Notes under the pieces: generated by a model
The model's database searches: none
The model's input: the letters and a program-made list of their open reading frames with translations, nothing else
What the model was told of the DNA's origin: nothing
Assembly (NCBI GenBank): GCA_002840405.1
Contig: PHAR01000006.1
Location: 1 to 64,000, forward strand
Direction of reading: 5' to 3'
DNA: 64,000 bases
From: Deltaproteobacteria bacterium HGW-Deltaproteobacteria-8
Lineage (GTDB): Bacteria; Desulfobacterota; Desulfovibrionia; Desulfovibrionales; Desulfovibrionaceae
Program-made: the position numbers and the translations under genes
Shown here: piece after piece, positions 1 to 64,000 of the stretch
How positions within the stretch are numbered: position 1 is the first letter of the stretch
How the letters are laid out: the number at the start of each line of letters is the position of its first letter

Positions 1-262
1 TGTGCACATGGAGATGCTCACCGGCCTTGATGGGCGCAACCACCTTGCCGATGTCCGTTCCGTACTTGATGACCGAGTCGCCGGGCTTCAGGTCCGCCAG
101 GGCGAGCTTGTGGCCGATGGGAATGTCATCCTGGACCTTGACGCTGATCGTCTTGTCGTCGGCCATCTGCCACCCCGACAATTCCTGGCCGGCCTTGACG
201 CCTTCGACGACGACAACACCGACGGAGTCGCCGGGCTCATGAACCAAAAACTGAATCGACAT
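1..262 (-). CDS. SAF-domain protein, UxaA/SuyA family (partial, C-terminus outside window)
   Basis: The minus strand encodes at least 87 residues beginning MSIQFLVHEPGDSVGVVV and staying open to the window edge. The short SAF-like beta-rich domain, with GDSVGV, DDIPIGHKLAL and IKAGEHLHVH, matches the small subunit of the UxaA hydratase/SuyA family. Established members are the N-terminal part of altronate dehydratase and the alpha subunit of (2R)-sulfolactate sulfo-lyase, which releases sulfite from sulfolactate. The latter would suit a sulfite reducer, but the large subunit, which would lie left of the window, is not visible, so the substrate is inference. The ATG at 262 is preceded by a GGAGG ribosome-binding site (267-272). 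Confidence 0.8.
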   Translation of the reverse strand, partial: MSIQFLVHEPGDSVGVVVVEGVKAGQELSGWQMADDKTISVKVQDDIPIGHKLALADLKPGDSVIKYGTDIGKVVAPIKAGEHLHVH

Positions 263-1054
263 ATGATCCTCCAGTGTGAGAATTTGGACAACAGGCGACT
301 CCTGTGTATTATGTCTTATAAAAGACTGTCAAGAATAAAGTTGAAATTTGGGTGCGGCAATACAGTTTGTCCCCAGAGGTTTAGCTATCAAGCGGATTAT
401 GTTGATATTGTGTGCAATGTCGGCCAGACGCTTGTGCCCAAAGCTGCGCGCTTTTGGAATCCCGTTTGGGCTGGCCATCGAGGTGGACCGGAAGCACGGA
501 AGATGTCCGGGATTTGCGGAGTATGTCGCCCTGAACTGGGGGGGCCAGCATTGACAGGCACAGGACCGGAAGTTGTCCTCTTCCCCTTGCATAGCGGTGA
601 TTCCCTAGGGGTGCGTCCGCAGCCTTCAGGTCCGCTCACGGGATTGCCTGCGCAGCTGGTGTGGCGCGGGCACACGGTGACGAAAATCCGTGCAGTGAGG
701 GCCGCCGCCTGTCTCCTCTTGCCGGAACTCTGAAAATTTCGGCGCGGCTGGACACTTCCCCCAGGATGGTTCATAAGTATCCTAGACCTGAAGCAGCTTG
801 CGGCGCCCAGGCCCCCGCATGTGCGCCTGGAGTGGGCGTGCCGACGCCTCCCGGCGTGGCGGCCAGCCCGCCTCTTTATGTCACGACACGAACAGACAAT
901 CTGTCCCAGGCCTCCGGGCCGGGGCCAGGCTCAATGAGGGCACCCCCCTAAGGGTGGGGCTTTCGGAGGGAGTCGCCAAGGCGGCCCCTGCGTTTTATGA
1001 CAAACCTGCGTGACCCGTGCAGCGGGGGCAGCGCAAGCAAAGAGGAGCACAGGC
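263..1054. other. Long intergenic region between divergent genes
   Basis: No convincing gene is found in about 790 bases. The first 150 bases are AT-richer and hold the leftward promoter. The part from about 840 to 1040, in front of the SPFH gene, is GC-rich with several short inverted repeats (for example CACCCC/GGGGTG types around 938-960). It could be a structured leader, but I could not match it to a known riboswitch class. Short open frames here lack ribosome-binding sites and recognisable proteins. Confidence 0.5.
307..333 (-). promoter_or_regulatory. Candidate sigma70 promoter with embedded palindrome for the SAF-domain gene
   Basis: On the minus strand TTGACA (328-333) is followed 15 bases later by TAATAC (307-312). 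The spacer holds an inverted repeat, GTCTT-ATAA-AAGAC (314-327), positioned where a repressor could block polymerase. The spacer is shorter than ideal, so the exact -10 is uncertain. Confidence 0.45.
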
Positions 1055-1924
1055 ATGAATGAAGTGTATCAGGACAGGCCCAAGGAGTTTTTTGAGTCGA
1101 TATTGAAGAAGGTTCCGTCCAGCGTCATCGGGGTCGTGGTGGCGGCGATCATCCTGCTGGTGTTCTTCACCCCCTGGGTCCAGGTGGGCGCTGGGCAGCG
1201 TGGCATCGTCTTGAACTTCGGCGCCGTGCAGGACAAGGTCCTGGATGAAGGCCTGCACCTGCGCATCCCGGTGATGCAGGAAGTGGTGCTCATGGACGTG
1301 AAGGTTCAGAAGGTCGAAACCGACGCGGCGGCAGCCTCCGCCGACCTCCAGGACGTCAGCTCCCGGGTGGCCCTGAACTACCACATCATCCCGGACAAGG
1401 CCAACGTGGTTTTCCAGAAGATCGGCGTCAACTTCCGGGAGCGCATCATCGACCCGGCCATTCTTGAGGTCGTCAAGGCCGTCACGGCCAAGTACACGGC
1501 GGAGGAGCTCATCACCAAGCGCCCGGCCGTGAGCGAGGCCATGCGCGTGACCCTGATGGAGCGCCTGGGCCACAACAACATCGCCGTGGACGCGTTCTCC
1601 ATCGTCATCTTCAGCTTCTCCAAGGTCTTCACCGAGGCCATCGAGGCCAAGCAGACGGCGGAGCAGCTGGCCCTGAAGGCCCGGCGCGACCTGGACCGCA
1701 TCAAGATCGAGGCCGAGCAGAAGATCACCGCAGCCAAGGCCGAGGCCGAGTCACTGCGTTTGCAGAAGGCCAACATCTCGCCCGACCTGCTCCAGCTGCG
1801 CAAGATCGAGGCCAACATGAAGGCCATCGACAAGTGGGACGGCGTGCTGCCCCAGGTGACGGGCTCCGGCGCGATCCCGCTCATCGGCCTGGGCGACCTG
1901 CAAAAGAGCGCTCCGGCCAAGTAG
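1055..1924 (+). CDS. SPFH/band 7 (prohibitin-like) membrane protein
   Basis: A 289-residue protein with a single N-terminal membrane anchor (about residues 21-42, SSVIGVVVAAIILLVFF), then a band 7 domain starting at VQVGAGQRGIVLNFGAVQDKVLDEGLHLRIP. A helical, charged coiled-coil segment (EAKQTAEQLALKARRDLDRIKIEAEQ, split across about 205-240) follows. Order and length match bacterial prohibitin/HflK-like scaffold proteins, which form membrane rings and often regulate proteases such as FtsH. No partner gene lies next to it. The start at 1055 is chosen because AGAGGAG sits at 1041-1047; an upstream in-frame start has no such site. Confidence 0.88.
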   Translation: MNEVYQDRPKEFFESILKKVPSSVIGVVVAAIILLVFFTPWVQVGAGQRGIVLNFGAVQDKVLDEGLHLRIPVMQEVVLMDVKVQKVETDAAAASADLQDVSSRVALNYHIIPDKANVVFQKIGVNFRERIIDPAILEVVKAVTAKYTAEELITKRPAVSEAMRVTLMERLGHNNIAVDAFSIVIFSFSKVFTEAIEAKQTAEQLALKARRDLDRIKIEAEQKITAAKAEAESLRLQKANISPDLLQLRKIEANMKAIDKWDGVLPQVTGSGAIPLIGLGDLQKSAPAK

Positions 1925-1955
1925 CCTCGCAGCGTTCGTCGATTACGGAAAGAAT

Positions 1956-1986
1956 AAGGCCGGGAGGGTTTCCCCTCTCGGCCTTT
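1956..1986. terminator. Bidirectional terminator hairpin
   Basis: AAGGCCGGGAGG and a near-complementary CCTCTCGGCCTTT arm flank a short loop between convergent genes, with T residues on both sides, so it can serve both the SPFH gene and the acetyltransferase gene. Confidence 0.75.
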
Positions 1987-1999
1987 CCTGCGTGGGTGG

Positions 2000-2488
2000 T
2001 CAGGCGTTGCGCTCCAGAAAGATGAGGGTGAGCGCGGAGCTGACGGTCTCGCTGCGCACGGGCAGGTAGCCCAGGCGCTGGTACAGGCGGAGATTGCCCG
2101 CGCTCTTGTGGCCGGTGAAAAGCTGGAAGCGCCGGGCGGCTGGAAAGCTGGCCTCAACCGCGCGCATCAGCGCGGAGCCGAGGCCCTGGCGCTGGTGGCC
2201 GGGGTGGACCATGAGCCTGCCGATGCGGCAGAGCTCGCTGTCCAGGCCCGCCCGGACAGAGCCCACGAGAGCAGCGCCGGACATGGCCTTGAGCACCAGG
2301 TGCGTGGGAAATTCCGCGCGCAGGTCCTCCAGGGTTTGGGTCAGCGGCGGGATGCCCCAGTCGTCGTACAGCCTGGCCTCGGACTGGTAGGCCAGGCGCT
2401 GCAGGGCCAGGATGGCCTCGGCGTCGGCCAGGTCGGCTGGCATGATCTCCGCCTGGGCCATTGCAAACCGCTGTGTCGATGGCTCCAT
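2000..2488 (-). CDS. GNAT family N-acetyltransferase
   Basis: A 162-residue single-domain acetyltransferase. The acetyl-CoA binding motif A is visible as RLMVHPGHQRQGLGSALM, followed by the typical C-terminal NLRLYQRLGYLPV. The first part (ADLADAEAILALQRLAYQSEA) is the usual GNAT N-terminal helix. The substrate cannot be read from sequence. The ATG at 2488 is preceded by a GGGAGGAAGG Shine-Dalgarno stretch. The gene follows malic enzyme on the same strand, but the terminator at 2514-2547 separates them. Confidence 0.88.
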   Translation of the reverse strand: MEPSTQRFAMAQAEIMPADLADAEAILALQRLAYQSEARLYDDWGIPPLTQTLEDLRAEFPTHLVLKAMSGAALVGSVRAGLDSELCRIGRLMVHPGHQRQGLGSALMRAVEASFPAARRFQLFTGHKSAGNLRLYQRLGYLPVRSETVSSALTLIFLERNA

Positions 2489-2513
2489 GCCTTCCTCCCT
2501 GTCCTGCCCACGT

Positions 2514-2547
2514 AAAAGGCCCGGAGTTTCCCCCGGGCCTTGTTGTT
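2514..2547 (-). terminator. Rho-independent terminator of malic enzyme gene
   Basis: Read leftward, AAGGCCCGG and CCGGGCCTTTT arms form a stable hairpin directly followed by a short T run. It lies just past the malic enzyme stop codon. Confidence 0.75.
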
Positions 2548-2568
2548 CCAGCGATCTCGTCGTCGGTG

Positions 2569-3885
2569 CTACAGGTCGTAGCCGAAGGAGTCGACGATCA
2601 TCTTGGTGCGGGCCTTGGAGGCGGTCATGCGCGTGGCGAGGTCCTTCTTGTACTGCTTGATGTCCAGCTTGATGGTGGCCACGCCGGAATCCATGGCCGC
2701 CTGGGCCACGGCCGGGGACACCCACTCGAGCACGCGCGGGTCCAGCGCCTTGGGGATGATGTAGTCAATGCCGAACTTGAGCTCCTTGACGCCGTAGATG
2801 GCGCAGACCTCGGGCGACACGGGCTCCTTGGCCAGGGCGGCCAGGGCCTTGGCAGCGGCCAGCTTCATCTGCTCGTTGATGACCTTGGAGCGGACGTCCA
2901 GCGCGCCGCGGAAGATGAAGGGGAAGCCCAGCACGTTGTTGATCTGGTTGGGCGTGTCCGAGCGGCCGGTGGCCATGATCAGGTCGGTGCGGGCGCCCTT
3001 GGCCACGGAGTACGCGATCTCCGGGTCCGGGTTGGCGCAGGCGAAGATCACGGGGTGCTTGGCCATGGACTTGACGTTCTCGGCGTTGATGACGTCCTTG
3101 CCGGACAGGCCCAGGAACATGTCCGCGCCGGTCATGGCCTCGGCCATGGTGCAGGCCTTGCTCTGGGCGTAGTAGGTCTTTTCGGCGTTCATGTCCGTGC
3201 GGCCGGTGTGCAGCAGGCCCTTGGAGTCGAACATCCAGATCTGGCTCTTGTCCAGGCCCATGGCCTCGTAGAAGCGCGAGCAGGAGATGGCTGCGGCGCC
3301 GGCGCCGGAGACAACGACCTTCAAGTTCTTGATGTTCTTGCCGCTGATCTCGAGCACGTTCATGAGGCCCGCGCCGGAGATGATGGCCGTGCCGTGCTGG
3401 TCGTCATGGAAAACGGGGATGCCCATTTCCTTGATCAGCGTCTGCTCGATCTTGAAGCATTCCGGGGCCTTGATGTCCTCAAGGTTGATGCCGCCGAAGG
3501 TGGGCTCCAGCATCTTGCAGAACTCGATGACCTTGTCCGGGTCCAGCTGGCGGATGTTCAGGTCGTAGACGTCGATGTCGGCGAAGATCTTGAAGAGCAC
3601 GCCCTTGCCTTCCATGACCGGCTTGCCGGCCTCGGGGCCGATGTTGCCCAGGCCGAGGACGGCCGTGCCGTTGGAAACCACGGCCACGAGGTTGCCCTTG
3701 TTGGTGTATTCATAAGCCTTCTCCACGTCGGCGTGGATGGCCCGGCAGGCGTCGGCCACGCCGGGGGTGTAGGCCATGGACAGGTCACGCTGCGTCTCGC
3801 AGGGTTTGATGGACACGACCTCAAGCTTGCCCTTGCGCTTCATTGAGTGATACTTGAGGGCTTCTTCCTTGGTGAACAGCGCCAT
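2569..3885 (-). CDS. NAD(P)-dependent malic enzyme (decarboxylating)
   Basis: A 438-residue cytoplasmic enzyme converting malate to pyruvate and CO2 with NAD(P) reduction. Family landmarks in order: catalytic Tyr39 in [26 protein letters not shown] with Lys94 as the likely catalytic lysine; metal ligands in [10 protein letters not shown] (Glu136/Asp137) and [10 protein letters not shown] (Asp161/162); and the dinucleotide-binding [10 protein letters not shown] near residues 191-200. Length fits the short bacterial form that lacks the phosphotransacetylase-like extension. It is a monocistronic gene with its own terminator. In sulfate reducers it links C4 acids to pyruvate. Confidence 0.95.
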
Positions 3886-4015
3886 ATCGGGTTCTCCTGT
3901 TAGAAGGTGGATTCCGGGGTTGTGCCGACACCGGCATGAATCTGGACTTTAGTTGGCCCAGAGAGCCTCGTCAAGGGCCGCGCCAAGGAACAGACACCAT
4001 TCGGCCGGAGAGAAA

Positions 4016-4822
4016 ATGCCCCTGTCCAATCTCGACATCGTCCTGTTCCGGCCCAAGTACCCGGAGAACATCGGCTCCGTGGCCCGGGCCATGCTCAACA
4101 TGGGCGCCAAAAATCTCGTGCTGGTGGACCCGGCGGACTTCGACCTGGCCAAGGCCGAGCCCCTGGCCACCTTCCACGCCCGGCACATTCTGGAAACCGC
4201 GCGCGTCCTGCCGACCCTGCGCGAGGCGCTGTCCGGCGCGGCCCTTGTGCTTGGCACCACGGCGCGCACCGGCGGCTGGCGCAAGGGGCTGCTTTCGCCT
4301 GCGGGCGCGGCCGGTGGGCACGTGTTCCCGCGCCTGGCCGAGGGCGGCCGCGTGGCCCTGGTCTTCGGGCCCGAGGACCGCGGCCTGACCAATGAGCAGA
4401 CCACCCTGTGCGACCAGCTGGTGATGATTCCGGCGCATCCGGACTGCACCTCGCTCAATCTCTCCCAGGCCGTGCTCATCCTGCTTTACGAGTGCTTCCA
4501 GGCCTCGCTGGCCGAGCCCTTTGAGCCCAAAGGCCCGCCAAACGAACGCGATGCCACCTTTGAGGAGCGCGACGCGCTCTTCGACAACCTTCAGGCCGCG
4601 CTCTCCGACATCGGCTACCTGAAGGACCAGAACCAGGATTACTGGATGCTGCCGGTGCGCCGTTTCTTCGGGCGCTTCCGCCTGAAGCGCAACGAGTTCA
4701 ACCTGCTCATGGGCGTGTGCCGTCAGGTGCGTTGGGTCGCCGCACGGGCCGGGCTCCGGGAAGCGGCCGGGCAGTGCCAGGAAAAGTGCAAGGCCGGGGA
4801 TGTTGATTTTTGCAGGGAATAG
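4016..4822 (+). CDS. TrmJ/TrmH-type SPOUT RNA 2'-O-methyltransferase
   Basis: A 268-residue SPOUT methyltransferase. The N-terminal RPKYPENIGSVARAMLNMGAKNLVLVDP, the GPEDRGL loop and PAHPDCTSLNLSQAV are the signature motifs of the knotted SAM-binding domain. A C-terminal helical extension ending FNLLMGVCRQV resembles TrmJ. TrmJ methylates the ribose at position 32 of certain tRNAs; the exact target here is inferred from family only. The start at 4016 follows GGAG at about 4006-4010; a longer in-frame N-terminus exists but is not conserved in appearance. Confidence 0.88.
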   Translation: MPLSNLDIVLFRPKYPENIGSVARAMLNMGAKNLVLVDPADFDLAKAEPLATFHARHILETARVLPTLREALSGAALVLGTTARTGGWRKGLLSPAGAAGGHVFPRLAEGGRVALVFGPEDRGLTNEQTTLCDQLVMIPAHPDCTSLNLSQAVLILLYECFQASLAEPFEPKGPPNERDATFEERDALFDNLQAALSDIGYLKDQNQDYWMLPVRRFFGRFRLKRNEFNLLMGVCRQVRWVAARAGLREAAGQCQEKCKAGDVDFCRE

Positions 4823-4884
4823 GTTGACAAGAATAGGCACAACGTAACCGGTGAGCGTCTCTTCGCTTACGCTCCTGGAGCACC

Positions 4885-6201
4885 ATGTCCCTACGCGCCA
4901 GCACTGCCAACGCTTCAGGCGAGACCCTCCGGGTCGGCCTCGCGGCCCTGTGCTTGGTCCCGAGCAGGGTCTCGGGCGTCGTGCTGACCCTGGCCTTGTG
5001 CCTGGTTCTGGGCTGGCCCGGGGCGGCCCGGGCCGATAAGCACGAGCTGGTCTTCGGCATGTCGGCGGCCTTCAGCGGCCCGGCGCGCGGCCTGGGCATG
5101 GAGTACTTCCGGGGGCTCATGGCCAGCTTCGAGCACACCAACGCCCACGGCGGGGCCGGGGGCTGGCGGCTGGTGCTCTCCCTGCGCGACGACGGCTACG
5201 ATCCGCTGCCCGCGCTTTCCAACACCATCGGCTTTGTGGAGCAGGAGCGCGTGTTCGCGCTGCTGGGCTACGTGGGCACGCCCACCACGGCGCGGGTGCT
5301 GCCGCTGCTCAAGCACTACGAGTCCGAGCACATGGTCCTGCTTTTCCCCTTCACAGGCGCGGATCTGCTGCGCGAGCGGCCCTTTGACCCCTTCGTGTTC
5401 AACTTGCGGGCCTCCTATTTCGACGAGACCCGTGGCCTGGTGGAGGCCCTGATCGCCGCGGGCAAGCGCCGCATCGCCGTGTTCCACCAGTGCGACGTTT
5501 ACGGCCGCAACGGCTGGGACGGCGTGCGCCGGGCGCTCAAGGCCCACGGCCTGTCCATCGCGGCCAGCGCCACCTACCGCCGGGGAGCGGTCTACACCCA
5601 GGATTTTCGCCGCGAGGTGGGCCTGCTTCTGGCCGCCCGGCCGGACGCGGTCATCACAGTGGGCACGGCCCCGGCCTGCGCGGCCTTCATCCGCGATGCA
5701 CGGGACGCGGGCGCAACCCTGCCCATCGCCACCCTGTCCTTTGCCGACGCCGACAACCTGGTGAAGTTCCTGCTGGCCCAGAACCGCGTGACCAGCCGCG
5801 ACTACACCGCAGGGCTCATCTTTTCCCAGGTGGTGCCGAGCTTTGCGGACCCCCGGCTGCCTGCCGCGCGGCTTTACCGCCAGGCCATGGACCATGCGCG
5901 CGTGGCCCTGCCCGCCCAGCTGATGCGCGAGGAGTATGTCCCGAACAGCCGCAGCTTCGTGAGCTTTGAGGGCTTCCTGGCCGGGCAGGTGCTGGCCGAG
6001 GCCGTACGCCGCATGGCCGATGCGCCCACCCGCGCGCGCCTGGCCTCGGTGCTTTTGGGCATGCGGAAGCTGGACATCGGCATCGGCGAGAAGGTCAGCT
6101 TCGGTCCGGGGCGCAACCAGGGCCTGCGCCGGATGTACCTCGTGGTCTACCGCAACGGGGGGTTTGAGAACGTGAAGGCCCTGCCCAAGGGGTGGCCATG
6201 A
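4885..6201 (+). CDS. Periplasmic ligand-binding protein, Leu/Ile/Val-type (ABC substrate-binding fold)
   Basis: About 438 residues with a hydrophobic export signal (VVLTLALCLVLGWPGAARA, cleavage near ARA-DK) and a type I periplasmic binding fold: ELVFGMSAAFSGPARGLGMEYFRGLMASFE is the canonical opening and RRIAVFHQCDVYGRNGWDGVRRAL the hinge region. There is no permease or ATPase alongside. The last codon overlaps the start of the GGDEF-EAL gene (ATGA at 6198), which suggests the protein presents a ligand to that sensor rather than to a transporter; this is inference. The signal peptide is unusually long from ATG 4885. An alternative TTG near 4954 would give a more normal length. Confidence 0.8.
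   Translation: MSLRASTANASGETLRVGLAALCLVPSRVSGVVLTLALCLVLGWPGAARADKHELVFGMSAAFSGPARGLGMEYFRGLMASFEHTNAHGGAGGWRLVLSLRDDGYDPLPALSNTIGFVEQERVFALLGYVGTPTTARVLPLLKHYESEHMVLLFPFTGADLLRERPFDPFVFNLRASYFDETRGLVEALIAAGKRRIAVFHQCDVYGRNGWDGVRRALKAHGLSIAASATYRRGAVYTQDFRREVGLLLAARPDAVITVGTAPACAAFIRDARDAGATLPIATLSFADADNLVKFLLAQNRVTSRDYTAGLIFSQVVPSFADPRLPAARLYRQAMDHARVALPAQLMREEYVPNSRSFVSFEGFLAGQVLAEAVRRMADAPTRARLASVLLGMRKLDIGIGEKVSFGPGRNQGLRRMYLVVYRNGGFENVKALPKGWP
4920..4974. repeat. Inverted repeat inside the signal-peptide coding region
   Basis: CGAGACCCT (4920-4928) and its complement AGGGTCTCG (4966-4974) flank about 37 bases early in the binding-protein gene. If transcribed, it would form a hairpin just after the first start codon and might influence start choice. 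Confidence 0.4.
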
Positions 6202-9109
6202 GGAGACACGGGCTTTTCCTGCGCCTCTTGGTGTTCATGATCGCGGCCTTCGGCGTCATGGCCGCGGCCACCTCGCTCTTGTCCGGCCGGGAGCTGAACA
6301 ACTCCATGGTGCGCGAGTACGAGGGCCGGGCCGTGGCCCTGGCCCGCTCAATCGCCGACGGCAACACCGAGATCCTGCTCAGCCGCAACGCCGGGGCCAT
6401 CCAGGCGGCCATCGACCTGCACCAGGAGATGGGCGGTTTGTCCTACATCCTCGTGGTGGACCCCCAGGGCGAGGTGGTGGCGCACACCTTCACCCCGGTC
6501 GTGCCCGAGGAGGTCATGGCCATCGTGCGCGAGGCGCCCGGCAAGGCCCACTTCGGCGCCGGGCATGATACCCGCACCCTGCTTTTGGCCCCGGACACCG
6601 AGGTCATCCATGTGGCCCAGCCCATCCTGGGCGTGTTTTTGGCCTTCGTGGCCATGGCCTTCTTCTTCATCCGGGGCATCACCGGGCCGCTGCGCGAGCT
6701 CTCGGCCTACGCCCAGCGCGTGGCCAAGCACGACTTTTCGGCCACCTGCGAGGTGCGCTCCAAGGATGAGATCGGCTCCCTGGCCGAGGCCATGCGCAGC
6801 ATGGCCGGGCAGGTCTCCGGGCACGTGAACCAGCTGGAGCAGAGCGTGTCCGAGGCCACCAGCGGGCTGCAGGATGCCTGGGCTCGCTCACGGCCATTGT
6901 CGGCAACATCGCCGACGGCCTGCTGGTGGTGGACGAGGCCGGGATCATCGTGCGGCACAACCCGGCCCTGCTCAGGATGTTCGGCATGGAAGGCCAGGAC
7001 CTGACCGGGCGCGTCTGCAACGAGGTCTTTGGCGCGCAGACCGGCGAGGTGGTGACCCGCTCCCGCGAGGCCGCCGAGATGACCTCGGTGGTGCTGCACG
7101 AGGTGCTGGCCACCCGGCCCGACGGCTCGCAGTTCCCGGCGGAGATCACCGTGTCGAGCGTGCCGCTCTCGGGCGGGGCCATCCAGGTCTGCATCCTGCG
7201 CGACGTCACCGTGGCCAAGAAGGCCGAGCAGGAGCGCGAGCAGTCGCGTGCGCTCCTGGAGCGCATGGTGGCCGAGCGCACCCGCGACCTCTCGCGCACC
7301 AACACCCAGCTCAAGATCGAGGTGGCCGAGCGCAAGGTGGTGGGCGACGCCCTGCGCCGGGCCGAGGGCAAGTACCGGGGCATCTTCGAGAACTCCATGG
7401 AGGGCATCTTCCAGATTTCGCCCGAGGGGCGCTACATTTCGGCCAACCCGGCCATGGCCAACATCTTCGGCTACGATACGTCCGAGGACCTCATGGGCGT
7501 GCTCTCGGAGCTGAGCCCCTACCTGGAGCCGTCCCGGCGCGACGTCTTCCTCTCGACCATGGAGGAGACCGGCCAGGTGCGTGACTTCGAGTCCCAGGTG
7601 CGAAGGCGCGACGGGTCGGTGATCTGGATCTCCGAGAACGCGCGCAAGGTCGTGGACTCCACCGGCCAGACCCTCTGCTTCGAGGGCTTCTTGAGCGACA
7701 TCACCCTGCGCAAGCAGGCCGAGGACCGCCTGATGCACCAGGCCTTCCACGACGCCCTGACCGGCCTGCCCAACCGCCTGCTGTTCATGGACCACCTGCG
7801 CATGGCCATGGAGCGCGCCCGCCGCCGCCCGGATTTCCGCTTCGCGGTGCTGTACATGGACCTGGACCGCTTCAAGGTCATCAACGACAGCCTGGGCCAC
7901 GACATCGGCGATCAACTGCTGCGTCACGTGGCCTCGGTGCTGACGACCTGCGCGCGCTGCACGGACACCGTGGCCCGCTTCGGCGGCGACGAGTTCGCCA
8001 TCCTGCTCGAGGACATCACCGCCCCGCGCGACGCCATCAGCTTCTCCCGGCGCATCCTGGAGGACATCAGCAAGCCGCTGGCCCTGGACGGCCGCGAGGT
8101 CATGACCTCCGGCAGCCTGGGCATCGTGCTGCGCACCGAACACTACGAGCGGCCCGAGGCGCTCCTGCGCGATGCGGACACGGCCATGTACCACGCCAAG
8201 GCTCAGGGCAAGAGCCGCTTCAAGGTCTTCAACCAGAAGATGCACACCAGGGCCCTGGAGACCATGGAGACCGAGGTGGCCCTGCGCCGGGCCCTGGACA
8301 TGACCCAGGGCCTCGACGAGCTGGTCCTGCTCTTTCAGCCCATCCTGGACATCCGCCAGCGCCGCCTGGCCGGGTTCGAGGTGCTGCTGCGCTGGCGGCG
8401 CGATGACGGGCGCGTGATGCTGCCCGGCGAGTTCATTCCCCTGGCCGAGGAAACGGGCATCATCTTTCCTCTGGACTACTGGGTCTTTGCCCAGGCCTGC
8501 TGCTCCATCCGGAAGTTCGAGCAGGCCCTGGACGCCCACCCCTCGGCCAGCCGGGCGGGCTTCGCCACGAACGTAAACATCTCGGCCAAGCATTTCCGAA
8601 ACCCCATGCTGGTGGGCCACCTGGAGCAGACCGTGCGCAACTGCGGGGTGGACCCCAGGAGCATTGCGCTTGAGATTACCGAGAACGTGCTGCTGGACAA
8701 CGTCAGCAGCGCCACGGAGGTCGCGGCCCGCATCCGCGAGCTGGGCCTGGGCCTGTGCATCGACGACTTCGGCACCGGCTACTCCTCGCTCTCCTACATC
8801 CAGCGCTTCAGCGTGGACGCCATCAAGATCGACCGGGACTTCGTGGCCGGGCTGGGCCGCTTGTCCGACGAGGGTGGCAGCGAGGCCATCGTCAAGACCC
8901 TGGTGACCCTGAGCGCGGGGCTGCACCTCAAGGTCGTGGCCGAGGGCGTGGAGACGCGCGCCCAGCTGGCCTACCTCACGGGCCTGGGCTGCCAGTACGC
9001 CCAGGGTTATCTCTTTGCTCCGGCCCTTTCCGAGGCCGAGGCCCTGCGGCTCATCAACGAGGGCGCCACCGAGGACTGGCCCGCCTACCCGGACCTGCCC
9101 GAGGCCTGA
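6198..9109 (+). pseudogene. Membrane c-di-GMP enzyme: HAMP-PAS-PAS-GGDEF-EAL, frameshifted near 6875
   Basis: The first frame starts at 6198 with a membrane helix, an extracytoplasmic sensor segment, a second helix (VFLAFVAMAFFFI) and a HAMP linker (RGITGPLRELSAYAQRV). It then runs out of frame near 6871-6881; the correct continuation (GSLTAIVGNIADGLLVVDEAG) is in another frame and runs to 9109. A single missing base would explain this. Downstream are two PAS-like domains, GGDEF with an intact RFGGDEFAIL, and EAL with EVL in place of EAL and an intact DDFGTG. These domains make and degrade c-di-GMP. The gene is coupled to the upstream binding protein. Either a real lesion, programmed shifting or a sequencing error is possible. 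Confidence 0.8.
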
Positions 9110-9182
9110 GGCCCGGCGGCGGGCCGCGCCCCAGCCTTTGGCGCAGGCAGAACAGACTGAACAACCAGAAAAGAAGGAAGCC

Positions 9183-9440
9183 ATGAACCTGTATACGTTG
9201 CGCATGCCGAAGCCCACCGGCGGACCGGCGGAGTCGCACATCTTCGCGGCCACGCCCGGCGCGGGCAAGGGCTGCATCTGTCTGCCCAAATCCTTGTGCC
9301 AGATGGCGACCACCGCCGTGACCACAGGGGTGGAGCAGTACATGTGCCTGGACAAGGGCAGGATGCTCATGCGCGCCGGCCAGTACGGCGGGCGTGTCTG
9401 CGCCGAGTGTCTGCTGCTGCTCCACGACGAGCGTCCGTAG
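9183..9440 (+). CDS. Small Cys-containing hypothetical protein
   Basis: An 85-residue protein with no family I recognise. It has six cysteines in short groups: CIC within GKGCICLPKSLC, MCL, and VCAEC near the C-terminus, plus ATPGAGKG early on, which resembles but does not satisfy a P-loop. No signal peptide or membrane helix. The ATG at 9183 has GAAGGAAG just upstream. It sits alone between the GGDEF-EAL gene and the TPR pair. CxC and CxxC spacing suggests metal or redox chemistry, but that is a guess. Confidence 0.6.
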   Translation: MNLYTLRMPKPTGGPAESHIFAATPGAGKGCICLPKSLCQMATTAVTTGVEQYMCLDKGRMLMRAGQYGGRVCAECLLLLHDERP

Positions 9441-9583
9441 CCCACGGCCCGGGCCTGGTCCGCGCGTGCGGGGTGGCCGTCCGGGCCGGTGCGCCCCCCC
9501 CCTTTGCGCTCACGCCGAACTGATGTAGGGTCGTTCTGTAGCAGCGAGTGATGTCCCCAGACCCTCATCCAGGCGGGCCTACC

Positions 9584-10345
9584 ATGAGCCAGAGTTCCGT
9601 TCACGAGCGCTTAAGAGGCGTGTTCTCCCAGAAAAAGACGGCCAAGATCGGCACCGGGACCACGGCCCGCAGGACCGAGGTCATTTCCTATTATTTTGTG
9701 GAGGAGCGCGAGGACGGGGTGGTGCTGGTGCAGGCCCTCACGGCCAGCGACGTGCCCTTTGGCCCGGTCACGGAGATCACCCGCGAGGAGTTGCTGGAGA
9801 GCTACCTGCCCGAGCCCCAGAAGACCCTGTCCCGCAGCCATGCGACCCAGACCCCGCAGGAGATGGATATCCAGAAGGCCGTGGCTCGGGGCGACAAGTT
9901 CCGCAAGCGCGGCGAGAATTTTACCGCCGAGTACGAGTACAGCAAGGCCCTGTCTCTGGATGAGAAGAACGTGCGCGCCAACTTCGGCATCGGCCTGTGC
10001 TACATCACCCGGGGCGAGACAGACAAGGCCAGGGAGGTCTTCGAGCGCGTGGTCAAGATCGACGCGGTCTTCGAGGACGAGCACAAGCACCTGTTCAACG
10101 AGTTCGGCATCAGCTTGCGCAAGAGCGGCATGCACGCCGAGGCCATGGACTACTACCGCCGCGCGCTCGACCTCTCGCCCGAGGATGAGAACCTGCACTA
10201 CAACATGGCCCGGGCCGCCTACGACAAGGGCGACAAGGGCCTGGCCGGGGTGTACCTCAAGTCCTGCCTGGCGCTCAATCCCACGCACGAGGAGGCCCTC
10301 CAGTTCGTGGATTTCCTCAAGCGCAAGAAGGCGGCAGGCACGTAA
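9584..10345 (+). CDS. TPR-repeat protein (paralogue 1)
   Basis: A 253-residue soluble protein. Residues 1-80 form a distinct N-terminal region (RGVFSQKKTAKIGTGTTARR, then VEEREDGVVLVQAL) and residues about 95-250 contain tetratricopeptide repeats (AEYEYSKALSLDEKNVRANFGIG, HAEAMDYYRRALDLSPEDENLHYNMA). TPRs mediate protein contacts. It is the first of two tandem paralogues. The second begins 57 bases after this stop and shares the same N-terminal motif and repeat layout, so the pair arose by duplication. Function unknown; similar proteins are often annotated as response-regulator-linked TPR proteins in Desulfovibrio. Confidence 0.82.
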   Translation: MSQSSVHERLRGVFSQKKTAKIGTGTTARRTEVISYYFVEEREDGVVLVQALTASDVPFGPVTEITREELLESYLPEPQKTLSRSHATQTPQEMDIQKAVARGDKFRKRGENFTAEYEYSKALSLDEKNVRANFGIGLCYITRGETDKAREVFERVVKIDAVFEDEHKHLFNEFGISLRKSGMHAEAMDYYRRALDLSPEDENLHYNMARAAYDKGDKGLAGVYLKSCLALNPTHEEALQFVDFLKRKKAAGT

Positions 10346-10402
10346 TTCGCAGGAATCTGGAGACGATGGATTCTCCCTAGCTATCTCAGGACGGCCAAGA
10401 CC

Positions 10403-11158
10403 ATGAGCAACCAGCCATACCGCCAGCCCATTCGTGGCATGTTCTCCCAAACCAAGGTCAGTGTCATCGGCACCGGGGCCACGGCGCGCAAGATGGAGAC
10501 CGTGCTCTACTATTTTGCCCGGGAGCATGAGGACGGCATTATGGATGTGCAGGCTCTGGGGGAAGATGTGATCCTTGGCCCGGTCATACGGGTCAACCTC
10601 GACGAGTTCCTGGAGACCTACCAGGCGGAGCCCGAAATGTCTCTGCGCCGCGCGCAAGAAGATGCGGACCGCCAGAGGGATGTCCAGAAGGCCGTGGCCA
10701 GGGGCGACAAGTTCCTGAAGAAAGGCAAGACCTATTCCGCCGAGTACGAGTACAGCAAAGCCTTGGACCTGGACGAGGAGTGCGTCCGGGCCACCTTCGG
10801 CATCGGCCAGTGCTACATCCTTCGAGGCGAACAGGACAAGGCCCGCGAGGTGCTGGCGCGGCTGGTGAAACTGGAGGCGGCCTTCCAGGCCAAGCACAAG
10901 CATCTGTTCAACGAGTTCGGCATCGCCTTGCGCAAGAGCGGCATGCATGCCGAGGCCCTGGCCTACTACACCAGGGCCCTGGAGCTCTGCCCGGACGACG
11001 AGAACCTGCACTGCAACATGGCCCGGGCCTCCTACGACCTGGGCGATGTCCAGGCGGCCATGCTGCATCTGGCCCACTGCCTCGCTGCGAACCCGGGGCA
11101 CCATGAGGCCCAGCAGTTCCTGGTCTTCCTCAAGCGCGCCACACCTGCCGGGGCCTGA
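10403..11158 (+). CDS. TPR-repeat protein (paralogue 2)
   Basis: A 251-residue paralogue of the preceding gene. Shared blocks include RGMFSQTKVSVIGTGATARK, VQKAVARGDKFLKKGKTYSAEYEYSKALDLDEE (compare IQKAVARGDKFRKRG) and HKHLFNEFGIALRKSGMHAEA, the last being nearly identical in both. The N-terminal part has diverged most, which suggests different partners. It ends seven bases before the CobB/CbiA gene, so the three genes are probably co-transcribed, though a functional link to cobalamin is not evident. Confidence 0.82.
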   Translation: MSNQPYRQPIRGMFSQTKVSVIGTGATARKMETVLYYFAREHEDGIMDVQALGEDVILGPVIRVNLDEFLETYQAEPEMSLRRAQEDADRQRDVQKAVARGDKFLKKGKTYSAEYEYSKALDLDEECVRATFGIGQCYILRGEQDKAREVLARLVKLEAAFQAKHKHLFNEFGIALRKSGMHAEALAYYTRALELCPDDENLHCNMARASYDLGDVQAAMLHLAHCLAANPGHHEAQQFLVFLKRATPAGA

Positions 11159-11164
11159 ACCGCC

Positions 11165-12598
11165 ATGACCAAAGCCCTTGTGCTGGCCGGAACCAGGAGC
11201 GGCTGCGGCAAGACCTCCGTTGCCCTGGGCCTCATGCGAGCCCTTGCCCGCCAGGGCCTGCGGGTCCAGCCCTTCAAGGCCGGGCCGGACTTCATCGACC
11301 CCGGCCTCCACGCGCGTGCCGCTGGCCGCGCCAGCCACAACCTCGACACCTGGATGATGCCGCCGGAGGCCCTGCGTGCGTGCTTCGCCCGGTTCGCCGG
11401 GGAGGCTGATGTCGTCCTTATCGAAGGTGCCATGGGCCTGTTTGACGGCCGCAGCGGTGCGGACGAGGAAGGCTCCACCGCGCACCTGGCCAAGCTGCTG
11501 GGCCTGCCGGTGCTGCTGGTCCTGGACGTGGCCGCCCAGGCGCGCTCCGTGGCTGCCGTGGCCCTCGGCTTCGCGCGGTTCGACCCGGCGCTTCGCCTGT
11601 CCGGCGTGGTGCTGAACCGCGTGGCCAGCCCGCGCCACGAGGCCATCCTGCGCCAGGCCATGGCGACCCTGCCGGACGTGCCCGTGCTCGGCTGCCTGCC
11701 GCGCGCCGAGAGTCTTGGCCTGGCCTCGCGCCACCTGGGGCTGGTCGTGGCGGAGGATGTCGCGGAGCTGGACGCCCGCCTGGAGGCCCTGGCCGACTGG
11801 GTGGAGCAGGGCGTGGACATCCCGGCGCTGCTGGCCGGGATGCCGGAGCTGCGCCTGCTCGAAATTTCCGCGCCCGCGCCGCACGTTTCACCGGATGCTT
11901 CGCCGGATCTTTCACCCGCCGTTTCGCGGGGAAGCCGCGTCCGCATCGGCCTGGCCCGGGACCGCGCCTTCTGCTTCGTCTACGCCGAGAACCTGCGCCT
12001 GCTTGAAGAGGCCGGGGCCGAGATTGTGCCGTTTTCGCCGCTTTGCGACGCGGCCCTGCCAAAGGACCTGGACGGGCTGTACCTGCCCGGCGGCTACCCG
12101 GAGCTCTCCGCCGCAGCGCTATCGGCCAACGCGCCCATGCTGGCCGCCGTGCGTGCCTTCTGCGGCCCAGGCGGGAAAGGCAGGCCGGTCTGGGCCGAGT
12201 GCGGCGGGTTCATGTATCTGCAGCGCGCCCTGGTTGATTCAGGCGGCGCGGAGCACGCGCAGTGCGGGGTGTTCCCTGGCCGGGCCGTGATGCGCACCCG
12301 GCGCGCGGCCCTGGGCTACCGCGAGGCGCGCACCCTCGCGCCCGGTCCGCTGGGACCGGAAGGCACGCTGCTGCGCGGGCACGAGTTCCACTATTCAGAG
12401 CTGGAGCAGGCCGGGCTGGCAGCTGGAGAGCAGGGCCAGGCGGCCTTCGCGCTTACGGCCTCGGACGGGCAGACGGTTTTCGACGGCGCCGCACTGGGCA
12501 ATGTGGTGGGCGGATATTTCCACGCGCACCTGGGCTCGAACCCTGCGGCGGCGCGCAGTTTCGTGGCGGCCTGCCGGGCGGCGCACCAAAAGACCTGA
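11165..12598 (+). CDS. cbiA: Cobyrinate a,c-diamide synthase, CobB/CbiA family
   Basis: A 477-residue ATP- and glutamine-dependent amidase. The P-loop AGTRSGCGKTSVALGLMRAL and FKAGPDFIDPGLH open the dethiobiotin-synthetase-like ATP domain. The C-terminal glutamine amidotransferase domain carries the catalytic cysteine in WAECGGFMYL and ends HLGSNP. The family amidates the a and c side chains of cobyrinic acid in B12 synthesis. A second member lies in the dsr cluster (38321-39730) and is more likely the siroheme amidase. This copy is the better candidate for cobalamin, although no other B12 gene or B12-type riboswitch is visible nearby. Confidence 0.9.
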   Translation: MTKALVLAGTRSGCGKTSVALGLMRALARQGLRVQPFKAGPDFIDPGLHARAAGRASHNLDTWMMPPEALRACFARFAGEADVVLIEGAMGLFDGRSGADEEGSTAHLAKLLGLPVLLVLDVAAQARSVAAVALGFARFDPALRLSGVVLNRVASPRHEAILRQAMATLPDVPVLGCLPRAESLGLASRHLGLVVAEDVAELDARLEALADWVEQGVDIPALLAGMPELRLLEISAPAPHVSPDASPDLSPAVSRGSRVRIGLARDRAFCFVYAENLRLLEEAGAEIVPFSPLCDAALPKDLDGLYLPGGYPELSAAALSANAPMLAAVRAFCGPGGKGRPVWAECGGFMYLQRALVDSGGAEHAQCGVFPGRAVMRTRRAALGYREARTLAPGPLGPEGTLLRGHEFHYSELEQAGLAAGEQGQAAFALTASDGQTVFDGAALGNVVGGYFHAHLGSNPAAARSFVAACRAAHQKT

Positions 12599-12720
12599 GC
12601 CTCCGGCGGCCAGGGGCGCTGGCCCTGGACCCCGCCAAGGGCCCTGAGGCCCCTTGGAACCCCCAGTGCGCCGAAAGGGCTGTTTCAGGAGGAACCTGAA
12701 ACAGCCCTTTCGGCTTTGGT
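12599..12720 (+). repeat. Stop-codon-abutting repeat, copy A, with perfect 20 bp palindrome
   Basis: The element begins directly after the TGA of the CobB gene with GCCTCCGGCGGCC, continues through GGCCCTGAGGCCCC and a C run, and ends in a palindrome with 20-base arms (12670-12689 and 12695-12714) around a five-base loop. The arm reads GCCGAAAGGGCTGTTTCAGG. The same three modules in the same order occur at 39978-40068. It would form a very strong transcript hairpin and may act as a terminator. Confidence 0.85.
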
Positions 12721-12830
12721 GGGTCAGGAGACTCTTCGGGAAATCTCGGCAGCACAGCAGGGAGGCTGAAGTAGCCGTGGCGCGACCTGAATCCTGGCCG
12801 CAACACCCTTGAAGCCCCCGAAGGGGGGGG

Positions 12831-13334
12831 CTAGTCCTTGCCCCAGGTCTTGTGCTGGTGTTCCCGGAACCGCGAGGCATAGGGCTTCAGCTGCCTGAGG
12901 GAGCGGCCGAGCTGGGCGGCCAGGGACGGGCCGGAGGCCTGGTCGGAGGGTTGGCCGGAAGGTTGGTTTGAGGTCTGGCCCGATTCCTGGTTTGGAGCGG
13001 CTTGGCCCGAGGAGGTCTGGTCCGTCGGGGTCTTGCTGCCGGCTGCGGCGGCCTTGGCGAGCCTGCCGTACTTGACCTTCATCCGCAGCATGCCGCCCAC
13101 CAGGAGCAGGGCGGCGCTGTTGGCCGCGATGACCGCCGGAGCCTTGATGAGGATGCCGTAGACCAGCCAGAGCAGCACGCCCAGGCACATGGACAGGTAC
13201 ATGAACAGCGAGATGTCGCCCACGGCCTTGGTGCGCCACGTCTTCCAGACCTGCGGCAGGTAGGCCGCCGTGGTCAGCGTGCCTGCGGCCAGCCCGAGGT
13301 ATTCCACCCAGTTCAGTGTGATGTCCAGGATCAT
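12831..13334 (-). CDS. SemiSWEET/PQ-loop membrane protein with long polar tail
   Basis: A 167-residue protein. The first ~88 residues are a three-helix SemiSWEET (MtN3-like) unit with the conserved PQ motif in AAYLPQVWKTWRTKAVGDISLFMY and a terminal helix AVIAANSAALLLVG. SemiSWEETs dimerise to move sugars across the membrane. The second half is unusual: a Ser/Gln/Pro-rich low-complexity stretch with repeated SGQ and PS units (about 100-135), then a basic helix. Typical SemiSWEETs end near residue 90-100. The start at 13334 is preceded by AAGGGG. Confidence 0.85.
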   Translation of the reverse strand: MILDITLNWVEYLGLAAGTLTTAAYLPQVWKTWRTKAVGDISLFMYLSMCLGVLLWLVYGILIKAPAVIAANSAALLLVGGMLRMKVKYGRLAKAAAAGSKTPTDQTSSGQAAPNQESGQTSNQPSGQPSDQASGPSLAAQLGRSLRQLKPYASRFREHQHKTWGKD

Positions 13335-13541
13335 GTCGTGCCCCTTGAAGCCTGTTGGTGTGCGGTTTGGAGGCCAGCGCCTCCGTGCGACCTGATAGCC
13401 GAGTCCGTCCGCCGGGGCAACAGTCGGCTGCACGGTCTGCGGATGCGAAAAACGCGCTGTCCAAAATCGTTGCCTTCCCCCCGCCCGTGGGGGTATTGCA
13501 TCTGGGATGCGCCTCGCGCCATTTTTTGGAGACATACCCAC

Positions 13542-14396
13542 GTGCAGCACCCGGCCATAACAATCGAAAACCTCTGGTTCGCCTACGGCGGCGCGCGCGT
13601 GCTGGATCAGGTGAACCTGACCCTGGCAGCGGGCGAGTTTCTGGCCGTGCTGGGGCCCAACGGCGGCGGCAAGTCGACCCTGCTGCGGCTCCTGCTCGGG
13701 CTGGTCAGGCCCGGCGGCGGCTCGCTCAAGGTCCTGGGCCAGGACCCCGGCCAGACCGGCGGGCGCATCGGGTACCTGCCGCAGTTCACCAGCGTTTCCG
13801 CCAACTTTCCCATCACCGTGCTCGGGGCTGTGGCCCTGGGGCTGGTGCAGCCTGGCTTTTCCGGCCTGGCCGGCTGGCTGAGCCCGGCCGCGCGCCGCGC
13901 CGAGCGTGAGGCCGCGCTGCTGGCGCTCTCCCGCGTGGGCCTGGCCGACCAGGCCGGGCGCAGGCTGTCGGACCTGTCCGGCGGGCAGCGCCAGCGCGTG
14001 TTCATCGCCCGGGCCATCGTGTCCGGGCCGGAGCTCCTGCTCCTCGACGAGCCCACGGCCAGCGTGGACGGCAAGAGCAGGCAGGAGCTCATGGCGCTTC
14101 TGTCCGAGCTCAACCGCGACATGACCATCGTCATGGTCAGCCACGACATGAGCACTGTGGACGGCTGCGTGACCTCCATCGCCTGCGTGAACAGGAGCCT
14201 GCACCACCACGCCGAGAGCCGGCTGACACCGGCGATCTTCGCCCAGGCCGCAGGCGTGGACCTGAAGGCCACCTGCCCGGTGGAACTGGTGGCGCACGGG
14301 ACCGTGCCGCACCGCGTGCTGCTGGACCACGACCACCCGGACTGCTGCGGCGGGACGCACCGCCATGAAAAGAGGGACGAGGGGGACGCGCCATGA
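13542..14396 (+). CDS. Metal ABC transporter ATP-binding protein (Zn/Mn type)
   Basis: A 284-residue ATPase with Walker A GPNGGGKST, signature LSGGQRQRV, Walker B LLLLDEPTASVD and H-loop VMVSHD. It resembles ZnuC/MntB-type ATPases. The C-terminus carries an added His/Cys-rich tail (HHHAES, LDHDHPDCCGGTHRHEK) likely to bind metal, consistent with zinc import. It starts with GTG at 13542 preceded by TTTGGAG. Its ATG-overlapping neighbour is the permease; a periplasmic metal-binding protein is not found in this operon. Confidence 0.9.
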   Translation: MQHPAITIENLWFAYGGARVLDQVNLTLAAGEFLAVLGPNGGGKSTLLRLLLGLVRPGGGSLKVLGQDPGQTGGRIGYLPQFTSVSANFPITVLGAVALGLVQPGFSGLAGWLSPAARRAEREAALLALSRVGLADQAGRRLSDLSGGQRQRVFIARAIVSGPELLLLDEPTASVDGKSRQELMALLSELNRDMTIVMVSHDMSTVDGCVTSIACVNRSLHHHAESRLTPAIFAQAAGVDLKATCPVELVAHGTVPHRVLLDHDHPDCCGGTHRHEKRDEGDAP

Positions 14397-15208
14397 TGGA
14401 CGCCCTCGGCTTCGAGTTTTTCCGCAACGCTTTGCTGGCGGGGCTGCTTGCCAGCGTCATCTGCGGGGTCATCGGCTCGCTTGTGGTGGTCAACCGCACC
14501 GTGTTCCTGGCCGGGGGCGTGGCCCACGCCTCCTACGGCGGGGTGGGGCTGGCCTTTTTCCTGGGCCTGCCGGTGCTGCCCGTGACCACGGCCTTCTCCA
14601 CCTGCGCCGCCCTGTGCATGGCCTGGGTCACGCTGGACTCGCGCGAGCGCTCGGACACGGTCATCGGCGTGCTCTGGGCCGCGGGCATGGCGCTCGGCAT
14701 CATCCTGCTGGACCTGACCCCGGGCTACAACTCCGACCTCATGAGCTACCTGTTCGGCAGCATCCTGGCCGTGCCGCAGAGCGACCTCGTGCTCATGGCC
14801 GGGCTCTCGGCCGCCGTGCTGGTGCTGGCGGGGCTGTTCTCCCGCGGCCTGCTCGTCATGAGCTTCGACGCCGAGTTCGCGCGTTCGCGCGGGGTGCCGG
14901 TGCGCTTCCTGCATTTCCTGCTCATGGGCCTGGTGGCGGTGTGCGTGGTTCTGGTCATCCGCGTGGTGGGCCTGATCCTGGTCATGGCGCTTCTGACCAT
15001 CCCGCCCTTCATGGCCGAGCGCCGCGCAAGCTCCCTTGCGGGCATGATGCTCCTCTCGGCGGCCTTGAGCGCCGTGTTCTGCGTGGTCGGGCTGTATCTG
15101 TCCTATGCGCTCGACCTGACCTCCGGGGCGTCCATCATCGCCGTGGCCTGCGTGGGCTTCGTGCTCTCGCTGCTGTTGCCCTCCGGCCGGGAAAGGATCG
15201 CCTCGTGA
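14393..15208 (+). CDS. Metal ABC transporter permease (ABC-3/ZnuB family)
   Basis: A 271-residue protein with about eight hydrophobic helices, including LLASVICGVIGSLVVVNRTVFLAGGVAHASYGGVG and RVVGLILVMALLTIPPFMAER, both typical of the ABC-3 family that imports Zn2+, Mn2+ or Fe2+. It overlaps the ATPase gene by four bases and the next gene by four bases (GTGA), so the three are translationally coupled. Confidence 0.92.
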   Translation: MMDALGFEFFRNALLAGLLASVICGVIGSLVVVNRTVFLAGGVAHASYGGVGLAFFLGLPVLPVTTAFSTCAALCMAWVTLDSRERSDTVIGVLWAAGMALGIILLDLTPGYNSDLMSYLFGSILAVPQSDLVLMAGLSAAVLVLAGLFSRGLLVMSFDAEFARSRGVPVRFLHFLLMGLVAVCVVLVIRVVGLILVMALLTIPPFMAERRASSLAGMMLLSAALSAVFCVVGLYLSYALDLTSGASIIAVACVGFVLSLLLPSGRERIAS

Positions 15209-15711
15209 GCCGCCGGGGCGGGAAGCCCGAGACCCGGAGCGCCCGGGACATCGCCCGGCACATCCGGAGCATGGCCATGCTGGTGCGCGGGGCCGCTGAT
15301 CTGGCGAGGACAAAGCCCGCGCCCAAGGGCTTTCCCAAGGGCGGCTGCGCGTCAGGTGGATGCTCGACCGAGGGGGGGGCGACAGGTGGCTGCGCCGGAG
15401 GCGGCTGCGCCGCCAACGCCGCAGCCGGGCCCCCACACGAGGAGGAGGCCGGGCGGGGCTGGTGGGTGCTGGCCCAGGGCGGGGCGCTGGACGAGAATGA
15501 TTTCGAGGCGCGGGAGGCCGCGCGCGAGGCCTTGCTTGAGCGCGTCCGCCGCGCGGGCATCCTGGTGGGCGAGAACGTCTGGGTCTGGGACCTGTCGCGC
15601 CGGGCGCAGCTGGTGCTGACCACCCTGCCGACCCTGGAGCGCGCCCGCAAGCTGGCCCAGCGCCTGCGCGCCAAGGGCCTGGCCATCGTCATCCGGCGGG
15701 AGATGCCTTGA
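15205..15711 (+). CDS. Hypothetical protein with Cys/Gly-rich segment, third gene of metal ABC operon
   Basis: A 168-residue protein that overlaps the permease stop with a GTGA start. Residues ~52-72 hold a dense Cys/Gly run (GGCASGGCSTEGG, then GGCAGGGC) with four cysteines in GGC units. The C-terminal half is alpha/beta with a WVWDLSRRAQLVLTTLPTLERAR segment. I recognise no family. There is no signal peptide. The GGC repeats plus the operon position suggest intracellular metal binding or handover, but this is inferred from context only. Confidence 0.7.
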   Translation: MSRRGGKPETRSARDIARHIRSMAMLVRGAADLARTKPAPKGFPKGGCASGGCSTEGGATGGCAGGGCAANAAAGPPHEEEAGRGWWVLAQGGALDENDFEAREAAREALLERVRRAGILVGENVWVWDLSRRAQLVLTTLPTLERARKLAQRLRAKGLAIVIRREMP

Positions 15712-15718
15712 GGGCGGC

Positions 15719-16123
15719 TCAGCCCTTGATAAGCCCCAGCTTGGCAAGTTCTTCGCAGATCTGGCTGGGCCGGAAGGGCTTGGTCATGTAGGACAGGGCC
15801 TGGCCCTGGATGAAGGCGCGCGAGGCCGTCTGGTCGTCGTCCAGGCCGGTGGTGATGATGACCGGCACCTGCCTGTCCTGCGGGATTTCGTGCCTGCCCT
15901 CCAGGGCGCGCAGTTGCTCCAGGGCCTGCAGGCCGTTCATGCCTGGCAGCATGATGTCCAGGAAAACCACGTCAAAGGGCTGGCCGATCTCCAGGGCATC
16001 ACCAAAGGCCGCCACCGCGTCCTCGCCCGAGTCCACGGCCTGGCACTGGCCCTGCTGGCGCAGGGCGAGCTTCAAAAACTCCCGGTTCACGGGCTCGTCT
16101 TCCACGATCAGGATACGCAGCAT
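15719..16123 (-). CDS. Stand-alone response regulator receiver protein
   Basis: A 134-residue single-domain CheY-like receiver. Acidic residues in ILIVEDEPVN, the phospho-acceptor Asp in VVFLDIMLPGMNG, the Thr in VIITTGL and the Lys in YMTKPFRPS are all present. No output domain. The ATG at 16123 is chosen because GGGGAG lies five bases upstream; a GTG six bases earlier is also possible. It follows gmhA on the same strand after a 57-base gap. The cognate kinase is not obvious. Confidence 0.9.
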   Translation of the reverse strand: MLRILIVEDEPVNREFLKLALRQQGQCQAVDSGEDAVAAFGDALEIGQPFDVVFLDIMLPGMNGLQALEQLRALEGRHEIPQDRQVPVIITTGLDDDQTASRAFIQGQALSYMTKPFRPSQICEELAKLGLIKG

Positions 16124-16180
16124 CTTCACTCCCCATGAGCCGTCCGCCTTGGTTCCCTGCGGCGGTGAGCCGCCAGCGGG

Positions 16181-16795
16181 CTAGCCCTGGGGCCGCGCGC
16201 CCAACTCCATGACCGACTCGAACAGGAAGTGGTCCACCACGTGGCAGAGCATGTGCCCGGCCGCGATGTGCACCTCCTGCACCTGGGCGGTGTCCTTGCT
16301 GCCCACGCTGATGAGGTGGTCGCACAAAGGCTCCATTTCGCCGGTCATGGCCCCGCACATGCCGATGGTGGTCAGACCGCGCGCCTTGGCTTCGCGCAGG
16401 CCCGCCAGCACGTTGCGGCTGGTGCCGGAGGTGGAAAGGCCCACCAGGATGTCTCCGGCCTGGCCCAGGGCCTGGACCTGCTTCACGAACACGAGGTCGA
16501 AGCCGTAGTCGTTGCCGATGGCGGTGAGGATGGAGCTGTCCGTTGTCAGCGCGATGGCCGGCAGGGGCGGGCGCTCCAGCCTGAAGCGGTTGACGAACTC
16601 TGCGGCCAGGTGCTGGCAGTCGGCGGCGCTGCCGCCGTTGCCGCAGAAGAGTATCTTGCCGCCTTCGGTGAGGCACAGGGCCACGCTCCGGGCGATTTCG
16701 ACCAGGTGGGCGGCGTGCTCCTCGAAGAAGGCCTCGCGCACGCGCAGGCCCTCCCGGGCGTGTTCCAGTACCTTGCGGATAGCTTTTTCGGACAT
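16181..16795 (-). CDS. gmhA: Phosphoheptose isomerase
   Basis: A 204-residue SIS-domain protein that converts sedoheptulose 7-phosphate to D-glycero-D-manno-heptose 7-phosphate for LPS inner-core synthesis. Diagnostic stretches are FCGNGGSAADCQHLAAEFVNRF, LTTDSSILTAIGNDYGFD and GLSTSGTSRNVL. Glu in the AAEF motif and His near HIAAGHMLCHVVDHF are the catalytic pair in GmhA. Length is typical. No other heptose genes lie in the window. Confidence 0.93.
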   Translation of the reverse strand: MSEKAIRKVLEHAREGLRVREAFFEEHAAHLVEIARSVALCLTEGGKILFCGNGGSAADCQHLAAEFVNRFRLERPPLPAIALTTDSSILTAIGNDYGFDLVFVKQVQALGQAGDILVGLSTSGTSRNVLAGLREAKARGLTTIGMCGAMTGEMEPLCDHLISVGSKDTAQVQEVHIAAGHMLCHVVDHFLFESVMELGARPQG

Positions 16796-16938
16796 GGGGG
16801 TCTCCGGTAGGTGGGCGGTGTTGCGCAAAACAGGAGGCGTATACACCGAATCGGGCCCGCAGGCAACGCGGCTGGCTGGCCCTGGGTGCCGAATAATGTT
16901 CGGACCTAAAGACAGACCGTTCGTCTGCAAGAAATGCT

Positions 16939-16967
16939 TTGAACTCCCGCCGTGATTGGGGTAAAGC
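16939..16967 (+). promoter_or_regulatory. Candidate promoter of livK
   Basis: TTGAAC (16939-16944), a 17-base spacer and TAAAGC (16962-16967) precede the livK start by about 55 bases. A short inverted repeat CAGAC/GTCTG lies just upstream near 16914-16927. Confidence 0.5.
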
Positions 16968-17021
16968 AATCGCACATAGGCTTGGGTTGCACAAATTTCT
17001 ACAATTTTGGAGGATCAACGG

Positions 17022-18206
17022 ATGAAAGCGATGACCATCAAAGTGTTGGTGGCGGTCCTGGCCCTCGCCCTGGGAGCCTTTGCGCTCATGGGCTGCGGCA
17101 CGGACAGCAACGTGATCAAGATCGGCTTCAACCTGGAACTTACCGGCGACATCCCGAAGGTCGGCGAGGCCTCCAAGTTCGCCGCCGAAATGCTCAAGGA
17201 AGACATCAATTCCAAGGGCGGCCTGGACGTGGGCGGCAAGAAGTACAAGCTCGAGTTCGTCTACCAGGACAACGAGGCCAAGGCTGACAGCGCCGTCAAC
17301 GCCGCGCTCAAGCTCATCACCCAGGACAACGTCGTGGCCATCATCGGCCCCAACTCCTCCAAGCAGGCCATCCCCGCTGGCGGCGCCTGCAACGACAACC
17401 AGACCCCCATGGTCAGCCCCTGGTCGACCAACCCCGACACCACCAAGGACCGCCCCTGGGTCTTCCGCGCCGCCTTCCTCGACCCCTTCCAGGGTCCGGT
17501 GGCCGCGAACTTCGCCGCCAAGCAGTTTGGCGCCAAGACCGCTGCGGTGCTCTTTGACATCGCCAACGATTACTCCAAGGGCCTGGCCGAGATCTTCAAG
17601 GTCGAATGGGAGAAGAAGAGCGGCGCTGGCACCGTGGTGGCTTTCGAGTCCCACGGCACCAAGGACCAGGACTTCTCGGCCCAGCTGACCAAGATCGTGG
17701 CCGCCAAGCCCGACTTCATCTTCGTTCCCGACAACTACAATCAGGTCGCCCTGATCATCAAGCAGGCCCACGACCTGGGCTACAAGGGCCCCTTCATGGG
17801 TTCCGACGCCTGGGGCTCTGCTGAGCTCATGACCCTGTGCGGCAAGGACTGCATCGGCCAGTTCTTCAGCACCCACTATGCCGCTGCTGGCGCCCAGGGC
17901 GCGACCAAGGAATTCATCGACCGCTACACCACCAAGTACAAGTACGTGCCGGACGACGTGGCCGCCCTGACCTGGGACGCCACCCGCCTCGTGCTCCAGG
18001 CCGTGCAGGAAGCCGGCAAGGTCGAGAAGGACATCAAGGCCGAGCGCAAGATCGTGCGTGACGCCCTGGCCAACATCAAGGAATTCGCGGGCATCACTGG
18101 CACCATGAAGTTCCATGGCACCGGCGACCCCGACAAGTGCGCCGTGGTTGTGCAGATCAGCCCCGAGGGCAAGTTCGAGTTCAAGGAATCCGTCTGCCCC
18201 CAGTAG
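17022..18206 (+). CDS. livK: Branched-chain amino acid ABC transporter substrate-binding protein
   Basis: A 394-residue exported protein with a lipobox-like signal (FALMGC, Cys25), so probably a lipoprotein in the inner membrane or periplasm. IKIGFNLELTGDIPKVGEASKFAAEM is the standard LivK opening, and IGPNSSKQAIPAGG and FVPDNYNQVALIIKQAHDLGY follow the family pattern. It binds Leu/Ile/Val-type ligands and delivers them to LivHM. The start at 17022 has GGAGGA at 17010-17015. A strong hairpin separates it from livH. Confidence 0.93.
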   Translation: MKAMTIKVLVAVLALALGAFALMGCGTDSNVIKIGFNLELTGDIPKVGEASKFAAEMLKEDINSKGGLDVGGKKYKLEFVYQDNEAKADSAVNAALKLITQDNVVAIIGPNSSKQAIPAGGACNDNQTPMVSPWSTNPDTTKDRPWVFRAAFLDPFQGPVAANFAAKQFGAKTAAVLFDIANDYSKGLAEIFKVEWEKKSGAGTVVAFESHGTKDQDFSAQLTKIVAAKPDFIFVPDNYNQVALIIKQAHDLGYKGPFMGSDAWGSAELMTLCGKDCIGQFFSTHYAAAGAQGATKEFIDRYTTKYKYVPDDVAALTWDATRLVLQAVQEAGKVEKDIKAERKIVRDALANIKEFAGITGTMKFHGTGDPDKCAVVVQISPEGKFEFKESVCPQ

Positions 18207-18226
18207 ACGGCTAGCTATTGTGCGCG

Positions 18227-18264
18227 GCGGGGACCCCTGGTGGTCCCCGCCCGCATTGTTTTAT
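18227..18264 (+). terminator. Hairpin between livK and livH (attenuator or partial terminator)
   Basis: GCGGGGACC (18227-18235) and GGTCCCCGC (18242-18250) form a perfect nine-pair stem, followed shortly by ATTGTTTTATTC. A leaky terminator here would give more binding protein than permease, a common arrangement in ABC operons. Confidence 0.65.
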
Positions 18265-18352
18265 TCAGCGGGCCAAAACATGGTGGCTTCCCGGACCGGT
18301 CCGGGGGCCGGGCAAGGTCCGCTCAAGCACTCCCCAAGGCAAGGTGTCCCCG

Positions 18353-19273
18353 GTGGAATTCTTTCAGCATGTATTGAACGCGTTGCAGTTTGGCAGCTTT
18401 TACGCCCTCATCGCCCTGGGCTACACCCTGGTGTACGGCGTGTTGCGCCTGATCAACTTCGCCCACGGTGACATCTTCATGGTCGGCGCGTACATCGCCT
18501 ATTTCGTGGCCGTGCTGCTGCTCGGCGGCGAGGGCATGTCCGGCCTGGGTGTTTCGCCCGGCGTGGCCCTGGCCATCACCGTGCCCGCCACCATGATCCT
18601 GACGTCGCTGGTGGGCGTGACGCTTGAGCGCACCATGTACCGCCCGCTTCGGCGCAAGGGCGCGGACAGGCTCTACGTGGTCATCACCGCGCTCATGGCC
18701 GGGCTGATGCTCGAGAACGGCAACCTGGCCCTGCTCGGCGCCAGCCGCAAGAGCTTCCCCGAGCTGCTGCACAAGGTCATCTGGACCTTTGGCAACGTGT
18801 CCGTGACCAACCTCAAGGTCATCGTCGTGGTGGCCGCCATCGTGGTCTTCGTGCTGCTGGAGTTCATCGTCAGCAAGACCAAGATCGGCATGGCCATGCG
18901 CGGCATCAGTTATGACAAATTTGCCATTCCTCTCATGGGCATCCCGCTGGACACCATCATCGTGTTCACCTTTATCCTGGGCTCGAGCATGGCTGGCCTG
19001 GCCGGCATCCTCTACGCCATGAGCTACCCGATCCTGGAGCCCTACATGGGCGCGCTCATCGGCTGGAAGGCCTTCATCGCGGCGGTTGTCGGCGGCATCG
19101 GCGACATCCGGGGCGCCATCGTGGGCGGGTTCCTGCTCGGCTTCATCGAGATCGGCGTGGTTGCGGTGTTCCCCAGCACCCTGCGCGACCTGTTCGCCTT
19201 CTCGGTTCTGCTTGGCATCCTCTGGCTCAAGCCCACCGGTCTCTTCGGCGTTGCCCAGACCACGAAGATCTAG
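18353..19273 (+). CDS. livH: Branched-chain amino acid ABC transporter permease LivH
   Basis: A ~306-residue membrane protein with the LivH signature FGSFYALIALGYTLVYGVLRLINFAHGDIFMVGA at its N-terminus and the C-terminal EAA-like GWKAFIAAVVGGIGDIRGAIVGGFLLG. I chose GTG at 18353 because the resulting MEFFQHVLNAL start matches the family; GTG at 18344 is an alternative. It is followed by livM after 13 bases. Confidence 0.92.
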   Translation: MEFFQHVLNALQFGSFYALIALGYTLVYGVLRLINFAHGDIFMVGAYIAYFVAVLLLGGEGMSGLGVSPGVALAITVPATMILTSLVGVTLERTMYRPLRRKGADRLYVVITALMAGLMLENGNLALLGASRKSFPELLHKVIWTFGNVSVTNLKVIVVVAAIVVFVLLEFIVSKTKIGMAMRGISYDKFAIPLMGIPLDTIIVFTFILGSSMAGLAGILYAMSYPILEPYMGALIGWKAFIAAVVGGIGDIRGAIVGGFLLGFIEIGVVAVFPSTLRDLFAFSVLLGILWLKPTGLFGVAQTTKI

Positions 19274-19286
19274 CGGTAGATAAGCC

Positions 19287-20300
19287 ATGCAGAAACACAC
19301 CTTCACCATCTCGCTTTTCGCGGGCATCTTCGTGCTCACGGCGCTGGCCCAGTTCGGCGTCATCAACCAGTACCTGCAGTCGGTCATCATGCTCATGGGG
19401 GTGAACATCATCCTCTCGACCAGCCTGAACCTGGTCAACGGCTACATGGGCGAGTTCTCCTGCGGCCACGGCGGCTTCATGTGCGTGGGCGCGTATGTTT
19501 CCTCGGTGGTCACCGTGCTCCTGTTCAGCAAGAACCACATCCTGGGCGCGCCGCTGCTGCCGCCGTCCCTGGCCCTGTTCGCCTTCCCCCTGGCGCTGTT
19601 CGCCGGGGCTGCCGTGGCCGCCGTGGCCGGGCTGGTGGTGGCCATCCCCTCGTTCAAGACACGCGGCGACTACCTTGCCATCATCACGCTCGCAGCCAAC
19701 TACATCGTCATCTCGGCCATCGACAACATGGAGATCATCGGCGGACCGCGCGGCTTCATGGGCATGAACGCCACGGTGCACGGCATGGAGGGCCTGCTGG
19801 ACATCCCCTGGATGCTCCTGTGGGTGCTCTTCGGCACGGTGTTCACCGTCTGGCTGCTCAGGCGCTTCGTCACCTCCACGCTGGGCAAGGGCGTCCCGGC
19901 CATCGCCCAGGACGAGATCGCGGCCGAGATCATGAGTGTGGACACCAACCGCATGAAGCTCATCGCCTTCATGCTTTCCTCCGGCCTGGCTGGCCTGGCT
20001 GGCGGACTGTTCGCGCACATCCTGGGCTACGTGAACCCGCACTCGTTTGACATCATGAAGTCCACCGAGGTCATGGTCATGGTCTACCTGGGCGGCATGG
20101 GCTCGCTCTCGGGGGCCACGCTCTCGGCCGTGCTGTTCACGGTGCTGCTGGAGGTCCTGCGGCCGCTGGAGATCTGGAAGTGGGTGGTCATTCCGCTGCT
20201 CTTGATCCTGCTCATGCAGTTCCGGCCCGAGGGCATCATGGGCAACAAGGAGTTGTCTGACCTGTTCCCCAAGCTGAAAAAGTACTACTCGTTCAAATAG
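19287..20300 (+). CDS. livM: Branched-chain amino acid ABC transporter permease LivM
   Basis: A 337-residue membrane protein with about nine hydrophobic helices. LVNGYMGEFSCGHGGFMCVGAYVSS, IPSFKTRGDYLAIITLAANYIV and YLGGMGSLSGATLSAVLFT are the LivM hallmarks. It pairs with LivH to form the translocation channel. It lies 15 bases before livG. Confidence 0.94.
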   Translation: MQKHTFTISLFAGIFVLTALAQFGVINQYLQSVIMLMGVNIILSTSLNLVNGYMGEFSCGHGGFMCVGAYVSSVVTVLLFSKNHILGAPLLPPSLALFAFPLALFAGAAVAAVAGLVVAIPSFKTRGDYLAIITLAANYIVISAIDNMEIIGGPRGFMGMNATVHGMEGLLDIPWMLLWVLFGTVFTVWLLRRFVTSTLGKGVPAIAQDEIAAEIMSVDTNRMKLIAFMLSSGLAGLAGGLFAHILGYVNPHSFDIMKSTEVMVMVYLGGMGSLSGATLSAVLFTVLLEVLRPLEIWKWVVIPLLLILLMQFRPEGIMGNKELSDLFPKLKKYYSFK

Positions 20301-20315
20301 GTCCCTGGAGAGCTC

Positions 20316-21083
20316 ATGTCGCTGCTTGAAATCAAAGGACTCACCCGACGCTTCGGCGGCCTCATCGCCGTCAACGACTTCAACATCGAGCTTGGCGAGC
20401 GCGAGATGGTGGCCCTCATCGGTCCCAACGGCGCGGGCAAGACCACGGTGTTCAACCTCATCTCCGGGTTCTACCAGCCGAGTGAGGGCGGGATAACCAT
20501 CAACGGCCGCGACACCAAGGGCATGCGTCCGCATCAGGTGACCAGCCTGGGCGTGGCGCGCACCTTCCAGGGCATCCGCCTGTGGGGCGAGATGACCGTG
20601 CTGGACAACATCCGCGTGTCCCAGCATTACCGCGCCGGCTACAGCCTGCTGGACTGCTTTCTGCGCACCAAGAAGTACATGGGCCGCGAGGCCGAGATCG
20701 AGCGCGTCGCCTGGGAACTGCTCGAGGCCATGGATCTCAAGGAGTACGCGCTGGAGCTGCCCAGGAACCTGTCCTACGGTCTGCAGCGCCGCGTGGAGAT
20801 CGCCCGGGCCATGAGCCTCAAGCCCTCGCTGCTGCTGCTCGACGAGCCCGCTGCTGGCCTGAACTCCTCCGATGTTGAGGGGCTGATCAAGCTGGTGCGC
20901 TGGATCCACGACACCTTCCCGGTGACCATCTGGATGATCGAGCACCAGATGAAGGTGGTCATGAGCCTGTGCACGCGCATCAAGGTCGTGGACTTCGGCG
21001 CCACCATCGCCGACGGCAGCCCTGAAGAGATCCAGAACAACCACGCGGTCATCAAAGCCTATCTGGGAGACGACACGATTTGA
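20316..21083 (+). CDS. livG: Branched-chain amino acid ABC transporter ATP-binding protein LivG
   Basis: A 255-residue ATPase with Walker A IGPNGAGKTT, the LivG-type segment GVARTFQGIRLWGEMTVLDNI, a signature region LSYGLQRRVEIARAM (Tyr-Gly instead of Gly-Gly, usual in LivG) and Walker B LLLLDEPAAGLN. It overlaps livF by four bases. Confidence 0.95.
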   Translation: MSLLEIKGLTRRFGGLIAVNDFNIELGEREMVALIGPNGAGKTTVFNLISGFYQPSEGGITINGRDTKGMRPHQVTSLGVARTFQGIRLWGEMTVLDNIRVSQHYRAGYSLLDCFLRTKKYMGREAEIERVAWELLEAMDLKEYALELPRNLSYGLQRRVEIARAMSLKPSLLLLDEPAAGLNSSDVEGLIKLVRWIHDTFPVTIWMIEHQMKVVMSLCTRIKVVDFGATIADGSPEEIQNNHAVIKAYLGDDTI

Positions 21084-21814
21084 ACACGCTGCTTGAAGTC
21101 AAGAACCTCAAGGTTCGCTACGGCAACATCGAGGCCCTGCACGGCATCTCCTTCAAAGTGGACGAGGGCGAGATCGTTACCTTGATCGGCGCCAACGGCG
21201 CGGGCAAGTCCACCACGCTTTTGTCCATCTGCCGCCTGCCGCCCCCGGAGGCCCCGCGCGTCATCGAAGGCGATATTTTGTACAAGGGCCAGAGCATCCT
21301 GAATGTTCCGCCGCACAAGATCGTCAGCGACCTGAACATGGCGCTCGTGCCCGAGGGCAGAAGGATCTTCGGCAACCTCACGGTGGATGAGAACCTGAAG
21401 CTCGCCACCTACGCCCGCACGGACGGAAGCGAGGCCGTTGATCGCGACTTCGAGCGCGTGTTCACGCTGTTCCCGCGCCTGGCCGAGCGCCGCAAGCAGC
21501 GCAGCGAGTCGCTCTCCGGCGGCGAGCAGCAGATGCTGGCCCTGGGCCGCGCGCTCATGAGCAAGTGCAGCTTCATCATGCTCGACGAGCCCAGCATGGG
21601 CCTGGCCCCGCTTCTGATGTACGACATGTTCCGCACGCTCAAGGTGCTGAACCAGGAGGGCATGACCATCCTGCTCATCGAGCAGAACGCCAACCTGGCC
21701 CTGCGCTTCGCCCACCGGGGCTACGTGCTGGACACCGGCGAGATCGTGGCCCAGGGCTCCAGCGAGGAGCTTTTGGCCGACCCGGAAGTGAAGAAGGCCT
21801 ACCTCGGCGGATAG
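21080..21814 (+). CDS. livF: Branched-chain amino acid ABC transporter ATP-binding protein LivF
   Basis: A 244-residue ATPase with Walker A IGANGAGKST, signature LSGGEQQMLALGRALM, Walker B FIMLDEPSMGLAP and the LivF-typical NMALVPEGRRIFGNLTVDENL. It starts with TTG at 21080, overlapping the livG stop (TTGA), and ends the operon before a strong terminator. Confidence 0.94.
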   Translation: MNTLLEVKNLKVRYGNIEALHGISFKVDEGEIVTLIGANGAGKSTTLLSICRLPPPEAPRVIEGDILYKGQSILNVPPHKIVSDLNMALVPEGRRIFGNLTVDENLKLATYARTDGSEAVDRDFERVFTLFPRLAERRKQRSESLSGGEQQMLALGRALMSKCSFIMLDEPSMGLAPLLMYDMFRTLKVLNQEGMTILLIEQNANLALRFAHRGYVLDTGEIVAQGSSEELLADPEVKKAYLGG

Positions 21815-21854
21815 GAATGGCCTGGCGGAAACGTCGGTTTGCTGAAATTGTGAG

Positions 21855-21880
21855 GGGGAGTTTTGCTCCCCCTTTTTTTG
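21855..21880 (+). terminator. Rho-independent terminator of the liv operon
   Basis: GGGGGAG-TTTTG-CTCCCCC followed by seven T residues, forty bases after the livF stop. Confidence 0.93.
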
Positions 21881-22109
21881 CGCCGAAGAATCCGTGCGGC
21901 TAGCGTGGGGCATCCACCTCGGCCAAGGCCTCGCGCACGCCCCTTGGCTCTGGCGGCGCAGCCGGATTGCGGCTGGTGGAGCTGGCCCGGGCCTGCGGCG
22001 CTGGCGCAGGCTGAGCCCCGCCTCCTTGTCTCTGCAATTGCGCCAGCGCAGGCCAGCTCCTTGATCTTTTGCGGGTATTTGATACTCGTTTAGGAAACCG
22101 GAGGCACCC

Positions 22110-24098
22110 ATGCGCCGATTCGCCCTGCTTCTGCCCATCGTCCTCGTCCTGCTTCTGGTCGGTGTCTCCCAGGCCCGTGCCGAGCGACGCATTGCCCTGG
22201 TCATCGGCAACGCGGCCTACCCCAATGCCCCGCTCAAAAATCCGGTCAACGACGCCCGCGACATGGCTGCGGCCTTGCGCGGCCTGGGCTTTGAGGTCAT
22301 CGCGCGTGAGAACGCAAGCCTGGCCCAGATGGAGGGCGCGGTGAAAGAGTTCTGGGACCGGCTCAAGCGCGGCGGGGCCGGACTGTTCTACTTCGCCGGG
22401 CACGGCCTGCAGGTGAACGGCCGCAACTACCTGGTGCCTGTTGACGCCAAACTCTCGGCCGAGCAGGACGCCAAGTACAAGTGCATGGACGCTGGCCTCG
22501 TTCTGGGGCGCATGGAGAACGCGGGCAACGAGTTGAACATCGTCATCCTGGATGCCTGCCGCAACAATCCCTTTGCCCGGTCCTGGCGCAGCGCGGATGT
22601 GGGCCTGGCCAAGATGGACGCGCCCAAGGGCTCCATCATCGCCTATGCCACAGCCCCGGACTCTGTGGCGGCCGATGGCGCGGGCAAGAACGGCCTGTAC
22701 ACGGAGAAGCTGCTCCGGGCCATGCGCGTGCCCGGCCAGCCTGTGGAGCAGATGTTCAAGCGCGTGCGCGACGAGGTCATGCGCGCCACCAAGGACAAGC
22801 AGGTGCCCTGGGAGTCCACCAGCCTGCGCGGGGATTTTTACTTCTCGCCGGGGGCGGGCGCTCCGGCCCTTGCGGTCGCGGCAGCCCCGCCCTCTGCGCC
22901 GCCGGCTTCGCCGGAGCAGGCCCTGGCCCCAGCGCCCAAGGAAACGCCGAAGGCGGCCCTGGCGCCGCAGCTGGACCTGAGGCAGCGGCTCGCCGGAAAA
23001 TACGCGGAGGCCGGGGCCGACACGGGCAAGAACGGCCTGATCTTCGATTTCGCGCTCAAGGGCGACGACATGGTCGGCACGCCGAGCGGCTGGACGGGTG
23101 GTGTTTCTCCCGTGGGCATCAGCGATGTGCGCGTGGACGAAAACGCGCTGGCCTTCCGCTTCATCTACAAGAAGGGCCTGTTCGGCATCGCGGGCACCAC
23201 GTACACGGATTATACCTGCGACCTCTCGGGCGACCTGAACGTCATCCCCATGACCTACCTGACCGAGTCCGGCAACACGGGCAAGGCGCGGCTCATCCGG
23301 CTGAAGGGGGCAGGATCCAGGCCCCTGCAGCAGTTGGCCATGGCCTCCCCTCCAAAGCAGGCCCCGCCAGCCCCGGCGGAGGAGCACAAGGCCGGCGACA
23401 CCTGGACCGACCCGGCGACGGGCATGGAGTTCGTCTGGGTGCCACAAGGGTGTTTCCAGATGGGAACAGCTGAGGGCAGGGCCGATGAAAGTCCTGTACA
23501 TGAGGTCTGCCTGTCCGGGTTTTGGCTGGGGCGTTTTGAATTGACTCAGGGACAGTGGGCCAAGGTCATGGGTAATAACCCGTCCTTCACGCAAGGGTCT
23601 GCGGGAGGAGGCCCCACCTATCCACTGGAGCGCGTATCCTGGAATGACGCCAAAGCATTTATCGCCCGGATCAACATGGCTGGAGTCGGGAGGTTTCGCC
23701 TCCCCACGGAGGCGGAGTGGGAGTATGCCTGCCGGAGTGGCGGGAAGGAAGAGAAGTACGGCGGCGGAAACGATCCCGACCTCGTGGCTTGGCACTCGCA
23801 GTCGGTCATGGGATTCGGGGGGGGGACGCACCCGGTGGGAACCAAGGTCCCCAATGCGTTGGGCCTGTTCGACATGAGCGGCAATGTCTGGGAATGGGTG
23901 GAGGATGTGTATGATGCCCAGGCTTATAGTCGGCATTCGCGGCAGAACCCTGTCGTCACCGAGGGCGGTCCAAACCGGGTGAATCGTGGGGGGAGCTGGT
24001 TTTATGGTCCTGAGCGTGCGCGTTGCGCCAACCGGGACAGCAACCCTCCGACCTTCAAACATTATACCTTGGGCTTCCGCCTCGTGCGCATCCCATAG
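22110..24098 (+). CDS. Secreted caspase-like peptidase fused to an FGE/C-lectin-fold domain
   Basis: A 662-residue exported protein. After a signal peptide (residues 1-24), a C14-type caspase domain carries RIALVIGNAAYPNAPLKNPVNDA, catalytic His98 in FYFAGHGL and Cys150 in ILDACRNNPF. A proline/alanine linker (~255-285) and a small beta-rich middle domain follow. From about 430 to the end is a formylglycine-generating-enzyme-like (SUMF1) domain: MEFVWVPQGCFQMGT, RLPTEAEWEYACRSGG, GNVWEWVEDVY and RGGSWFYGPERARCANRDSN. I do not see the paired cysteines of true FGE, so this domain is likely a binding module. Its codon usage is less GC-biased than the peptidase part, hinting at a separate origin. 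Confidence 0.87.
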   Translation: MRRFALLLPIVLVLLLVGVSQARAERRIALVIGNAAYPNAPLKNPVNDARDMAAALRGLGFEVIARENASLAQMEGAVKEFWDRLKRGGAGLFYFAGHGLQVNGRNYLVPVDAKLSAEQDAKYKCMDAGLVLGRMENAGNELNIVILDACRNNPFARSWRSADVGLAKMDAPKGSIIAYATAPDSVAADGAGKNGLYTEKLLRAMRVPGQPVEQMFKRVRDEVMRATKDKQVPWESTSLRGDFYFSPGAGAPALAVAAAPPSAPPASPEQALAPAPKETPKAALAPQLDLRQRLAGKYAEAGADTGKNGLIFDFALKGDDMVGTPSGWTGGVSPVGISDVRVDENALAFRFIYKKGLFGIAGTTYTDYTCDLSGDLNVIPMTYLTESGNTGKARLIRLKGAGSRPLQQLAMASPPKQAPPAPAEEHKAGDTWTDPATGMEFVWVPQGCFQMGTAEGRADESPVHEVCLSGFWLGRFELTQGQWAKVMGNNPSFTQGSAGGGPTYPLERVSWNDAKAFIARINMAGVGRFRLPTEAEWEYACRSGGKEEKYGGGNDPDLVAWHSQSVMGFGGGTHPVGTKVPNALGLFDMSGNVWEWVEDVYDAQAYSRHSRQNPVVTEGGPNRVNRGGSWFYGPERARCANRDSNPPTFKHYTLGFRLVRIP

Positions 24099-24243
24099 CC
24101 CGCGCGCAACCTGGACCGGGGCAAGCCCCCTTCGTTCCTTTCCGCACAAGACTTGCCAATTCCCCTGGCGGGGTTATAGTTATGGCCTCGCGCGGCGATT
24201 TTCGCCGCCGTGCAAGCGCACAGCGCAAGGAATCATATCCGCC

Positions 24244-25446
24244 ATGCCCCGCAGCAAGAAAATTTCGCCTCAGGCAGCCAAGGCCTGCCCGGCCCGGCCC
24301 CAGCCCATCCGCCAGGAGCTGATGGACATCATGGCCGCGGCCCCGGCCCCGGTGCGCCACGCCCTGGGTGATCTCATGGGGTCCGTCAAGGCCGGGCTCG
24401 TTGCCGCAAACCAGACGCCCAAGTTTGTCGACGGCCGGGCCCGCGTCTATGACTGGCGCAACCTGCTGCCCATGCTGACCGACATCCGCGCCAAGCTCGA
24501 CAAGCCCGTGACCGCCCGACTGCGCCGCCGGGGCAAGGCCAAGGCCGAACTGGCCAGTCTGGACGGGAAGTTCACCCTCTTGCGCCGCGCGCATGAGCGC
24601 ATGTCGCTCATGGTCGAGATCACCTATGCGCTCGTCAACGTTGGCGGCGAGTTCCAGACGCCCGAAGAGGTGCTGGAGCAGAGCGCCGAGGTGCTCATCG
24701 AGCTCCTTGAGGCCGACCTCTTTGTCTGCCGCCTGCGCGACGAGTATGAGGAATGGGTCAACGTGGCCGCCAACACCCAGCACGGAACGAGCACGCCCAT
24801 TCTGGTGCGGTCCATGGAGGAGAGCATCCCCGGCCACCCGGTGATGCAGGCCGTGGCCAGCAAGAAGTGGAGCTATGTGCTCTCCAACAACCTCATGAGT
24901 TCCGAGCGCGGCGGCGAATCGTACGACTGCGTCGCCTTTCAGGAGGGCTACCGCTCGCGCCTGGCCTTCATCCTGCGCGGGCACGACACCCGGCCCTTTG
25001 GCCTGATCATGCTCTACTCGCGCGCGGAGGACTTCTTCAGCGGCTACGACCACCAGTTCCTGGCCGACTGCTCGCGCATCGTGTCCCTCACCGTGGGCTC
25101 GCGCCTGGAGGTGGGCCGCGACGCCCTGGCCAAGGCCTCGGGCGGCATGGCCCACGTGGGCAACAATGCCCTGTCGGTCATCAAGAACTGCCTGGAGCTG
25201 GTCAAGGAGGACCTGGAGGCGGGCATCAAGGCCGGGGCCGTGCCGGTGCTGCGCGAGTTCCGCGCCTCCTTTGACCTGGCGCGCGAGATCGAGCTCATCG
25301 GCTGCGCGCTCGGCGGGGCCGAGCGACTGCGCGGGGCCATCGCCAACCTGCTGGACGCCGTGGACCACCCGCGCATCATGCACTACATCCGGGGCGAGGA
25401 AGTGCTCGACCTGGACCCCAACGGCTCCCCCGGCAAGGACAGCTAG
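24244..25446 (+). CDS. GAF-domain protein with orphan HisKA-like helix
   Basis: A 400-residue cytoplasmic protein. Residues ~120-285 form a GAF-like sensor domain (LMVEITYALVNVGGEFQTPEEV at the start). Residues ~297-345 hold GGMAHVGNNALSVIKNCLEL, which resembles the H-box helix of hybrid-type histidine kinases (His at about 304). No HATPase domain follows; the protein ends with a short helical and polar tail. It may be a phosphotransfer or dimerisation remnant that needs a kinase in trans. The start at 24244 is the first ATG past the intergenic gap. No partner is evident. Confidence 0.72.
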   Translation: MPRSKKISPQAAKACPARPQPIRQELMDIMAAAPAPVRHALGDLMGSVKAGLVAANQTPKFVDGRARVYDWRNLLPMLTDIRAKLDKPVTARLRRRGKAKAELASLDGKFTLLRRAHERMSLMVEITYALVNVGGEFQTPEEVLEQSAEVLIELLEADLFVCRLRDEYEEWVNVAANTQHGTSTPILVRSMEESIPGHPVMQAVASKKWSYVLSNNLMSSERGGESYDCVAFQEGYRSRLAFILRGHDTRPFGLIMLYSRAEDFFSGYDHQFLADCSRIVSLTVGSRLEVGRDALAKASGGMAHVGNNALSVIKNCLELVKEDLEAGIKAGAVPVLREFRASFDLAREIELIGCALGGAERLRGAIANLLDAVDHPRIMHYIRGEEVLDLDPNGSPGKDS

Positions 25447-25630
25447 GCCTGATCCGGGCTGTTTTTGCCCGCCTTCTCTTGCTGCCGACCAGCTCCTCCG
25501 CGCGGTTCTGCCTGCCCGGGCCAACCGCGCGGGCACACCCCATCCTCACGACTGTTCCGCCGTGCGCCCTGCCGCTGGCGGGCTTGCGACGGCAGAACTT
25601 TGCTCTCATGCACGCGCACCCGGCGGACAC

Positions 25631-25656
25631 AAAAAAGGCGGGGTCGCCCCCGCCTT
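25631..25656 (-). terminator. Terminator of the mac-type operon
   Basis: Read leftward, AAGGCGGGG-GCGA-CCCCGCC followed by six T residues, about twenty bases after the permease stop codon. Confidence 0.9.
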
Positions 25657-25677
25657 GAATTCCAGTCAGGCCCAGGT

Positions 25678-26904
25678 CTACTCGTAGCGCAGGGCGTCGA
25701 TGGGGTTGAGCTGCGCAGCCTTGCGCGCCGGGTAGTAGCCGAAGAAGATGCCGATGGCGCTGGAGAAGGCCACGGCGATGCCGATGGCGTTGGCCGAGAT
25801 CAGGGTGGGCCAGTCGAAGAGCGCGGAGATGATGAGCGCGCTGCCCACTCCCATGAGGATGCCGATGATGCCGCCAAGCAGGGTCAACAACACGGCCTCG
25901 GCCAGGAACTGCAGCAGGATGTCGCCCTCGCGCGCGCCGATGGCCATGCGGATGCCGATCTCGCGGGTGCGCTCGGTGACGCTGACGAGCATGATGTTCA
26001 TGATGCCGATGCCGCCCACGATGAGCGAGATGGAGGCCACCGCGCCAAGCAGCATGCTCATGACCTGGGAGGACTGCTGCGACACGGCCAGGATCTCGGT
26101 CAGGTTGCGCACGGTGAAGTCGCGCACGCGGGTGGGGCCTACGTGATGGCGCTGGTCCAAGAGGGCGCTGACCTCCTTCTCGGCCTGGGGCAGCAGGCTC
26201 TGGTCCCTGGCCTGCAGCAGGATCACGCCCACGGTGTTGGGGATGGGGCTGCCAAAGAGCTTGCGCTGGGCCGTTGTGATGGGCACGTAAATCACGTCAT
26301 CCTGGTCCGAGCCCTGGGGCGAGCGGCCCTTGACCTCCAGCACGCCGATGACCGTGAAGGGCACGCCCTTGATGCGCACCTGCTTGCCTGTTGGGTCCTC
26401 GTCTCCAAAGAGCGTCTCAGCCACGGTGTTGCCCAGCAGGCAGACTTTCTGGGCAGTGTCCGAGTCGCTTTGGGTCATCTCGCGGCCTCGCACAGTGCGC
26501 CACTCGCGGATCCAGAGCATGTCCGGGGTCGCGCCCTGGATAACGGTGGACCAGTTCATGTTGCCGTAGATCACCTGGGCCGTGCCGCGCACGCTGGGCG
26601 CGGCCAGGCTCACCGACGGGCACTCGTTGCGTATGGCCTTGACGTCATCGTAGGTCAGGGTGGGCGCGGAGCCGCCGCCCGCGCGGATGCCGCCGCTGGT
26701 TGTCGAGCCGGGCAGCACCAAGATGAGGTTGCTGCCCATGGTGGCGATCTGGTCGGCGATCTGCTTTGACGCGCCGGAGCCCACGGCCACCATGACGATG
26801 ACCGCGCCGATGCCGATCATGATGCCGAGCATGGTCAGAAACGAGCGCATCATGTTCACGCGCAGGGCCCGGAACGCGATCTTGAGGGGGAGGATGAGGT
26901 CCAT
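25678..26904 (-). CDS. ABC transporter permease, MacB/FtsX type
   Basis: A 408-residue permease with one N-terminal helix, a large periplasmic domain (~45-275) and three C-terminal helices, the standard MacB permease layout without a fused ATPase. Visible landmarks: NMMRSFLTMLGIMIGIGAVIVMVAVGSGA at the start and IMNIMLVSVTERTREIGIRMAIGAR near 300. These systems drive efflux or lipoprotein release with MacA and an outer-membrane channel. Its ATG abuts the ATPase stop codon, so translation is coupled. Confidence 0.93.
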   Translation of the reverse strand: MDLILPLKIAFRALRVNMMRSFLTMLGIMIGIGAVIVMVAVGSGASKQIADQIATMGSNLILVLPGSTTSGGIRAGGGSAPTLTYDDVKAIRNECPSVSLAAPSVRGTAQVIYGNMNWSTVIQGATPDMLWIREWRTVRGREMTQSDSDTAQKVCLLGNTVAETLFGDEDPTGKQVRIKGVPFTVIGVLEVKGRSPQGSDQDDVIYVPITTAQRKLFGSPIPNTVGVILLQARDQSLLPQAEKEVSALLDQRHHVGPTRVRDFTVRNLTEILAVSQQSSQVMSMLLGAVASISLIVGGIGIMNIMLVSVTERTREIGIRMAIGAREGDILLQFLAEAVLLTLLGGIIGILMGVGSALIISALFDWPTLISANAIGIAVAFSSAIGIFFGYYPARKAAQLNPIDALRYE

Positions 26905-27621
26905 CTAAGCCACCGCCTCGTGGGTGCCGTCCGGGACGCCGTTCCTGGTGTCGTCGACGATTTGGCCGTCGCGGAAGGTGACGCGCCTGCCCGCGTAGGC
27001 CGCGATGTCCGGCTCGTGGGTGACCATGATGATGGTGATGCCTTGAGCGTTCAGCCGCGTGAAGATGTCCATGATTTCCTCGCTCATGTGCGAGTCCAGG
27101 TTGCCCGTGGGCTCGTCGGCCAGGATGAGCGCCGGTTTTCCGGCCAAGGCCCGGGCGATGGCCACGCGTTGCTGCTGGCCGCCGGAGAGCTGGTTGCTGA
27201 GGTGTCCGGCGCGCTCGGCCAGGCCGACCATGGCAAGCGCCTCCAGGGCGCGCGTGCGTCTTTCCGCCGCTGGAACCCGGCCGTAGACCAGGGGCAGCTC
27301 CACGTTCTCCAGCGCGCTGGTGCGCGAGAGCAGGTTGAAGCCCTGGAACACGAACCCGAGCTTGCGGTTGCGGATGTCCGCCAGCTGGTCCTTCTTCAGG
27401 TCGTGCACGACCTCGCCGTCCAGGGCATAGCTGCCGGAGCTCGGCCGGTCCAGGCAGCCCAGGATGTGCATGCAGGTGGACTTGCCCGAGCCGCTGGAGC
27501 CCATGATGGCCACGAACTCCCCGCGCGACACGGTCAGGCTCACCCCGCGCAGGGCGTGCACGGTCTCCTCGCCCATCTGGTAGACCTTGGTGATGTCCTC
27601 AAGGCGCACGACATCGTTCAT
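26905..27621 (-). CDS. ABC transporter ATP-binding protein, MacB/LolD type
   Basis: A 238-residue ATPase with Walker [44 protein letters not shown], signature [15 protein letters not shown] and Walker [13 protein letters not shown]. Sequence class is that of MacB/LolD partners for FtsX-type permeases. The ATG at 27621 overlaps the stop of the membrane fusion protein gene. Confidence 0.94.
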
Positions 27622-27622
27622 G

Positions 27623-28861
27623 CTAGAGCCTTGGCCCCATGGGCGGGCCGCCTGCGCTGCCGGACTTGGACGCGCCGTTCTTGCCCGCGTTGGACACGGC
27701 CTCGATGATGACCTCGGCGTCTGCGGGCAGTTCGCCTCCGGTGACCTCGGTTTCCTTGTCGTTGCCAATGCCGAGCGTCACGATCACCGGTTCCGCCTTG
27801 CCACCCTTCAGGATGTAAATCTTTTTGCCGCCTGCGCCCTTGCTCTTGCCCGAGGCCTTGTCTCCGCTTTTGTCGGAGGCCGCTTCTGTGGTCTTGGGCC
27901 GGAAGCGCAGGGACGAGGTGGGGATCTTCAGCGCATCGGTCTTTTTGGCGGTGATGAAGGTCACGTTGGCGGTCATGCCGGGCTTGAGCTTGAGGTCGGA
28001 GTTGTCCACGCCCACAACAACCGTGTAGGTGACCACGTTCGACACCGTGGTGGCGGCGTTGCGCACCTGGGTCACCACGCCCGAGAAGTTCGACTCGGGG
28101 TAGGCATCCACGGTGAAGGTGGCGTTGCCGCCCTCCTTGACCTTGCCGATGTCGGACTCGTCCACCGTGGCGTAGATTTGCATCTTGGTCAGGTCCTGGG
28201 CGATGGTGAACAGGGTGGGCGTGGTGAAGCTGGCGGCCACGGTCTGGCCCACGTCCACCGCGCGGGAGATGACGATGCCGTCCACAGGCGAGCGGATGGT
28301 GGCGTAGTCGAGATTTGTCTTGGCCTGATCAAAGCTGCCCCTGGCCTGGGCCACGGTGCCCTGGGCGGCCCCGAGGGCGGCCCTGGCCGAGGCGGCGGCG
28401 GTGGCGTACGTGTCGTAGTCGCTCACGGAGACGGAGCCGTCCTTCACCAGGTCCTTGTAGCGGTTCATGGTGCGGGTGGTGTCGGCCAGGGTGACCTTGG
28501 CCTTCTCCATATTGGCCTGGGCGGCCAGGTAGTTGCCCTTGCTCTGCTCCACCTGGGCGCGGAAGGTGGCCGGGTCGATCTGGGCGATGATCTGGCCCTT
28601 CTTCACCGGGGAGTTGAAGTCCACGAAGAGTTCCTTGATGGTGCCGGAAACCGCTGCGCCAACAGACACCGAGACCACCGGGGTGATGTTGCCGGAGCTG
28701 GTCACCGTGGAGATGATCTCCCCGCGCGTGGGCTTGGCCGTGCGATAGCTCTCGGCCTGCTTGCCATTGCGGAAGAAGAGATAGGCCCCGCCCGCCAGCA
28801 CCAGGACCAGGGCGGCCGCCATGGCGATCTTGAAGGTTTTCTTACTGGTAGCGGTGGGCAT
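27623..28861 (-). CDS. Periplasmic membrane fusion protein, HlyD/MacA family
   Basis: A 412-residue adaptor with an N-terminal anchor ([18 protein letters not shown]), lipoyl half-motifs ([31 protein letters not shown] and [10 protein letters not shown]), an alpha-helical hairpin of alanine-rich heptads (~105-190) and a beta-barrel/membrane-proximal end. The C-terminus adds a Lys/Ser/Gly-rich loop ([17 protein letters not shown]). MacA-type proteins bridge the inner-membrane ABC pump and an outer-membrane channel; no channel gene lies here. It overlaps the marR stop by one base. Confidence 0.93.
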
Positions 28862-29382
28862 CAGCTGCGCTCCTCAGGGTCATGTTCAGGGTGTTCGTCC
28901 AGCGCGGTCCAAGGGGTGCGCTCGCTTTCGAAAAGGCCGTGCAGCAGCTCCAGGGCGGTGGACAGGGTGGTCAGGGACGCCGCGTCCAGGTCCGCAAGCC
29001 GCGTCTCAAACTGCGCGCGCGCCAGAATGTGCGCCTGGTCCAGCATCGCTTGCCCGGCCCTGGTCAGGGCGATGGACACCTGCCTGCGGTCGGCCTCGCC
29101 GGGCTTGCGCACAAGCAGGCCGCGCAGCACCAGGGTCTCCACCATGCGTGAGGTCGTGGCCGTGGACACTCCCAAAAGTTCCGCCAGGTGCCGCAGGGTT
29201 GCGCCGGGGCGCATGCAGACGTGCACCAGCACCCGGAACTGCGGCACCGAGAGTTCTGGCCCGCGTCCATTGCGCATGCCTGCCCGCAGGGACTGCATGA
29301 GCGTTGGAGCAAGGGCCAGCAGGGCCTCGGAACAACGCCGGATGTCCGGGGAGGGGATTGATTTGGATACTGATTGTTGCAT
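28861..29382 (-). CDS. MarR-family transcriptional regulator
   Basis: A 173-residue winged-helix regulator. The recognition segment is LRHLAELLGVSTATTSRMVETLVLRGLLVRKPGEADRRQVSI, split around the wing. It is the first gene of a four-gene efflux operon (regulator, adaptor, ATPase, permease) and probably represses that operon until a toxic compound binds. A palindrome GCATATGC overlaps the start codon region and could be an autoregulatory site. Confidence 0.92.
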   Translation of the reverse strand: MQQSVSKSIPSPDIRRCSEALLALAPTLMQSLRAGMRNGRGPELSVPQFRVLVHVCMRPGATLRHLAELLGVSTATTSRMVETLVLRGLLVRKPGEADRRQVSIALTRAGQAMLDQAHILARAQFETRLADLDAASLTTLSTALELLHGLFESERTPWTALDEHPEHDPEERS

Positions 29383-29400
29383 ATGCTAATTGTATGTCCT
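29374..29400 (-). promoter_or_regulatory. Possible MarR operator overlapping the marR start
   Basis: GCATATGC followed five bases later by GTATG lies across and just upstream of the marR initiation codon, the usual location for a MarR-type autorepression site. It is an AT-rich patch in a GC-rich region. No footprint can be read from sequence. Confidence 0.35.
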
Positions 29401-29769
29401 GTTTATTTTTCCGTCAATCTGCACATCCCAATCACTAGCGAGAATCGTGCCAACAAATAGGCTGGGAAATGCTAGCTATTCAGGGTCTTATCGTCCTGTT
29501 TGTGCAGAATGTTGCAGGAATTTGTGCAAGGTGCTGCCCTGCCGGAGCACTGGGAAGCGGTCCGCTGCGCGCGGCTGCGTCTTCGTCAGGGGTTCGACCC
29601 TCCCGGCTCCGGCTGCGTCGGATTTCCGGCTGGCCTTCGCGGTGCGGGCTGTGCTATTGATGATGTGGTCCCGGTGTTCCCGCCGGGCCGCAGCGCCGGG
29701 TCATTCGGCCGGGCCATTACGATAGGACGCATCAAACGACCGTGCGGTTTCCGCACAGGGAGCGAGAGC
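29401..29769. other. Intergenic region between divergent operons
   Basis: About 370 bases with no convincing gene. Short open frames lack ribosome-binding sites. The left end holds the marR control region; the right end leads into the rhodanese gene. I see no clear terminator or known RNA. Confidence 0.5.
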
Positions 29770-30084
29770 ATGAAAAAGTCCCTGACCCCCGACGAGCTGC
29801 GCCTTGAGCTGGCCTCGGCCAAGCCGCCCCTGGTCATTGATGTGCGCCGTGTGGACGACCACGACAGCGCCCCGGAGGGCATCCCCGGCGCGGACTGGCG
29901 CGCTCCGGTGCTGCTGGAGGACTGGGCGGGCGGCATCCCGGCCAAGGCCGACGTGGTGGTCTACTGCGTGCGCGGCGGCCAGGTGAGCCAGGAAGTGCAG
30001 GCGGCGCTCACGGAGCGCGGGGTCACTGCGCGCTACCTGGAAGGCGGGCTGGCGGCCTGGGCGGCCACGGAAAAGAAAGGCTAG
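29770..30084 (+). CDS. Single-domain rhodanese-like protein
   Basis: A 104-residue cytoplasmic rhodanese. VIDVRRVDDHDSAPEGIPGADWR is the N-terminal half and VVYCVRGGQVSQEVQAAL carries the catalytic Cys in the active-site loop CVRGGQ. It can transfer sulfane sulfur or, given the loop, reduce oxyanions. It sits 30 bases before chrA, and fused or adjacent rhodanese-ChrA pairs are common, suggesting a role in chromate handling. Confidence 0.9.
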   Translation: MKKSLTPDELRLELASAKPPLVIDVRRVDDHDSAPEGIPGADWRAPVLLEDWAGGIPAKADVVVYCVRGGQVSQEVQAALTERGVTARYLEGGLAAWAATEKKG

Positions 30085-30114
30085 CGCGCTTTCGCCCCGA
30101 TTCAGGCCAAACCC

Positions 30115-31431
30115 ATGGACGTGCCGTCTCCCGCACCGATCCCCGCTCCGGCCCCCGCCTTCCGCGAGTTCTTCCGTTACTGGTTAAGGCTCGGGTTCAT
30201 CAACTTCGGCGGGCCGGCCGGCCAGATCGCCATGATGCACAAGGACCTCGTGGACGCTCGGCGCTGGGTGCCGGAGAAGCTGTTCCTGCGCGCGCTGAAC
30301 TTTTGCATGATCCTGCCCGGACCCGAGGCGCACCAGTTGGCCGTTTACCTGGGCTGGCGGCTTTTCGGCTATGGCGGCGGCCTTGTCGCCGGGCTGTTCT
30401 TCCTGCTGCCCTCGGTGGCCTTGATGCTCGTGCTCTCCTGGCTGGCCGCAGCCCACGGCGGGGTGCCGCTCATCGCGGGCGTGTTCCGGGGCATCGCCGG
30501 GGCGGTGGTGGCCATCGTGGCCCAGGCGGTCTGGCGCATGGGCAGGAAATCCCTGAAGCACCCGGCACTGTATGGCTTTGCGGCAGCCAGTTTCATCATG
30601 GGCTATGCGCTCAGGCTCAAGTTCCCGGGCATAGTGGTTGCCGCCGGGCTCATGGGCCTGTGGCTGGGGATGGTCCGGCCGGACATCTTTTGCCCCAAAG
30701 GGGTCTGCGAGCCCGAGGACGAGGTGCCCGCGCCCACGACCCGTCCCCTGCGCCACCTGGCCCGCGTGGCCGGGGTGGCCGCCTGCCTGTGGCTGGCCGT
30801 GGCCCTGCCTGTGTATCTGCTCGCCGGGCCGGGCTCGCTGTTGCCGAAAATCCTCAGCTTTTACTCCAAGGCCAGCTTCGTGACCTTTGGCGGGGCCTAC
30901 GCGGTGCTGTCCTACGTCTCGGACATGGCCATGCGCCTGGGCTGGGTGGGGCAGGAGCAGCTGGTGCTGGGCCTGGGCCTGGCCGAGACCACGCCCGGCC
31001 CGCTGATCATGGTCACGCAATACGTGGGATTCCTCACGGCCTGGAACCACCCCGGCGCGCTGACACCCCTCACGGCGGGCATCCTGGGCGGCCTGCTCAC
31101 CACCTTCGGCATGTTCCTGCCGAGCTTCCTGCTGGTCTTTGCGGGCGCGCCCTTCATCGAGGCGCTTACCGCCAACCCCCGGCTCCAGGCCATGCTCACC
31201 GGCATCACGGCGGCGGTGGTGGGGGTGATCTTGAAGCTCGGCGTGGTCTTCGCCACGGCCACCTTCTGGCCCAAGGCGCTGGAGGGCGTGGGACTTCTGG
31301 GCGGGGTGGACGCTTTCGCCGTGGCCGTGGCCGCAGCCTGCGGGCTGGCCCTGTGGCGCTGGAACACCGGGGTGCATCTCCTGGTGCTGGCGGCGGGCGC
31401 TGCTGGCGCGGCAATGAGCCTGCTGGGGTAG
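30115..31431 (+). CDS. chrA: Chromate transporter ChrA, two-domain form
   Basis: A 438-residue membrane protein made of two homologous halves. The first half contains LGFINFGGPAGQIAMMHKDLVDARRWVPEKLFLRALNFCMILPGPEAHQLAVYLGWRLFGY; the second contains SFVTFGGAYAVLSYVSD, the duplicated counterpart, with a matching TPGPLIMVTQYVGFL. The long chain-ion permease family exports chromate in characterised members. Length is typical of the duplicated form. Confidence 0.92.
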   Translation: MDVPSPAPIPAPAPAFREFFRYWLRLGFINFGGPAGQIAMMHKDLVDARRWVPEKLFLRALNFCMILPGPEAHQLAVYLGWRLFGYGGGLVAGLFFLLPSVALMLVLSWLAAAHGGVPLIAGVFRGIAGAVVAIVAQAVWRMGRKSLKHPALYGFAAASFIMGYALRLKFPGIVVAAGLMGLWLGMVRPDIFCPKGVCEPEDEVPAPTTRPLRHLARVAGVAACLWLAVALPVYLLAGPGSLLPKILSFYSKASFVTFGGAYAVLSYVSDMAMRLGWVGQEQLVLGLGLAETTPGPLIMVTQYVGFLTAWNHPGALTPLTAGILGGLLTTFGMFLPSFLLVFAGAPFIEALTANPRLQAMLTGITAAVVGVILKLGVVFATATFWPKALEGVGLLGGVDAFAVAVAAACGLALWRWNTGVHLLVLAAGAAGAAMSLLG

Positions 31432-31564
31432 CCTGCCGGGCATAGCCTGCGCTGATCTCGGAAATTGCATTCCACCTGGCCTTGGAGTAGGAAGCGGCCT
31501 GTGCGGCCTCACCCTCTGACGTTCGGGGCCGCGCGCAGAACCTGACCAGCACCGGAGATCCCCT

Positions 31565-32215
31565 ATGCGCCTTGTTCCCAGAATTTTCGGCCAAGCCCTG
31601 GGCCTGGTGGCCCTGTCCGCTGTTCTCGCCTTTGCCGTCAATGCCGCGCGGCCCGACGGCCTGCCCCTGGCCCAGGCAGCGGCCAAGCCTGCGCCCAGCG
31701 CCGTGCAGCTTTCCCAGGCCAGCGGCGAGATCGCGCTCAAGGACGCGGCCCTGCTGTTCTTGTCCGGCCGCGCCGTGTTCCTCGACGCCCGCTCGCAGTT
31801 CGAGTTCCAGCTGGGCCACATCCAGGGCGCGCTGTCCCTGCCCCCGCGCAATTTCGCTGCGGACTTCCAGGACATCAAGCCCCTGCTGGCGGGCAAGGAG
31901 GCGGTCATCGCCTATTGCGACGGCCCGGACTGCCCCCTGAGCCATTCCCTGGCCAAGCACCTGATCGATGCCGGAGTCAAGAACGTCTACGTGCTGGTGA
32001 ACGGCTGGAGCTTGTGGCAGGCCGAGAAGCTGCCCGTGGCCAAGGGCGCGGCGGCCCCCATTTCTCAGACGTCCCAGGCGCCGCAGGCGGTCCAGACGAC
32101 CCAGGCGCCGCAGGCGGTCCAGACGACCCAGGCGGCCCAGACCGTCAAGAAGGGCAAGGCCAGCGCCTCCAAGGCCAAGGGCCAGGAGAAGCTGTGCACC
32201 GACTGCACCAACTGA
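31565..32215 (+). CDS. Exported rhodanese-like protein with repetitive tail
   Basis: A 216-residue protein with an N-terminal membrane/export segment (ALGLVALSAVLAFAVNAA), a rhodanese domain (AVFLDARSQFEFQLGHIQGALSLP; active loop AYCDGPDCPLSHSLAKHL, where Cys residues flank the loop) and a C-terminal tail of PQAVQTTQA repeats and a final CTDC motif. The tail DNA is an exact tandem duplication (see repeat). The next gene overlaps its stop codon by one base (TGATG), so the two are coupled. A periplasmic sulfur-carrier role is plausible but unproven. Confidence 0.83.
   Translation: MRLVPRIFGQALGLVALSAVLAFAVNAARPDGLPLAQAAAKPAPSAVQLSQASGEIALKDAALLFLSGRAVFLDARSQFEFQLGHIQGALSLPPRNFAADFQDIKPLLAGKEAVIAYCDGPDCPLSHSLAKHLIDAGVKNVYVLVNGWSLWQAEKLPVAKGAAAPISQTSQAPQAVQTTQAPQAVQTTQAAQTVKKGKASASKAKGQEKLCTDCTN
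32071..32130 (+). repeat. Tandem repeat encoding PQAVQTTQA in the rhodanese tail
   Basis: A unit containing GCGCCGCAGGCGGTCCAGAC is repeated twice in tandem, a recent in-frame duplication in a low-complexity tail. Length variation between strains would be expected. Confidence 0.85.
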
Positions 32216-32667
32216 TGCCCGTGCCAGCGCGCGCGGCAGACTTTGTGCTGCGCTTCGCCCTGGCTTTGGTGCTCTTCTACGCCAGCGCGGACAAGCTCCT
32301 GCACCCGCAGGACTTCGCGGCCATCGTCACGGGTTACCACGTCCTGCCCGAGGCGCTGGTGAACCCGGTGGCCATCTGGCTGCCGTGGCTGGAGCTGCTG
32401 CTGGGGCTGTCCCTGGTGTCGGGCTATTGGTCCGAGGGCGCGGTGACGCTGACGGCGGGGCTGTTCGCTGTGTTCTGGGTGCTGATGATCGTGAGCGCGG
32501 CGCGCGGCATCGACGTCAACTGCGGCTGCTTCTCGACCAAGCCCGCTGACCCAAGCGCCGAGCCCACGCCCATGCTCTTCTACATCGGCCGCGACGCCAT
32601 GCTGCTCGGGCTGGCGCTGTTCACGGCCTGGGTGCGGCTGACGGTGGCCGCAGAGGGCGCGAAGTAG
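32215..32667 (+). CDS. MauE/DoxX-like membrane protein
   Basis: A 150-residue protein with four predicted helices (RFALALVLFYASADKLLHP, WLPWLELLLGLSLVSGYW, FAVFWVLMIVSAARG, DAMLLGLALFTAW) and the MauE-type motif VNCGCFSTK between helices 3 and 4. MauE and DoxX proteins participate in periplasmic thiol or electron handling. It overlaps the exported rhodanese stop by one base, so the pair probably works together on sulfur in the periplasm. Confidence 0.85.
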   Translation: MPVPARAADFVLRFALALVLFYASADKLLHPQDFAAIVTGYHVLPEALVNPVAIWLPWLELLLGLSLVSGYWSEGAVTLTAGLFAVFWVLMIVSAARGIDVNCGCFSTKPADPSAEPTPMLFYIGRDAMLLGLALFTAWVRLTVAAEGAK

Positions 32668-32692
32668 GCAACACTCCGGATTATTGGAAGGC

Positions 32693-32733
32693 AAAGGCCC
32701 CGCAGCGTCAGCATGGACGGTGCGGGGCCTTTG
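32693..32733. terminator. Bidirectional terminator between convergent genes
   Basis: AAAGGCCCCGCA and TGCGGGGCCTTT are perfect complements around a sixteen-base loop, followed by TTGTCGTT. It lies between the MauE-like gene and the convergent CaCA exchanger. Confidence 0.85.
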
Positions 32734-32765
32734 TCGTTCAAACCCGTTGCATTGATGCGGAGGGG

Positions 32766-33998
32766 CTACACGATCCTCTGCTCCACCGCTGTGCCCTTGC
32801 GCAGGTCCCACACGTCCTGGCGCTTCATCCAGACCACGATGACGAACAGAACCACGTAGCCCGCGCTGAAGACCTGGTGCACGCCGTCCGTGCCATTGCC
32901 CCAGGGCAGGGTGATGTCCAGGCCCGCCAGCACATACGGCCCCACAAGCTGGCCCGCGAACATGAGGAAGAGCAGCACCGCCGCGCCAGGGCCAAGCGAC
33001 AGCGAGGCCAGAAGCGCCACGGCCAAAAGCGACTGCGCCGCGGTCAGGAAGAGCTCGTGCAGCTGGTACGGACCCAGCGGCAGGGGGTGCTCGAAGCCGC
33101 CGCTGGCCAGGCCGTACACGCCCGGGATCATGCCCACGAGCAGCGTCCACTGGTTGAGCTTGCTGGAGAGCAGGCTGCCCATGGCCACGGCGGCCTGGCC
33201 GCGCAGCACGAACATGATGGCCACGATGAACTCCGGGGCCTCGGAGGCGATGGGCGCCAGCCACTGCACCAGCAGAAATTCGTTGATGCCGAAGACTTTC
33301 CCCGAGGCCACGAGGTTCTCGCTGAACAGCTCGGCGCTGGCCAGGATGACCCCGGCGGCGAACAGGAACAGCAGCGCCGTGGCCCAGCGGCGGCGGGCCT
33401 TGGGCAGGGCGCCGATGAGCTCGGCCGGGCCGTCCAGCTCGCAGTCCTCGCAGGGGCGCTGGGCCGCCAGGCGGATGTACCAGGCGTAGATGGCGATGAA
33501 CACCAGCCCGTCGTACCAGGCCAGGCTGCCCTTGATGGGAATGAAGAAGGCATACGCCGTGGCCATGCCCAGAAACAGCACCTCGGTGCGCTGGTCCTGG
33601 TGCAAAAACACGCGCCGGCCGGACTTGAACCAGTGGATGGCAGCGATGCTCGTCCAGGCCACGCCGATGAGCAGGCGGTTGGCCCCGGTCATGTTGGCGA
33701 TGGCATAGTGCGCGTAGTCCGAGCCTGGGTTCTTGCCCGCCTGCCAGGTGAAGTACATGTCCACCGCGTATTCCGGCAGCACGGCGATGAGCGCGACCAC
33801 CGCCAGCGCAAGGGTCTGCGGGATGTCCATCTGGGCCACGTCGCAGGCCCACAAAAGCAGGAAGGACGCGCCCAGGATGGCCAGGCCGGAGAGGAGCGCG
33901 GCTGGCGGCGGGGTCAGGTGCGCGCCGGAGAGCTTGAGCCACAGGCCGGGCAGGGTGACCAGCGTGGCCAGGATGAGTGGCAGGGCTTTCTTGTACAT
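32766..33998 (-). CDS. Sodium/calcium exchanger-family (CaCA) membrane protein
   Basis: A 410-residue multi-helix protein. The two alpha-repeat-like signatures are LIAVLPEYAVDMYFTWQAGKN and PIASEAPEFIVAIMFVLRGQ, each with an acidic residue after Pro-Glu as in the cation/Ca2+ exchangers. The central loop (QRPCEDCELDG) contains a CxxC. Annotated relatives are hypothetical or sodium:proton/calcium antiporters; the ion is not certain. It shares the minus strand with the following two genes but is separated by 18 bases. Confidence 0.83.
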   Translation of the reverse strand: MYKKALPLILATLVTLPGLWLKLSGAHLTPPPAALLSGLAILGASFLLLWACDVAQMDIPQTLALAVVALIAVLPEYAVDMYFTWQAGKNPGSDYAHYAIANMTGANRLLIGVAWTSIAAIHWFKSGRRVFLHQDQRTEVLFLGMATAYAFFIPIKGSLAWYDGLVFIAIYAWYIRLAAQRPCEDCELDGPAELIGALPKARRRWATALLFLFAAGVILASAELFSENLVASGKVFGINEFLLVQWLAPIASEAPEFIVAIMFVLRGQAAVAMGSLLSSKLNQWTLLVGMIPGVYGLASGGFEHPLPLGPYQLHELFLTAAQSLLAVALLASLSLGPGAAVLLFLMFAGQLVGPYVLAGLDITLPWGNGTDGVHQVFSAGYVVLFVIVVWMKRQDVWDLRKGTAVEQRIV

Positions 33999-34016
33999 CA
34001 GCTGCGTGGCTCCGGG

Positions 34017-34274
34017 CTAGCCGTCGGCCAGCAGGCGCTCGGCCACGGCGACGTCGTACAGGGCGGTGGGGTCGCTTTCCTTGCCGCTGGCCTTGAACAT
34101 GGCCGCAGCCTGCTCGATGACCTCATAGGGCAGCCAGTTATGCTTGTCCCACACACTCTGGTCGCCCTGGTGCCACATGCGGAACTCGATGCGCCCGCCG
34201 AAGCGGCGCACGTACATGCGCGCCTCCGTGTGCTGCGGATTGGGATAGTAGTAAAGGCCGAGCTGGTCCTTCAT
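34017..34274 (-). CDS. Conserved small hypothetical protein
   Basis: An 85-residue soluble protein rich in aromatic residues (LYYYPNPQHTEARMYVRRFGGRIEFRMWHQGDQSVWDKHNWLPYE, in short overlapping pieces). I recognise no family. It lies in a minus-strand cluster, 18 bases before the exchanger gene and 2 bases after the Cys-cluster gene, so probably co-transcribed. The start at 34274 is preceded by AGATCT, with weak ribosome binding. Confidence 0.72.
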   Translation of the reverse strand: MKDQLGLYYYPNPQHTEARMYVRRFGGRIEFRMWHQGDQSVWDKHNWLPYEVIEQAAAMFKASGKESDPTALYDVAVAERLLADG

Positions 34275-34276
34275 GG

Positions 34277-35059
34277 TTAGATCTCCAGATGAGGTGACAG
34301 GGGCGTTGGCTGTGGCTGGCAAAGCGGGTCGGCCTGCACGCGCAGGCCGGTGCGGGCGTCGGCGCGCAGGCACAGCCCGGCTGCGGCGAACAGGGTGGCT
34401 GCGTCGCGGCCAAGGAAAAAGTCGTGGTACTCCGGCCCGATGTCCGCGCGCTCGGCCAGGCCCGTGCGGAAGGCGCGGTCCGTGAGGGCCATGCGCATCA
34501 GCTCGTCCTGGGCGTCCAGGGCCTCCTGGCCGCCTGCGTGCAGGGCCTGGGCCAGGGGCGCGATGCGCGCGGGCGGCACCAGGGCGTCGTGCTCGGCCAT
34601 GACCGCGAGCAGGCCGTGCCCGGCGGGCAGGAGGTCTGCGCGGGTCAGGCGCGCGACCTCGTACATGGCCGTAAGGCCGGTGGTGTCCCGGCAGGACAGG
34701 ACCCGGCACTCGGCAGGGCGGCGCTCGTAGAGCGCACAGGCGTTGTCGGGCTGCACAAGCATGGGGCAGGCCCAGCCGCTGCCGCCGTTTATCCGGTCGC
34801 TGTTGGCGGCGTCGGCCCGGCCGCGCAGCTTGAGCACCTCGGCCGTGAGCGGCAGCAGGCGGCTCTTTGGCTGGTCAAGCGCCAGCTCGCCCGTGCGCAG
34901 GGTCACCACCAGGGACAGGTCCAGGGCGTCGGGGCCGCGAAACAGGTGCCGGTCTGGGACGTGCAGGGCCGGACCGCCCTTGCGGCAGCAGGTGCCGCAG
35001 CGGCGGCAGGCGTCGTTGGCGGTATCAACGGTGGGGGTGGCGGCGGCTGTGTTTTTCAA
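34277..35059 (-). CDS. YkgJ-family cysteine-cluster protein
   Basis: A 260-residue protein with the CxxCxxCC cluster in ACRRCGTCCRKGG near residues 18-25 and more cysteines downstream (WACPMLVQ, NACALYERRPAECRVLSC). YkgJ-type proteins are predicted to bind zinc or iron-sulfur clusters. It is the first gene of a three-gene minus-strand run leading to the exchanger. The N-terminus before the cluster has no ATG; TTG at 35059 is the only start that keeps the cluster, so initiation is unusual. Confidence 0.8.
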   Translation of the reverse strand: MKNTAAATPTVDTANDACRRCGTCCRKGGPALHVPDRHLFRGPDALDLSLVVTLRTGELALDQPKSRLLPLTAEVLKLRGRADAANSDRINGGSGWACPMLVQPDNACALYERRPAECRVLSCRDTTGLTAMYEVARLTRADLLPAGHGLLAVMAEHDALVPPARIAPLAQALHAGGQEALDAQDELMRMALTDRAFRTGLAERADIGPEYHDFFLGRDAATLFAAAGLCLRADARTGLRVQADPLCQPQPTPLSPHLEI

Positions 35060-35429
35060 GATTTTGGTTGCCTGTGACGAAGGTTTTGGGCTATGAAATT
35101 CGTAGTCATCGGGAACAGCTGCTTACCCTGGCACGGGCCGGAAAGCAACCCGCCGAGGCCCTTGGAGAAGGTCCCCCTGGCGGGTGTATAATGTGTTGGA
35201 GGACCGTGTTTTCCCGGATTTATGTTGACAAAGACTGTGGATTTTCCGTAACAGAACAGTAATCATGCGCTGGACTTGGACGGGGCGGGGTTCATCCCGC
35301 CAATTCGTTCTCTAGGCGTCTCGCACGATGGAGGAAAGGCCTCCGGCAGAGTCCGCGCGCCAGCGGGCAGTGGCCGGATGGTTTTTGGAGTGTGGCAACA
35401 TCTTAAATCAAACAACGGAGGTTAAGGGA
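35060..35429 (+). promoter_or_regulatory. Control region and long leader of the dsr operon
   Basis: Two candidate promoters read toward dsrA: TATAAT at 35187-35192 with TTGGAG at 35162-35167 (19-base spacer), and TTGACA at 35225-35230 with a weak -10 at 35248-35253. Either gives a leader of about 170-235 bases. Several short open frames exist here, none convincing. The dsrA ribosome-binding site CGGAGG lies at 35416-35421. Confidence 0.5.
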
Positions 35430-36743
35430 ATGGCGAAACACAAAACCCCCTTGTTGGACCAGCTGGAAAGCGGCCCGTGGCCCAGCTTTGTGTCCGACAT
35501 CAAGCAGGAAGTAGCACATAGATACGCGAACCCGAAGGGCGTCGACTTCCAGATCCCTGCGGAGTGCCCGGACGACCTGCTGGGAGTCCTGGAGCTGTCC
35601 TATGTCGAAGGTGAGACCCACTGGAAGCATGGCGGCATCGTGGGCGTGTTCGGCTACGGCGGCGGCGTCATCGGTCGCTACTGCGACCAGCCCGAGAAGT
35701 TCCCCGGCGTGGCCCATTTCCACACCGTGCGTCTGAACCAGCCCTCCGGCATGTACTACAAGACCGACTTCCTGCGTCAGCTCTGCGACCTGTGGGAACT
35801 GCGCGGCTCCGGCCTGACCAACATGCACGGCGCCACCGGCGACATCGTGCTGCTGGGCACCAGCACTCCCCAGCTGGAAGAGATCTTCTGGGAAGTGACC
35901 CACAACATGAACAACGACCTGGGCGGCTCGGGCTCCAACCTGCGCACCCCGGCCTGCTGCCTCGGCGAGAGCCGCTGCGAGTACGCCTGCTACGATTCGC
36001 AGGAGATGTGCTTCAACCTGACCAACGAGTACCAGGACGAGCTGCACCGCCCGGCCTTCCCCTACAAGTTCAAGTTCAAGTTCGACGGCTGCTCGCTCGG
36101 CTGCGTGGCCGCCATCGCCCGCTCCGACATGAGCTTCATCGGCACCTGGCGCGACGAGATCCGCGTTGACCAGAAGACCGTTGCTGCTTACGTTGGCGGC
36201 GAAATCGCCCCCAACGCCGGCGCCTACGCTGGTCGCGACTGGGGCAAGTTCGACATCCAGAAGGAAGTCGTTGAGCGCTGCCCCAGCCAGTGCATCCGCT
36301 ACGAAGGCGGCAAGCTGGAGATCAACAACAAAGAGTGCGTGCGCTGCATGCACTGCATCTGCGTCATGCCCCGCGCACTGAAGATCGGCAACGATCGCGG
36401 CTGCTCCATCCTGGTCGGCGCCAAGGCCCCGATCCTCGACGGTCCGCAGATGGGTTCGCTCGCCATCCCCTTCATCAAGGTCGACGACGACTACGCTGGC
36501 GTCAAGGAATTCATCGAAGCCACCTGGGACTGGTGGATGGAAGAAGGCAAGAACCGCGAGCGCATCGGTGAGACCCTGAAGCGCCTCGGCTTCGCCAAGC
36601 TCCTCGAAGTGACCGGCACCAAGGCTGATCCGCGCCACGTGAAAGAACCCCGCCACAACCCCTACATCTTCTGGAAGGAAGAGGAAGTGGAAGGCGGCTG
36701 GCAGCGTGAGATCTCCGATTACCGCTCCAGACACCAGAAATAA
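35430..36743 (+). CDS. dsrA: Dissimilatory sulfite reductase subunit alpha
   Basis: A 437-residue subunit that, with DsrB, reduces sulfite in the cytoplasm as the terminal step of sulfate respiration. The siroheme-linked 4Fe-4S cysteines are seen in [13 protein letters not shown] (Cys177, Cys183) and DGCSLGC (Cys221, Cys225). The ferredoxin insert is CPSQC (284, 288) and CVRCMHCIC (303-311). Length equals that of the well-studied Desulfovibrio DsrA. It begins with ATG at 35430 after CGGAGGTTAAGGG and precedes dsrB by 20 bases. Confidence 0.98.
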
Positions 36744-36763
36744 GTAGGACAGGAGGAAACATC

Positions 36764-37909
36764 ATGGCTTTCATTTCTTCCGGATACAATCCCGCGAAAC
36801 CGATGGAGGGACGCATCACCGATATCGGTCCGCGTCACTTCACCGACTTCCTGCCCCCGGTCCTGGCCAAGAACAAAGGCGCCTGGGACTACCACGAGAT
36901 CATTGAGCCCGGCATGCTGCTGCACGTCGGCCTCTCCGGCGACAAGGTCTACACCGTCCGTTGCGGCGGCGCACGCCTCATGTCCGTCACGCACATCCGC
37001 GAGATCTGCGACATCGCCGACAAGTACTGCGGCGGTCACCTGCGCTTCACCACCCGCAACAACATCGAGTTCATGGTCCCCACCCTTGAAGAGGCCAAGG
37101 CCCTCAAGGCTGACCTGAACGGCCGCAAGTTCGCTGGTGGCTCCAACAAGTTCCCTGTTGGCGGCACCGGCGCCGGCGTCACCAACATCGTGCACACCCA
37201 GGGCTGGATCCACTGCCACACGCCCGCCACGGACGCCTCCGGCACCGTGAAGGCGACCATGGACGTGGTGTTCGAAGAGTTCCAGAACATGCGTCTGCCC
37301 GCGCCCGTGCGCATCTCCATGGCTTGCTGCCTGAACATGTGTGGCGCGGTGCACTGCTCCGACATCGCCATCCTGGGCATCCACCGCAAGCCTCCGATCA
37401 TCGACCACGAGAGCGTGGACAACATCTGCGAAGTGCCCCTGGCCGTCGCAGCCTGTCCCACCGGCGCCATCCGCCCGACCAAGATCGAGTTCCAGGGCAA
37501 GCAGGTCAACACCGTTGCCGTGAAAAACGAGCGCTGCATGTTCTGCGGCAACTGCTACACCATGTGCCCGGCCATGCCCCTTGCCGACAAGACCGGTGAC
37601 GGCGTCGCCATCATGGTCGGCGGCAAGATCAGCAACCGCATGACCACGCCCAAGTTCTCCAAGGTCGTGGTTCCCTTCATCCCCAACGAGCCCCCGCGTT
37701 GGCCGAAAATGACCAAGGTCATCAAGAAGATCCTGGACACCTACGCCGCCGATGCCCGCAAGTACGAGCGTCTGGGCGACTGGGCCAACCGCATCGGTTG
37801 GGAGCGCTTCTTCGAGAAGTGTGATCTGGAGTTCTCGGCTCACCTGATCGACGACTTCCGTGATCCGGCGTACTACACCTGGCGCCAGACCACGCAGTTC
37901 AAGTTCTAG
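36764..37909 (+). CDS. dsrB: Dissimilatory sulfite reductase subunit beta
   Basis: A 381-residue partner of DsrA. Catalytic siroheme and cluster-binding cysteines lie in WIHCH (Cys151) and MACCLNMCG (188, 189, 193). The ferredoxin cluster is CPTGA (231) with [11 protein letters not shown] (258-268). These positions match the Desulfovibrio enzyme. The intact catalytic motif set indicates an active reductive-type Dsr rather than the reverse type. Followed by dsrD after 65 bases. Confidence 0.98.
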
Positions 37910-37974
37910 CCGACGACTGAAAACGGGGCGCGGAGGGCAACCTTCGCGCCCCTCACAACAAAAGGGGCAACACC

Positions 37975-38217
37975 ATGGCGCTCGTTTTCGAAGAAGCCAA
38001 GGCCAAGATTATCGAGTTCATCACGTCCAAGGCCAAAATGAAGAGCAAGTTCTACTTCAACGACTTCACCGCCCTTTTCCCCGACGAGAAAGGCCGTGAC
38101 GTCAAGAAGATCCTGACCCAGATGATCAACGAGGAAACCCTCGTGTTCTGGTCCAGCGGCAGCACGTCCATGTACGGCCTTTCCGGCGCGGGCAAGCACG
38201 CCGACGGCGAGGACTAA
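37975..38217 (+). CDS. dsrD: Winged-helix sulfite-reduction protein DsrD
   Basis: An 80-residue winged-helix protein with a basic start (EAKAKIIEFITSKAKMKSKFYFNDF) and a conserved end SGSTSMYGL. DsrD is confined to reductive sulfate/sulfite reducers and activates DsrAB turnover. It shares the dsrAB operon and precedes a strong terminator. Its presence supports a true sulfate-reducing metabolism. Confidence 0.95.
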   Translation: MALVFEEAKAKIIEFITSKAKMKSKFYFNDFTALFPDEKGRDVKKILTQMINEETLVFWSSGSTSMYGLSGAGKHADGED

Positions 38218-38248
38218 CCTCCTCCTGACTTTACGCTTTGTTCGAGGG

Positions 38249-38278
38249 GCCTTGCCCAGTTGCTGGGCAAGGCTTTTC
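38249..38278 (+). terminator. Terminator after dsrD
   Basis: GCCTTGCCCAG-TTG-CTGGGCAAGGC followed by TTTTCTCGTTTT. It separates dsrABD from the dsrN-like gene, so the latter is either transcribed by read-through or by a promoter in the 40 bases that remain. Confidence 0.9.
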
Positions 38279-38320
38279 TCGTTTTCTGCCACAGCCCCGG
38301 ACCGTCCAGGCGTAAGCGAC

Positions 38321-39730
38321 ATGAAAGCCTTCCCCCGCATCATCCTGGCCGGACTCTCCGGCGGCTCGGGCAAGACCTTTGTCTCAGCCGGGCTGGCCCG
38401 CGCCTTCACCCGCCGTGGCCTCGTTGTCATGCCCTTCAAAAAAGGGCCAGACTACATCGACGCCTCCTGGCTCGCCCTTGCGGCCCGGGCCACGGCCTGC
38501 AACCTCGACCCCTTCCTGCTCACCCAAAGCGTCATCGCCGCCCTGTTCCAGGAAAAGGCCGCGCGCGCAGGCATTTCCATCATCGAAGGCAACCGCGGCC
38601 TGTTCGACGGCAAGGACTTCGAGGGCACCTGCTCCACGGCCGAGCTGGCCCGCCAGCTTTCCGCCCCGGTCATCCTCGTGCTCGACGCCACCAAGATGAC
38701 CCGCACCGCCGCCGCCATCGTGGCCGGGTGCAAGGCCTTTGAGCCTGGCCTCAACCTCGCCGGGGTCATCCTGAACCGCACTGCGGGCGAGCGCCACCGC
38801 AACATCCTCAAGGAATGCATCGAAGGCCTGGCCGGGGTGCCGGTGCTCGGCGCGCTGCCCAAGTCCGTCCACAACCCCATCCCCGAACGGCACATGGGCC
38901 TCGTGTCCGACCAGGAGCACTCGGGCCGTGAACAGGCGCTCGACTCCATCGCCGACACCATCGAGGCCTGCGTGGACGTGGAGCGCGTCCTCGACATCGC
39001 CAAGAGCGCGCCAGCGCCAGCCGCAGCCCCGCCCGTGCCCTGGCCGGCCTCTGTCGTGAACGGACAGGCCCCGGTCATCGGCTACGTGTTCGACGCGGCC
39101 CTGTGGTTCTACTACCCTGAAAATCTCGAAGCCCTGGAACGCGCCGGGGCGAAACTTGTGCCCCTGAGCCTGCTCGCAAGCGACCCCTGGCCGGAAATCC
39201 ACGGCCTGTACCTCGGCGGCGGCTTCCCCGAAACCAACGCCGAGGCGCTCTCGGCCAACATAGGCGTGCGCAACCACGTGCGCACCCTGGCCCAGGCCGG
39301 GCTGCCCATCTACGCCGAATGCGGCGGCTTCATGTACCTCTGCGCCAGCCTGACCATTGAGCAAAACGGCGACCACTGCGAGCACCCCCTGGCCGGGGTC
39401 TTCCCCCTGGCCACGCGCCTGTGCCCCCGGCCCCAGGGCCTGGGCTACGTCGAGGCCCTCGTGGAAGTCGAAAATCCCTTCCACCCGCTCGGCGCACACA
39501 TCACCGGACACGAGTTCCACTACTCCGCCTGCATGGACCCCGCGCTGCCAACCCTCGCGCCTCCCACCGCCTTCAAAATGCTGCGCGGACAAGGCATGAT
39601 CGGCAAACGCGACGGCCTCGTCACCAGCAACACCTTCGCCGCGTACACCCACATCCACGCCCTCGGCACACCCCACTGGGCGCCCAACTTCGTCCGCGCC
39701 GCCCTGGAATACAGGCAGAAAGGCGAATAG
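38321..39730 (+). CDS. dsrN: DsrN, siroheme amidase (CbiA/CobB family)
   Basis: A 469-residue glutamine- and ATP-dependent amidase. P-loop LAGLSGGSGKTFVSAGLARAF, PFKKGPDYIDASWL and the amidotransferase cysteine in YAECGGFMYLC are clear. It sits directly after dsrABD, the conserved location of DsrN in sulfate reducers; DsrN amidates the siroheme prosthetic group of Dsr. The ATG at 38321 is preferred because an upstream in-frame start lies inside the terminator hairpin. A second family member at 11165 is probably the cobalamin enzyme. Confidence 0.92.
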   Translation: MKAFPRIILAGLSGGSGKTFVSAGLARAFTRRGLVVMPFKKGPDYIDASWLALAARATACNLDPFLLTQSVIAALFQEKAARAGISIIEGNRGLFDGKDFEGTCSTAELARQLSAPVILVLDATKMTRTAAAIVAGCKAFEPGLNLAGVILNRTAGERHRNILKECIEGLAGVPVLGALPKSVHNPIPERHMGLVSDQEHSGREQALDSIADTIEACVDVERVLDIAKSAPAPAAAPPVPWPASVVNGQAPVIGYVFDAALWFYYPENLEALERAGAKLVPLSLLASDPWPEIHGLYLGGGFPETNAEALSANIGVRNHVRTLAQAGLPIYAECGGFMYLCASLTIEQNGDHCEHPLAGVFPLATRLCPRPQGLGYVEALVEVENPFHPLGAHITGHEFHYSACMDPALPTLAPPTAFKMLRGQGMIGKRDGLVTSNTFAAYTHIHALGTPHWAPNFVRAALEYRQKGE

Positions 39731-39800
39731 CCTCCGGCGGCCAAGGGGGCTGGAGATGCCTCCGGCGGCCGTGGGCCTGAGGCCCCCGGACCCCCCATAT
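39731..39800 (+). repeat. Stop-codon-abutting repeat, copy B (no palindrome)
   Basis: Starts directly after the TAG of dsrN with CCTCCGGCGGCC, repeats GCCTCCGGCGGCC after about 28 bases, then shows GGGCCTGAGGCCCC and a C run ending near CCCCCCATATGGCGC. Modules and order match copies A and C, but the terminal palindrome is missing. Confidence 0.75.
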
Positions 39801-39856
39801 GGCGCGGGCCTGCGCACCCACGTTCTATAGCCCGGCTTGGCCTGGCCCCAAGCAAT

Positions 39857-39899
39857 GTGCGCGGGTTTTCCGCCGAAGACGGCGAAAAGCCCCGCGCAC
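39857..39899. repeat. Long nested inverted repeat downstream of dsrN
   Basis: GTGCGCGGG and CCCGCGCAC arms enclose TTTTCCGCC and GGCGAAAA, giving an extended hairpin. It lies 130 bases beyond dsrN, between repeat copies B and C, and could act as a terminator or mRNA-stabilising element. Confidence 0.65.
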
Positions 39900-39977
39900 G
39901 GTTGGCCGTTTTTAAGAAGGTTTGGTGAAAGAGGCGAAGAGAATAGACCTCTCCCTTGACTTTCCTCGCCCGCACAA

Positions 39978-40068
39978 GCCGAAAGGGCTGTTTCAGGTTC
40001 TTCCTGAAACAGCCCTTTCGGCGCAATGGGGGGGGCTGGGGGGCCTCAGGCCCCACAGCCGCCGGAGG
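39978..40068 (-). repeat. Stop-codon-abutting repeat, copy C, with the same 20 bp palindrome
   Basis: On the minus strand it starts right after the TAG of the CHASE2-cyclase gene with CCTCCGGCGGC, continues through GGCCTGAGGCCCC and a C run, and ends in the same palindrome (arms 39978-39997 and 40003-40022, loop TTCTT/AAGAA). The 20-base arm is identical to that of copy A at 12670. Confidence 0.85.
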
Positions 40069-42036
40069 CTATTTCTCGGTCTCATCCTCGGGCAGGTGCA
40101 CGGAGCAGACCTCGACCTCCTGGTCAAAGCCTTTGACCTTGATCTGGGCGGGCTGGTTCAGGGTGCAGTGGTCGCGCACCAGGGCCGCGGTGCGGGCGGA
40201 GAGCAGCACGCCGCCTTTGGGCGCGTTGGATTCCAGGCGCTGGGCGAGGTTGACGTTGCGGCCGAGCAGGGTGAACTCGCGCCGGGTCTTGGAGCCCATG
40301 TCGCCGACGATGCAGTGGCCGGTGTTCACGCCGATGCGGATCTGGATCTCGTGGCGGCCCTGGGCGCGCCAGCGGGCGTTCAGGCGCTTCAGCGCGGCCT
40401 GCATGTCCACGGCGGCGGAGACTGCGGCCACGGCCGAGCGCCGCGCGTTCTCCACGGAGTCCACGCCCGGGGCCTCGGGGTAGCCGAAGAAGGCCATGAT
40501 GCCGTCGCCCATGAACTTGTCCACGGCCCCGCCGTGCCGGAAGACGCAGGCGGTCATCTCCTCCAGGTATTCGCCCAGGAAGCGCTGCACCTCGGCGGGC
40601 TCCATGTGGTCGCTAAGGGACGTGAACCCGGCGATGTCCGAGAACAGGACGGACAGGTCCACGCTGCGCCCCTCCATGATGTCCGTGCCGGACTCCAGGA
40701 TCTGCCGGGCGATGGCCGGGCAGAAGTAGACCTCGAGCATGCGCTTCTGGCGGGCGCTTTCCTCGGCTGTGCGGGCCAGGCCCTCGGCCAGCAGGCCAAG
40801 GACGAAAAGGAAGCAGCAGAGGGTGCTGGCTGTCAGGTTGAGCGCCAGGCCAGAGGCCAGGTAGACGCCGAGGACGGTTGCCGGGCACAGGGCGGCGAGG
40901 CCAAGGCCCACGGGCAGGAACGCGCGGATGGGCAGGCGCAGGAAGAGCAGGGTGATGCACGCCAGGAAGCAGGCGGTGAGCAGGGCGGACTGCCAGGCCG
41001 GGGCCTGGCGCAGGAAGGAGCCCCTCAGCAGCATGTTCATGAGGTTCGCGTGCAGGGTGGCCAGGGGCTCGGCCGAGGACAGCGGGGTGGCCTTGATGTC
41101 CGTGGTGCCGGAGGCGGCGAGGTCCACCAGCACGAGTTTGCCCTTCAAACCTTGCCGCAGGAAGGCCAGGCGCGCCGGGTCATTGGCGGCAGCGAGCACC
41201 TCGGCGTAGGACAGGTGCCAGAACCCCTTGCCCCAGGGCGCGGCCAGGTTCACGGGCAGCAGGCCCTCCTTGTCCGTGGGCACGCTGATGCTGTGCCCCG
41301 GCCAGGAGATGTCGAGCCGGCCGGGGCGCGCCGCGGCCGTGGCGCCCAGATGCCGCAGCACCGAGGTCAGGGCCAGGGAGGGCAAAAGCTGGCCGTGGTA
41401 GCCGACGCAGAGCGGCATGCGCCGGAACACGCCGTCAGCGTCCGGGGTGGCGGCCACGTGGCCCAGGCCAACGGCGTGGCGCGAAAACCGGGCCAGGGGC
41501 AGGAAGGTTGTTTCGGCCTGCAGCAGGTTCGGGACCTGCACCTGCCCTGGCGGCAAAATCGAGGGCAAAAGCGGCAGGTCGTCGGCCTCCGGGCTCAGGC
41601 GCACCACCTCGCCTTCCTTGACCAGCCCAACGCCAACGGGGAACACCACCCGGCCGTTTTTGGCGATGGCCGCTTCCAGGGCGGCGTCCTCACGCTCTCC
41701 ATTGTCTCCGGAGGACGGGCCGTGGAACACGACATCAAAGGCCACCAGGTCCACGCCGCAGTCCGTGAGAATGTTGAGCACCTTGGCGTGGGCCGAGCGC
41801 GGCAGCGGCCACTTGCCGAGCAGGCGCACCGACTCGTCGTCGATGTCCAGGAACACGATGTCCGGGTGGGCCGGGGGGCGTGCGGCCATGCGGAAGCGCA
41901 GGTCGGACAGGGACAGCTCCAGCCGCTCGAAGGCGGCGGGGAAGCCCCAAAGCAGGGCGCAGAAGAGCGCCAGCACGGCGCAGCCCACGGCCAGGCCGCG
42001 CCTTTTCCTGGGCCAAGTGCTAGCGGGACCGGGCAT
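40069..42036 (-). CDS. CHASE2-domain adenylate/guanylate cyclase (class III)
   Basis: A 655-residue protein. An N-terminal helix is followed by an extracytoplasmic CHASE2 sensor (~30-330; PDIVFLDIDDESVRLLGKWPLPRS), three membrane helices (~345-415) and a class III cyclase domain from ~465: VLFSDIAGFTSLSDHMEP with the metal-binding Asp, and KFMGDGIMAFFGYPE. C-terminal VEVCSVHLPEDETEK closes the domain. It makes cAMP or cGMP in response to an external signal. The secreted protein gene 12 bases upstream is co-transcribed. Confidence 0.93.
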   Translation of the reverse strand: MPGPASTWPRKRRGLAVGCAVLALFCALLWGFPAAFERLELSLSDLRFRMAARPPAHPDIVFLDIDDESVRLLGKWPLPRSAHAKVLNILTDCGVDLVAFDVVFHGPSSGDNGEREDAALEAAIAKNGRVVFPVGVGLVKEGEVVRLSPEADDLPLLPSILPPGQVQVPNLLQAETTFLPLARFSRHAVGLGHVAATPDADGVFRRMPLCVGYHGQLLPSLALTSVLRHLGATAAARPGRLDISWPGHSISVPTDKEGLLPVNLAAPWGKGFWHLSYAEVLAAANDPARLAFLRQGLKGKLVLVDLAASGTTDIKATPLSSAEPLATLHANLMNMLLRGSFLRQAPAWQSALLTACFLACITLLFLRLPIRAFLPVGLGLAALCPATVLGVYLASGLALNLTASTLCCFLFVLGLLAEGLARTAEESARQKRMLEVYFCPAIARQILESGTDIMEGRSVDLSVLFSDIAGFTSLSDHMEPAEVQRFLGEYLEEMTACVFRHGGAVDKFMGDGIMAFFGYPEAPGVDSVENARRSAVAAVSAAVDMQAALKRLNARWRAQGRHEIQIRIGVNTGHCIVGDMGSKTRREFTLLGRNVNLAQRLESNAPKGGVLLSARTAALVRDHCTLNQPAQIKVKGFDQEVEVCSVHLPEDETEK

Positions 42037-42048
42037 GGCCTGGGCCGC

Positions 42049-42975
42049 CTAGGGCAGGTCTCTGTTCGGGGTGTTGGGCACGGGCAGCCCGGCCTCGCGC
42101 CCGGCCGCGCCGGTCATGTTCACCGGCGTCTGCGTGCCCTTCTGGCGCATGGAGCGCTTGAGCAGGGAAGGCTGGCCGGGCAGGGCCGCCTTGATCTCCA
42201 CGCATTCCGAGACCACGCCCTGCAGGGTGCCGAGTCGGGGCTTGCCTGCGCGGGCCTTGGCAAAGGCCTCGTCCAGGGTGGGGGCCACGGCCGGTGCGGC
42301 GAGCCCGCCGGTGCAGGCCAGCACGCGCAAGTGGGCGGGGCCGGTGGTTTTGGGCAGCTCTTGCAGCATGGGCTTGCCTGGGGCCAGGCGGTAGGCCGCG
42401 CCGCCGCCGCCGGGCAGGATCGCGTCCTCGGCGGCAAGGTCCGCGTCCACGGCCACCATGACCTCGCAGGGGCGGTTGGCCTCGACCGTGACCTGGGAGG
42501 CGTTGTCCACGCTGACGCGCAGCACGGGCAGGGCCAGGGCAACAGGCGGAGGCTCGGGCAGGCCGCGCAGGCGCAGCTCCACCAAGGCCACGGCGCGCAC
42601 CGTGGACAGGCCAATGGGCGGGGTGCTGTGGGTGGCGACGATGCGCATGCCTTGGGGCGAGAGGTCCAGGGCATTGGCGCCGCCCAGGGCGGCGTAGTGT
42701 TTGGCGGCGATGAGACGGGCGTTGCGCAGGGCGTCCTGTTCGGCCTCGGCCTGGCCCACACCCTGGCCCATGGCCTTGACGAGGACATGGCGCGCGGGCC
42801 CCGGGGCCAGGCCCCGGTCGTCGTCGTCGGTGGTAGCGGCGGCCAGGCCAGAAGTTGTCGAAAGCAGCAGCGCCGCCAGCGCCAGAAAGGCAAGGATGGC
42901 GGGCCGGATGGCCGGATGGCGTGGGCGTTTCCGGGTGTACGGCGTGCAGAGGGTGGCGCAGGGGCGAGAGTTCAT
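42049..42975 (-). CDS. Secreted protein with LPP20-like repeat region
   Basis: A 308-residue protein with a signal peptide (AILAFLALAALLLSTTSGLAAA). Residues ~60-100 hold VLVKAMGQGVGQAEAEQDALRNARLIAAKHYAALGG, which resembles the LPP20/FlgT N-terminal helix-strand unit; the remainder resembles DUF4384-type beta domains with a polar C-terminus. It is transcribed just ahead of the CHASE2 cyclase and may present an envelope signal to it. Function unknown; the assignment to LPP20-like is moderate. Confidence 0.68.
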   Translation of the reverse strand: MNSRPCATLCTPYTRKRPRHPAIRPAILAFLALAALLLSTTSGLAAATTDDDDRGLAPGPARHVLVKAMGQGVGQAEAEQDALRNARLIAAKHYAALGGANALDLSPQGMRIVATHSTPPIGLSTVRAVALVELRLRGLPEPPPVALALPVLRVSVDNASQVTVEANRPCEVMVAVDADLAAEDAILPGGGGAAYRLAPGKPMLQELPKTTGPAHLRVLACTGGLAAPAVAPTLDEAFAKARAGKPRLGTLQGVVSECVEIKAALPGQPSLLKRSMRQKGTQTPVNMTGAAGREAGLPVPNTPNRDLP

Positions 42976-43180
42976 GGCGGCCTCCTGGGGTCAATGCTGG
43001 CACTTAGTTACCGCATCTCAGGCAGCAAGACAATGTGTCGCGTTGCGGATCCAGTCCAGGCCAGGCCGCGTCGTGCCGCGCTGGTCCGGAGACAGCCCGT
43101 TGCCCTGGCCGCGCAGGTCTGGTAGAAATCCTCGGCAGCGGGAACGCCCGCCTGAACCATCCACCGAAGGAGTTTTCGAG

Positions 43181-43789
43181 ATGCAGCGTCTCTTCCGTTT
43201 GACCCTGTTCACGACCCTGGCTCTTTTCTCCCTGTCCTGCCTGGCCCTGGCCCAGAGCCCATCGGCGGCCACCCCGCAGCCCGGCAAGGTCCTGGTCAAG
43301 ATGGAGACCACCAAGGGCGACATCGTGCTGGAACTTTACAAGGACAAGGCTCCGCTCTCTGTGGCCAGCTTTCTCAAGCACGCCAAGAGCGGGTTCTACG
43401 ACGGCACCATCTTCCACCGGGTCATCAACAGCTTCATGATCCAGGGCGGCGGCTTTGACATCACCATGCAGGAGAAGACCGCCGGCCCGTCCATCAGGAA
43501 CGAGGCCGACAACGGGCTCAAGAACTCCCTGTACACCATTGCCATGGCCCGCACCTCGGACCCGCACTCGGCCTCGGCCCAGTTCTACATCAACGTCAAG
43601 GACAACCGCTCCCTGGACCACCGCGGCAAGACCGACGAGGGCTGGGGCTATGCGGTGTTCGGCCGGGTGGTGGACGGCAAGCGCGTGGTGGACGAGATCA
43701 AGGGCGTGGCTACGGGCAAGCGCGGCATGTTCGACGACGTGCCGCTCAAGCCCATCCTCATCAAGAAGGTCGTGGTGCTCTCCGAATAG
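43181..43789 (+). CDS. Periplasmic peptidyl-prolyl cis-trans isomerase, cyclophilin type
   Basis: A 202-residue cyclophilin with a signal peptide (LTLFTTLALFSLSCLALAQS, cleavable after LAQ). VLVKMETTKGDIVLELYKDKAP opens the domain; FHRVINSFMIQGG carries the active-site Arg and Phe, and MARTSDPHSASAQFYINVKDN the other substrate-pocket residues. It helps periplasmic protein folding. The ATG at 43181 has AAGGAG at about 43168. Confidence 0.93.
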   Translation: MQRLFRLTLFTTLALFSLSCLALAQSPSAATPQPGKVLVKMETTKGDIVLELYKDKAPLSVASFLKHAKSGFYDGTIFHRVINSFMIQGGGFDITMQEKTAGPSIRNEADNGLKNSLYTIAMARTSDPHSASAQFYINVKDNRSLDHRGKTDEGWGYAVFGRVVDGKRVVDEIKGVATGKRGMFDDVPLKPILIKKVVVLSE

Positions 43790-43865
43790 CCCGAACCGAC
43801 GTCCTGACGGCGCACAAGCCCGGCAGGGTCTCAGCCCAGGCAATGGGCCAGCGAGCCAGACAGGC

Positions 43866-43898
43866 AAGGGCGGTCCTTTTGAGGGCCGCCCTTTTTTC
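43866..43898. terminator. Terminator hairpin between convergent genes
   Basis: AAGGGCGG and CCGCCCTT enclose a twelve-base loop, followed by TTTTTTCG on the plus strand; it can end cyclophilin transcription and, in reverse, the small minus-strand gene. Confidence 0.8.
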
Positions 43899-43901
43899 GT
43901 C

Positions 43902-44090
43902 CTAGGCCGCCTTGTCGGGCTGTTCGCCTGTGAACTCGAAGCAGCGGCGCTGGGCCTCCCCGGCGGACAGGCCCCGGCCGTGGTGCAGCATGGTGTACAG
44001 CAGGCCCACGGGGTGGTGGGGCGTTTTGATGTACCGGGGAACCTTTGGGAACTCGGGGGCGGTGTCGGAAGGCTTGTTGTTCTGGTTCAT
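43902..44090 (-). CDS. Small hypothetical protein
   Basis: A 62-residue protein starting MNQNNKPSDTAPEFPKVPRY and ending CFEFTGEQPDKAA, without a recognised fold. The GGAGG eight bases before ATG 44090 and the terminator beyond its stop support it. It is too small for family assignment; one Cys and several His/Pro residues suggest a binding peptide or a small regulator. Confidence 0.55.
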   Translation of the reverse strand: MNQNNKPSDTAPEFPKVPRYIKTPHHPVGLLYTMLHHGRGLSAGEAQRRCFEFTGEQPDKAA

Positions 44091-44310
44091 GGCGATGGCC
44101 TCCGGTGCTTGACGGGGGGCGAGGGGTTCGCCCGCCTGCGAGACCTGTATGGCAGGCCCGTGTGACGGCGCGGTTAAGCGGCCGCAACGATTCGCGCGGC
44201 CGTGGCCTGCGCTTTGGGCGAAAATAGGGTGATGGATTCTGCATCCTTTGGGACCTTCGCCCGTCTTCACTGCAAATCACGCCGCAGAGACGGCACAGAG
44301 AGGCACATCC

Positions 44311-45108
44311 ATGCATAAGAAAAGCGATGGCGAGATCAGGGAGACGGTTCGCAGAAAATACTCGGAAACGGCGCTTTCCGGAGTAAACTGTTGTGGTTGC
44401 GGCAGCGGCTGCTGCAGTCCGCAAAGCGCGGACACGTCTGCGGCGCTGGCCATGTCGGTCGGCTATTCCGAAGAGGAGCTGCAAAGCGTCCCAGATGGGG
44501 CGAACATGGGTCTTGGCTGCGGCAACCCCCAGGCCATAGCCGCGCTCAGGCATGGCGAGGTGGTGGTGGACCTGGGCAGCGGCGGCGGCTTCGATTGTTT
44601 CCTGGCCGCGCGTCAGGTGGGCGAGACAGGGCGCGTCATCGGTGTGGACATGACGCCGGAGATGGTGGAGAAGGCCAGAAGAAACGCCCTCGCAGCCCGC
44701 TGCACCAATGCCGCCTTTCGCCTGGGCGAGATTGAATATCTGCCCGTGGCCAACGCGGAAGCCGACGTTGTGCTTTCCAATTGTGTGGTCAACTTGAGTA
44801 CGGACAAGGCGCAGGTGTTCCGGGAGGCTTTCCGGGTGCTTAAAAGCGGCGGCAGGCTGGCCATAGCGGACATTGTGGCCGTGGCGGACATGCCTGAGGA
44901 CATCCGGGCGAACATCCTGCTCCACGCCAGCTGCGTGGCTGGGGCGGCACGGGTTGAGGCGCTGGAGGACATGCTGGGCCAGGCTGGGTTTCAGCAGGTC
45001 TCCATCCGCCTGAACCCGGAAAGCGGCAGATTGATGGACCAGATGTTCCCCGGCCTGGGCCTGGGGGCTGTTGTGGCCTCGGCGGTGATCGAGGCAATCA
45101 AGCCATAG
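44311..45108 (+). CDS. arsM: Arsenite methyltransferase
   Basis: A 265-residue SAM-dependent methyltransferase that converts As(III) to methylarsenicals. The SAM motif is [17 protein letters not shown] (near 84-100). The three As-binding cysteines of the family are present at Cys70 (GLGCGNPQ), Cys158 (SNCVVN) and Cys208 (ASCVAGA). An extra N-terminal [11 protein letters not shown] cluster probably binds arsenic as well. SigZ-type sigma factor follows 11 bases later. No ArsR or arsenite pump gene lies nearby. Confidence 0.93.
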
Positions 45109-45119
45109 GGGCGCGGCGA

Positions 45120-45704
45120 ATGATGCACACGTTGGAGGCAGTCTGGCAGGAGCACCGGGGCGAGCTCAAGTCCTTCATCCTTAAACGGGTGCGTGGGACG
45201 GCCGAAGCTGAGGACATTCTCCATGACGTGTTTCTCAAGATGCTTGCAGGCCTGGGTTCGGTGCAGCGGGTGGACCACATGCGGGCCTGGCTGTTCTCTG
45301 TGGCGCGCAACGCCGTGACGGATCACTTCCGGAGCAAGCGGCCCATGGCCGAACTCCCAGAAGATCTGGCCGACCACGGCCCGGAGCAGGGCAGCGGCCA
45401 GATGGAAGACATGGGCGCCTGCCTGCGGCCAATGATAGACGCCCTGCCGGACAAGATCCGTGTGGCGCTGGTCATGGCCGACCTGAAAGGCGTCAAGCAG
45501 CGGGAGGTGGCGGAGCGACTAGGCATATCCGTGTCTGCGGTCAAGTCCAGGATCCTGCGCGGGCGGATCCTGGTCCGGCGGATGGTCGAAGACTGCTGCT
45601 CTCTGGAGCTGGATGCCCGTGGGAGCATCATGGATTACGTCCCCAAGCCGAAGGGCTGCCCGCAGTGCGGGCAGGGAAGGGAACTGCGCAGGCGTTCAGA
45701 ATAG
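45120..45704 (+). CDS. sigZ: ECF-type RNA polymerase sigma factor, SigZ-like
   Basis: A 194-residue extracytoplasmic-function sigma factor. Region 2 (FILKRVRGTAEAEDILHDVFLKMLAGLGS with the -10-binding helix DHMRAWLFSVARNAVTDHFRSK) and region 4 (LPDKIRVALVMADLKGVKQREVAERLGISVSAVKSRILRGR) are clear. The C-terminal CCSLELDARGSIMDYVPKPKGCPQCG is typical of SigZ and contains Cys that could sense thiol-reactive agents. No anti-sigma factor lies next to it. It directly follows arsM with 11 bases between. Confidence 0.92.
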   Translation: MMHTLEAVWQEHRGELKSFILKRVRGTAEAEDILHDVFLKMLAGLGSVQRVDHMRAWLFSVARNAVTDHFRSKRPMAELPEDLADHGPEQGSGQMEDMGACLRPMIDALPDKIRVALVMADLKGVKQREVAERLGISVSAVKSRILRGRILVRRMVEDCCSLELDARGSIMDYVPKPKGCPQCGQGRELRRRSE

Positions 45705-45736
45705 GAAAGGCCCCACCGCGAGGTGGGGCCTTTTGT
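45705..45736. terminator. Bidirectional terminator after the sigma factor gene
   Basis: AAAGGCCCCACC-GCGA-GGTGGGGCCTTTT, perfect 12-base stem, followed by TGTCGCTTCG; it separates the converging sigZ and secreted-protein genes. Confidence 0.9.
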
Positions 45737-45758
45737 CGCTTCGAAACACTTTCGTCTG

Positions 45759-46196
45759 CTACTGCGTCCGTGCCTTGATGTACCAGTAGAAGACATTCTT
45801 CCCGGCGGGGAAGATGGAAATTTCGAGTAGCCCGTTCACATTCGACCACCGGATGGTCGCCTTGTTGTGAAATGACGGAGTGGCCGACGGCAAGCCAACC
45901 ATACGTATGGCCTCCGGCCCAAAAGAAACCAAAGTTCCCACACCGGGTGTCACGGTGATCCAGTCCGCTTTGCCCTGAATGTAGACAACTTCGACCTTAC
46001 CACCCAGGGATAGTTTGTAGATCTTCTTCGGCCCAAACTTGGTTTTTTCAGAGCCTTTGGGTTTGCCCAAGATCTTGGCTACGGACGCTTCATTCTTGCC
46101 AGCGATGAGGGGGATATCTACGAGAGGACTGGTCACGCCAGCTAGAGCGAAAGATGAAAGAAGGAGGACCAGAGCCATTGCGGAAAGGATACGCAT
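45759..46196 (-). CDS. Secreted hypothetical protein
   Basis: A 145-residue protein with a signal peptide (SAMALVLLLSSFALAG) and a small mixed domain containing GKNEASVAKILGKPKGSEKTKF and LPSATPSFHNKATIRW. No family recognised. Codon usage is clearly less GC-rich than its neighbours, so it may have been acquired. The ATG at 46196 has a GGTGAGG site in front. Confidence 0.7.
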   Translation of the reverse strand: MRILSAMALVLLLSSFALAGVTSPLVDIPLIAGKNEASVAKILGKPKGSEKTKFGPKKIYKLSLGGKVEVVYIQGKADWITVTPGVGTLVSFGPEAIRMVGLPSATPSFHNKATIRWSNVNGLLEISIFPAGKNVFYWYIKARTQ

Positions 46197-46237
46197 GACG
46201 ACCTCACCGTTTATGGTTGAAGAAAGTCGTCCGGGCG

Positions 46238-47965
46238 CTAGCCTTCGGAGCTGGTGTCGTCGACCACGTGCGGCACGCCGCAGGCGCTGGCGCGTTCGGC
46301 CTCCTCGGCGCGCAGGGCGCGGCGCAGCACCTTGCCGACCATGGTCTTGGGCAGGCTCTCGCGGAACTCCACGTGGCGGGGCACCTTGTACCCGGCCAGC
46401 TTCTGGCGGCAGAAGCCGATGACCTCGGCCTTGGTCATGGTCTCGCCGTCCTTGAGCACCACAAAGGCCTTGACCACCTCGCCGCGCGCATCGCAGGGCA
46501 CGCCCACGGCCACGGCCTCCAGGATCTTGGGGTGCTGGTGCAGCACCTCGTCGATCTCGCGCGGGTAGATGTTGTACCCGGCGCTGATGATGAGGTCCTT
46601 CTTGCGGTCTTTGATGAAGAAGTAGCCGTCCTCGTCCATGTAGGCGATGTCGCCAGTGTAGAGCCAGCCGTTGCGCAAGACGTCGGCGGTCTCGTCGGGG
46701 CGCATGAAGTACCCGGCCATGACCTGGGGGCCGCGGATGACCAGCTCGCCCATTTTCCCCGGCGGCAGGGGCGGGCCGCCCAGGTCCTGGTCCACGATCT
46801 TGGCGTCGGTGCCGGGCACGGGCACGCCGATGGAGCCGTTCTTGGCCATGCCGTCCACCGGGTTGATGTGCGTCACCGGCGAGGCCTCGGAAAGACCGTA
46901 GCCTTCGCAGATGCGCGCGCCCGTGACCTTGCGGAACTGCTCGAACCAGTCCACGGGCATGGGCGCGGAGCCGGACACGCAGTATTTGATGGAGGACAGG
47001 TCAAAGGCGGCGATGTTCTTTTGCTGCATGAGCGAGATGTACACCGAGGGCGCGCCGGGGAAGGCCGTGGGCTTGTGCTTCTGGATGGCCTTCAAAAGGT
47101 CGCCGGGCACGAAGCGCGGGAACAAAATCTGCGTGGCGCCCTTGGCCGTGGCCAGGTTCAGGCACACGGTAAGGCCGTAGATGTGGAAGAAGGGCAGCAC
47201 GCCCAGGAATATCTGGTGGCCCACGGCCAGGCCCGGCAGCATGGCCTCGCACTGGCTGGCGTTGGCGCAGAGGTTGGCGTGGGAGATCATGCAGCCCTTG
47301 GCCAGGCCCGTGGTGCCGCCGGTGTACTGCAGGAGCGCCAGGTCCTTCTCCGGGATGATCTTGTCGCAGGTGTACCCGGAAAAGCCGCGCGCCAGGGTCG
47401 ACCAGGGCAGCACCTTGGAGTCGCCTGTCGGCACGTCCGGTGTCTTGCCCTCGCGCCAGTTGCGCAGGCGGTACAGGATGTCCAGCGGGAAGCGCAGGCC
47501 GTCGCTGATGCTGGTGATGAAGTACTTCTCGATGGGCAGCTTGTCGCGCAGGGGCTCGATCTTGGGCCAGAGCAGGTCGAGCAGGATCAGAAAGCGCGCG
47601 CGCGAGTCCTGGAACTGATGGACGATCTCGCTTTCCATATAGAGCGGATTGGTGAAGACCACGGTGCCGCCCGCGCGCAAGACGCCCCAGTAGGCGATGA
47701 CGCCCTGGGGGGTGTTGGGCAGCATGATGGCCACGCGGTCGCCGCGCTTGAGGCCGTGCCTGCGCAGGTTGGCGGCCAGCACGGCGGAGAGCCGGTTCAG
47801 GCGGGCGTAGGTGATGCTCAGGTTCTGGAAGATCAGGGCCGGCCGGTCGGGCCAGCGCTTGGCGGCCTCTTCGAGCAGGAAATGCATGGGCTTGGGGGCA
47901 GGGGTCAGGCTGTGCGGCACTTCCGGATCGTAGTGGGCCAGCCAGGGGCGCATGATATCGGGCAT
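46238..47965 (-). CDS. Long-chain fatty acid-CoA ligase
   Basis: A 575-residue AMP-forming ligase. The AMP-binding motif is YTGGTTGLAKGC near 215 and the C-terminal YTGDIAYMDEDGYFFIKDRKKDLIISAGYNIYPREIDEVLHQHPK set is complete. It activates fatty acids to acyl-CoA using ATP. The N-terminus PHSLTPAPKPMHFLLEEAAKRWPDRPALIF is typical of FadD-type. It ends with KVPRHVEFRESLPKTMVGKVLRRALR. Confidence 0.93.
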   Translation of the reverse strand: MPDIMRPWLAHYDPEVPHSLTPAPKPMHFLLEEAAKRWPDRPALIFQNLSITYARLNRLSAVLAANLRRHGLKRGDRVAIMLPNTPQGVIAYWGVLRAGGTVVFTNPLYMESEIVHQFQDSRARFLILLDLLWPKIEPLRDKLPIEKYFITSISDGLRFPLDILYRLRNWREGKTPDVPTGDSKVLPWSTLARGFSGYTCDKIIPEKDLALLQYTGGTTGLAKGCMISHANLCANASQCEAMLPGLAVGHQIFLGVLPFFHIYGLTVCLNLATAKGATQILFPRFVPGDLLKAIQKHKPTAFPGAPSVYISLMQQKNIAAFDLSSIKYCVSGSAPMPVDWFEQFRKVTGARICEGYGLSEASPVTHINPVDGMAKNGSIGVPVPGTDAKIVDQDLGGPPLPPGKMGELVIRGPQVMAGYFMRPDETADVLRNGWLYTGDIAYMDEDGYFFIKDRKKDLIISAGYNIYPREIDEVLHQHPKILEAVAVGVPCDARGEVVKAFVVLKDGETMTKAEVIGFCRQKLAGYKVPRHVEFRESLPKTMVGKVLRRALRAEEAERASACGVPHVVDDTSSEG

Positions 47966-48404
47966 GAACCAACCTCTTGAGGGGGGAGATAGCGCGAGGA
48001 TGTGAGGCGCCTATGCAGCATAGATGCCTGCCGCTTTGGAGGCAAGGAGAAATGCGGAACAGCCGCAGCCCCGGCGCGGCGGCAGTAAAGAATTGACATA
48101 AATTGCCGATCTTTCATTGTGCCTATGAATGATTCGGCGGATGTTGAACATTATTACCCCTGTGCCCCAGGGTCGTGTTATACGGCCAGGATGTTGACAA
48201 TCATTGCCTTGTGCGGGTATATAGTGATGAATGCTGGTCACGGTCACAGGCTTAAAATCATTGACCAAGCGAATGGTTTGCATGTCGTTGGCCTGAGGTT
48301 TGCAGCATAAGCCTCGCAAGGCCCAGGGCGGCAGACCCTTCCGCCCCTAACAGGCCCGCTTCGGACCGCAATCATCGCACGCATCAACCACTGGGTGAAC
48401 GAAC
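47966..48404. promoter_or_regulatory. AT-rich control region with strong promoter for the regulator-neuB genes
   Basis: Around 48060-48300 the sequence is noticeably AT-richer than the rest. TTGACA at 48194-48199 and TATATA at 48218-48223 with an 18-base spacer form a near-consensus promoter toward the plus strand. A second TTGACA at 48094-48099 has no good -10. The short frame at 48119-48310 overlaps the promoter and has no ribosome-binding site. No terminator identified. Confidence 0.5.
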
Positions 48405-49019
48405 ATGCTGCTCGCCGACGGAAAATACATCAAGCCTAGCAAGGAAACCAGGGTGCTCTCCATCCTGAATTCCCTGTCCCAGGACTCCGCGCTCTCGCAG
48501 ATCGAGCTTGGCAAGCGCCTCAAGCTTTCCGGGGCCATGGTCAACCAGTATCTGCGCCTGCTGCAGGAGCAGAATCTCATCGAATACCGCCCTGTGAACG
48601 GCAAAAGTTACCGCTATGTCCTCACCAGCGGCGGCGAGAAGAGCCGCAGGCAGATGTTCTCCGACTATTCCAGCGAGACCATCCGCCTGTACACCAACAT
48701 CAAGGACTTCATCCTCTCCAAGCTGCGCAGCCTGGAGCGGCGCGGGCGCAGGAAGATCGTCCTGTTCGGGGCCTCGGAGACCTGCGAGGTTGTGCTCTCG
48801 GCCCTGCGCGACACCGATTTCGTGGTGGTCGCCGTGGTTGACACCGATCACGAGAAGCACGGTTCGATCTTCCACGGTTACGTCGTTTCCTCTCCCCTGG
48901 TGCTGGAACATGTCGACTGCCAGTGCGTGGTCATCACTTCCTTTGGACGTCAGGATGAAATATACCAGCAACTGCAGCCCGTGGCCCAGAAGCGCGGGTT
49001 CGAAATCGTGAGGCTGTGA
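48405..49019 (+). CDS. Winged-helix regulator with Rossmann-like sensor domain
   Basis: A 204-residue protein. Residues ~15-75 form a helix-turn-helix (LSQIELGKRLKLSGAMVNQYLRLLQEQNLIEYRPVNGKSYRY). Residues ~115-200 form a Rossmann-like domain (RKIVLFGASETCEVVLSALRDTDFVVVAVVDTDHEKHG) with the initial GASETC as a possible nucleotide or sugar-nucleotide loop. It overlaps the NeuB gene region and is probably its local regulator. An analogous architecture occurs in the sugar-nucleotide-sensing regulators next to surface-glycan genes. Confidence 0.78.
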   Translation: MLLADGKYIKPSKETRVLSILNSLSQDSALSQIELGKRLKLSGAMVNQYLRLLQEQNLIEYRPVNGKSYRYVLTSGGEKSRRQMFSDYSSETIRLYTNIKDFILSKLRSLERRGRRKIVLFGASETCEVVLSALRDTDFVVVAVVDTDHEKHGSIFHGYVVSSPLVLEHVDCQCVVITSFGRQDEIYQQLQPVAQKRGFEIVRL

Positions 49020-49021
49020 GC

Positions 49022-50116
49022 ATGGCGTACTCTTCCTACATCACCACCCGCTCAGGTCTGCGCATCGGGCAGGGCCAGCCCTGCTTCATCGTGGCGGAGG
49101 TGGGCAACAACCACCAGGGCGAAATGGACCATGCCCGGCGCATGGTCGAAGAGGCCGCCCGTGCCGGGGTCCAGGCCGTGAAGTTCCAGAAGCGGCACCT
49201 GGAGTCCCTGCTCACCCGCACCGGCCGCGAGGCGCCCTACTGCGGCGTCAACAGCTTCGGCCCGACCTATGGCGCGCACCGGCTGGCCCTGGAGCTTGAC
49301 GCGCAGCAGATGGGCGAGCTCAAGCTCCTGGCGGAATCGCTCGGCCTGGTGTTCTTCGCCTCGGCCTGGGACGAGGTCAGCCTGGACGAGATGCTCGCGC
49401 TCGACGTGGAGATCCTGAAGGTCTGCTCTGCGGACCTGGTCAACGTGCCGCTCATGCGCCGCGTGGCCGAGACCCGTCTGCCCATCATCCTGTCCACGGG
49501 CATGAGCAGCCTGGATGAGATCGACGCCGCAGTGGCGCTCATCCGCACCTACCACAACGAACTGGTGCTGCTGCACTGCAACAGCTCCTATCCTTGCCTC
49601 GAAGAGCAGATCGGCCTGCCGGTGATGGACACCCTTCGCGAGCGCTACCAGCTGCCCGTGGGCTATTCCGGGCACGAGCGCGGCCTGGCCCCCAGCGTGG
49701 CCTCCGTGGCCCTGGGCGCCTGCGTCGTCGAGCGCCACTTCACCCTGGACAAGAACCAGGTCGGCACGGACCACCAGGCCTCCCTTGAGCCCGCCGAGCT
49801 GGCGCTTCTGGTGCGCATGGTGCGCGAGGTGGAGCAGTCCATGGTCCAGAAGGGCAAGAAAGTCTTCCCCGAGGAGCTGGCCGCGGCCAAGAAGCTTCGC
49901 AAGTGCCTTGTCTTCTCGCGTGACCTGCCCGCCGGACATGTGCTAGTGTCGGCCGACCTGACCACGCGCAGCCCGCTGGACGGCATTTCCCCGGTGCACT
50001 GGGACGAGGTGCTGGGTGCGGTGCTGCTGCGCCCCGTGAAGCACGAGGAGCCCCTGCAATGGGAGACCCTGAGCGCACGCGGCGCGGGAGCCAAGACGGC
50101 TTCCTCCTCCACGTGA
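49022..50116 (+). CDS. neuB: N-acetylneuraminate synthase family protein
   Basis: A 364-residue NeuB-type PEP-condensing synthase. CFIVAEVGNNHQGEMDHARRMVEEAARAGVQAVKFQKRH starts the TIM barrel; LPVGYSGHERGLAPSVASVALGACVVERHFTLDK contains the metal-binding His region; the C-terminal SAF/antifreeze domain starts at CLVFSRDLPAGHVL. It makes sialic-acid-like nonulosonates, as for flagellin or LPS glycans. ATG 49022 is preferred since GAGG lies eight bases ahead; the GTG at 49016 overlapping the previous stop is a coupled alternative. No CMP-transferase or aminotransferase partners are seen. Confidence 0.88.
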   Translation: MAYSSYITTRSGLRIGQGQPCFIVAEVGNNHQGEMDHARRMVEEAARAGVQAVKFQKRHLESLLTRTGREAPYCGVNSFGPTYGAHRLALELDAQQMGELKLLAESLGLVFFASAWDEVSLDEMLALDVEILKVCSADLVNVPLMRRVAETRLPIILSTGMSSLDEIDAAVALIRTYHNELVLLHCNSSYPCLEEQIGLPVMDTLRERYQLPVGYSGHERGLAPSVASVALGACVVERHFTLDKNQVGTDHQASLEPAELALLVRMVREVEQSMVQKGKKVFPEELAAAKKLRKCLVFSRDLPAGHVLVSADLTTRSPLDGISPVHWDEVLGAVLLRPVKHEEPLQWETLSARGAGAKTASSST

Positions 50117-50178
50117 TTTAGGCACGTAGGTTCAGGCCCAACGCGCCGGGCTTTAAGCGCCCGCAAATCCAGGGAGCG

Positions 50179-51141
50179 ATGCCCATGGACCAGAAGAGCA
50201 TACTCCTTGAGAGCGGCACCAACGAGCTTGAGATCATCGAGATGTTCCTGCTTGAGCCCGGAGCGGGAGGCGTGCCCGAGCCCCAGTACTTCGGCGTCAA
50301 CGTGGCCAAGGTGCTGGAGATCATCGAGGCTCCGGCCCAGCTTGAGCCCTCGGCCTCGTCCACCCATCCGAGCTTTCTTGGGGTCATTCCCCTGCGCGAC
50401 ATGGTCCTGCCTGTGGTGGACCTGTCCATCTGGCTGGGCGTGAACCGCGCCCCCACCCCGCACGAGACCGTGCTCGTCACCGAGTTCAACGGCGTGAAGT
50501 CCGGCTTCCTGGTCTCCGGCGTGACCATGATCCACCGCGTGGGCTGGGCCGACGTGGAGCCCCCCAGCCGCATGCTGGCCGAGCTGCCGGGCAACTGCAT
50601 CACCGGCACCGTTTGCCTGGGCGATCACTTCGCCCTGCTGCTCGACCTGGAGCGCGCCCTGGTGGAGCTGGGAGCGGTGAACGTGGACCTGCCCGACCAT
50701 GCCGTGGAAAAGGACGCCGAGCACCCCCTGCGCATCATCCTGGTGGACGACTCCACCTCGGTGCGCTTCCTGCTCAAGCGGAATTTCGAGACCGCCGGGT
50801 TCGAGGTCCAGGCCTTCAACAATGGCGAGGACGCCTGGAACCACCTGGTGGAGCTGAAGGCCGAGGCCGAGCTCCAGCGCACGCCCATCACCAGCCTGCT
50901 CGACGCCGTGATCTCCGACGTGGAGATGCCGCGCATGGACGGCTACACGCTGACCCGCAACATCAAGGCCGACAGTGAGCTCTCGAAGCTGCCCGTGGTG
51001 CTCTTCTCCTCGCTCATCTCGCCCTCGCTTTTGCACAAGGGCCAGAGCGTGGGGGCCGACGCCCAGATCACCAAGCCTGAGTTCGGCGGGCTGACCACCC
51101 AGGTGCGCGAGATCATCGAGAAGAGAAGGGCGCAGCAATAG
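50179..51141 (+). CDS. cheV: Chemotaxis protein CheV (CheW-receiver)
   Basis: A 320-residue protein with a CheW-like domain (~1-165: FGVNVAKVLEIIEAPA, GVIPLRDMVLPVVDLSIWLGV) and a receiver domain (~190-315). The receiver carries IILVDDSTSVRFLLKRNF, the phosphorylatable Asp in VISDVEMPRMDGY and Lys in QITKPEF. CheV couples chemoreceptors to CheA and adapts signalling. No other chemotaxis gene is next to it; the upstream neuB is functionally unrelated unless flagellar glycosylation links them. ATG 50179 has GGGAGCG immediately before; MDQKS at 50185 is possible. Confidence 0.93.
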   Translation: MPMDQKSILLESGTNELEIIEMFLLEPGAGGVPEPQYFGVNVAKVLEIIEAPAQLEPSASSTHPSFLGVIPLRDMVLPVVDLSIWLGVNRAPTPHETVLVTEFNGVKSGFLVSGVTMIHRVGWADVEPPSRMLAELPGNCITGTVCLGDHFALLLDLERALVELGAVNVDLPDHAVEKDAEHPLRIILVDDSTSVRFLLKRNFETAGFEVQAFNNGEDAWNHLVELKAEAELQRTPITSLLDAVISDVEMPRMDGYTLTRNIKADSELSKLPVVLFSSLISPSLLHKGQSVGADAQITKPEFGGLTTQVREIIEKRRAQQ

Positions 51142-51167
51142 GCGCGCATTTTTCTCCCGTCAGGGGC

Positions 51168-51197
51168 TTGACGGACCCCGGCTTCCGGGGCTAGTCA
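51168..51197 (+). promoter_or_regulatory. Candidate promoter of the ilv leader transcript
   Basis: TTGACG (51168-51173) with TAGTCA (51192-51197), 18-base spacer; the spacer includes a small CCCCGG/CCGGGG hairpin. It is the only clear candidate ahead of the leader peptide. Confidence 0.4.
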
Positions 51198-51237
51198 AAA
51201 ATCAGGAACCAAACCCGCAACCTGCGAGACCCATGAC

Positions 51238-51339
51238 ATGAACCGCATCGCCGCCACCGCTCTGAGCCTATCCCAGGCCCTCCGCGCCGACGCCATTGTA
51301 GCGGTCGTCGTAGGAGTCGTAGGCAAACGCGTGTCGTAG
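51238..51339 (+). CDS. Branched-chain leader peptide of ilvBN attenuator
   Basis: A 33-residue open frame: it starts with [20 protein letters not shown] and continues with VAVVVGVVG before a short basic end and TAG. The valine-rich segment contains seven valines, one Ile and three GTA codons that are otherwise rare here, and Leu/Ile codons (CTA, CTC, ATT) earlier. It precedes a transcription terminator by 28 bases and the ilvB gene by 125, exactly the arrangement of ribosome-mediated attenuation in which uncharged tRNA-Val or tRNA-Ile/Leu stalls translation and prevents termination. Start-site context is weak. Confidence 0.72.
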
Positions 51340-51366
51340 CGGTCCAGGTCCTTTACAAGGCAACCC

Positions 51367-51399
51367 AAACCCCCGTCGGCGCGCGCTGGCGGGGGTTTT
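51367..51399 (+). terminator. Attenuator terminator before ilvB
   Basis: AAACCCCCG and CGGGGGTTTT are complementary arms around a GC-rich loop, then TTCGCG. It lies 28 bases after the leader peptide stop. GTAGCGGTC occurs at both 51298-51306 and 51335-51343 and could take part in alternative pairing. Confidence 0.7.
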
Positions 51400-51464
51400 C
51401 GCGTTTCCGGGCTGGAGGCGCAAGGCCGCACCAGCAGCGCACGGGGCACCCGAGGAGGTGTCTC

Positions 51465-53171
51465 ATGTTTGAAGGAAACGGCGCGGAACTTGTGGTCCGG
51501 CTCCTGGAGCGCCAGGGCATCCGGCGCATTCCCGGCATCCCCGGCGGGGCCAACCTGCCCCTGTACGACGCCCTGGGCACCAGCCGCCTCATCCGCCACA
51601 TCCTGGCCCGGCACGAGCAGGGCGCGGGCTTCATGGCCCAGGGCATGGCCCGCACCACCGGCCTCCCGGCCGTGTTCTTCGCCACCTCCGGGCCGGGCGC
51701 CACCAACACCCTCACCGCCATCGCCGACGCCAAGCTCGACTCCGTGCCCATCATCTGCATCACCGGCCAGGTGCCCAGCTCCATGATCGGCACGGACGCC
51801 TTCCAGGAGGTGGACATCTACGGCATGAGCCTGCCCGTGACCAAGCACAACTTCCTGGTGCGCAGCGTGGGCGACCTCGTGCACGTCATCCCCGAGGCCT
51901 TCCGCATCGCCCTGTCCGGCAGGCCCGGCCCGGTGCTCATCGACATCCCCAAGGACGTGCAGACCGCGCGCATCCGCCTGGCCGAGCTGCCCGAGCCCGG
52001 CGAGCCCGACCAGGTGGAGGCCCCGGACTCCCAGGCCATCAGCCAGGCCGCGCAGCTGATTTGCCGGGCCGAGCGCCCCATCCTGATGCTGGGCGGCGGC
52101 GTGGCCGCCTCGGGCGCTGCGGAGGCAGGGCGCAGGCTGGCCGAGGCCGCGAACCTGCCCGTGACCATGTCGCTTTTGGGCCTGGGCGCCCTGCCCGACG
52201 CCCACCCCCTGAACCTTGGCATGCTCGGCATGCACGGCACCCGCGCGGCCAACATCCTGCTGGAGGAGTGCGATCTGCTGATCGTGGCCGGGGCGCGCCT
52301 GGACGACCGGGCCACGGGCCGGCTGGAGCGCTTCTGCGCCGGGGCCAGGCTCATCCACATCGACATCGACCAGAGCGAGCTGGACAAGCTCAAGCTGGCG
52401 CACCTGGCCATCACCGCGGACGTGGGCGCGGCCTTTGCGGCGCTTTTGCCCCTGGTGGATGCGGGCAAGCGCAGCGAGTGGCTGGCGCGGGTGGCCCAGT
52501 GCAAGGCCGAGAACCCGCACACCTTCCCAGGCCTGGACAACCCGTTGGCCCCCTACGGCCTTGTCCGCTGCACCGGTGAGCTTCTGGGTGAAGGCGCCAT
52601 CGTGGTCACGGACGTGGGCCAGCACCAGATGCGCGCGGCCCAGGCCTACCCGGACCTGAAGCCACGGGCCTGGCTGACCTCTGGCGGGCTCGGCACCATG
52701 GGCTTCGGCCTGCCCACGGCCATCGGCGCGGCCCTGGCCAACCCGGGCAAGCGCGTGGTCTGCTTCAGCGGCGACGGGTCCTTGCAGATGAACATCCAGG
52801 AGCTGGCCACCGCGGCCGAGACCGGCGCCAACGTGACCATCGTGCTGGCCGACAACGGCGGGCTGGGCCTGGTGCAGCAGCAGCAGGACCTGTTTTACGG
52901 GCGCAGGATCTTCGGCTCGGACTACCGGGTGCGCATCGACTTCGTGAAGATCGCCGAGGGCTTTGGCGTGCGCGCGCTGGACCTGAACGAGAGCCGCGAC
53001 CCCATGGCCGACCTGGAGCGGGCGCTCAAGCGCGAAGGCCCGTGCCTGGTGCGCGTGCCCGTGGCGGCGGAGGACAACGTGTACCCCATGGTGCCGCCAG
53101 GCGCGGCCAATATCGACATGATCGGCGGCGAAAACGGCTCGGAGAGCTGCGCCGCCCAGGGAGGGAAATAG
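51465..53171 (+). CDS. ilvB: Acetolactate synthase large subunit
   Basis: A 568-residue thiamin diphosphate enzyme for branched-chain amino acid synthesis. The catalytic Glu51 is in [13 protein letters not shown]; the ThDP-binding motif is [29 protein letters not shown] near the C-terminus. FAD-binding and central beta domains lie between. It condenses pyruvate with pyruvate or 2-ketobutyrate. Translation starts at 51465 with GAGGAGG. IlvN follows two bases after its stop. Confidence 0.95.
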
Positions 53172-53173
53172 CC

Positions 53174-53530
53174 ATGGCCAGCGACGCGAAGAAGGCAAAC
53201 AACGGCCACGCCACGAACGGCTTCATGGCCCTGCGGCTCACGGTGAACAACCACCCCGGCGTCATGAGCCATGTCTGCGGGCTCTTCGCCCGGCGCGCCT
53301 TCAATGTGGAGGGCATCCTGGTCACGCCGCAACAAGGCGGCGACACCAGCTGCATCTGGCTGGTGGTCAACTCTGACGAGCGCCTTGGGCAGATGATTCG
53401 CCAGGTGCGCAAGCTGCACGATGTGTTGGAGGTCCTGGCCTTTGAGGCCGACCAGAGCGCGCTTGCGCGCATGGACGAGTGCATGGCCGGCTGGGAGCAG
53501 GCCGGGCCCTGCGCCGAGACCGGGGCCTAG
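53174..53530 (+). CDS. ilvN: Acetolactate synthase small (regulatory) subunit
   Basis: A 118-residue ACT-domain protein: [34 protein letters not shown] is the valine-binding ACT motif and [13 protein letters not shown] the end of the fold. It sensitises IlvB to valine feedback. Two-base gap to ilvB, so translational coupling. No ilvC follows. Confidence 0.93.
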
Positions 53531-53550
53531 GCAGGCGGAAGCTCGGCGGC

Positions 53551-53955
53551 TCAGGGCTGTTTGGACATGCCGCCCAGCACCGAGCCGAGCTGCAGGTGCA
53601 CGGGCATGGCGAAGTCCTTGGCCGTGACGTTGGTGGACATCTTGCGGCGGCTGGCCACGGTCACCTGGGTGCCGCCCTGGTAGGGCGTGAAGTACAGGCC
53701 CACGTTCTCGCCGTTGGACATGGCGTTGATGCCGCGCTCGGCCAGGATGTAGCGCTTGGCCGGGTCGATCTCGGCCACGTGCAGGCCCACCCGGGGCAGG
53801 GCGATCAGCGCCGCCTGATAGACCACGTCCGGCTTCTGCTGGTAGAGCATGGTGATGCCCGGGGGCGTTGCCCCGCCCACGGGGCGCATGGAGTCCAGGC
53901 CCGCGCAGGCCGCGCAGAGCAGGGTCAGAAGAAGGATCGCCGACAGCCGCGTCAT
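53551..53955 (-). CDS. Small lipoprotein
   Basis: A 134-residue exported lipoprotein: lipobox LLCAAC in RLSAILLLTLLCAACAGL. The mature part contains DVVYQAALIALPRVGLHVAEIDPAKRYI, which looks like a small alpha/beta domain, and ends with HLQLGSVLGGM. No family recognised. ATG 53955 is chosen over 53970 since GGAGG lies eight bases upstream. It is in the minus-strand cluster after ribE but separated by 23 bases, so possibly the last cistron. Confidence 0.75.
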   Translation of the reverse strand: MTRLSAILLLTLLCAACAGLDSMRPVGGATPPGITMLYQQKPDVVYQAALIALPRVGLHVAEIDPAKRYILAERGINAMSNGENVGLYFTPYQGGTQVTVASRRKMSTNVTAKDFAMPVHLQLGSVLGGMSKQP

Positions 53956-53978
53956 GGGCAGGGCCTCCATGGCGAAGG

Positions 53979-54644
53979 CTAGAACCCGTTCTCGCGCAGG
54001 AATTCCATGCTGAGCTTGGAGGGCGCGCTCCCTCCGGCCGTTCCCATGGAGGACAGCCAGGGCCCCAGCATGTTGCGCACGTACTTGCCGATGAGGTCGG
54101 TCTCCATGTTCACGCGGGTGCCGGGGGTCCAGCCGGAGATGGTGGTCTCGCGCTGGGTGGCCGGGATGATGTTCACGGACAGAAACTCCGGCCCGCAGTC
54201 GTTGACGGTCAGGCTGATGCCGTCGAGCGCCACCGAGCCCTTGGGCACCACCAGCGCGCCGTATTCGGCCGGGAAGGAGAGCGTGTACACGCGGCTCTCG
54301 CCAGCTGGCTTGATCTCGGCAACAGTGGCCAGGCAGTCCACGTGCCCGCTGACCATGTGCCCACCCAGGCGGTCGCCCAGGGCCAGGGCGCGCTCCAGAT
54401 TGACCTCGGCGCCGGTCTTCAAGGCCCCCAGGCTGGTGTGCTTCAGCGTCTCTGCGCTGGCGTAGACCGTGAACCAGTTCTCGCCAAAGGTCTCCACAGT
54501 CAGGCAGGCCCCGTTCACGGCGATGGACTCGCCGAGCACGATTTTGGGCAGGTCGAACAGGGCGCGCACCTTGAGCCGCGTCTCGGCCCCGCGCGCCTCC
54601 ACAGCATCAATGCGGCCCTTTCCCTGGATCAATCCGGTGAACAT
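53979..54644 (-). CDS. ribE: Riboflavin synthase alpha chain
   Basis: A 221-residue enzyme dismutating 6,7-dimethyl-8-ribityllumazine to riboflavin. Two similar barrels are visible: MFTGLIQGKGRIDAVEARG and its counterpart GGHMVSGHVDCLATVAEIKPAGE. SVALDGISLTVNDCG and NGACLTVETFG are the substrate-facing loops. Four bases from the ribD gene. A lumazine synthase (RibH) is not in the window. Confidence 0.94.
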   Translation of the reverse strand: MFTGLIQGKGRIDAVEARGAETRLKVRALFDLPKIVLGESIAVNGACLTVETFGENWFTVYASAETLKHTSLGALKTGAEVNLERALALGDRLGGHMVSGHVDCLATVAEIKPAGESRVYTLSFPAEYGALVVPKGSVALDGISLTVNDCGPEFLSVNIIPATQRETTISGWTPGTRVNMETDLIGKYVRNMLGPWLSSMGTAGGSAPSKLSMEFLRENGF

Positions 54645-54648
54645 GCGC

Positions 54649-55779
54649 TTAGGCCCTCCGGGGCTTGTAGGTCAGTTTCAGGTCGTCGCCACAGGAATCG
54701 GCCACGGCCAGACGGAAGTTCAGCGTGTCATCCATGCTCTGCACGGCGTCGCCCGCGAACAGGCTCTTGCCCTCGGCATCGCCCAGCACGCGCGGGGCCA
54801 GGTACAGCAGGAACTCGTCCACCAGCTCCTGGCGCGCCAGGGACAGGGCAAGCTGGCCGCCGCCCTCGCAGAGCGTGCGGTAGCAGCCGAAGTCCGCGCG
54901 CAGGCGCGCAAAGGCCTCGGCAAAGCTCAGGCCCTCGCCGCCGCCCTGGCGTCCGCCGGATCGCTCCGGCAGGCCCCAGATGAGCGTGCCGCGCTCGCGC
55001 AGTTCCGCAGCCAGCGGGGTCTTGGACGAGTACTCGCTGGTCCAGAAGAGCACCTGCTCTGGGCGCTGGCGCAGCAGGTTGAAGGTCGAGTAAGCCTTGG
55101 GCAGAGTGCTCGTCACCACCACGGCCAGGGGCTGGCAGAAGCCTTTCAGCGCGCCGTCCCCGTCCAGGCGGCAGGTGAGCTGCGGGTTGTCGCCGTAAAA
55201 AGTGTTGCCGCCCACGATGACTGCCTGGACCTGGGCGCGCAGCTTGTGCACGTCGGCCTGGGACTCCGGGCAGCTCACTGCCTGGGGCCTGCCCCCGCGC
55301 GCGGCGATCTTGCCGTCCAGCGTGCTGGCCATCTTGAGGATGCTGTAAGGCCGGTCTGTGGTCTGCCAGATGCGGAACTCGTCGATCAAGTCCTGGCACA
55401 GGGCCTCCTGCACGCCCAGCATGACCTCAAGTCCGGCGGCCCGCAGGACTTCGGCCCCGCCGCCGCCCACATGCGGGTTGGGGTCGGCGCAGCCGATGAC
55501 GACCCGGCGCAGGCCCGCGTCCAGAATGGCCTTGGTGCAGGGCGGCGTCTTGCCCTGGTGGTTGCAGGGCTCCAGCGTCACGTAGAGGGTGCAGGCGGCA
55601 GGGTCCACGCCCTTCTGGCGCGCGTCGTTCAGGCACTCAACCTCGGCATGGGGGCCGCCATAGGCCTTGTGCCAGCCCTCGGCCTTGATCTCGCCGTGCT
55701 GCACCAGCACCGCGCCCACGCAGGGGTTGGGAGCCGTGTTTCCGCGTCCGCGCAGGGCCAGTCTGGCCGCGCGCAGCAT
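54649..55779 (-). CDS. ribD: Bifunctional riboflavin biosynthesis deaminase/reductase
   Basis: A 376-residue protein with an N-terminal deaminase (zinc ligands in PHAEVECLN and TLEPCNHQGKTPPCT, ~45-85) and a C-terminal reductase with NADPH-binding ILKMASTLDGKIAARGG. It converts diaminohydroxyphosphoribosylaminopyrimidine toward the lumazine precursor. The ATG at 55779 lies seven bases past the dCMP-deaminase stop, without a strong ribosome-binding site, so it is probably coupled. Confidence 0.93.
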   Translation of the reverse strand: MLRAARLALRGRGNTAPNPCVGAVLVQHGEIKAEGWHKAYGGPHAEVECLNDARQKGVDPAACTLYVTLEPCNHQGKTPPCTKAILDAGLRRVVIGCADPNPHVGGGGAEVLRAAGLEVMLGVQEALCQDLIDEFRIWQTTDRPYSILKMASTLDGKIAARGGRPQAVSCPESQADVHKLRAQVQAVIVGGNTFYGDNPQLTCRLDGDGALKGFCQPLAVVVTSTLPKAYSTFNLLRQRPEQVLFWTSEYSSKTPLAAELRERGTLIWGLPERSGGRQGGGEGLSFAEAFARLRADFGCYRTLCEGGGQLALSLARQELVDEFLLYLAPRVLGDAEGKSLFAGDAVQSMDDTLNFRLAVADSCGDDLKLTYKPRRA

Positions 55780-55786
55780 GAACCGG

Positions 55787-56251
55787 TCATGAGGGCCGGT
55801 AGTCCCCAGGCAGGTAGGCATGTTCCACCCCCGCTTCCTTGAGCATGTCGTTGGCCAGTTCGTCCGGATACTGTTCCGCGAAATAGATGGCCTTGACCTG
55901 GCAGTTGATGAGCATCTTGGTGCAGATGAGGCAGGGCTCGGTGGTGCAGTAGATCTCCGAGCCGGCCAGCGACAGCCCATGCAGGGCGCACTGGATGATG
56001 ACGTTCTGTTCGGCGTGCAGGCCGCGGCAGAGCTCGTGGCGCTGGCCCGAGGGGATCTTCAGGCGCTCGCGGATGCAGCCGACCTCGAAGCAGTGGGCCA
56101 CGTTGGTGGGGGTTCCGTTGTAGCCGGTGGCGATCATGCGCTTGTCGCGCACGGCGATGGCGCCCACTTTGCGGCGCAGGCAGGTGGAGCGCTCGGCCAC
56201 GAGGTGCGCGATGCGCATGAAGTAGATGGGCCAGGGGACGCGGTCATTCAT
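55787..56251 (-). CDS. Cytidine/deoxycytidylate deaminase family protein (ComE-like)
   Basis: A 154-residue zinc-dependent deaminase. Zinc ligands lie in [17 protein letters not shown] (His-Ala-Glu) and [12 protein letters not shown] (Cys-x-x-Cys). Length and the C-terminal [10 protein letters not shown] fit the dCMP deaminase group that converts dCMP to dUMP for dTMP synthesis. Its place between glyA (folate donor for thymidylate) and ribD fits nucleotide and cofactor metabolism. Confidence 0.92.
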
Positions 56252-56283
56252 CTGCCAAAGCCTCCCGAAGCCTTGAAGTTCAC

Positions 56284-56317
56284 GCCGCCCGGACCAGGCG
56301 AGACAGGTCCGGGCGGC
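56284..56317. repeat. Perfect 12 bp inverted repeat between glyA and the deaminase gene
   Basis: GCCGCCCGGACC and GGTCCGGGCGGC flank a ten-base loop. On the minus transcript no T run follows, so it is more likely an RNA-stability or pausing element than a terminator. Confidence 0.65.
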
Positions 56318-56329
56318 GGGGGTTTCTTG

Positions 56330-57568
56330 CTACCAGGCGTAAAGCGGGAACTCGCGGGCGAAGTCCTCCACCTCGAGGCGGATCTCCTCCAGCACAGTGT
56401 CGTCGTTCATGTTCTCCAGCGCAGCGGTGATGGCCTCGGCCACGGCCATCATGTCCTCTTCGACCATGCCGCGCGTGGTCAGCGCCGGGGTGCCGATGCG
56501 GATGCCGGAGGTGATGGTGGGCGGCGTGGTGTCGAACGGGATGCCGTTCTTGTTCACCGTGATGCCGGCCTTCTCCAGAGTGGCCTGGGCGTCCTTGCCG
56601 GTGATCTTCTTGCTGCGCAGGTCCACCAGCATGAGGTGGGTGTCCGTGCCGCCGGAGACCAGCTCGAACCCGGCGTCCTTCAGGTATCCGGCGAGCGCCC
56701 CGGCGTTCTTGACCACCTGCTCCTGGTACTGCTTGAAGCCGGGCTGCAGCGCTTCGCCGAAGGCGACTGCTTTCGCTGCGATGATGTGCATGAGCGGCCC
56801 GCCCTGGATGCCGGGGAAGATGTTGGAGTTGAGCACGCGGCCCTGGTCTTCGTTGGCTAGGATCATGCCGCCGCGCGGGCCGCGCAGGGTCTTGTGCGTG
56901 GTGGTGGTGGTGTAGTGCGCGTGTTCGATGCAGGAGGGGTGCAGCTCGGCGGCGATGAGGCCCGCGATGTGCGCCATGTCGACCATGAGCACGGCCCCGA
57001 CCTCGTCGGCGATGGCGCGGAAGCGCTTGAAGTCGATGGTGCGCGGGTAGGCGCTGGCGCCCGCGATGATCATCTTGGGGCGCGACTCCTTGGCGGTCTT
57101 CTCCAGGGCCTCGTAGTCGATGGTCTGGGTGTCCGGGGACACGCCGTAGGAGACGATGTTGAAGAGCTTGCCGGAGAAGTTCACCGGGCTGCCGTGGGTC
57201 AAATGCCCGCCGTGGGCCAGGTTCATGCCGAGCACGGTGTCGCCGGGCTTGCAGGCGGCGAAGTACACGGCCATGTTGGCCTGGGAGCCGGAGTGCGGCT
57301 GGACGTTGGCGTAGCTCGCGCCAAACAGCAGCTTGGCGCGGTCGATGGCCAGCTCCTCGGCCTGGTCCACGAACTCGCAGCCGCCGTAGTAGCGCTTGCC
57401 GGGGTAGCCTTCGGCGTACTTGTTGGTCAGCACGCTGCCAGCGGCCTGGCGCACGGCCGTGGACACGAAGTTTTCCGAGGCGATGAGCTCAAGCCCGCCC
57501 ACCTGGCGGTCGATTTCCCCGGCGATGACGGAGGCGATTTCCGGGTCCTGGATGAACAGTTCTTCCAT
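56330..57568 (-). CDS. glyA: Serine hydroxymethyltransferase
   Basis: A 412-residue PLP enzyme. Features: [39 protein letters not shown] at the start, active-site Lys in [17 protein letters not shown] and [14 protein letters not shown] near the C-terminus. It converts serine and tetrahydrofolate to glycine and methylene-THF. It follows fabF by forty bases on the same strand and is part of the superoperon. Confidence 0.97.
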
Positions 57569-57607
57569 GGCGATTGTCCTCGTAGAGTCCGTTGTGCGCT
57601 GGGGGCC

Positions 57608-58846
57608 CTAGGCCTCGAAGCGCTTGAAGAGCATGCAGGCGTTGGTGCCGCCGAAGCCGAAGGAGTTACTGAGCGCGAACTCGGCCTGCTTCTGGCGGGG
57701 GCCGCTCGCGCCGTAGTCCAGATCGCATTCCGGGTCCGGGGAAAGCTGGTTCACGGTACCGGGGATGGTGCCGGTGGCAAGCGCCATGACGCTGAACACG
57801 GCCTCCACGCCGCCCGCCGCACCCAGCAGGTGGCCGATCTGGCCCTTGTTGCTGCAGATGGCGATCTTCCCGGCATGGGCGCCGAAGACCTTCTTGATGG
57901 CCCGGGTCTCGCAAAGGTCGTTCAAGTGGGTGCTCGTGCCGTGGGCGTTGATGTGCTCCACGCGCACAGGCTCGATGCCCGCCTCTTCCACGGCCTTCTG
58001 CATGGCGATGGCAGCGCCCGAGCCGTCTTCGGGCGGCGCGGTCATGTGGTAGGCGTCGCCCGAGGCGCCGAACCCGACCACCTCGGCCAGGATCTTGGCC
58101 CCGCGCGCCTTCGCGTGCTCGAGCGACTCCAGCAGCATGAGCCCGCAGCCCTCGCCCATGACAAAGCCGTCGCGGTCCTTGTCAAAGGGACGCGAGGCGT
58201 GCTCCGGGTCGTCGTTCCTGGTGGACAGCGCCTTGGAGGCGTTGAACCCGGCAAAGGCCAGGGGCGTGATGGTGCTCTCAGCGCCGCCGCAGATCATGAC
58301 GTCGTTGCGGCCGAGCTTGATGTCGGAAAAAGCGCAGCCAATGGCGTGGGTGCCCGAGGCGCAGGCCGTGGTGGTGCAGATGTTGGCCCCACGCGCGCCA
58401 TGCTCGATGGAGACCATGCCTGCGGCCATGTTGGCGATGATGAGCGGGATGAAGAACGGGCTGATGCGGCCCGGGCCTGCTTCCATGAGCTTCTTGTGCT
58501 GGGTCTCGATGCCTTCGAGTCCGCCTAATCCGACTCCGATAATGACCCCGGCGCGGTGCGCCTCCTCCGGCGGGATGGCCCAACCGGCCTGGTCCATGAG
58601 CATCTTGGAGGCGGAAACGGCGTACTGGGAGAATTTCTCCATGCGCCGCGCAGCCTTGGGGTTCATGAATTTGGTGGGATCAAAATCCTTGACCTCGCCG
58701 GCGATCTGCGTGTCATGCCCGGTGGCGTCAAAGGTGGTGACCTTGGCGATGCCGCTCTTTCCGGCCAGCAGGTTGGTCCAGCTGGTTTCCAGATCGTTGC
58801 CAAGAGGAGTGATGGTGGCCAAGGCCGTGACGACAACCCTTTTCAT
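57608..58846 (-). CDS. fabF: 3-oxoacyl-[acyl-carrier-protein] synthase II
   Basis: A 412-residue condensing enzyme of fatty acid elongation. Catalytic Cys is in TTTACASGTHAIG, the two His in INAHGTSTHLND and GQIGHLLGAAGG; the Lys of the pocket is present (SNKGQIGH). C-terminal LSNSFGFGGTNACMLF is classic. ATG 58846 is chosen since the longer reading frame to its right has no ribosome-binding site. Upstream is acpP. Confidence 0.96.
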   Translation of the reverse strand: MKRVVVTALATITPLGNDLETSWTNLLAGKSGIAKVTTFDATGHDTQIAGEVKDFDPTKFMNPKAARRMEKFSQYAVSASKMLMDQAGWAIPPEEAHRAGVIIGVGLGGLEGIETQHKKLMEAGPGRISPFFIPLIIANMAAGMVSIEHGARGANICTTTACASGTHAIGCAFSDIKLGRNDVMICGGAESTITPLAFAGFNASKALSTRNDDPEHASRPFDKDRDGFVMGEGCGLMLLESLEHAKARGAKILAEVVGFGASGDAYHMTAPPEDGSGAAIAMQKAVEEAGIEPVRVEHINAHGTSTHLNDLCETRAIKKVFGAHAGKIAICSNKGQIGHLLGAAGGVEAVFSVMALATGTIPGTVNQLSPDPECDLDYGASGPRQKQAEFALSNSFGFGGTNACMLFKRFEA

Positions 58847-58888
58847 GGGGGAATTCCGTGGTTCGGGTTCATCCCTGGCGGGAAAAGA

Positions 58889-58928
58889 CGGAGCGCTCCG
58901 CAGGCATGCGAGCCGGGAGCGCTCCGGA
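58889..58928. repeat. Paired GGAGCGCTCC palindromes between acpP and fabF
   Basis: GGAGCGCTCC occurs twice, 25 bases apart, and each copy is itself a palindrome; together they can form a larger hairpin in the acpP-fabF intergenic region, a place where differential expression of the very abundant acyl carrier protein is common. Confidence 0.65.
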
Positions 58929-58962
58929 CTAGTCAATCAAAAGAGGCCCTTGGGCGACCGTC

Positions 58963-59193
58963 CTAGGTGTGCTTCTCAATGTAGTCGATGGCATCCTTGA
59001 CCTTGGCGATCTTCTGGGCCTCTTCGTCATCGATCTCGATGTCAAAGGACTCTTCCATGGCCATGATCAGCTCGGTCAGGTCCAGGGAGTCGGCTCCCAG
59101 GTCCTCGACAAAGGAGGCCTCGGACTTGACTTCGTCGGCGGACACGCCCAGCTGCTCAACAACAATGGCTTTCACTTTCTCGGCTACGGACAT
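58963..59193 (-). CDS. acpP: Acyl carrier protein
   Basis: A 76-residue ACP with the phosphopantetheine-attachment serine in the motif [19 protein letters not shown] and an acidic C-terminus ending [10 protein letters not shown]. It carries acyl chains in fatty acid synthesis. Start at 59193 with GGAGGG in front. It lies between fabG and fabF in the usual order. Confidence 0.98.
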
Positions 59194-59233
59194 ATTCCCT
59201 CCAAAAGGTGTTTTTGACGTGACGTTTGGGTGA

Positions 59234-59977
59234 CTACATGTACATGCCACCATTGACAGCCAGGACCTGGCCCGTGACATAGCCCGCGCCCTCGCCCGCA
59301 AGGAACGAGACGGCGGCGGCGATGTCCTCGGGTCCGCCAAGGCGGCCAAGGGGAATGTTTTCCAGCATTTTCGAAACAATGGCCTCGGGCAGCGCGGCGG
59401 TCATTTCCGTCTGTATGAAGCCCGGGGCAATGGCGTTGACGGTGATGTTGCGGCCCGCCAGCTCGCGCGCGGCGCTCTTGGTCAGGCCGATCAAGCCCGC
59501 CTTTGCAGCCACGTAGTTGGCCTGGCCCGCGTTGCCCATCTGCCCGACCACGGACGAGATGTTGACGATGCGGCCCCGGCGCTGCTTGACCATGATCTTG
59601 GAGGCCTCGCGCAGGCAGGCGAAGGCGCCGGTCAGGTTCACCTGGATGACCCGGTCCCAGTCCTCGTCCTTCATGCGGATAAGCAGGCCGTCCTTGGTGA
59701 TGCCGGCGTTGTTGACCAGCACCTCGAGGCTGACCTTGTCCTTGATCTCTTCACTAAAGAAGGCCGTGACGGCCTCACGGTTGGAGGCGTCCAGACGGAA
59801 GGCCTTGGCCTCGCCGCCAGCTTCGGCGATGGCGGCCACGGCCTTGTCGGCCTCCTCGGGGCGGCTGACGAAGGTCAGGTAGACCTCGAAGCCGTCCTTG
59901 GCCAGGCGCTCGGCGCAGGCGCGGCCGATGCCGCGTGAACCGCCCGTGACCAGGGCAACCTTTGGTAAATCGCTCAT
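59234..59977 (-). CDS. fabG: 3-oxoacyl-[acyl-carrier-protein] reductase
   Basis: A 247-residue short-chain dehydrogenase. NADPH-binding [19 protein letters not shown]; catalytic Ser-Tyr-Lys in [34 protein letters not shown] marks the Rossmann core. The C-terminal AVNGGMYM is typical. It reduces beta-ketoacyl-ACP. Start at 59977 follows GAGG. Confidence 0.97.
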
Positions 59978-60071
59978 GGTTTTCCTCGCTCGCGGCGGGC
60001 TATCCCGCCGGGTTGATCGTACGAGATTACCCGAATTCGCGCCGGACTGCAAATATCCGTTGCCCTGGGTT

Positions 60072-61070
60072 CTAGAAGCGGACCAGGGCCGAGCCCCAGG
60101 TGAAGCCGCCGCCAAAGGTGCTGAGGAGCACCGTGTCCCCGTCCTTGATGAAGCCTTCGGACCGGGCCTCGGAGAGCGCGATGATCACCGAGGCGGCCGA
60201 GGTGTTGCCGTATTTATGGACATTGGTGAAGATCTTTTCCGCAGGCATGTCCAGGCGCGAACCAACGGCGTCGATGATGCGCAGGTTGGCCTGGTGCGGG
60301 ATGAACACGTCCACCTGCTCTTTGGTCAGGCCGTGCTTCTCCATCATGGTCTTGCAGATGCTGCTCATGGCGCGCACCGCGTACTTGTAAACCTCGCGGC
60401 CGTTCATCTCCACAAAAAAGTCACGGCGCACGGTCTCGCCGGGCTTGCAGGGCGAGCCAGAGCCGCCGCCCTTGACGGTCAAGAGGTCGCTCACCGAGCC
60501 GTCGGTGGCCAGCAGCACGTCGACCACCCGGCCGCAGCCCGCCGGGGCGACGCCCGTGTCGCCGGTGATGATGGCCGCGCCCGCGCCGTCGCCGAAGAGC
60601 ACGCAGATGCCGCGGTCGCTGTAGTCCACGCGCGAGGACACGACATCCGTGGCCGTGACCAGGACCTTGGCCTCGGGGTGCAGGCACACGAAGGCCCGCG
60701 CCGTCTCCAGGGCGAAGAGGAAGCCGGAGCAGGCGGCGGAGACGTCCATGCACGTCCGGCCGTGGAGGCCCAGACGGTGGGCCAGCATGCAGGCGGACGA
60801 GGGGATGTAGGAGTCGGGCGTGAAGGTGGCCACCAGGATGTGGGTCAGTTCCTCGGCCTGCATCCCGGCATGCTCCAGGGCGCGCAGGGCCGCCTGGTGC
60901 GAGAGGCTGACAGTGGTCTCGCCCTTGGCGGCGATGCGCCGCTCCTTGATGCCCGTGCGGCTGGTGATCCACTCGTCGTTGGTGTCGACCATGCGTTCGA
61001 GGTCAGCGTTGGTGAGCCTGGTCTCCGGCACACAATGGCCCAGTCCGCGAATGATGCAGGGTGTAGTCAT
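60072..61070 (-). CDS. fabH: 3-oxoacyl-[acyl-carrier-protein] synthase III
   Basis: A 332-residue enzyme initiating fatty acid synthesis from acetyl-CoA and malonyl-ACP. The triad is visible as Cys in DVSAACSGFLFALE, His in FIPHQANLRI and Asn in YGNTSAASV. NDEWITSRTGIKERR is the substrate-entry motif. It lies after plsX in the standard order; the fabH-fabG gap carries no fabD (malonyl transacylase), which must lie elsewhere. Confidence 0.96.
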   Translation of the reverse strand: MTTPCIIRGLGHCVPETRLTNADLERMVDTNDEWITSRTGIKERRIAAKGETTVSLSHQAALRALEHAGMQAEELTHILVATFTPDSYIPSSACMLAHRLGLHGRTCMDVSAACSGFLFALETARAFVCLHPEAKVLVTATDVVSSRVDYSDRGICVLFGDGAGAAIITGDTGVAPAGCGRVVDVLLATDGSVSDLLTVKGGGSGSPCKPGETVRRDFFVEMNGREVYKYAVRAMSSICKTMMEKHGLTKEQVDVFIPHQANLRIIDAVGSRLDMPAEKIFTNVHKYGNTSAASVIIALSEARSEGFIKDGDTVLLSTFGGGFTWGSALVRF

Positions 61071-61162
61071 GGGGGGCTCGCTCGGTGTGGTATTTGCCGT
61101 GGCTTACCGGCGGTTATCCTCGGACCGGCCAGGGCTTGCGCCTGGGGCCGGGCCGGGGCGCG

Positions 61163-62200
61163 TCAGGCCTTGTGCCTGCTGAACTGCGCGAGTTCCGTGT
61201 GGGCGGTCAGCTCTGCCGCCAGGTGCTCATGGGACTTGCGCTCCACATAGGTCGCGGCCATGCGGATGGCATTGGTCACGGCCTTGAGATTGCTTGATCC
61301 GTGGCAGACGATGAGAATGCTCTTCAGCCCCAGCAGAGGGGCTCCGCCGTACTCGGCGTAGTCGAGCATCTGTGCGAAATTCTTGAGTGAACGCATGCTG
61401 AGCGCCGCGCCCATGCGCGAGAGCATGTGCCTTTTGAGCTCGCGCTTGAGCACCCGGCCAAAGGATCTCGCCAGGCCTTCGGAGAGCTTGAGGCAGACGT
61501 TGCCCACAAACCCGTCGCACACGGCCACGTCCAGGTCGCCGGAGAAAATGTCGCGGCCCTCGACGTTGCCCACGAAGTTGAGCGAGGTCTTTTTCAGGAG
61601 GTCGTACGCCTCCTTGACCATGATGTTGCCCTTGCCCTCTTCCTCGCCGATGGACAGCAGGCCGATGCGAGGCTTGTCCACGCCGAGCACGTCGCGGGCG
61701 AGCACGTCGCCCATGATGCCGAACTGCGCCAGGTGCGAAGCCTTGGAGTCGACGTTGGCGCCCACGTCGATGAGCACGATGGGCTCCTTCTCCGTGGGCA
61801 TGATGCTGGCCAGCGCCGGACGCTCCACACCCTTGATGCGGCCGAGGGTGAAGATTCCGCAGGCCACAGAGGCCCCGGAATTGCCCGCGCTGACCACGCC
61901 GTCGGCGTGGCCGTCCTTCACCAGCTGGCAAGCCACCTGGATGGAGGAGTCCTTTTTGCGGCGCAAAGCGTCGGACGGCTTCTCTTTCATGTCCACCACC
62001 TGGGAGGCGTGGACGATGTCGATGGGCAGGCCGGACGGGGCGTTTAAGCGCGCGAGTTCTCCGCGCAAAGCCTCCGCATCTCCCACCAGGGTGATGCGGA
62101 TGCCTTCGCGGGCGGCCTGGATGGCCGCAGCCACGTTGATGCGGGGGCCAATGTCTCCCCCCATGGCATCAACGGCGATGCGGGGCGGGATCTCAGGCAT
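61163..62200 (-). CDS. plsX: Phosphate acyltransferase
   Basis: A 345-residue PlsX, which makes acyl-phosphate from acyl-ACP for phospholipid synthesis. IAVDAMGGDIGPRINV starts the fold; VVSAGNSGASVACG, VGNVEGRDIFSGDLDVAVCDGFVGN and EYGGAPLLGLKSILIVCHGSS are signature stretches. ATG 62200 overlaps the rpmF stop by eight bases, so the two are coupled. Confidence 0.97.
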   Translation of the reverse strand: MPEIPPRIAVDAMGGDIGPRINVAAAIQAAREGIRITLVGDAEALRGELARLNAPSGLPIDIVHASQVVDMKEKPSDALRRKKDSSIQVACQLVKDGHADGVVSAGNSGASVACGIFTLGRIKGVERPALASIMPTEKEPIVLIDVGANVDSKASHLAQFGIMGDVLARDVLGVDKPRIGLLSIGEEEGKGNIMVKEAYDLLKKTSLNFVGNVEGRDIFSGDLDVAVCDGFVGNVCLKLSEGLARSFGRVLKRELKRHMLSRMGAALSMRSLKNFAQMLDYAEYGGAPLLGLKSILIVCHGSSNLKAVTNAIRMAATYVERKSHEHLAAELTAHTELAQFSRHKA

Positions 62201-62372
62201 TCGCGGTGCTGACGGCCTGGCGGTCCTTGTAGTTGCCGCAGGCGGAGCAGGCGCGGTGCGAGAGCACGGGCTCGCCGCATTTGCAAAGCACAACGTTGGG
62301 GGTGGCCACGTGGTCGTGGGAACGGCGCATGTTCTTGCGGGACTTGGAGGTCTTTTTCTTCGGTAAGGCCAT
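62193..62372 (-). CDS. rpmF: 50S ribosomal protein L32
   Basis: A 59-residue protein starting MALPKKKTSKSRKNMRRSHD. Four cysteines form a zinc ribbon (LCKCGEP and CSACGNYKD). Too short to stand out alone but clear by sequence and by the classic yceD-rpmF-plsX-fabH neighbourhood. It overlaps plsX by eight bases. Confidence 0.96.
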   Translation of the reverse strand: MALPKKKTSKSRKNMRRSHDHVATPNVVLCKCGEPVLSHRACSACGNYKDRQAVSTANA

Positions 62373-62429
62373 GAGGCTCTCCTTATTAATCAGGCCGCGC
62401 GGTGGGGAGGGACTCCTCCGGCGTGCGGG

Positions 62430-62951
62430 CTATGATAGCTTCAAGTTGCGCAGGACTGCAAGCCTTGGATCGCCCTCGGTCTGGGCGCAGGCGCAAGATT
62501 CCTGGTTGCGGTTCACGCCGCAGTTGGGGCACAGGCCCTTGCACTCCTCGTCACACAAAAGATTCACCGGCAGGGCCAGCATGAACTGCTCCCAAAGGTA
62601 GCCCGCCACATCAAGGTCAAGGACGTTCTTGCCACGCCTGATCCGGCACACTTCCAGGCTGTCGTCGTCCTTGGCGCGGGGCTCCTCAAAGCTCTCGAAG
62701 TCTCCGGACACGGGGAGATCAAGCTCTTTCAGGCAGCGGTCGCAGGGCAGGATGACCGAGCCGGAGAAGCTCCCGACTACGAGAAACCCTTCGTCCTGCG
62801 GGGTGACGAACATGCGGGCCTCGAAGTCCTTTCCGGGCTTGGCCTGAACGCCATACTCATCCATCGGGCCGGTCCATAAGGACTGGTCCGTGAAATGAAA
62901 TTCCCGGCCCTCGGCCGGGATGTCCTTCAGCGCGATCCAGAGTTCAAACAT
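62430..62951 (-). CDS. YceD-family (DUF177) protein
   Basis: A 173-residue protein with two cysteine groups ([12 protein letters not shown] in the middle, and [23 protein letters not shown] at the C-terminus). YceD proteins precede rpmF in most bacteria and are implicated in 23S rRNA assembly. First gene of the minus-strand superoperon, with a clear promoter in front (62972-62999). Confidence 0.95.
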
Positions 62952-62971
62952 GTCGCCTCGCAGGCCGCATC

Positions 62972-62999
62972 TCTATACGGATGGCTTTTTGTTTGTCAA
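62972..62999 (-). promoter_or_regulatory. Promoter of the yceD-rpmF-plsX-fab superoperon
   Basis: On the minus strand TTGACA (62994-62999) and TATAGA (62972-62977) are separated by 16 bases, twenty bases before the yceD start codon. It is the strongest sigma70-type promoter I can see in the window. Confidence 0.75.
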
Positions 63000-63010
63000 G
63001 AAAAAAGCAC

Positions 63011-63039
63011 TTGCGTTTTTCTCCGCCTGGGGCTACAAG
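63011..63039 (+). promoter_or_regulatory. Candidate promoter of rpmB
   Basis: TTGCGT (63011-63016), a 17-base spacer and TACAAG (63034-63039) point toward rpmB. It lies back to back with the superoperon promoter, about 12 bases away. Confidence 0.5.
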
Positions 63040-63132
63040 TCCTCTTCCTTGATGCCGGGGAGCCCGGTTTCATGGCCCAGCGCGGCGTTTTCGCGCAATG
63101 ATAGTGACAGTTCCTTTCAGGAGGTTTCCCAT

Positions 63133-63348
63133 ATGTCCCAGACGTGCGAGATCTGCGGTAAGCACCCCAGCTCCGGCAACAATGTCAGCCATGCCAACAA
63201 CCGCACCCGGCGCCGTTTTCTGCCGAACCTGCAGCGCGTCCGCGCCCTGCTGCCTTCCGGCGAAGTGCGCGCCCTGCGCGCCTGCACCCGTTGCATCCGC
63301 AGCGGTGCGGTGATCAAGCCCCCCGTGCGCGTGATTCCCGCCGCTTAA
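63133..63348 (+). CDS. rpmB: 50S ribosomal protein L28
   Basis: A 71-residue L28. Zinc-type cysteine pairs are present: TCEICGKHP near the start and CTRCIRSG near the end, so it is the C+ form. [22 protein letters not shown] is the rRNA-binding segment. Divergent from the gene pair containing L32; ATG at 63133 with GGAGG in front. Confidence 0.97.
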
Positions 63349-63375
63349 GCATCAATTGATCTGGCCTTTGGCCTG

Positions 63376-63416
63376 CGAAAGGGCCCTGGAGAAATCCGGG
63401 GCTCTTTTCGTTTTTG
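63376..63416 (+). terminator. Terminator of rpmB
   Basis: AAAGGGCCCTGG and CCGGGGCTCTTT form a 12-base stem with G-U pairs, then TTCGTTTTTG. Confidence 0.75.
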
Positions 63417-63559
63417 CGCCAACCAAGCATCAGGATATCTGAACGGCCCCTTCGGCACAAGCCATTGGACCTCGGCCCGCGCCTCTGGCATGAAGGAAGC
63501 GTCGGGCTGTTCCAGCGGCCAAGCCCCGCTTCGCCAGCCCTATGCCAGGAGGGTCGTTC

Positions 63560-64000
63560 ATGTCGAGCAGGGAATATTTCGCCCAGGTCGCCGGTGACTG
63601 GGACCGGCTGCGCGCCGGGTTCTTTTCCGAGGCCGTGCGCGAGGCCGCGCTCAAGCTCGCCGGGGTGCGCCCCGGACCGGGTTTGGGCCAGACCGCCGCC
63701 GACCTTGGCGCTGGCACGGGCTTCGTCACCGAGGCGCTGCTGGCCGCCGGTCTGTCCGTGGCCTGCGTGGACCAGTCGCCGCAGATGCTGGGCCGGCTGC
63801 GCGCCAAATATGCCGCAAGCGGCCGCCTCACCACCCATGAGGGCGCGGCCGAGGCCCTGCCCCTGCCCGCCGCGTCGGTGGATTTCGTCTTTGCCAACAT
63901 GTTCCTGCACCATGTGGACGACCCGGCCCGGGCCATCGCCGAGATGGCGCGCATCGTCCGTCCAGGCGGGAAGGTTGTCGTGACCGACCTGGACAGCCAC
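63560..64000 (+). CDS. SAM-dependent methyltransferase (partial, runs off right edge)
   Basis: At least 147 residues of a class I methyltransferase: the SAM motif is AADLGAGTGFVTEALL with the acidic ribose contact in VACVDQSPQML; LPLPAASVDFVFANMFLHHVDDP and IVRPGGKVVVTDLD follow the UbiE/ArsM-like pattern. AGGAGG sits at 63547-63552 before ATG 63560. C-terminus outside the window, so substrate cannot be judged. Confidence 0.85.
   Translation, partial: MSSREYFAQVAGDWDRLRAGFFSEAVREAALKLAGVRPGPGLGQTAADLGAGTGFVTEALLAAGLSVACVDQSPQMLGRLRAKYAASGRLTTHEGAAEALPLPAASVDFVFANMFLHHVDDPARAIAEMARIVRPGGKVVVTDLDSH

Follow-up and report, generated by a model that had tools for sequence, protein, structure and literature searches.

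A putative valine-reading attenuator of ilvBN in Desulfovibrionaceae with likeness to the ilvB attenuator of Escherichia coli

Valine-rich leader and terminator upstream of ilvBN

The window analysed in the present study is a stretch of 64,000 nucleotides from Deltaproteobacteria bacterium HGW-Deltaproteobacteria-8 (Desulfovibrionaceae; contig PHAR01000006.1, positions 1 to 64,000). On its forward strand lie ilvB (51465-53171), which encodes the large subunit of acetolactate synthase (AHAS) and matched NF006016 at 928 bits (cut-off 870), and ilvN (53174-53530), which encodes the small subunit with one ACT domain (ACT_AHAS_ss) and matched NF006036 at 141 bits (cut-off 128). We take these two models to represent the subunits of E. 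coli AHAS I; the tree described below agrees, placing the product of ilvB in the AHAS I clade.

Upstream of ilvB, an open reading frame at 51238-51339 of the same strand, which was present in the ORF list, comprises 33 codons followed by TAG and encodes a peptide of 33 aa with seven valines. The codons of these valines are, in order, GTA, GTC, GTC, GTA, GTC, GTA, and GTG, and the stretch GTA gcg GTC GTC GTA gga GTC GTA (51298-51321, forward strand), which is kept in relatives, is regarded as the valine control run. The Leu codons of the leader are CTG, CTA, and CTC, among which CTA is codon 11 (51268-51270, forward strand). Both GTA and CTA are seldom used in the 18 genes of the window that were counted (6007 codons), in which they account for 8 of 461 Val codons (1.7%) and 3 of 577 Leu codons, respectively; measured against these genes, the occurrence of at least three GTA among the seven leader Val codons has a p value of 1.7e-4.

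The initial annotation of this DNA had described a short frame with seven valines and three GTA codons, the rarity of GTA in the window, and a terminator followed by the acetolactate synthase genes, all of which were found again in the present analysis. The Leu codons that it mentioned are also present, and the very rare CTA among them had not been named. Its view of the leader as short did not hold because 33 aa is an ordinary length for this kind, compared with 32 aa in the E. coli ilvB leader (32 residues when counted from its ATG in locus L011).

A probable promoter on the forward strand (51168-51196) consists of the -35 element TTGACG (51168-51173) and a -10-like TAG approximately 17-18 nt further on. 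TTGAC was found 161-200 nt 5' of the leader stop codon in 15 of the 15 loci examined (13 of the same genus and two of genus g29), and a sigma-70 scan gave no match. The Shine-Dalgarno sequence of the leader appeared to be weak by eye. On the minus strand beside the leader, two terminator-like sites were noted at 51130-51147 and 51214-51228. The gene directly upstream (50179-51141) encodes a CheV-like protein that combines CheW with a response regulator, and the end of the same protein also lies upstream in several relatives of the genus.

Beginning 28 nt after the leader stop codon, a hairpin of 13 bp (51368-51397; dG -25.0) ends in TTTT (51396-51399), two T of which lie inside the stem, and is followed by CGCG. 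The distance from its end to ilvB is 67 nt, and the ribosome-binding site of ilvB is left untouched. A simple terminator scan of the window, the rule of which was five T in eight, missed this hairpin. The 5' arm of the terminator, designated region 3, occupies 51368-51380, and the 3' arm (to 51397) with the TTTT, designated region 4, occupies 51385-51399; both assignments rest on the hairpin call and on covariation, and all of the regions are on the forward strand. Region 2 (51329-51342), GCGUGUCG-UA-GCGG, straddles the stop codon and was identified by pairing and covariation as the 5' strand of an antiterminator. It pairs with 51373-51384, namely, the 5' arm of the terminator and the loop, and two nucleotides of the stop codon UAG, U and A, are bulged in the region 2:3 helix. 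A 9-nt complement of region 3 at approximately 51282-51290 was also considered as the antiterminator and was rejected because it sits ahead of the Val run.

Conservation and exclusive pairing of the leader RNA

Relatives of the locus were defined by an ilvB match with E <= 1e-160, which was obtained in 110 of the 199 genomes searched in the same family. An ORF with at least five Val in 10 residues was present in the 600 nt 5' of ilvB in 96 of these 110 loci, compared with 2 of 110 on the reverse strand; the 14 relatives with fewer than five Val in 10 residues include genus g40, the leaders of which have three or four Val. Conservation of the peptide, on which the initial annotation had made its own proposal depend, is thus evident in the family. 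Gaps within the leader occur mostly in threes across the genus, as judged by eye. A GC-rich hairpin was found 18-35 nt (median 28) after the leader stop codon in all 110 loci. It is followed by T in 108 of 110 by a strict rule, while L149 and L153 fail the T rule and were counted by a relaxed rule, by which the hairpin of L152 was likewise re-picked.

Covariation was assessed in 68 non-redundant loci against shuffles that ignore relatedness. Regarding the terminator, 94.5% of cells are paired, the covariation score is 0.286 versus 0.149 for shuffled alignments, and both sides have changed in 10 of 13 pairs. The corresponding values for the antiterminator are 81.2% of cells paired and a score of 0.237, versus 0.192 for shuffled alignments and at most 0.105 for slid ones, and both sides have changed in 11 of 13 pairs versus a shuffle mean of 8.1. 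The antiterminator lies outside the common register in 20 of the 68 rows (fewer than nine of 11 pairs). Its values in the 48 in-register loci are 90.1% paired and 0.290 versus 0.212 shuffled, in a set that was picked for pairing and, thus, favours the structure. On average, region 2 makes 9.09 of 11 pairs with its own region 3 and 8.81 of 11 with the region 3 of other loci, and it hardly prefers its own because both are conserved. The fold of the entire leader is not better than that of shuffles (z -0.26), which by itself gives no support.

The 16 loci of genus g8 (L155-L160, L162, and L165-L173) use the Val codons GTG and GTC rather than GTA. Region 2 in all 16 is located upstream of the stop codon, in the codons around a conserved Pro-Glu-Gly, and in each of them the stretch that pairs with region 3 starts 18-19 nt ahead of the stop codon's end. 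In this genus, the predicted switch was re-registered.

The effects of ribosome position were simulated by folding the RNA from the edge of the ribosome, which was set 12 nt after the start of the A-site codon, to the terminator loop. In the window, simulated stalls at Val codons 21, 23, 24, 25, and 27 gave 12 region 2:3 pairs and a stall at codon 28 gave 10, and no such pairs were formed with the ribosome at codon 32 or the stop codon. Across the 110 loci, region 3 was sequestered in 692 of 698 stalls at Val codons of the densest stretch, 12 of 110 at the last codon, and 8 of 110 at the stop codon. When the whole terminator was included in the fold, it won in every state tested, and, therefore, timing must decide between the two helices, as it does in the classical model. 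The ribosome-free fold of the window leader, a single fold of one sequence, paired region 2 with a possible region 1 (approximately 51247-51262, forward strand), and the terminator formed. With a stall at CTA in the window, region 2 made no pairs with region 3, although region 3 is counted as sequestered in every CTA stall. The idea that CTA stalls specifically favour read-through was dropped since region 3 was sequestered not only in 117 of 117 CTA stalls, but also with the ribosome at other Leu codons (177 of 192 stalls) or at other codons (2094 of 2505).

Likeness to the enterobacterial attenuator and distribution in the phylum

A covariance model (R1), which was built from 48 loci of the window's family only, was run on 79 loci (L002-L080). 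It matched before ilvB in nine of nine enterobacterial AHAS I loci, including E. coli (L003-L006 and L009-L013), at 43.0-57.8 bits (E 2.6e-9 or better), and also matched L015 (44.6 bits) and L002 (43.4 bits). Weaker matches were obtained in L008 (34.0 bits, terminator part only), L018 (30.4 bits), L007 (29.0 bits), and L031 (28.1 bits), and nothing was found in L014 or L019 at E up to 1. In the window's own genome, the next best place elsewhere scored 26.4 bits.

The E. coli ilvB attenuator has region 2 GCGCCGTAG over the stop codon and the terminator AAACCCCGCCGGCGC, which are written in nearly the same letters as those of the window. The leaders of E. coli ilvB (ivbL) and of other enterobacteria also resemble that of the window in the Val run within approximately 32 aa, a CTA Leu codon before this run, and the AHAS I genes downstream. 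The Val codons of the E. coli ilvB leader are GTG and GTC, whereas Desulfovibrionaceae leaders mainly use GTA and GTC, and enterobacterial leaders have two or three CTA codons (nine leaders were read), whereas those of Desulfovibrionaceae usually have one. Since unrelated attenuators are not forced to share letters, common descent, namely, homology in nucleotide sequence with the E. coli ilvB attenuator, appears to be the best reading. The likeness to enterobacteria indicated in the initial annotation is, thus, closer than had been claimed, and extends, as judged with R1, to sequence homology.

In a search of the phylum with R1, 31 of 395 genomes gave a match at E up to 1e-5. Among the 29 phylum loci examined, 16 have an AHAS I ilvB downstream (nine in the window's family and seven from five other families) and the other 13 are not followed by an AHAS I gene; one of these is located before ilvD (L259) and another before cimA (L273). 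The remaining 11 of 29 were rejected as attenuators because no leader with many branched-chain codons was seen and they resemble simple terminators. Since the highest score among them is 44.4 bits, R1 matches below approximately 45 bits need gene context.

In L259, which belongs to another family of the phylum, the same predicted attenuator at 1501-1592 (49.6 bits) with the Leu/Val leader RLALLGVGVGVRVLDAAVP precedes ilvD (1550-3091). The minus strand of L273 (family f31; R1 score 33.9 bits) carries the Ile-run leader MKKDIRAIIIINIIISFCIGGRGAV with nine Ile and four ATA; the leader and terminator are upstream of 1484, and the gene directly after the terminator (1484-3) is cimA, which encodes citramalate synthase of the isoleucine pathway (TIGR00977, 681 bits). 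The leader before cimA is likely an Ile attenuator. These ilvD and cimA cases suggest that the residue repeated in the leader matches what the downstream gene helps to make.

Regarding the history of the genes, 60 AHAS large subunits were placed in a tree, and the 41 AHAS I rows formed one clade (support 98/94), in which Desulfobacterota, enterobacteria, Rhodocyclaceae, and an Opitutaceae MAG are intermixed. The second AHAS of the window's genome (L082) falls outside this clade, and no such leader was found before the second AHAS gene or two further homologues of the same genome (a partial fourth, L085, was left out). The direction of AHAS I transfer was addressed in tests with groups that were named after the tree had been seen, in which Desulfobacterota as one clade was rejected with L264 and L265 (p-AU 0.004) and not rejected without them (p-AU 0.141). 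Contigs from MAGs, for example L018, may be misbinned. The excerpted text of PMC5727371, from which the term "attenuat-" is absent, describes a second, AHAS I-like copy in Desulfovibrio and infers horizontal transfer. The switch has probably accompanied the AHAS I genes, by inheritance or by transfer. Val-run leaders were also observed before ilvB genes that do not belong to the AHAS I clade, namely, those of a Fibrobacteres MAG (L031, 2379-2456) and of Breznakibacter of Bacteroidota (L023, 2202-2279), where the R1 matches are weak (28.1 and 20.4 bits, respectively).

Proposed mechanism and choice of control codons

In the mechanism that we propose, a ribosome translating the leader when valine is ample would reach the leader stop codon inside region 2 and cover this region, upon which regions 3 and 4 would form the terminator and transcription would end before ilvB. 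Under a shortage of Val-tRNA, the ribosome would stall within the GTA/GTC run, at a distance of 16-39 nt from the stop codon, leaving region 2 free; region 2 would then pair with region 3 before region 4 exists, and RNA polymerase would read into ilvBN. We infer the translation of the leader, the stalling, the termination, and the amino acids sensed.

The leader, the terminator, the conserved and covarying exclusive helices, the target genes, and the rare-codon bias are directly visible in the DNA, and the ribosome-mediated attenuation suggested in the initial annotation is supported by the conserved Val-run leader, the terminator, the covarying antiterminator over the stop codon, and the AHAS genes. 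With a probability of roughly 0.9, we consider the locus to be a ribosome-mediated transcription attenuator of ilvBN that reads the supply of valyl-tRNA, and probably that of leucyl-tRNA(UAG), and that shares its ancestry with the E. coli ilvB attenuator.

The same terminator may instead be worked by a riboswitch or a protein-bound leader, with the ORF being incidental, and ppGpp riboswitches have been described in the excerpted part of PMC10272879 as controlling ilvB in some bacteria. However, the window contains no Rfam family at cut-off, and the leader gave six Rfam matches at E up to 10, each of which was far below its family cut-off and none of which was a riboswitch. What is conserved is, moreover, a coding run in which the codons vary, and the stop codon of the ORF is overlapped by the antiterminator; we consider this explanation to be very unlikely. 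We attach just as little weight to the view that the leader RNA acts at the level of translation, or through its peptide or as a small RNA, and not by terminating transcription. Termination would yield a short RNA anyway, and a trp leader peptide acts in trans elsewhere (PMC7298713, as excerpted), but the present hairpin ends 67 nt short of ilvB, clear of its ribosome-binding site, and the terminator and antiterminator covary. The coincidence of a chance ORF and a chance hairpin in GC-rich sequence might be considered because ORFs of such size are abundant in the window; conservation in 110 loci and covariation already refute it, and its probability is close to nil.

Returning to attenuation by a ribosome reading Val codons, the choice of codons was compared between leaders and ilvB in 30 loci with whole genes. 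GTA accounts for 115 of 229 leader Val codons versus 14 of 1197 in ilvB (Fisher p 1.5e-87) and CTA for 29 of 91 leader Leu codons versus 3 of 1798 in ilvB (p 2.3e-37), with p values that ignore relatedness. In the 110 leaders, CTA is present in 100, and 90 have exactly one; it occurs in frame 117 times and out of frame 28 times, and its neighbours and positions vary, which points to a codon being kept rather than a fixed DNA motif. GTA is nearly absent from the leader Val codons of genera g8 (2 of 161) and g22 (4 of 113), both of which mostly keep CTA (10 of 16 leaders in g8). The genome tRNAs comprise those for Val with anticodons UAC, GAC, and CAC and those for Leu with UAG, UAA, CAA, CAG, and GAG (one weak tRNA locus, L238, is unconfirmed); with this set and ordinary wobble, GTA is expected to be read by the UAC isoacceptor and CTA by the UAG isoacceptor.

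According to the excerpted text of Elf and Ehrenberg (PMC1183508), the leader codons of E. coli are those most sensitive to limitation and CUA is the best Leu control codon, with the caution that rarity by itself does not explain the choice of control codons. The leu attenuator of E. coli and Salmonella, in the same excerpt, is similar to the present leader in having the rare Leu codon CUA as a control codon and differs from it in that Leu codons are used rather than a Val run and the operon is a different one. The predicted control codons of the present leaders agree with the selective-charging theory.

Leaders of a comparable kind are present in other bacteria. The ilvBNC operon of Corynebacterium presumably encodes an AHAS of another type than that of the window. 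Attenuation has been proposed for its leader (ilvB-II motif), which is similar in that a uORF rich in branched-chain codons precedes ilvB, and reporter assays were made (PMC10272879, as excerpted). The ilvB-OMG motif, which occurs in various phyla, also has a uORF rich in branched-chain codons before ilvB according to the same excerpt; no Rfam match of that name was obtained in the window leader at E up to 10, in an Rfam copy unchecked for the presence of the motif. Among the matches listed from the open PMC literature, no paper on an ilvBN leader in Desulfovibrionaceae was recognized by its title and the start of its abstract, and the main text of PMC2965389 contains neither Desulfovibrio nor ilvB.

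As a tentative proposal, to which we give somewhat less than even odds, the AHAS I operon may have crossed phyla with its switch, and the sensor codons may have been retuned in each host to the most starvation-sensitive tRNA isoacceptors, namely, GTA in most of the Desulfovibrionaceae genera sampled and GTG/GTC in g8, g22, and enterobacteria. The rare CTA, usually one and usually before the Val run, may have been kept as a second checkpoint, for leucine or for timing.

The locus appears to be homologous to a textbook system, in a group for which the open-literature matches listed contain no report, and the new aspects are the homology of the switch across phyla and the codon pattern. Nucleotide homology extends the range of the enterobacterial ilvB attenuator to Desulfobacterota, some Rhodocyclaceae, and single MAGs from other groups, and a switch read by the ribosome can, thus, apparently persist when it is moved from one phylum to another. 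The 110 leaders represent a natural experiment in the choice of control codons. Considering the enrichment of GTA and CTA, and the two genera that are nearly without GTA yet mostly retain CTA, the selective-charging theory, which was derived from E. coli, becomes testable in other tRNA pools.
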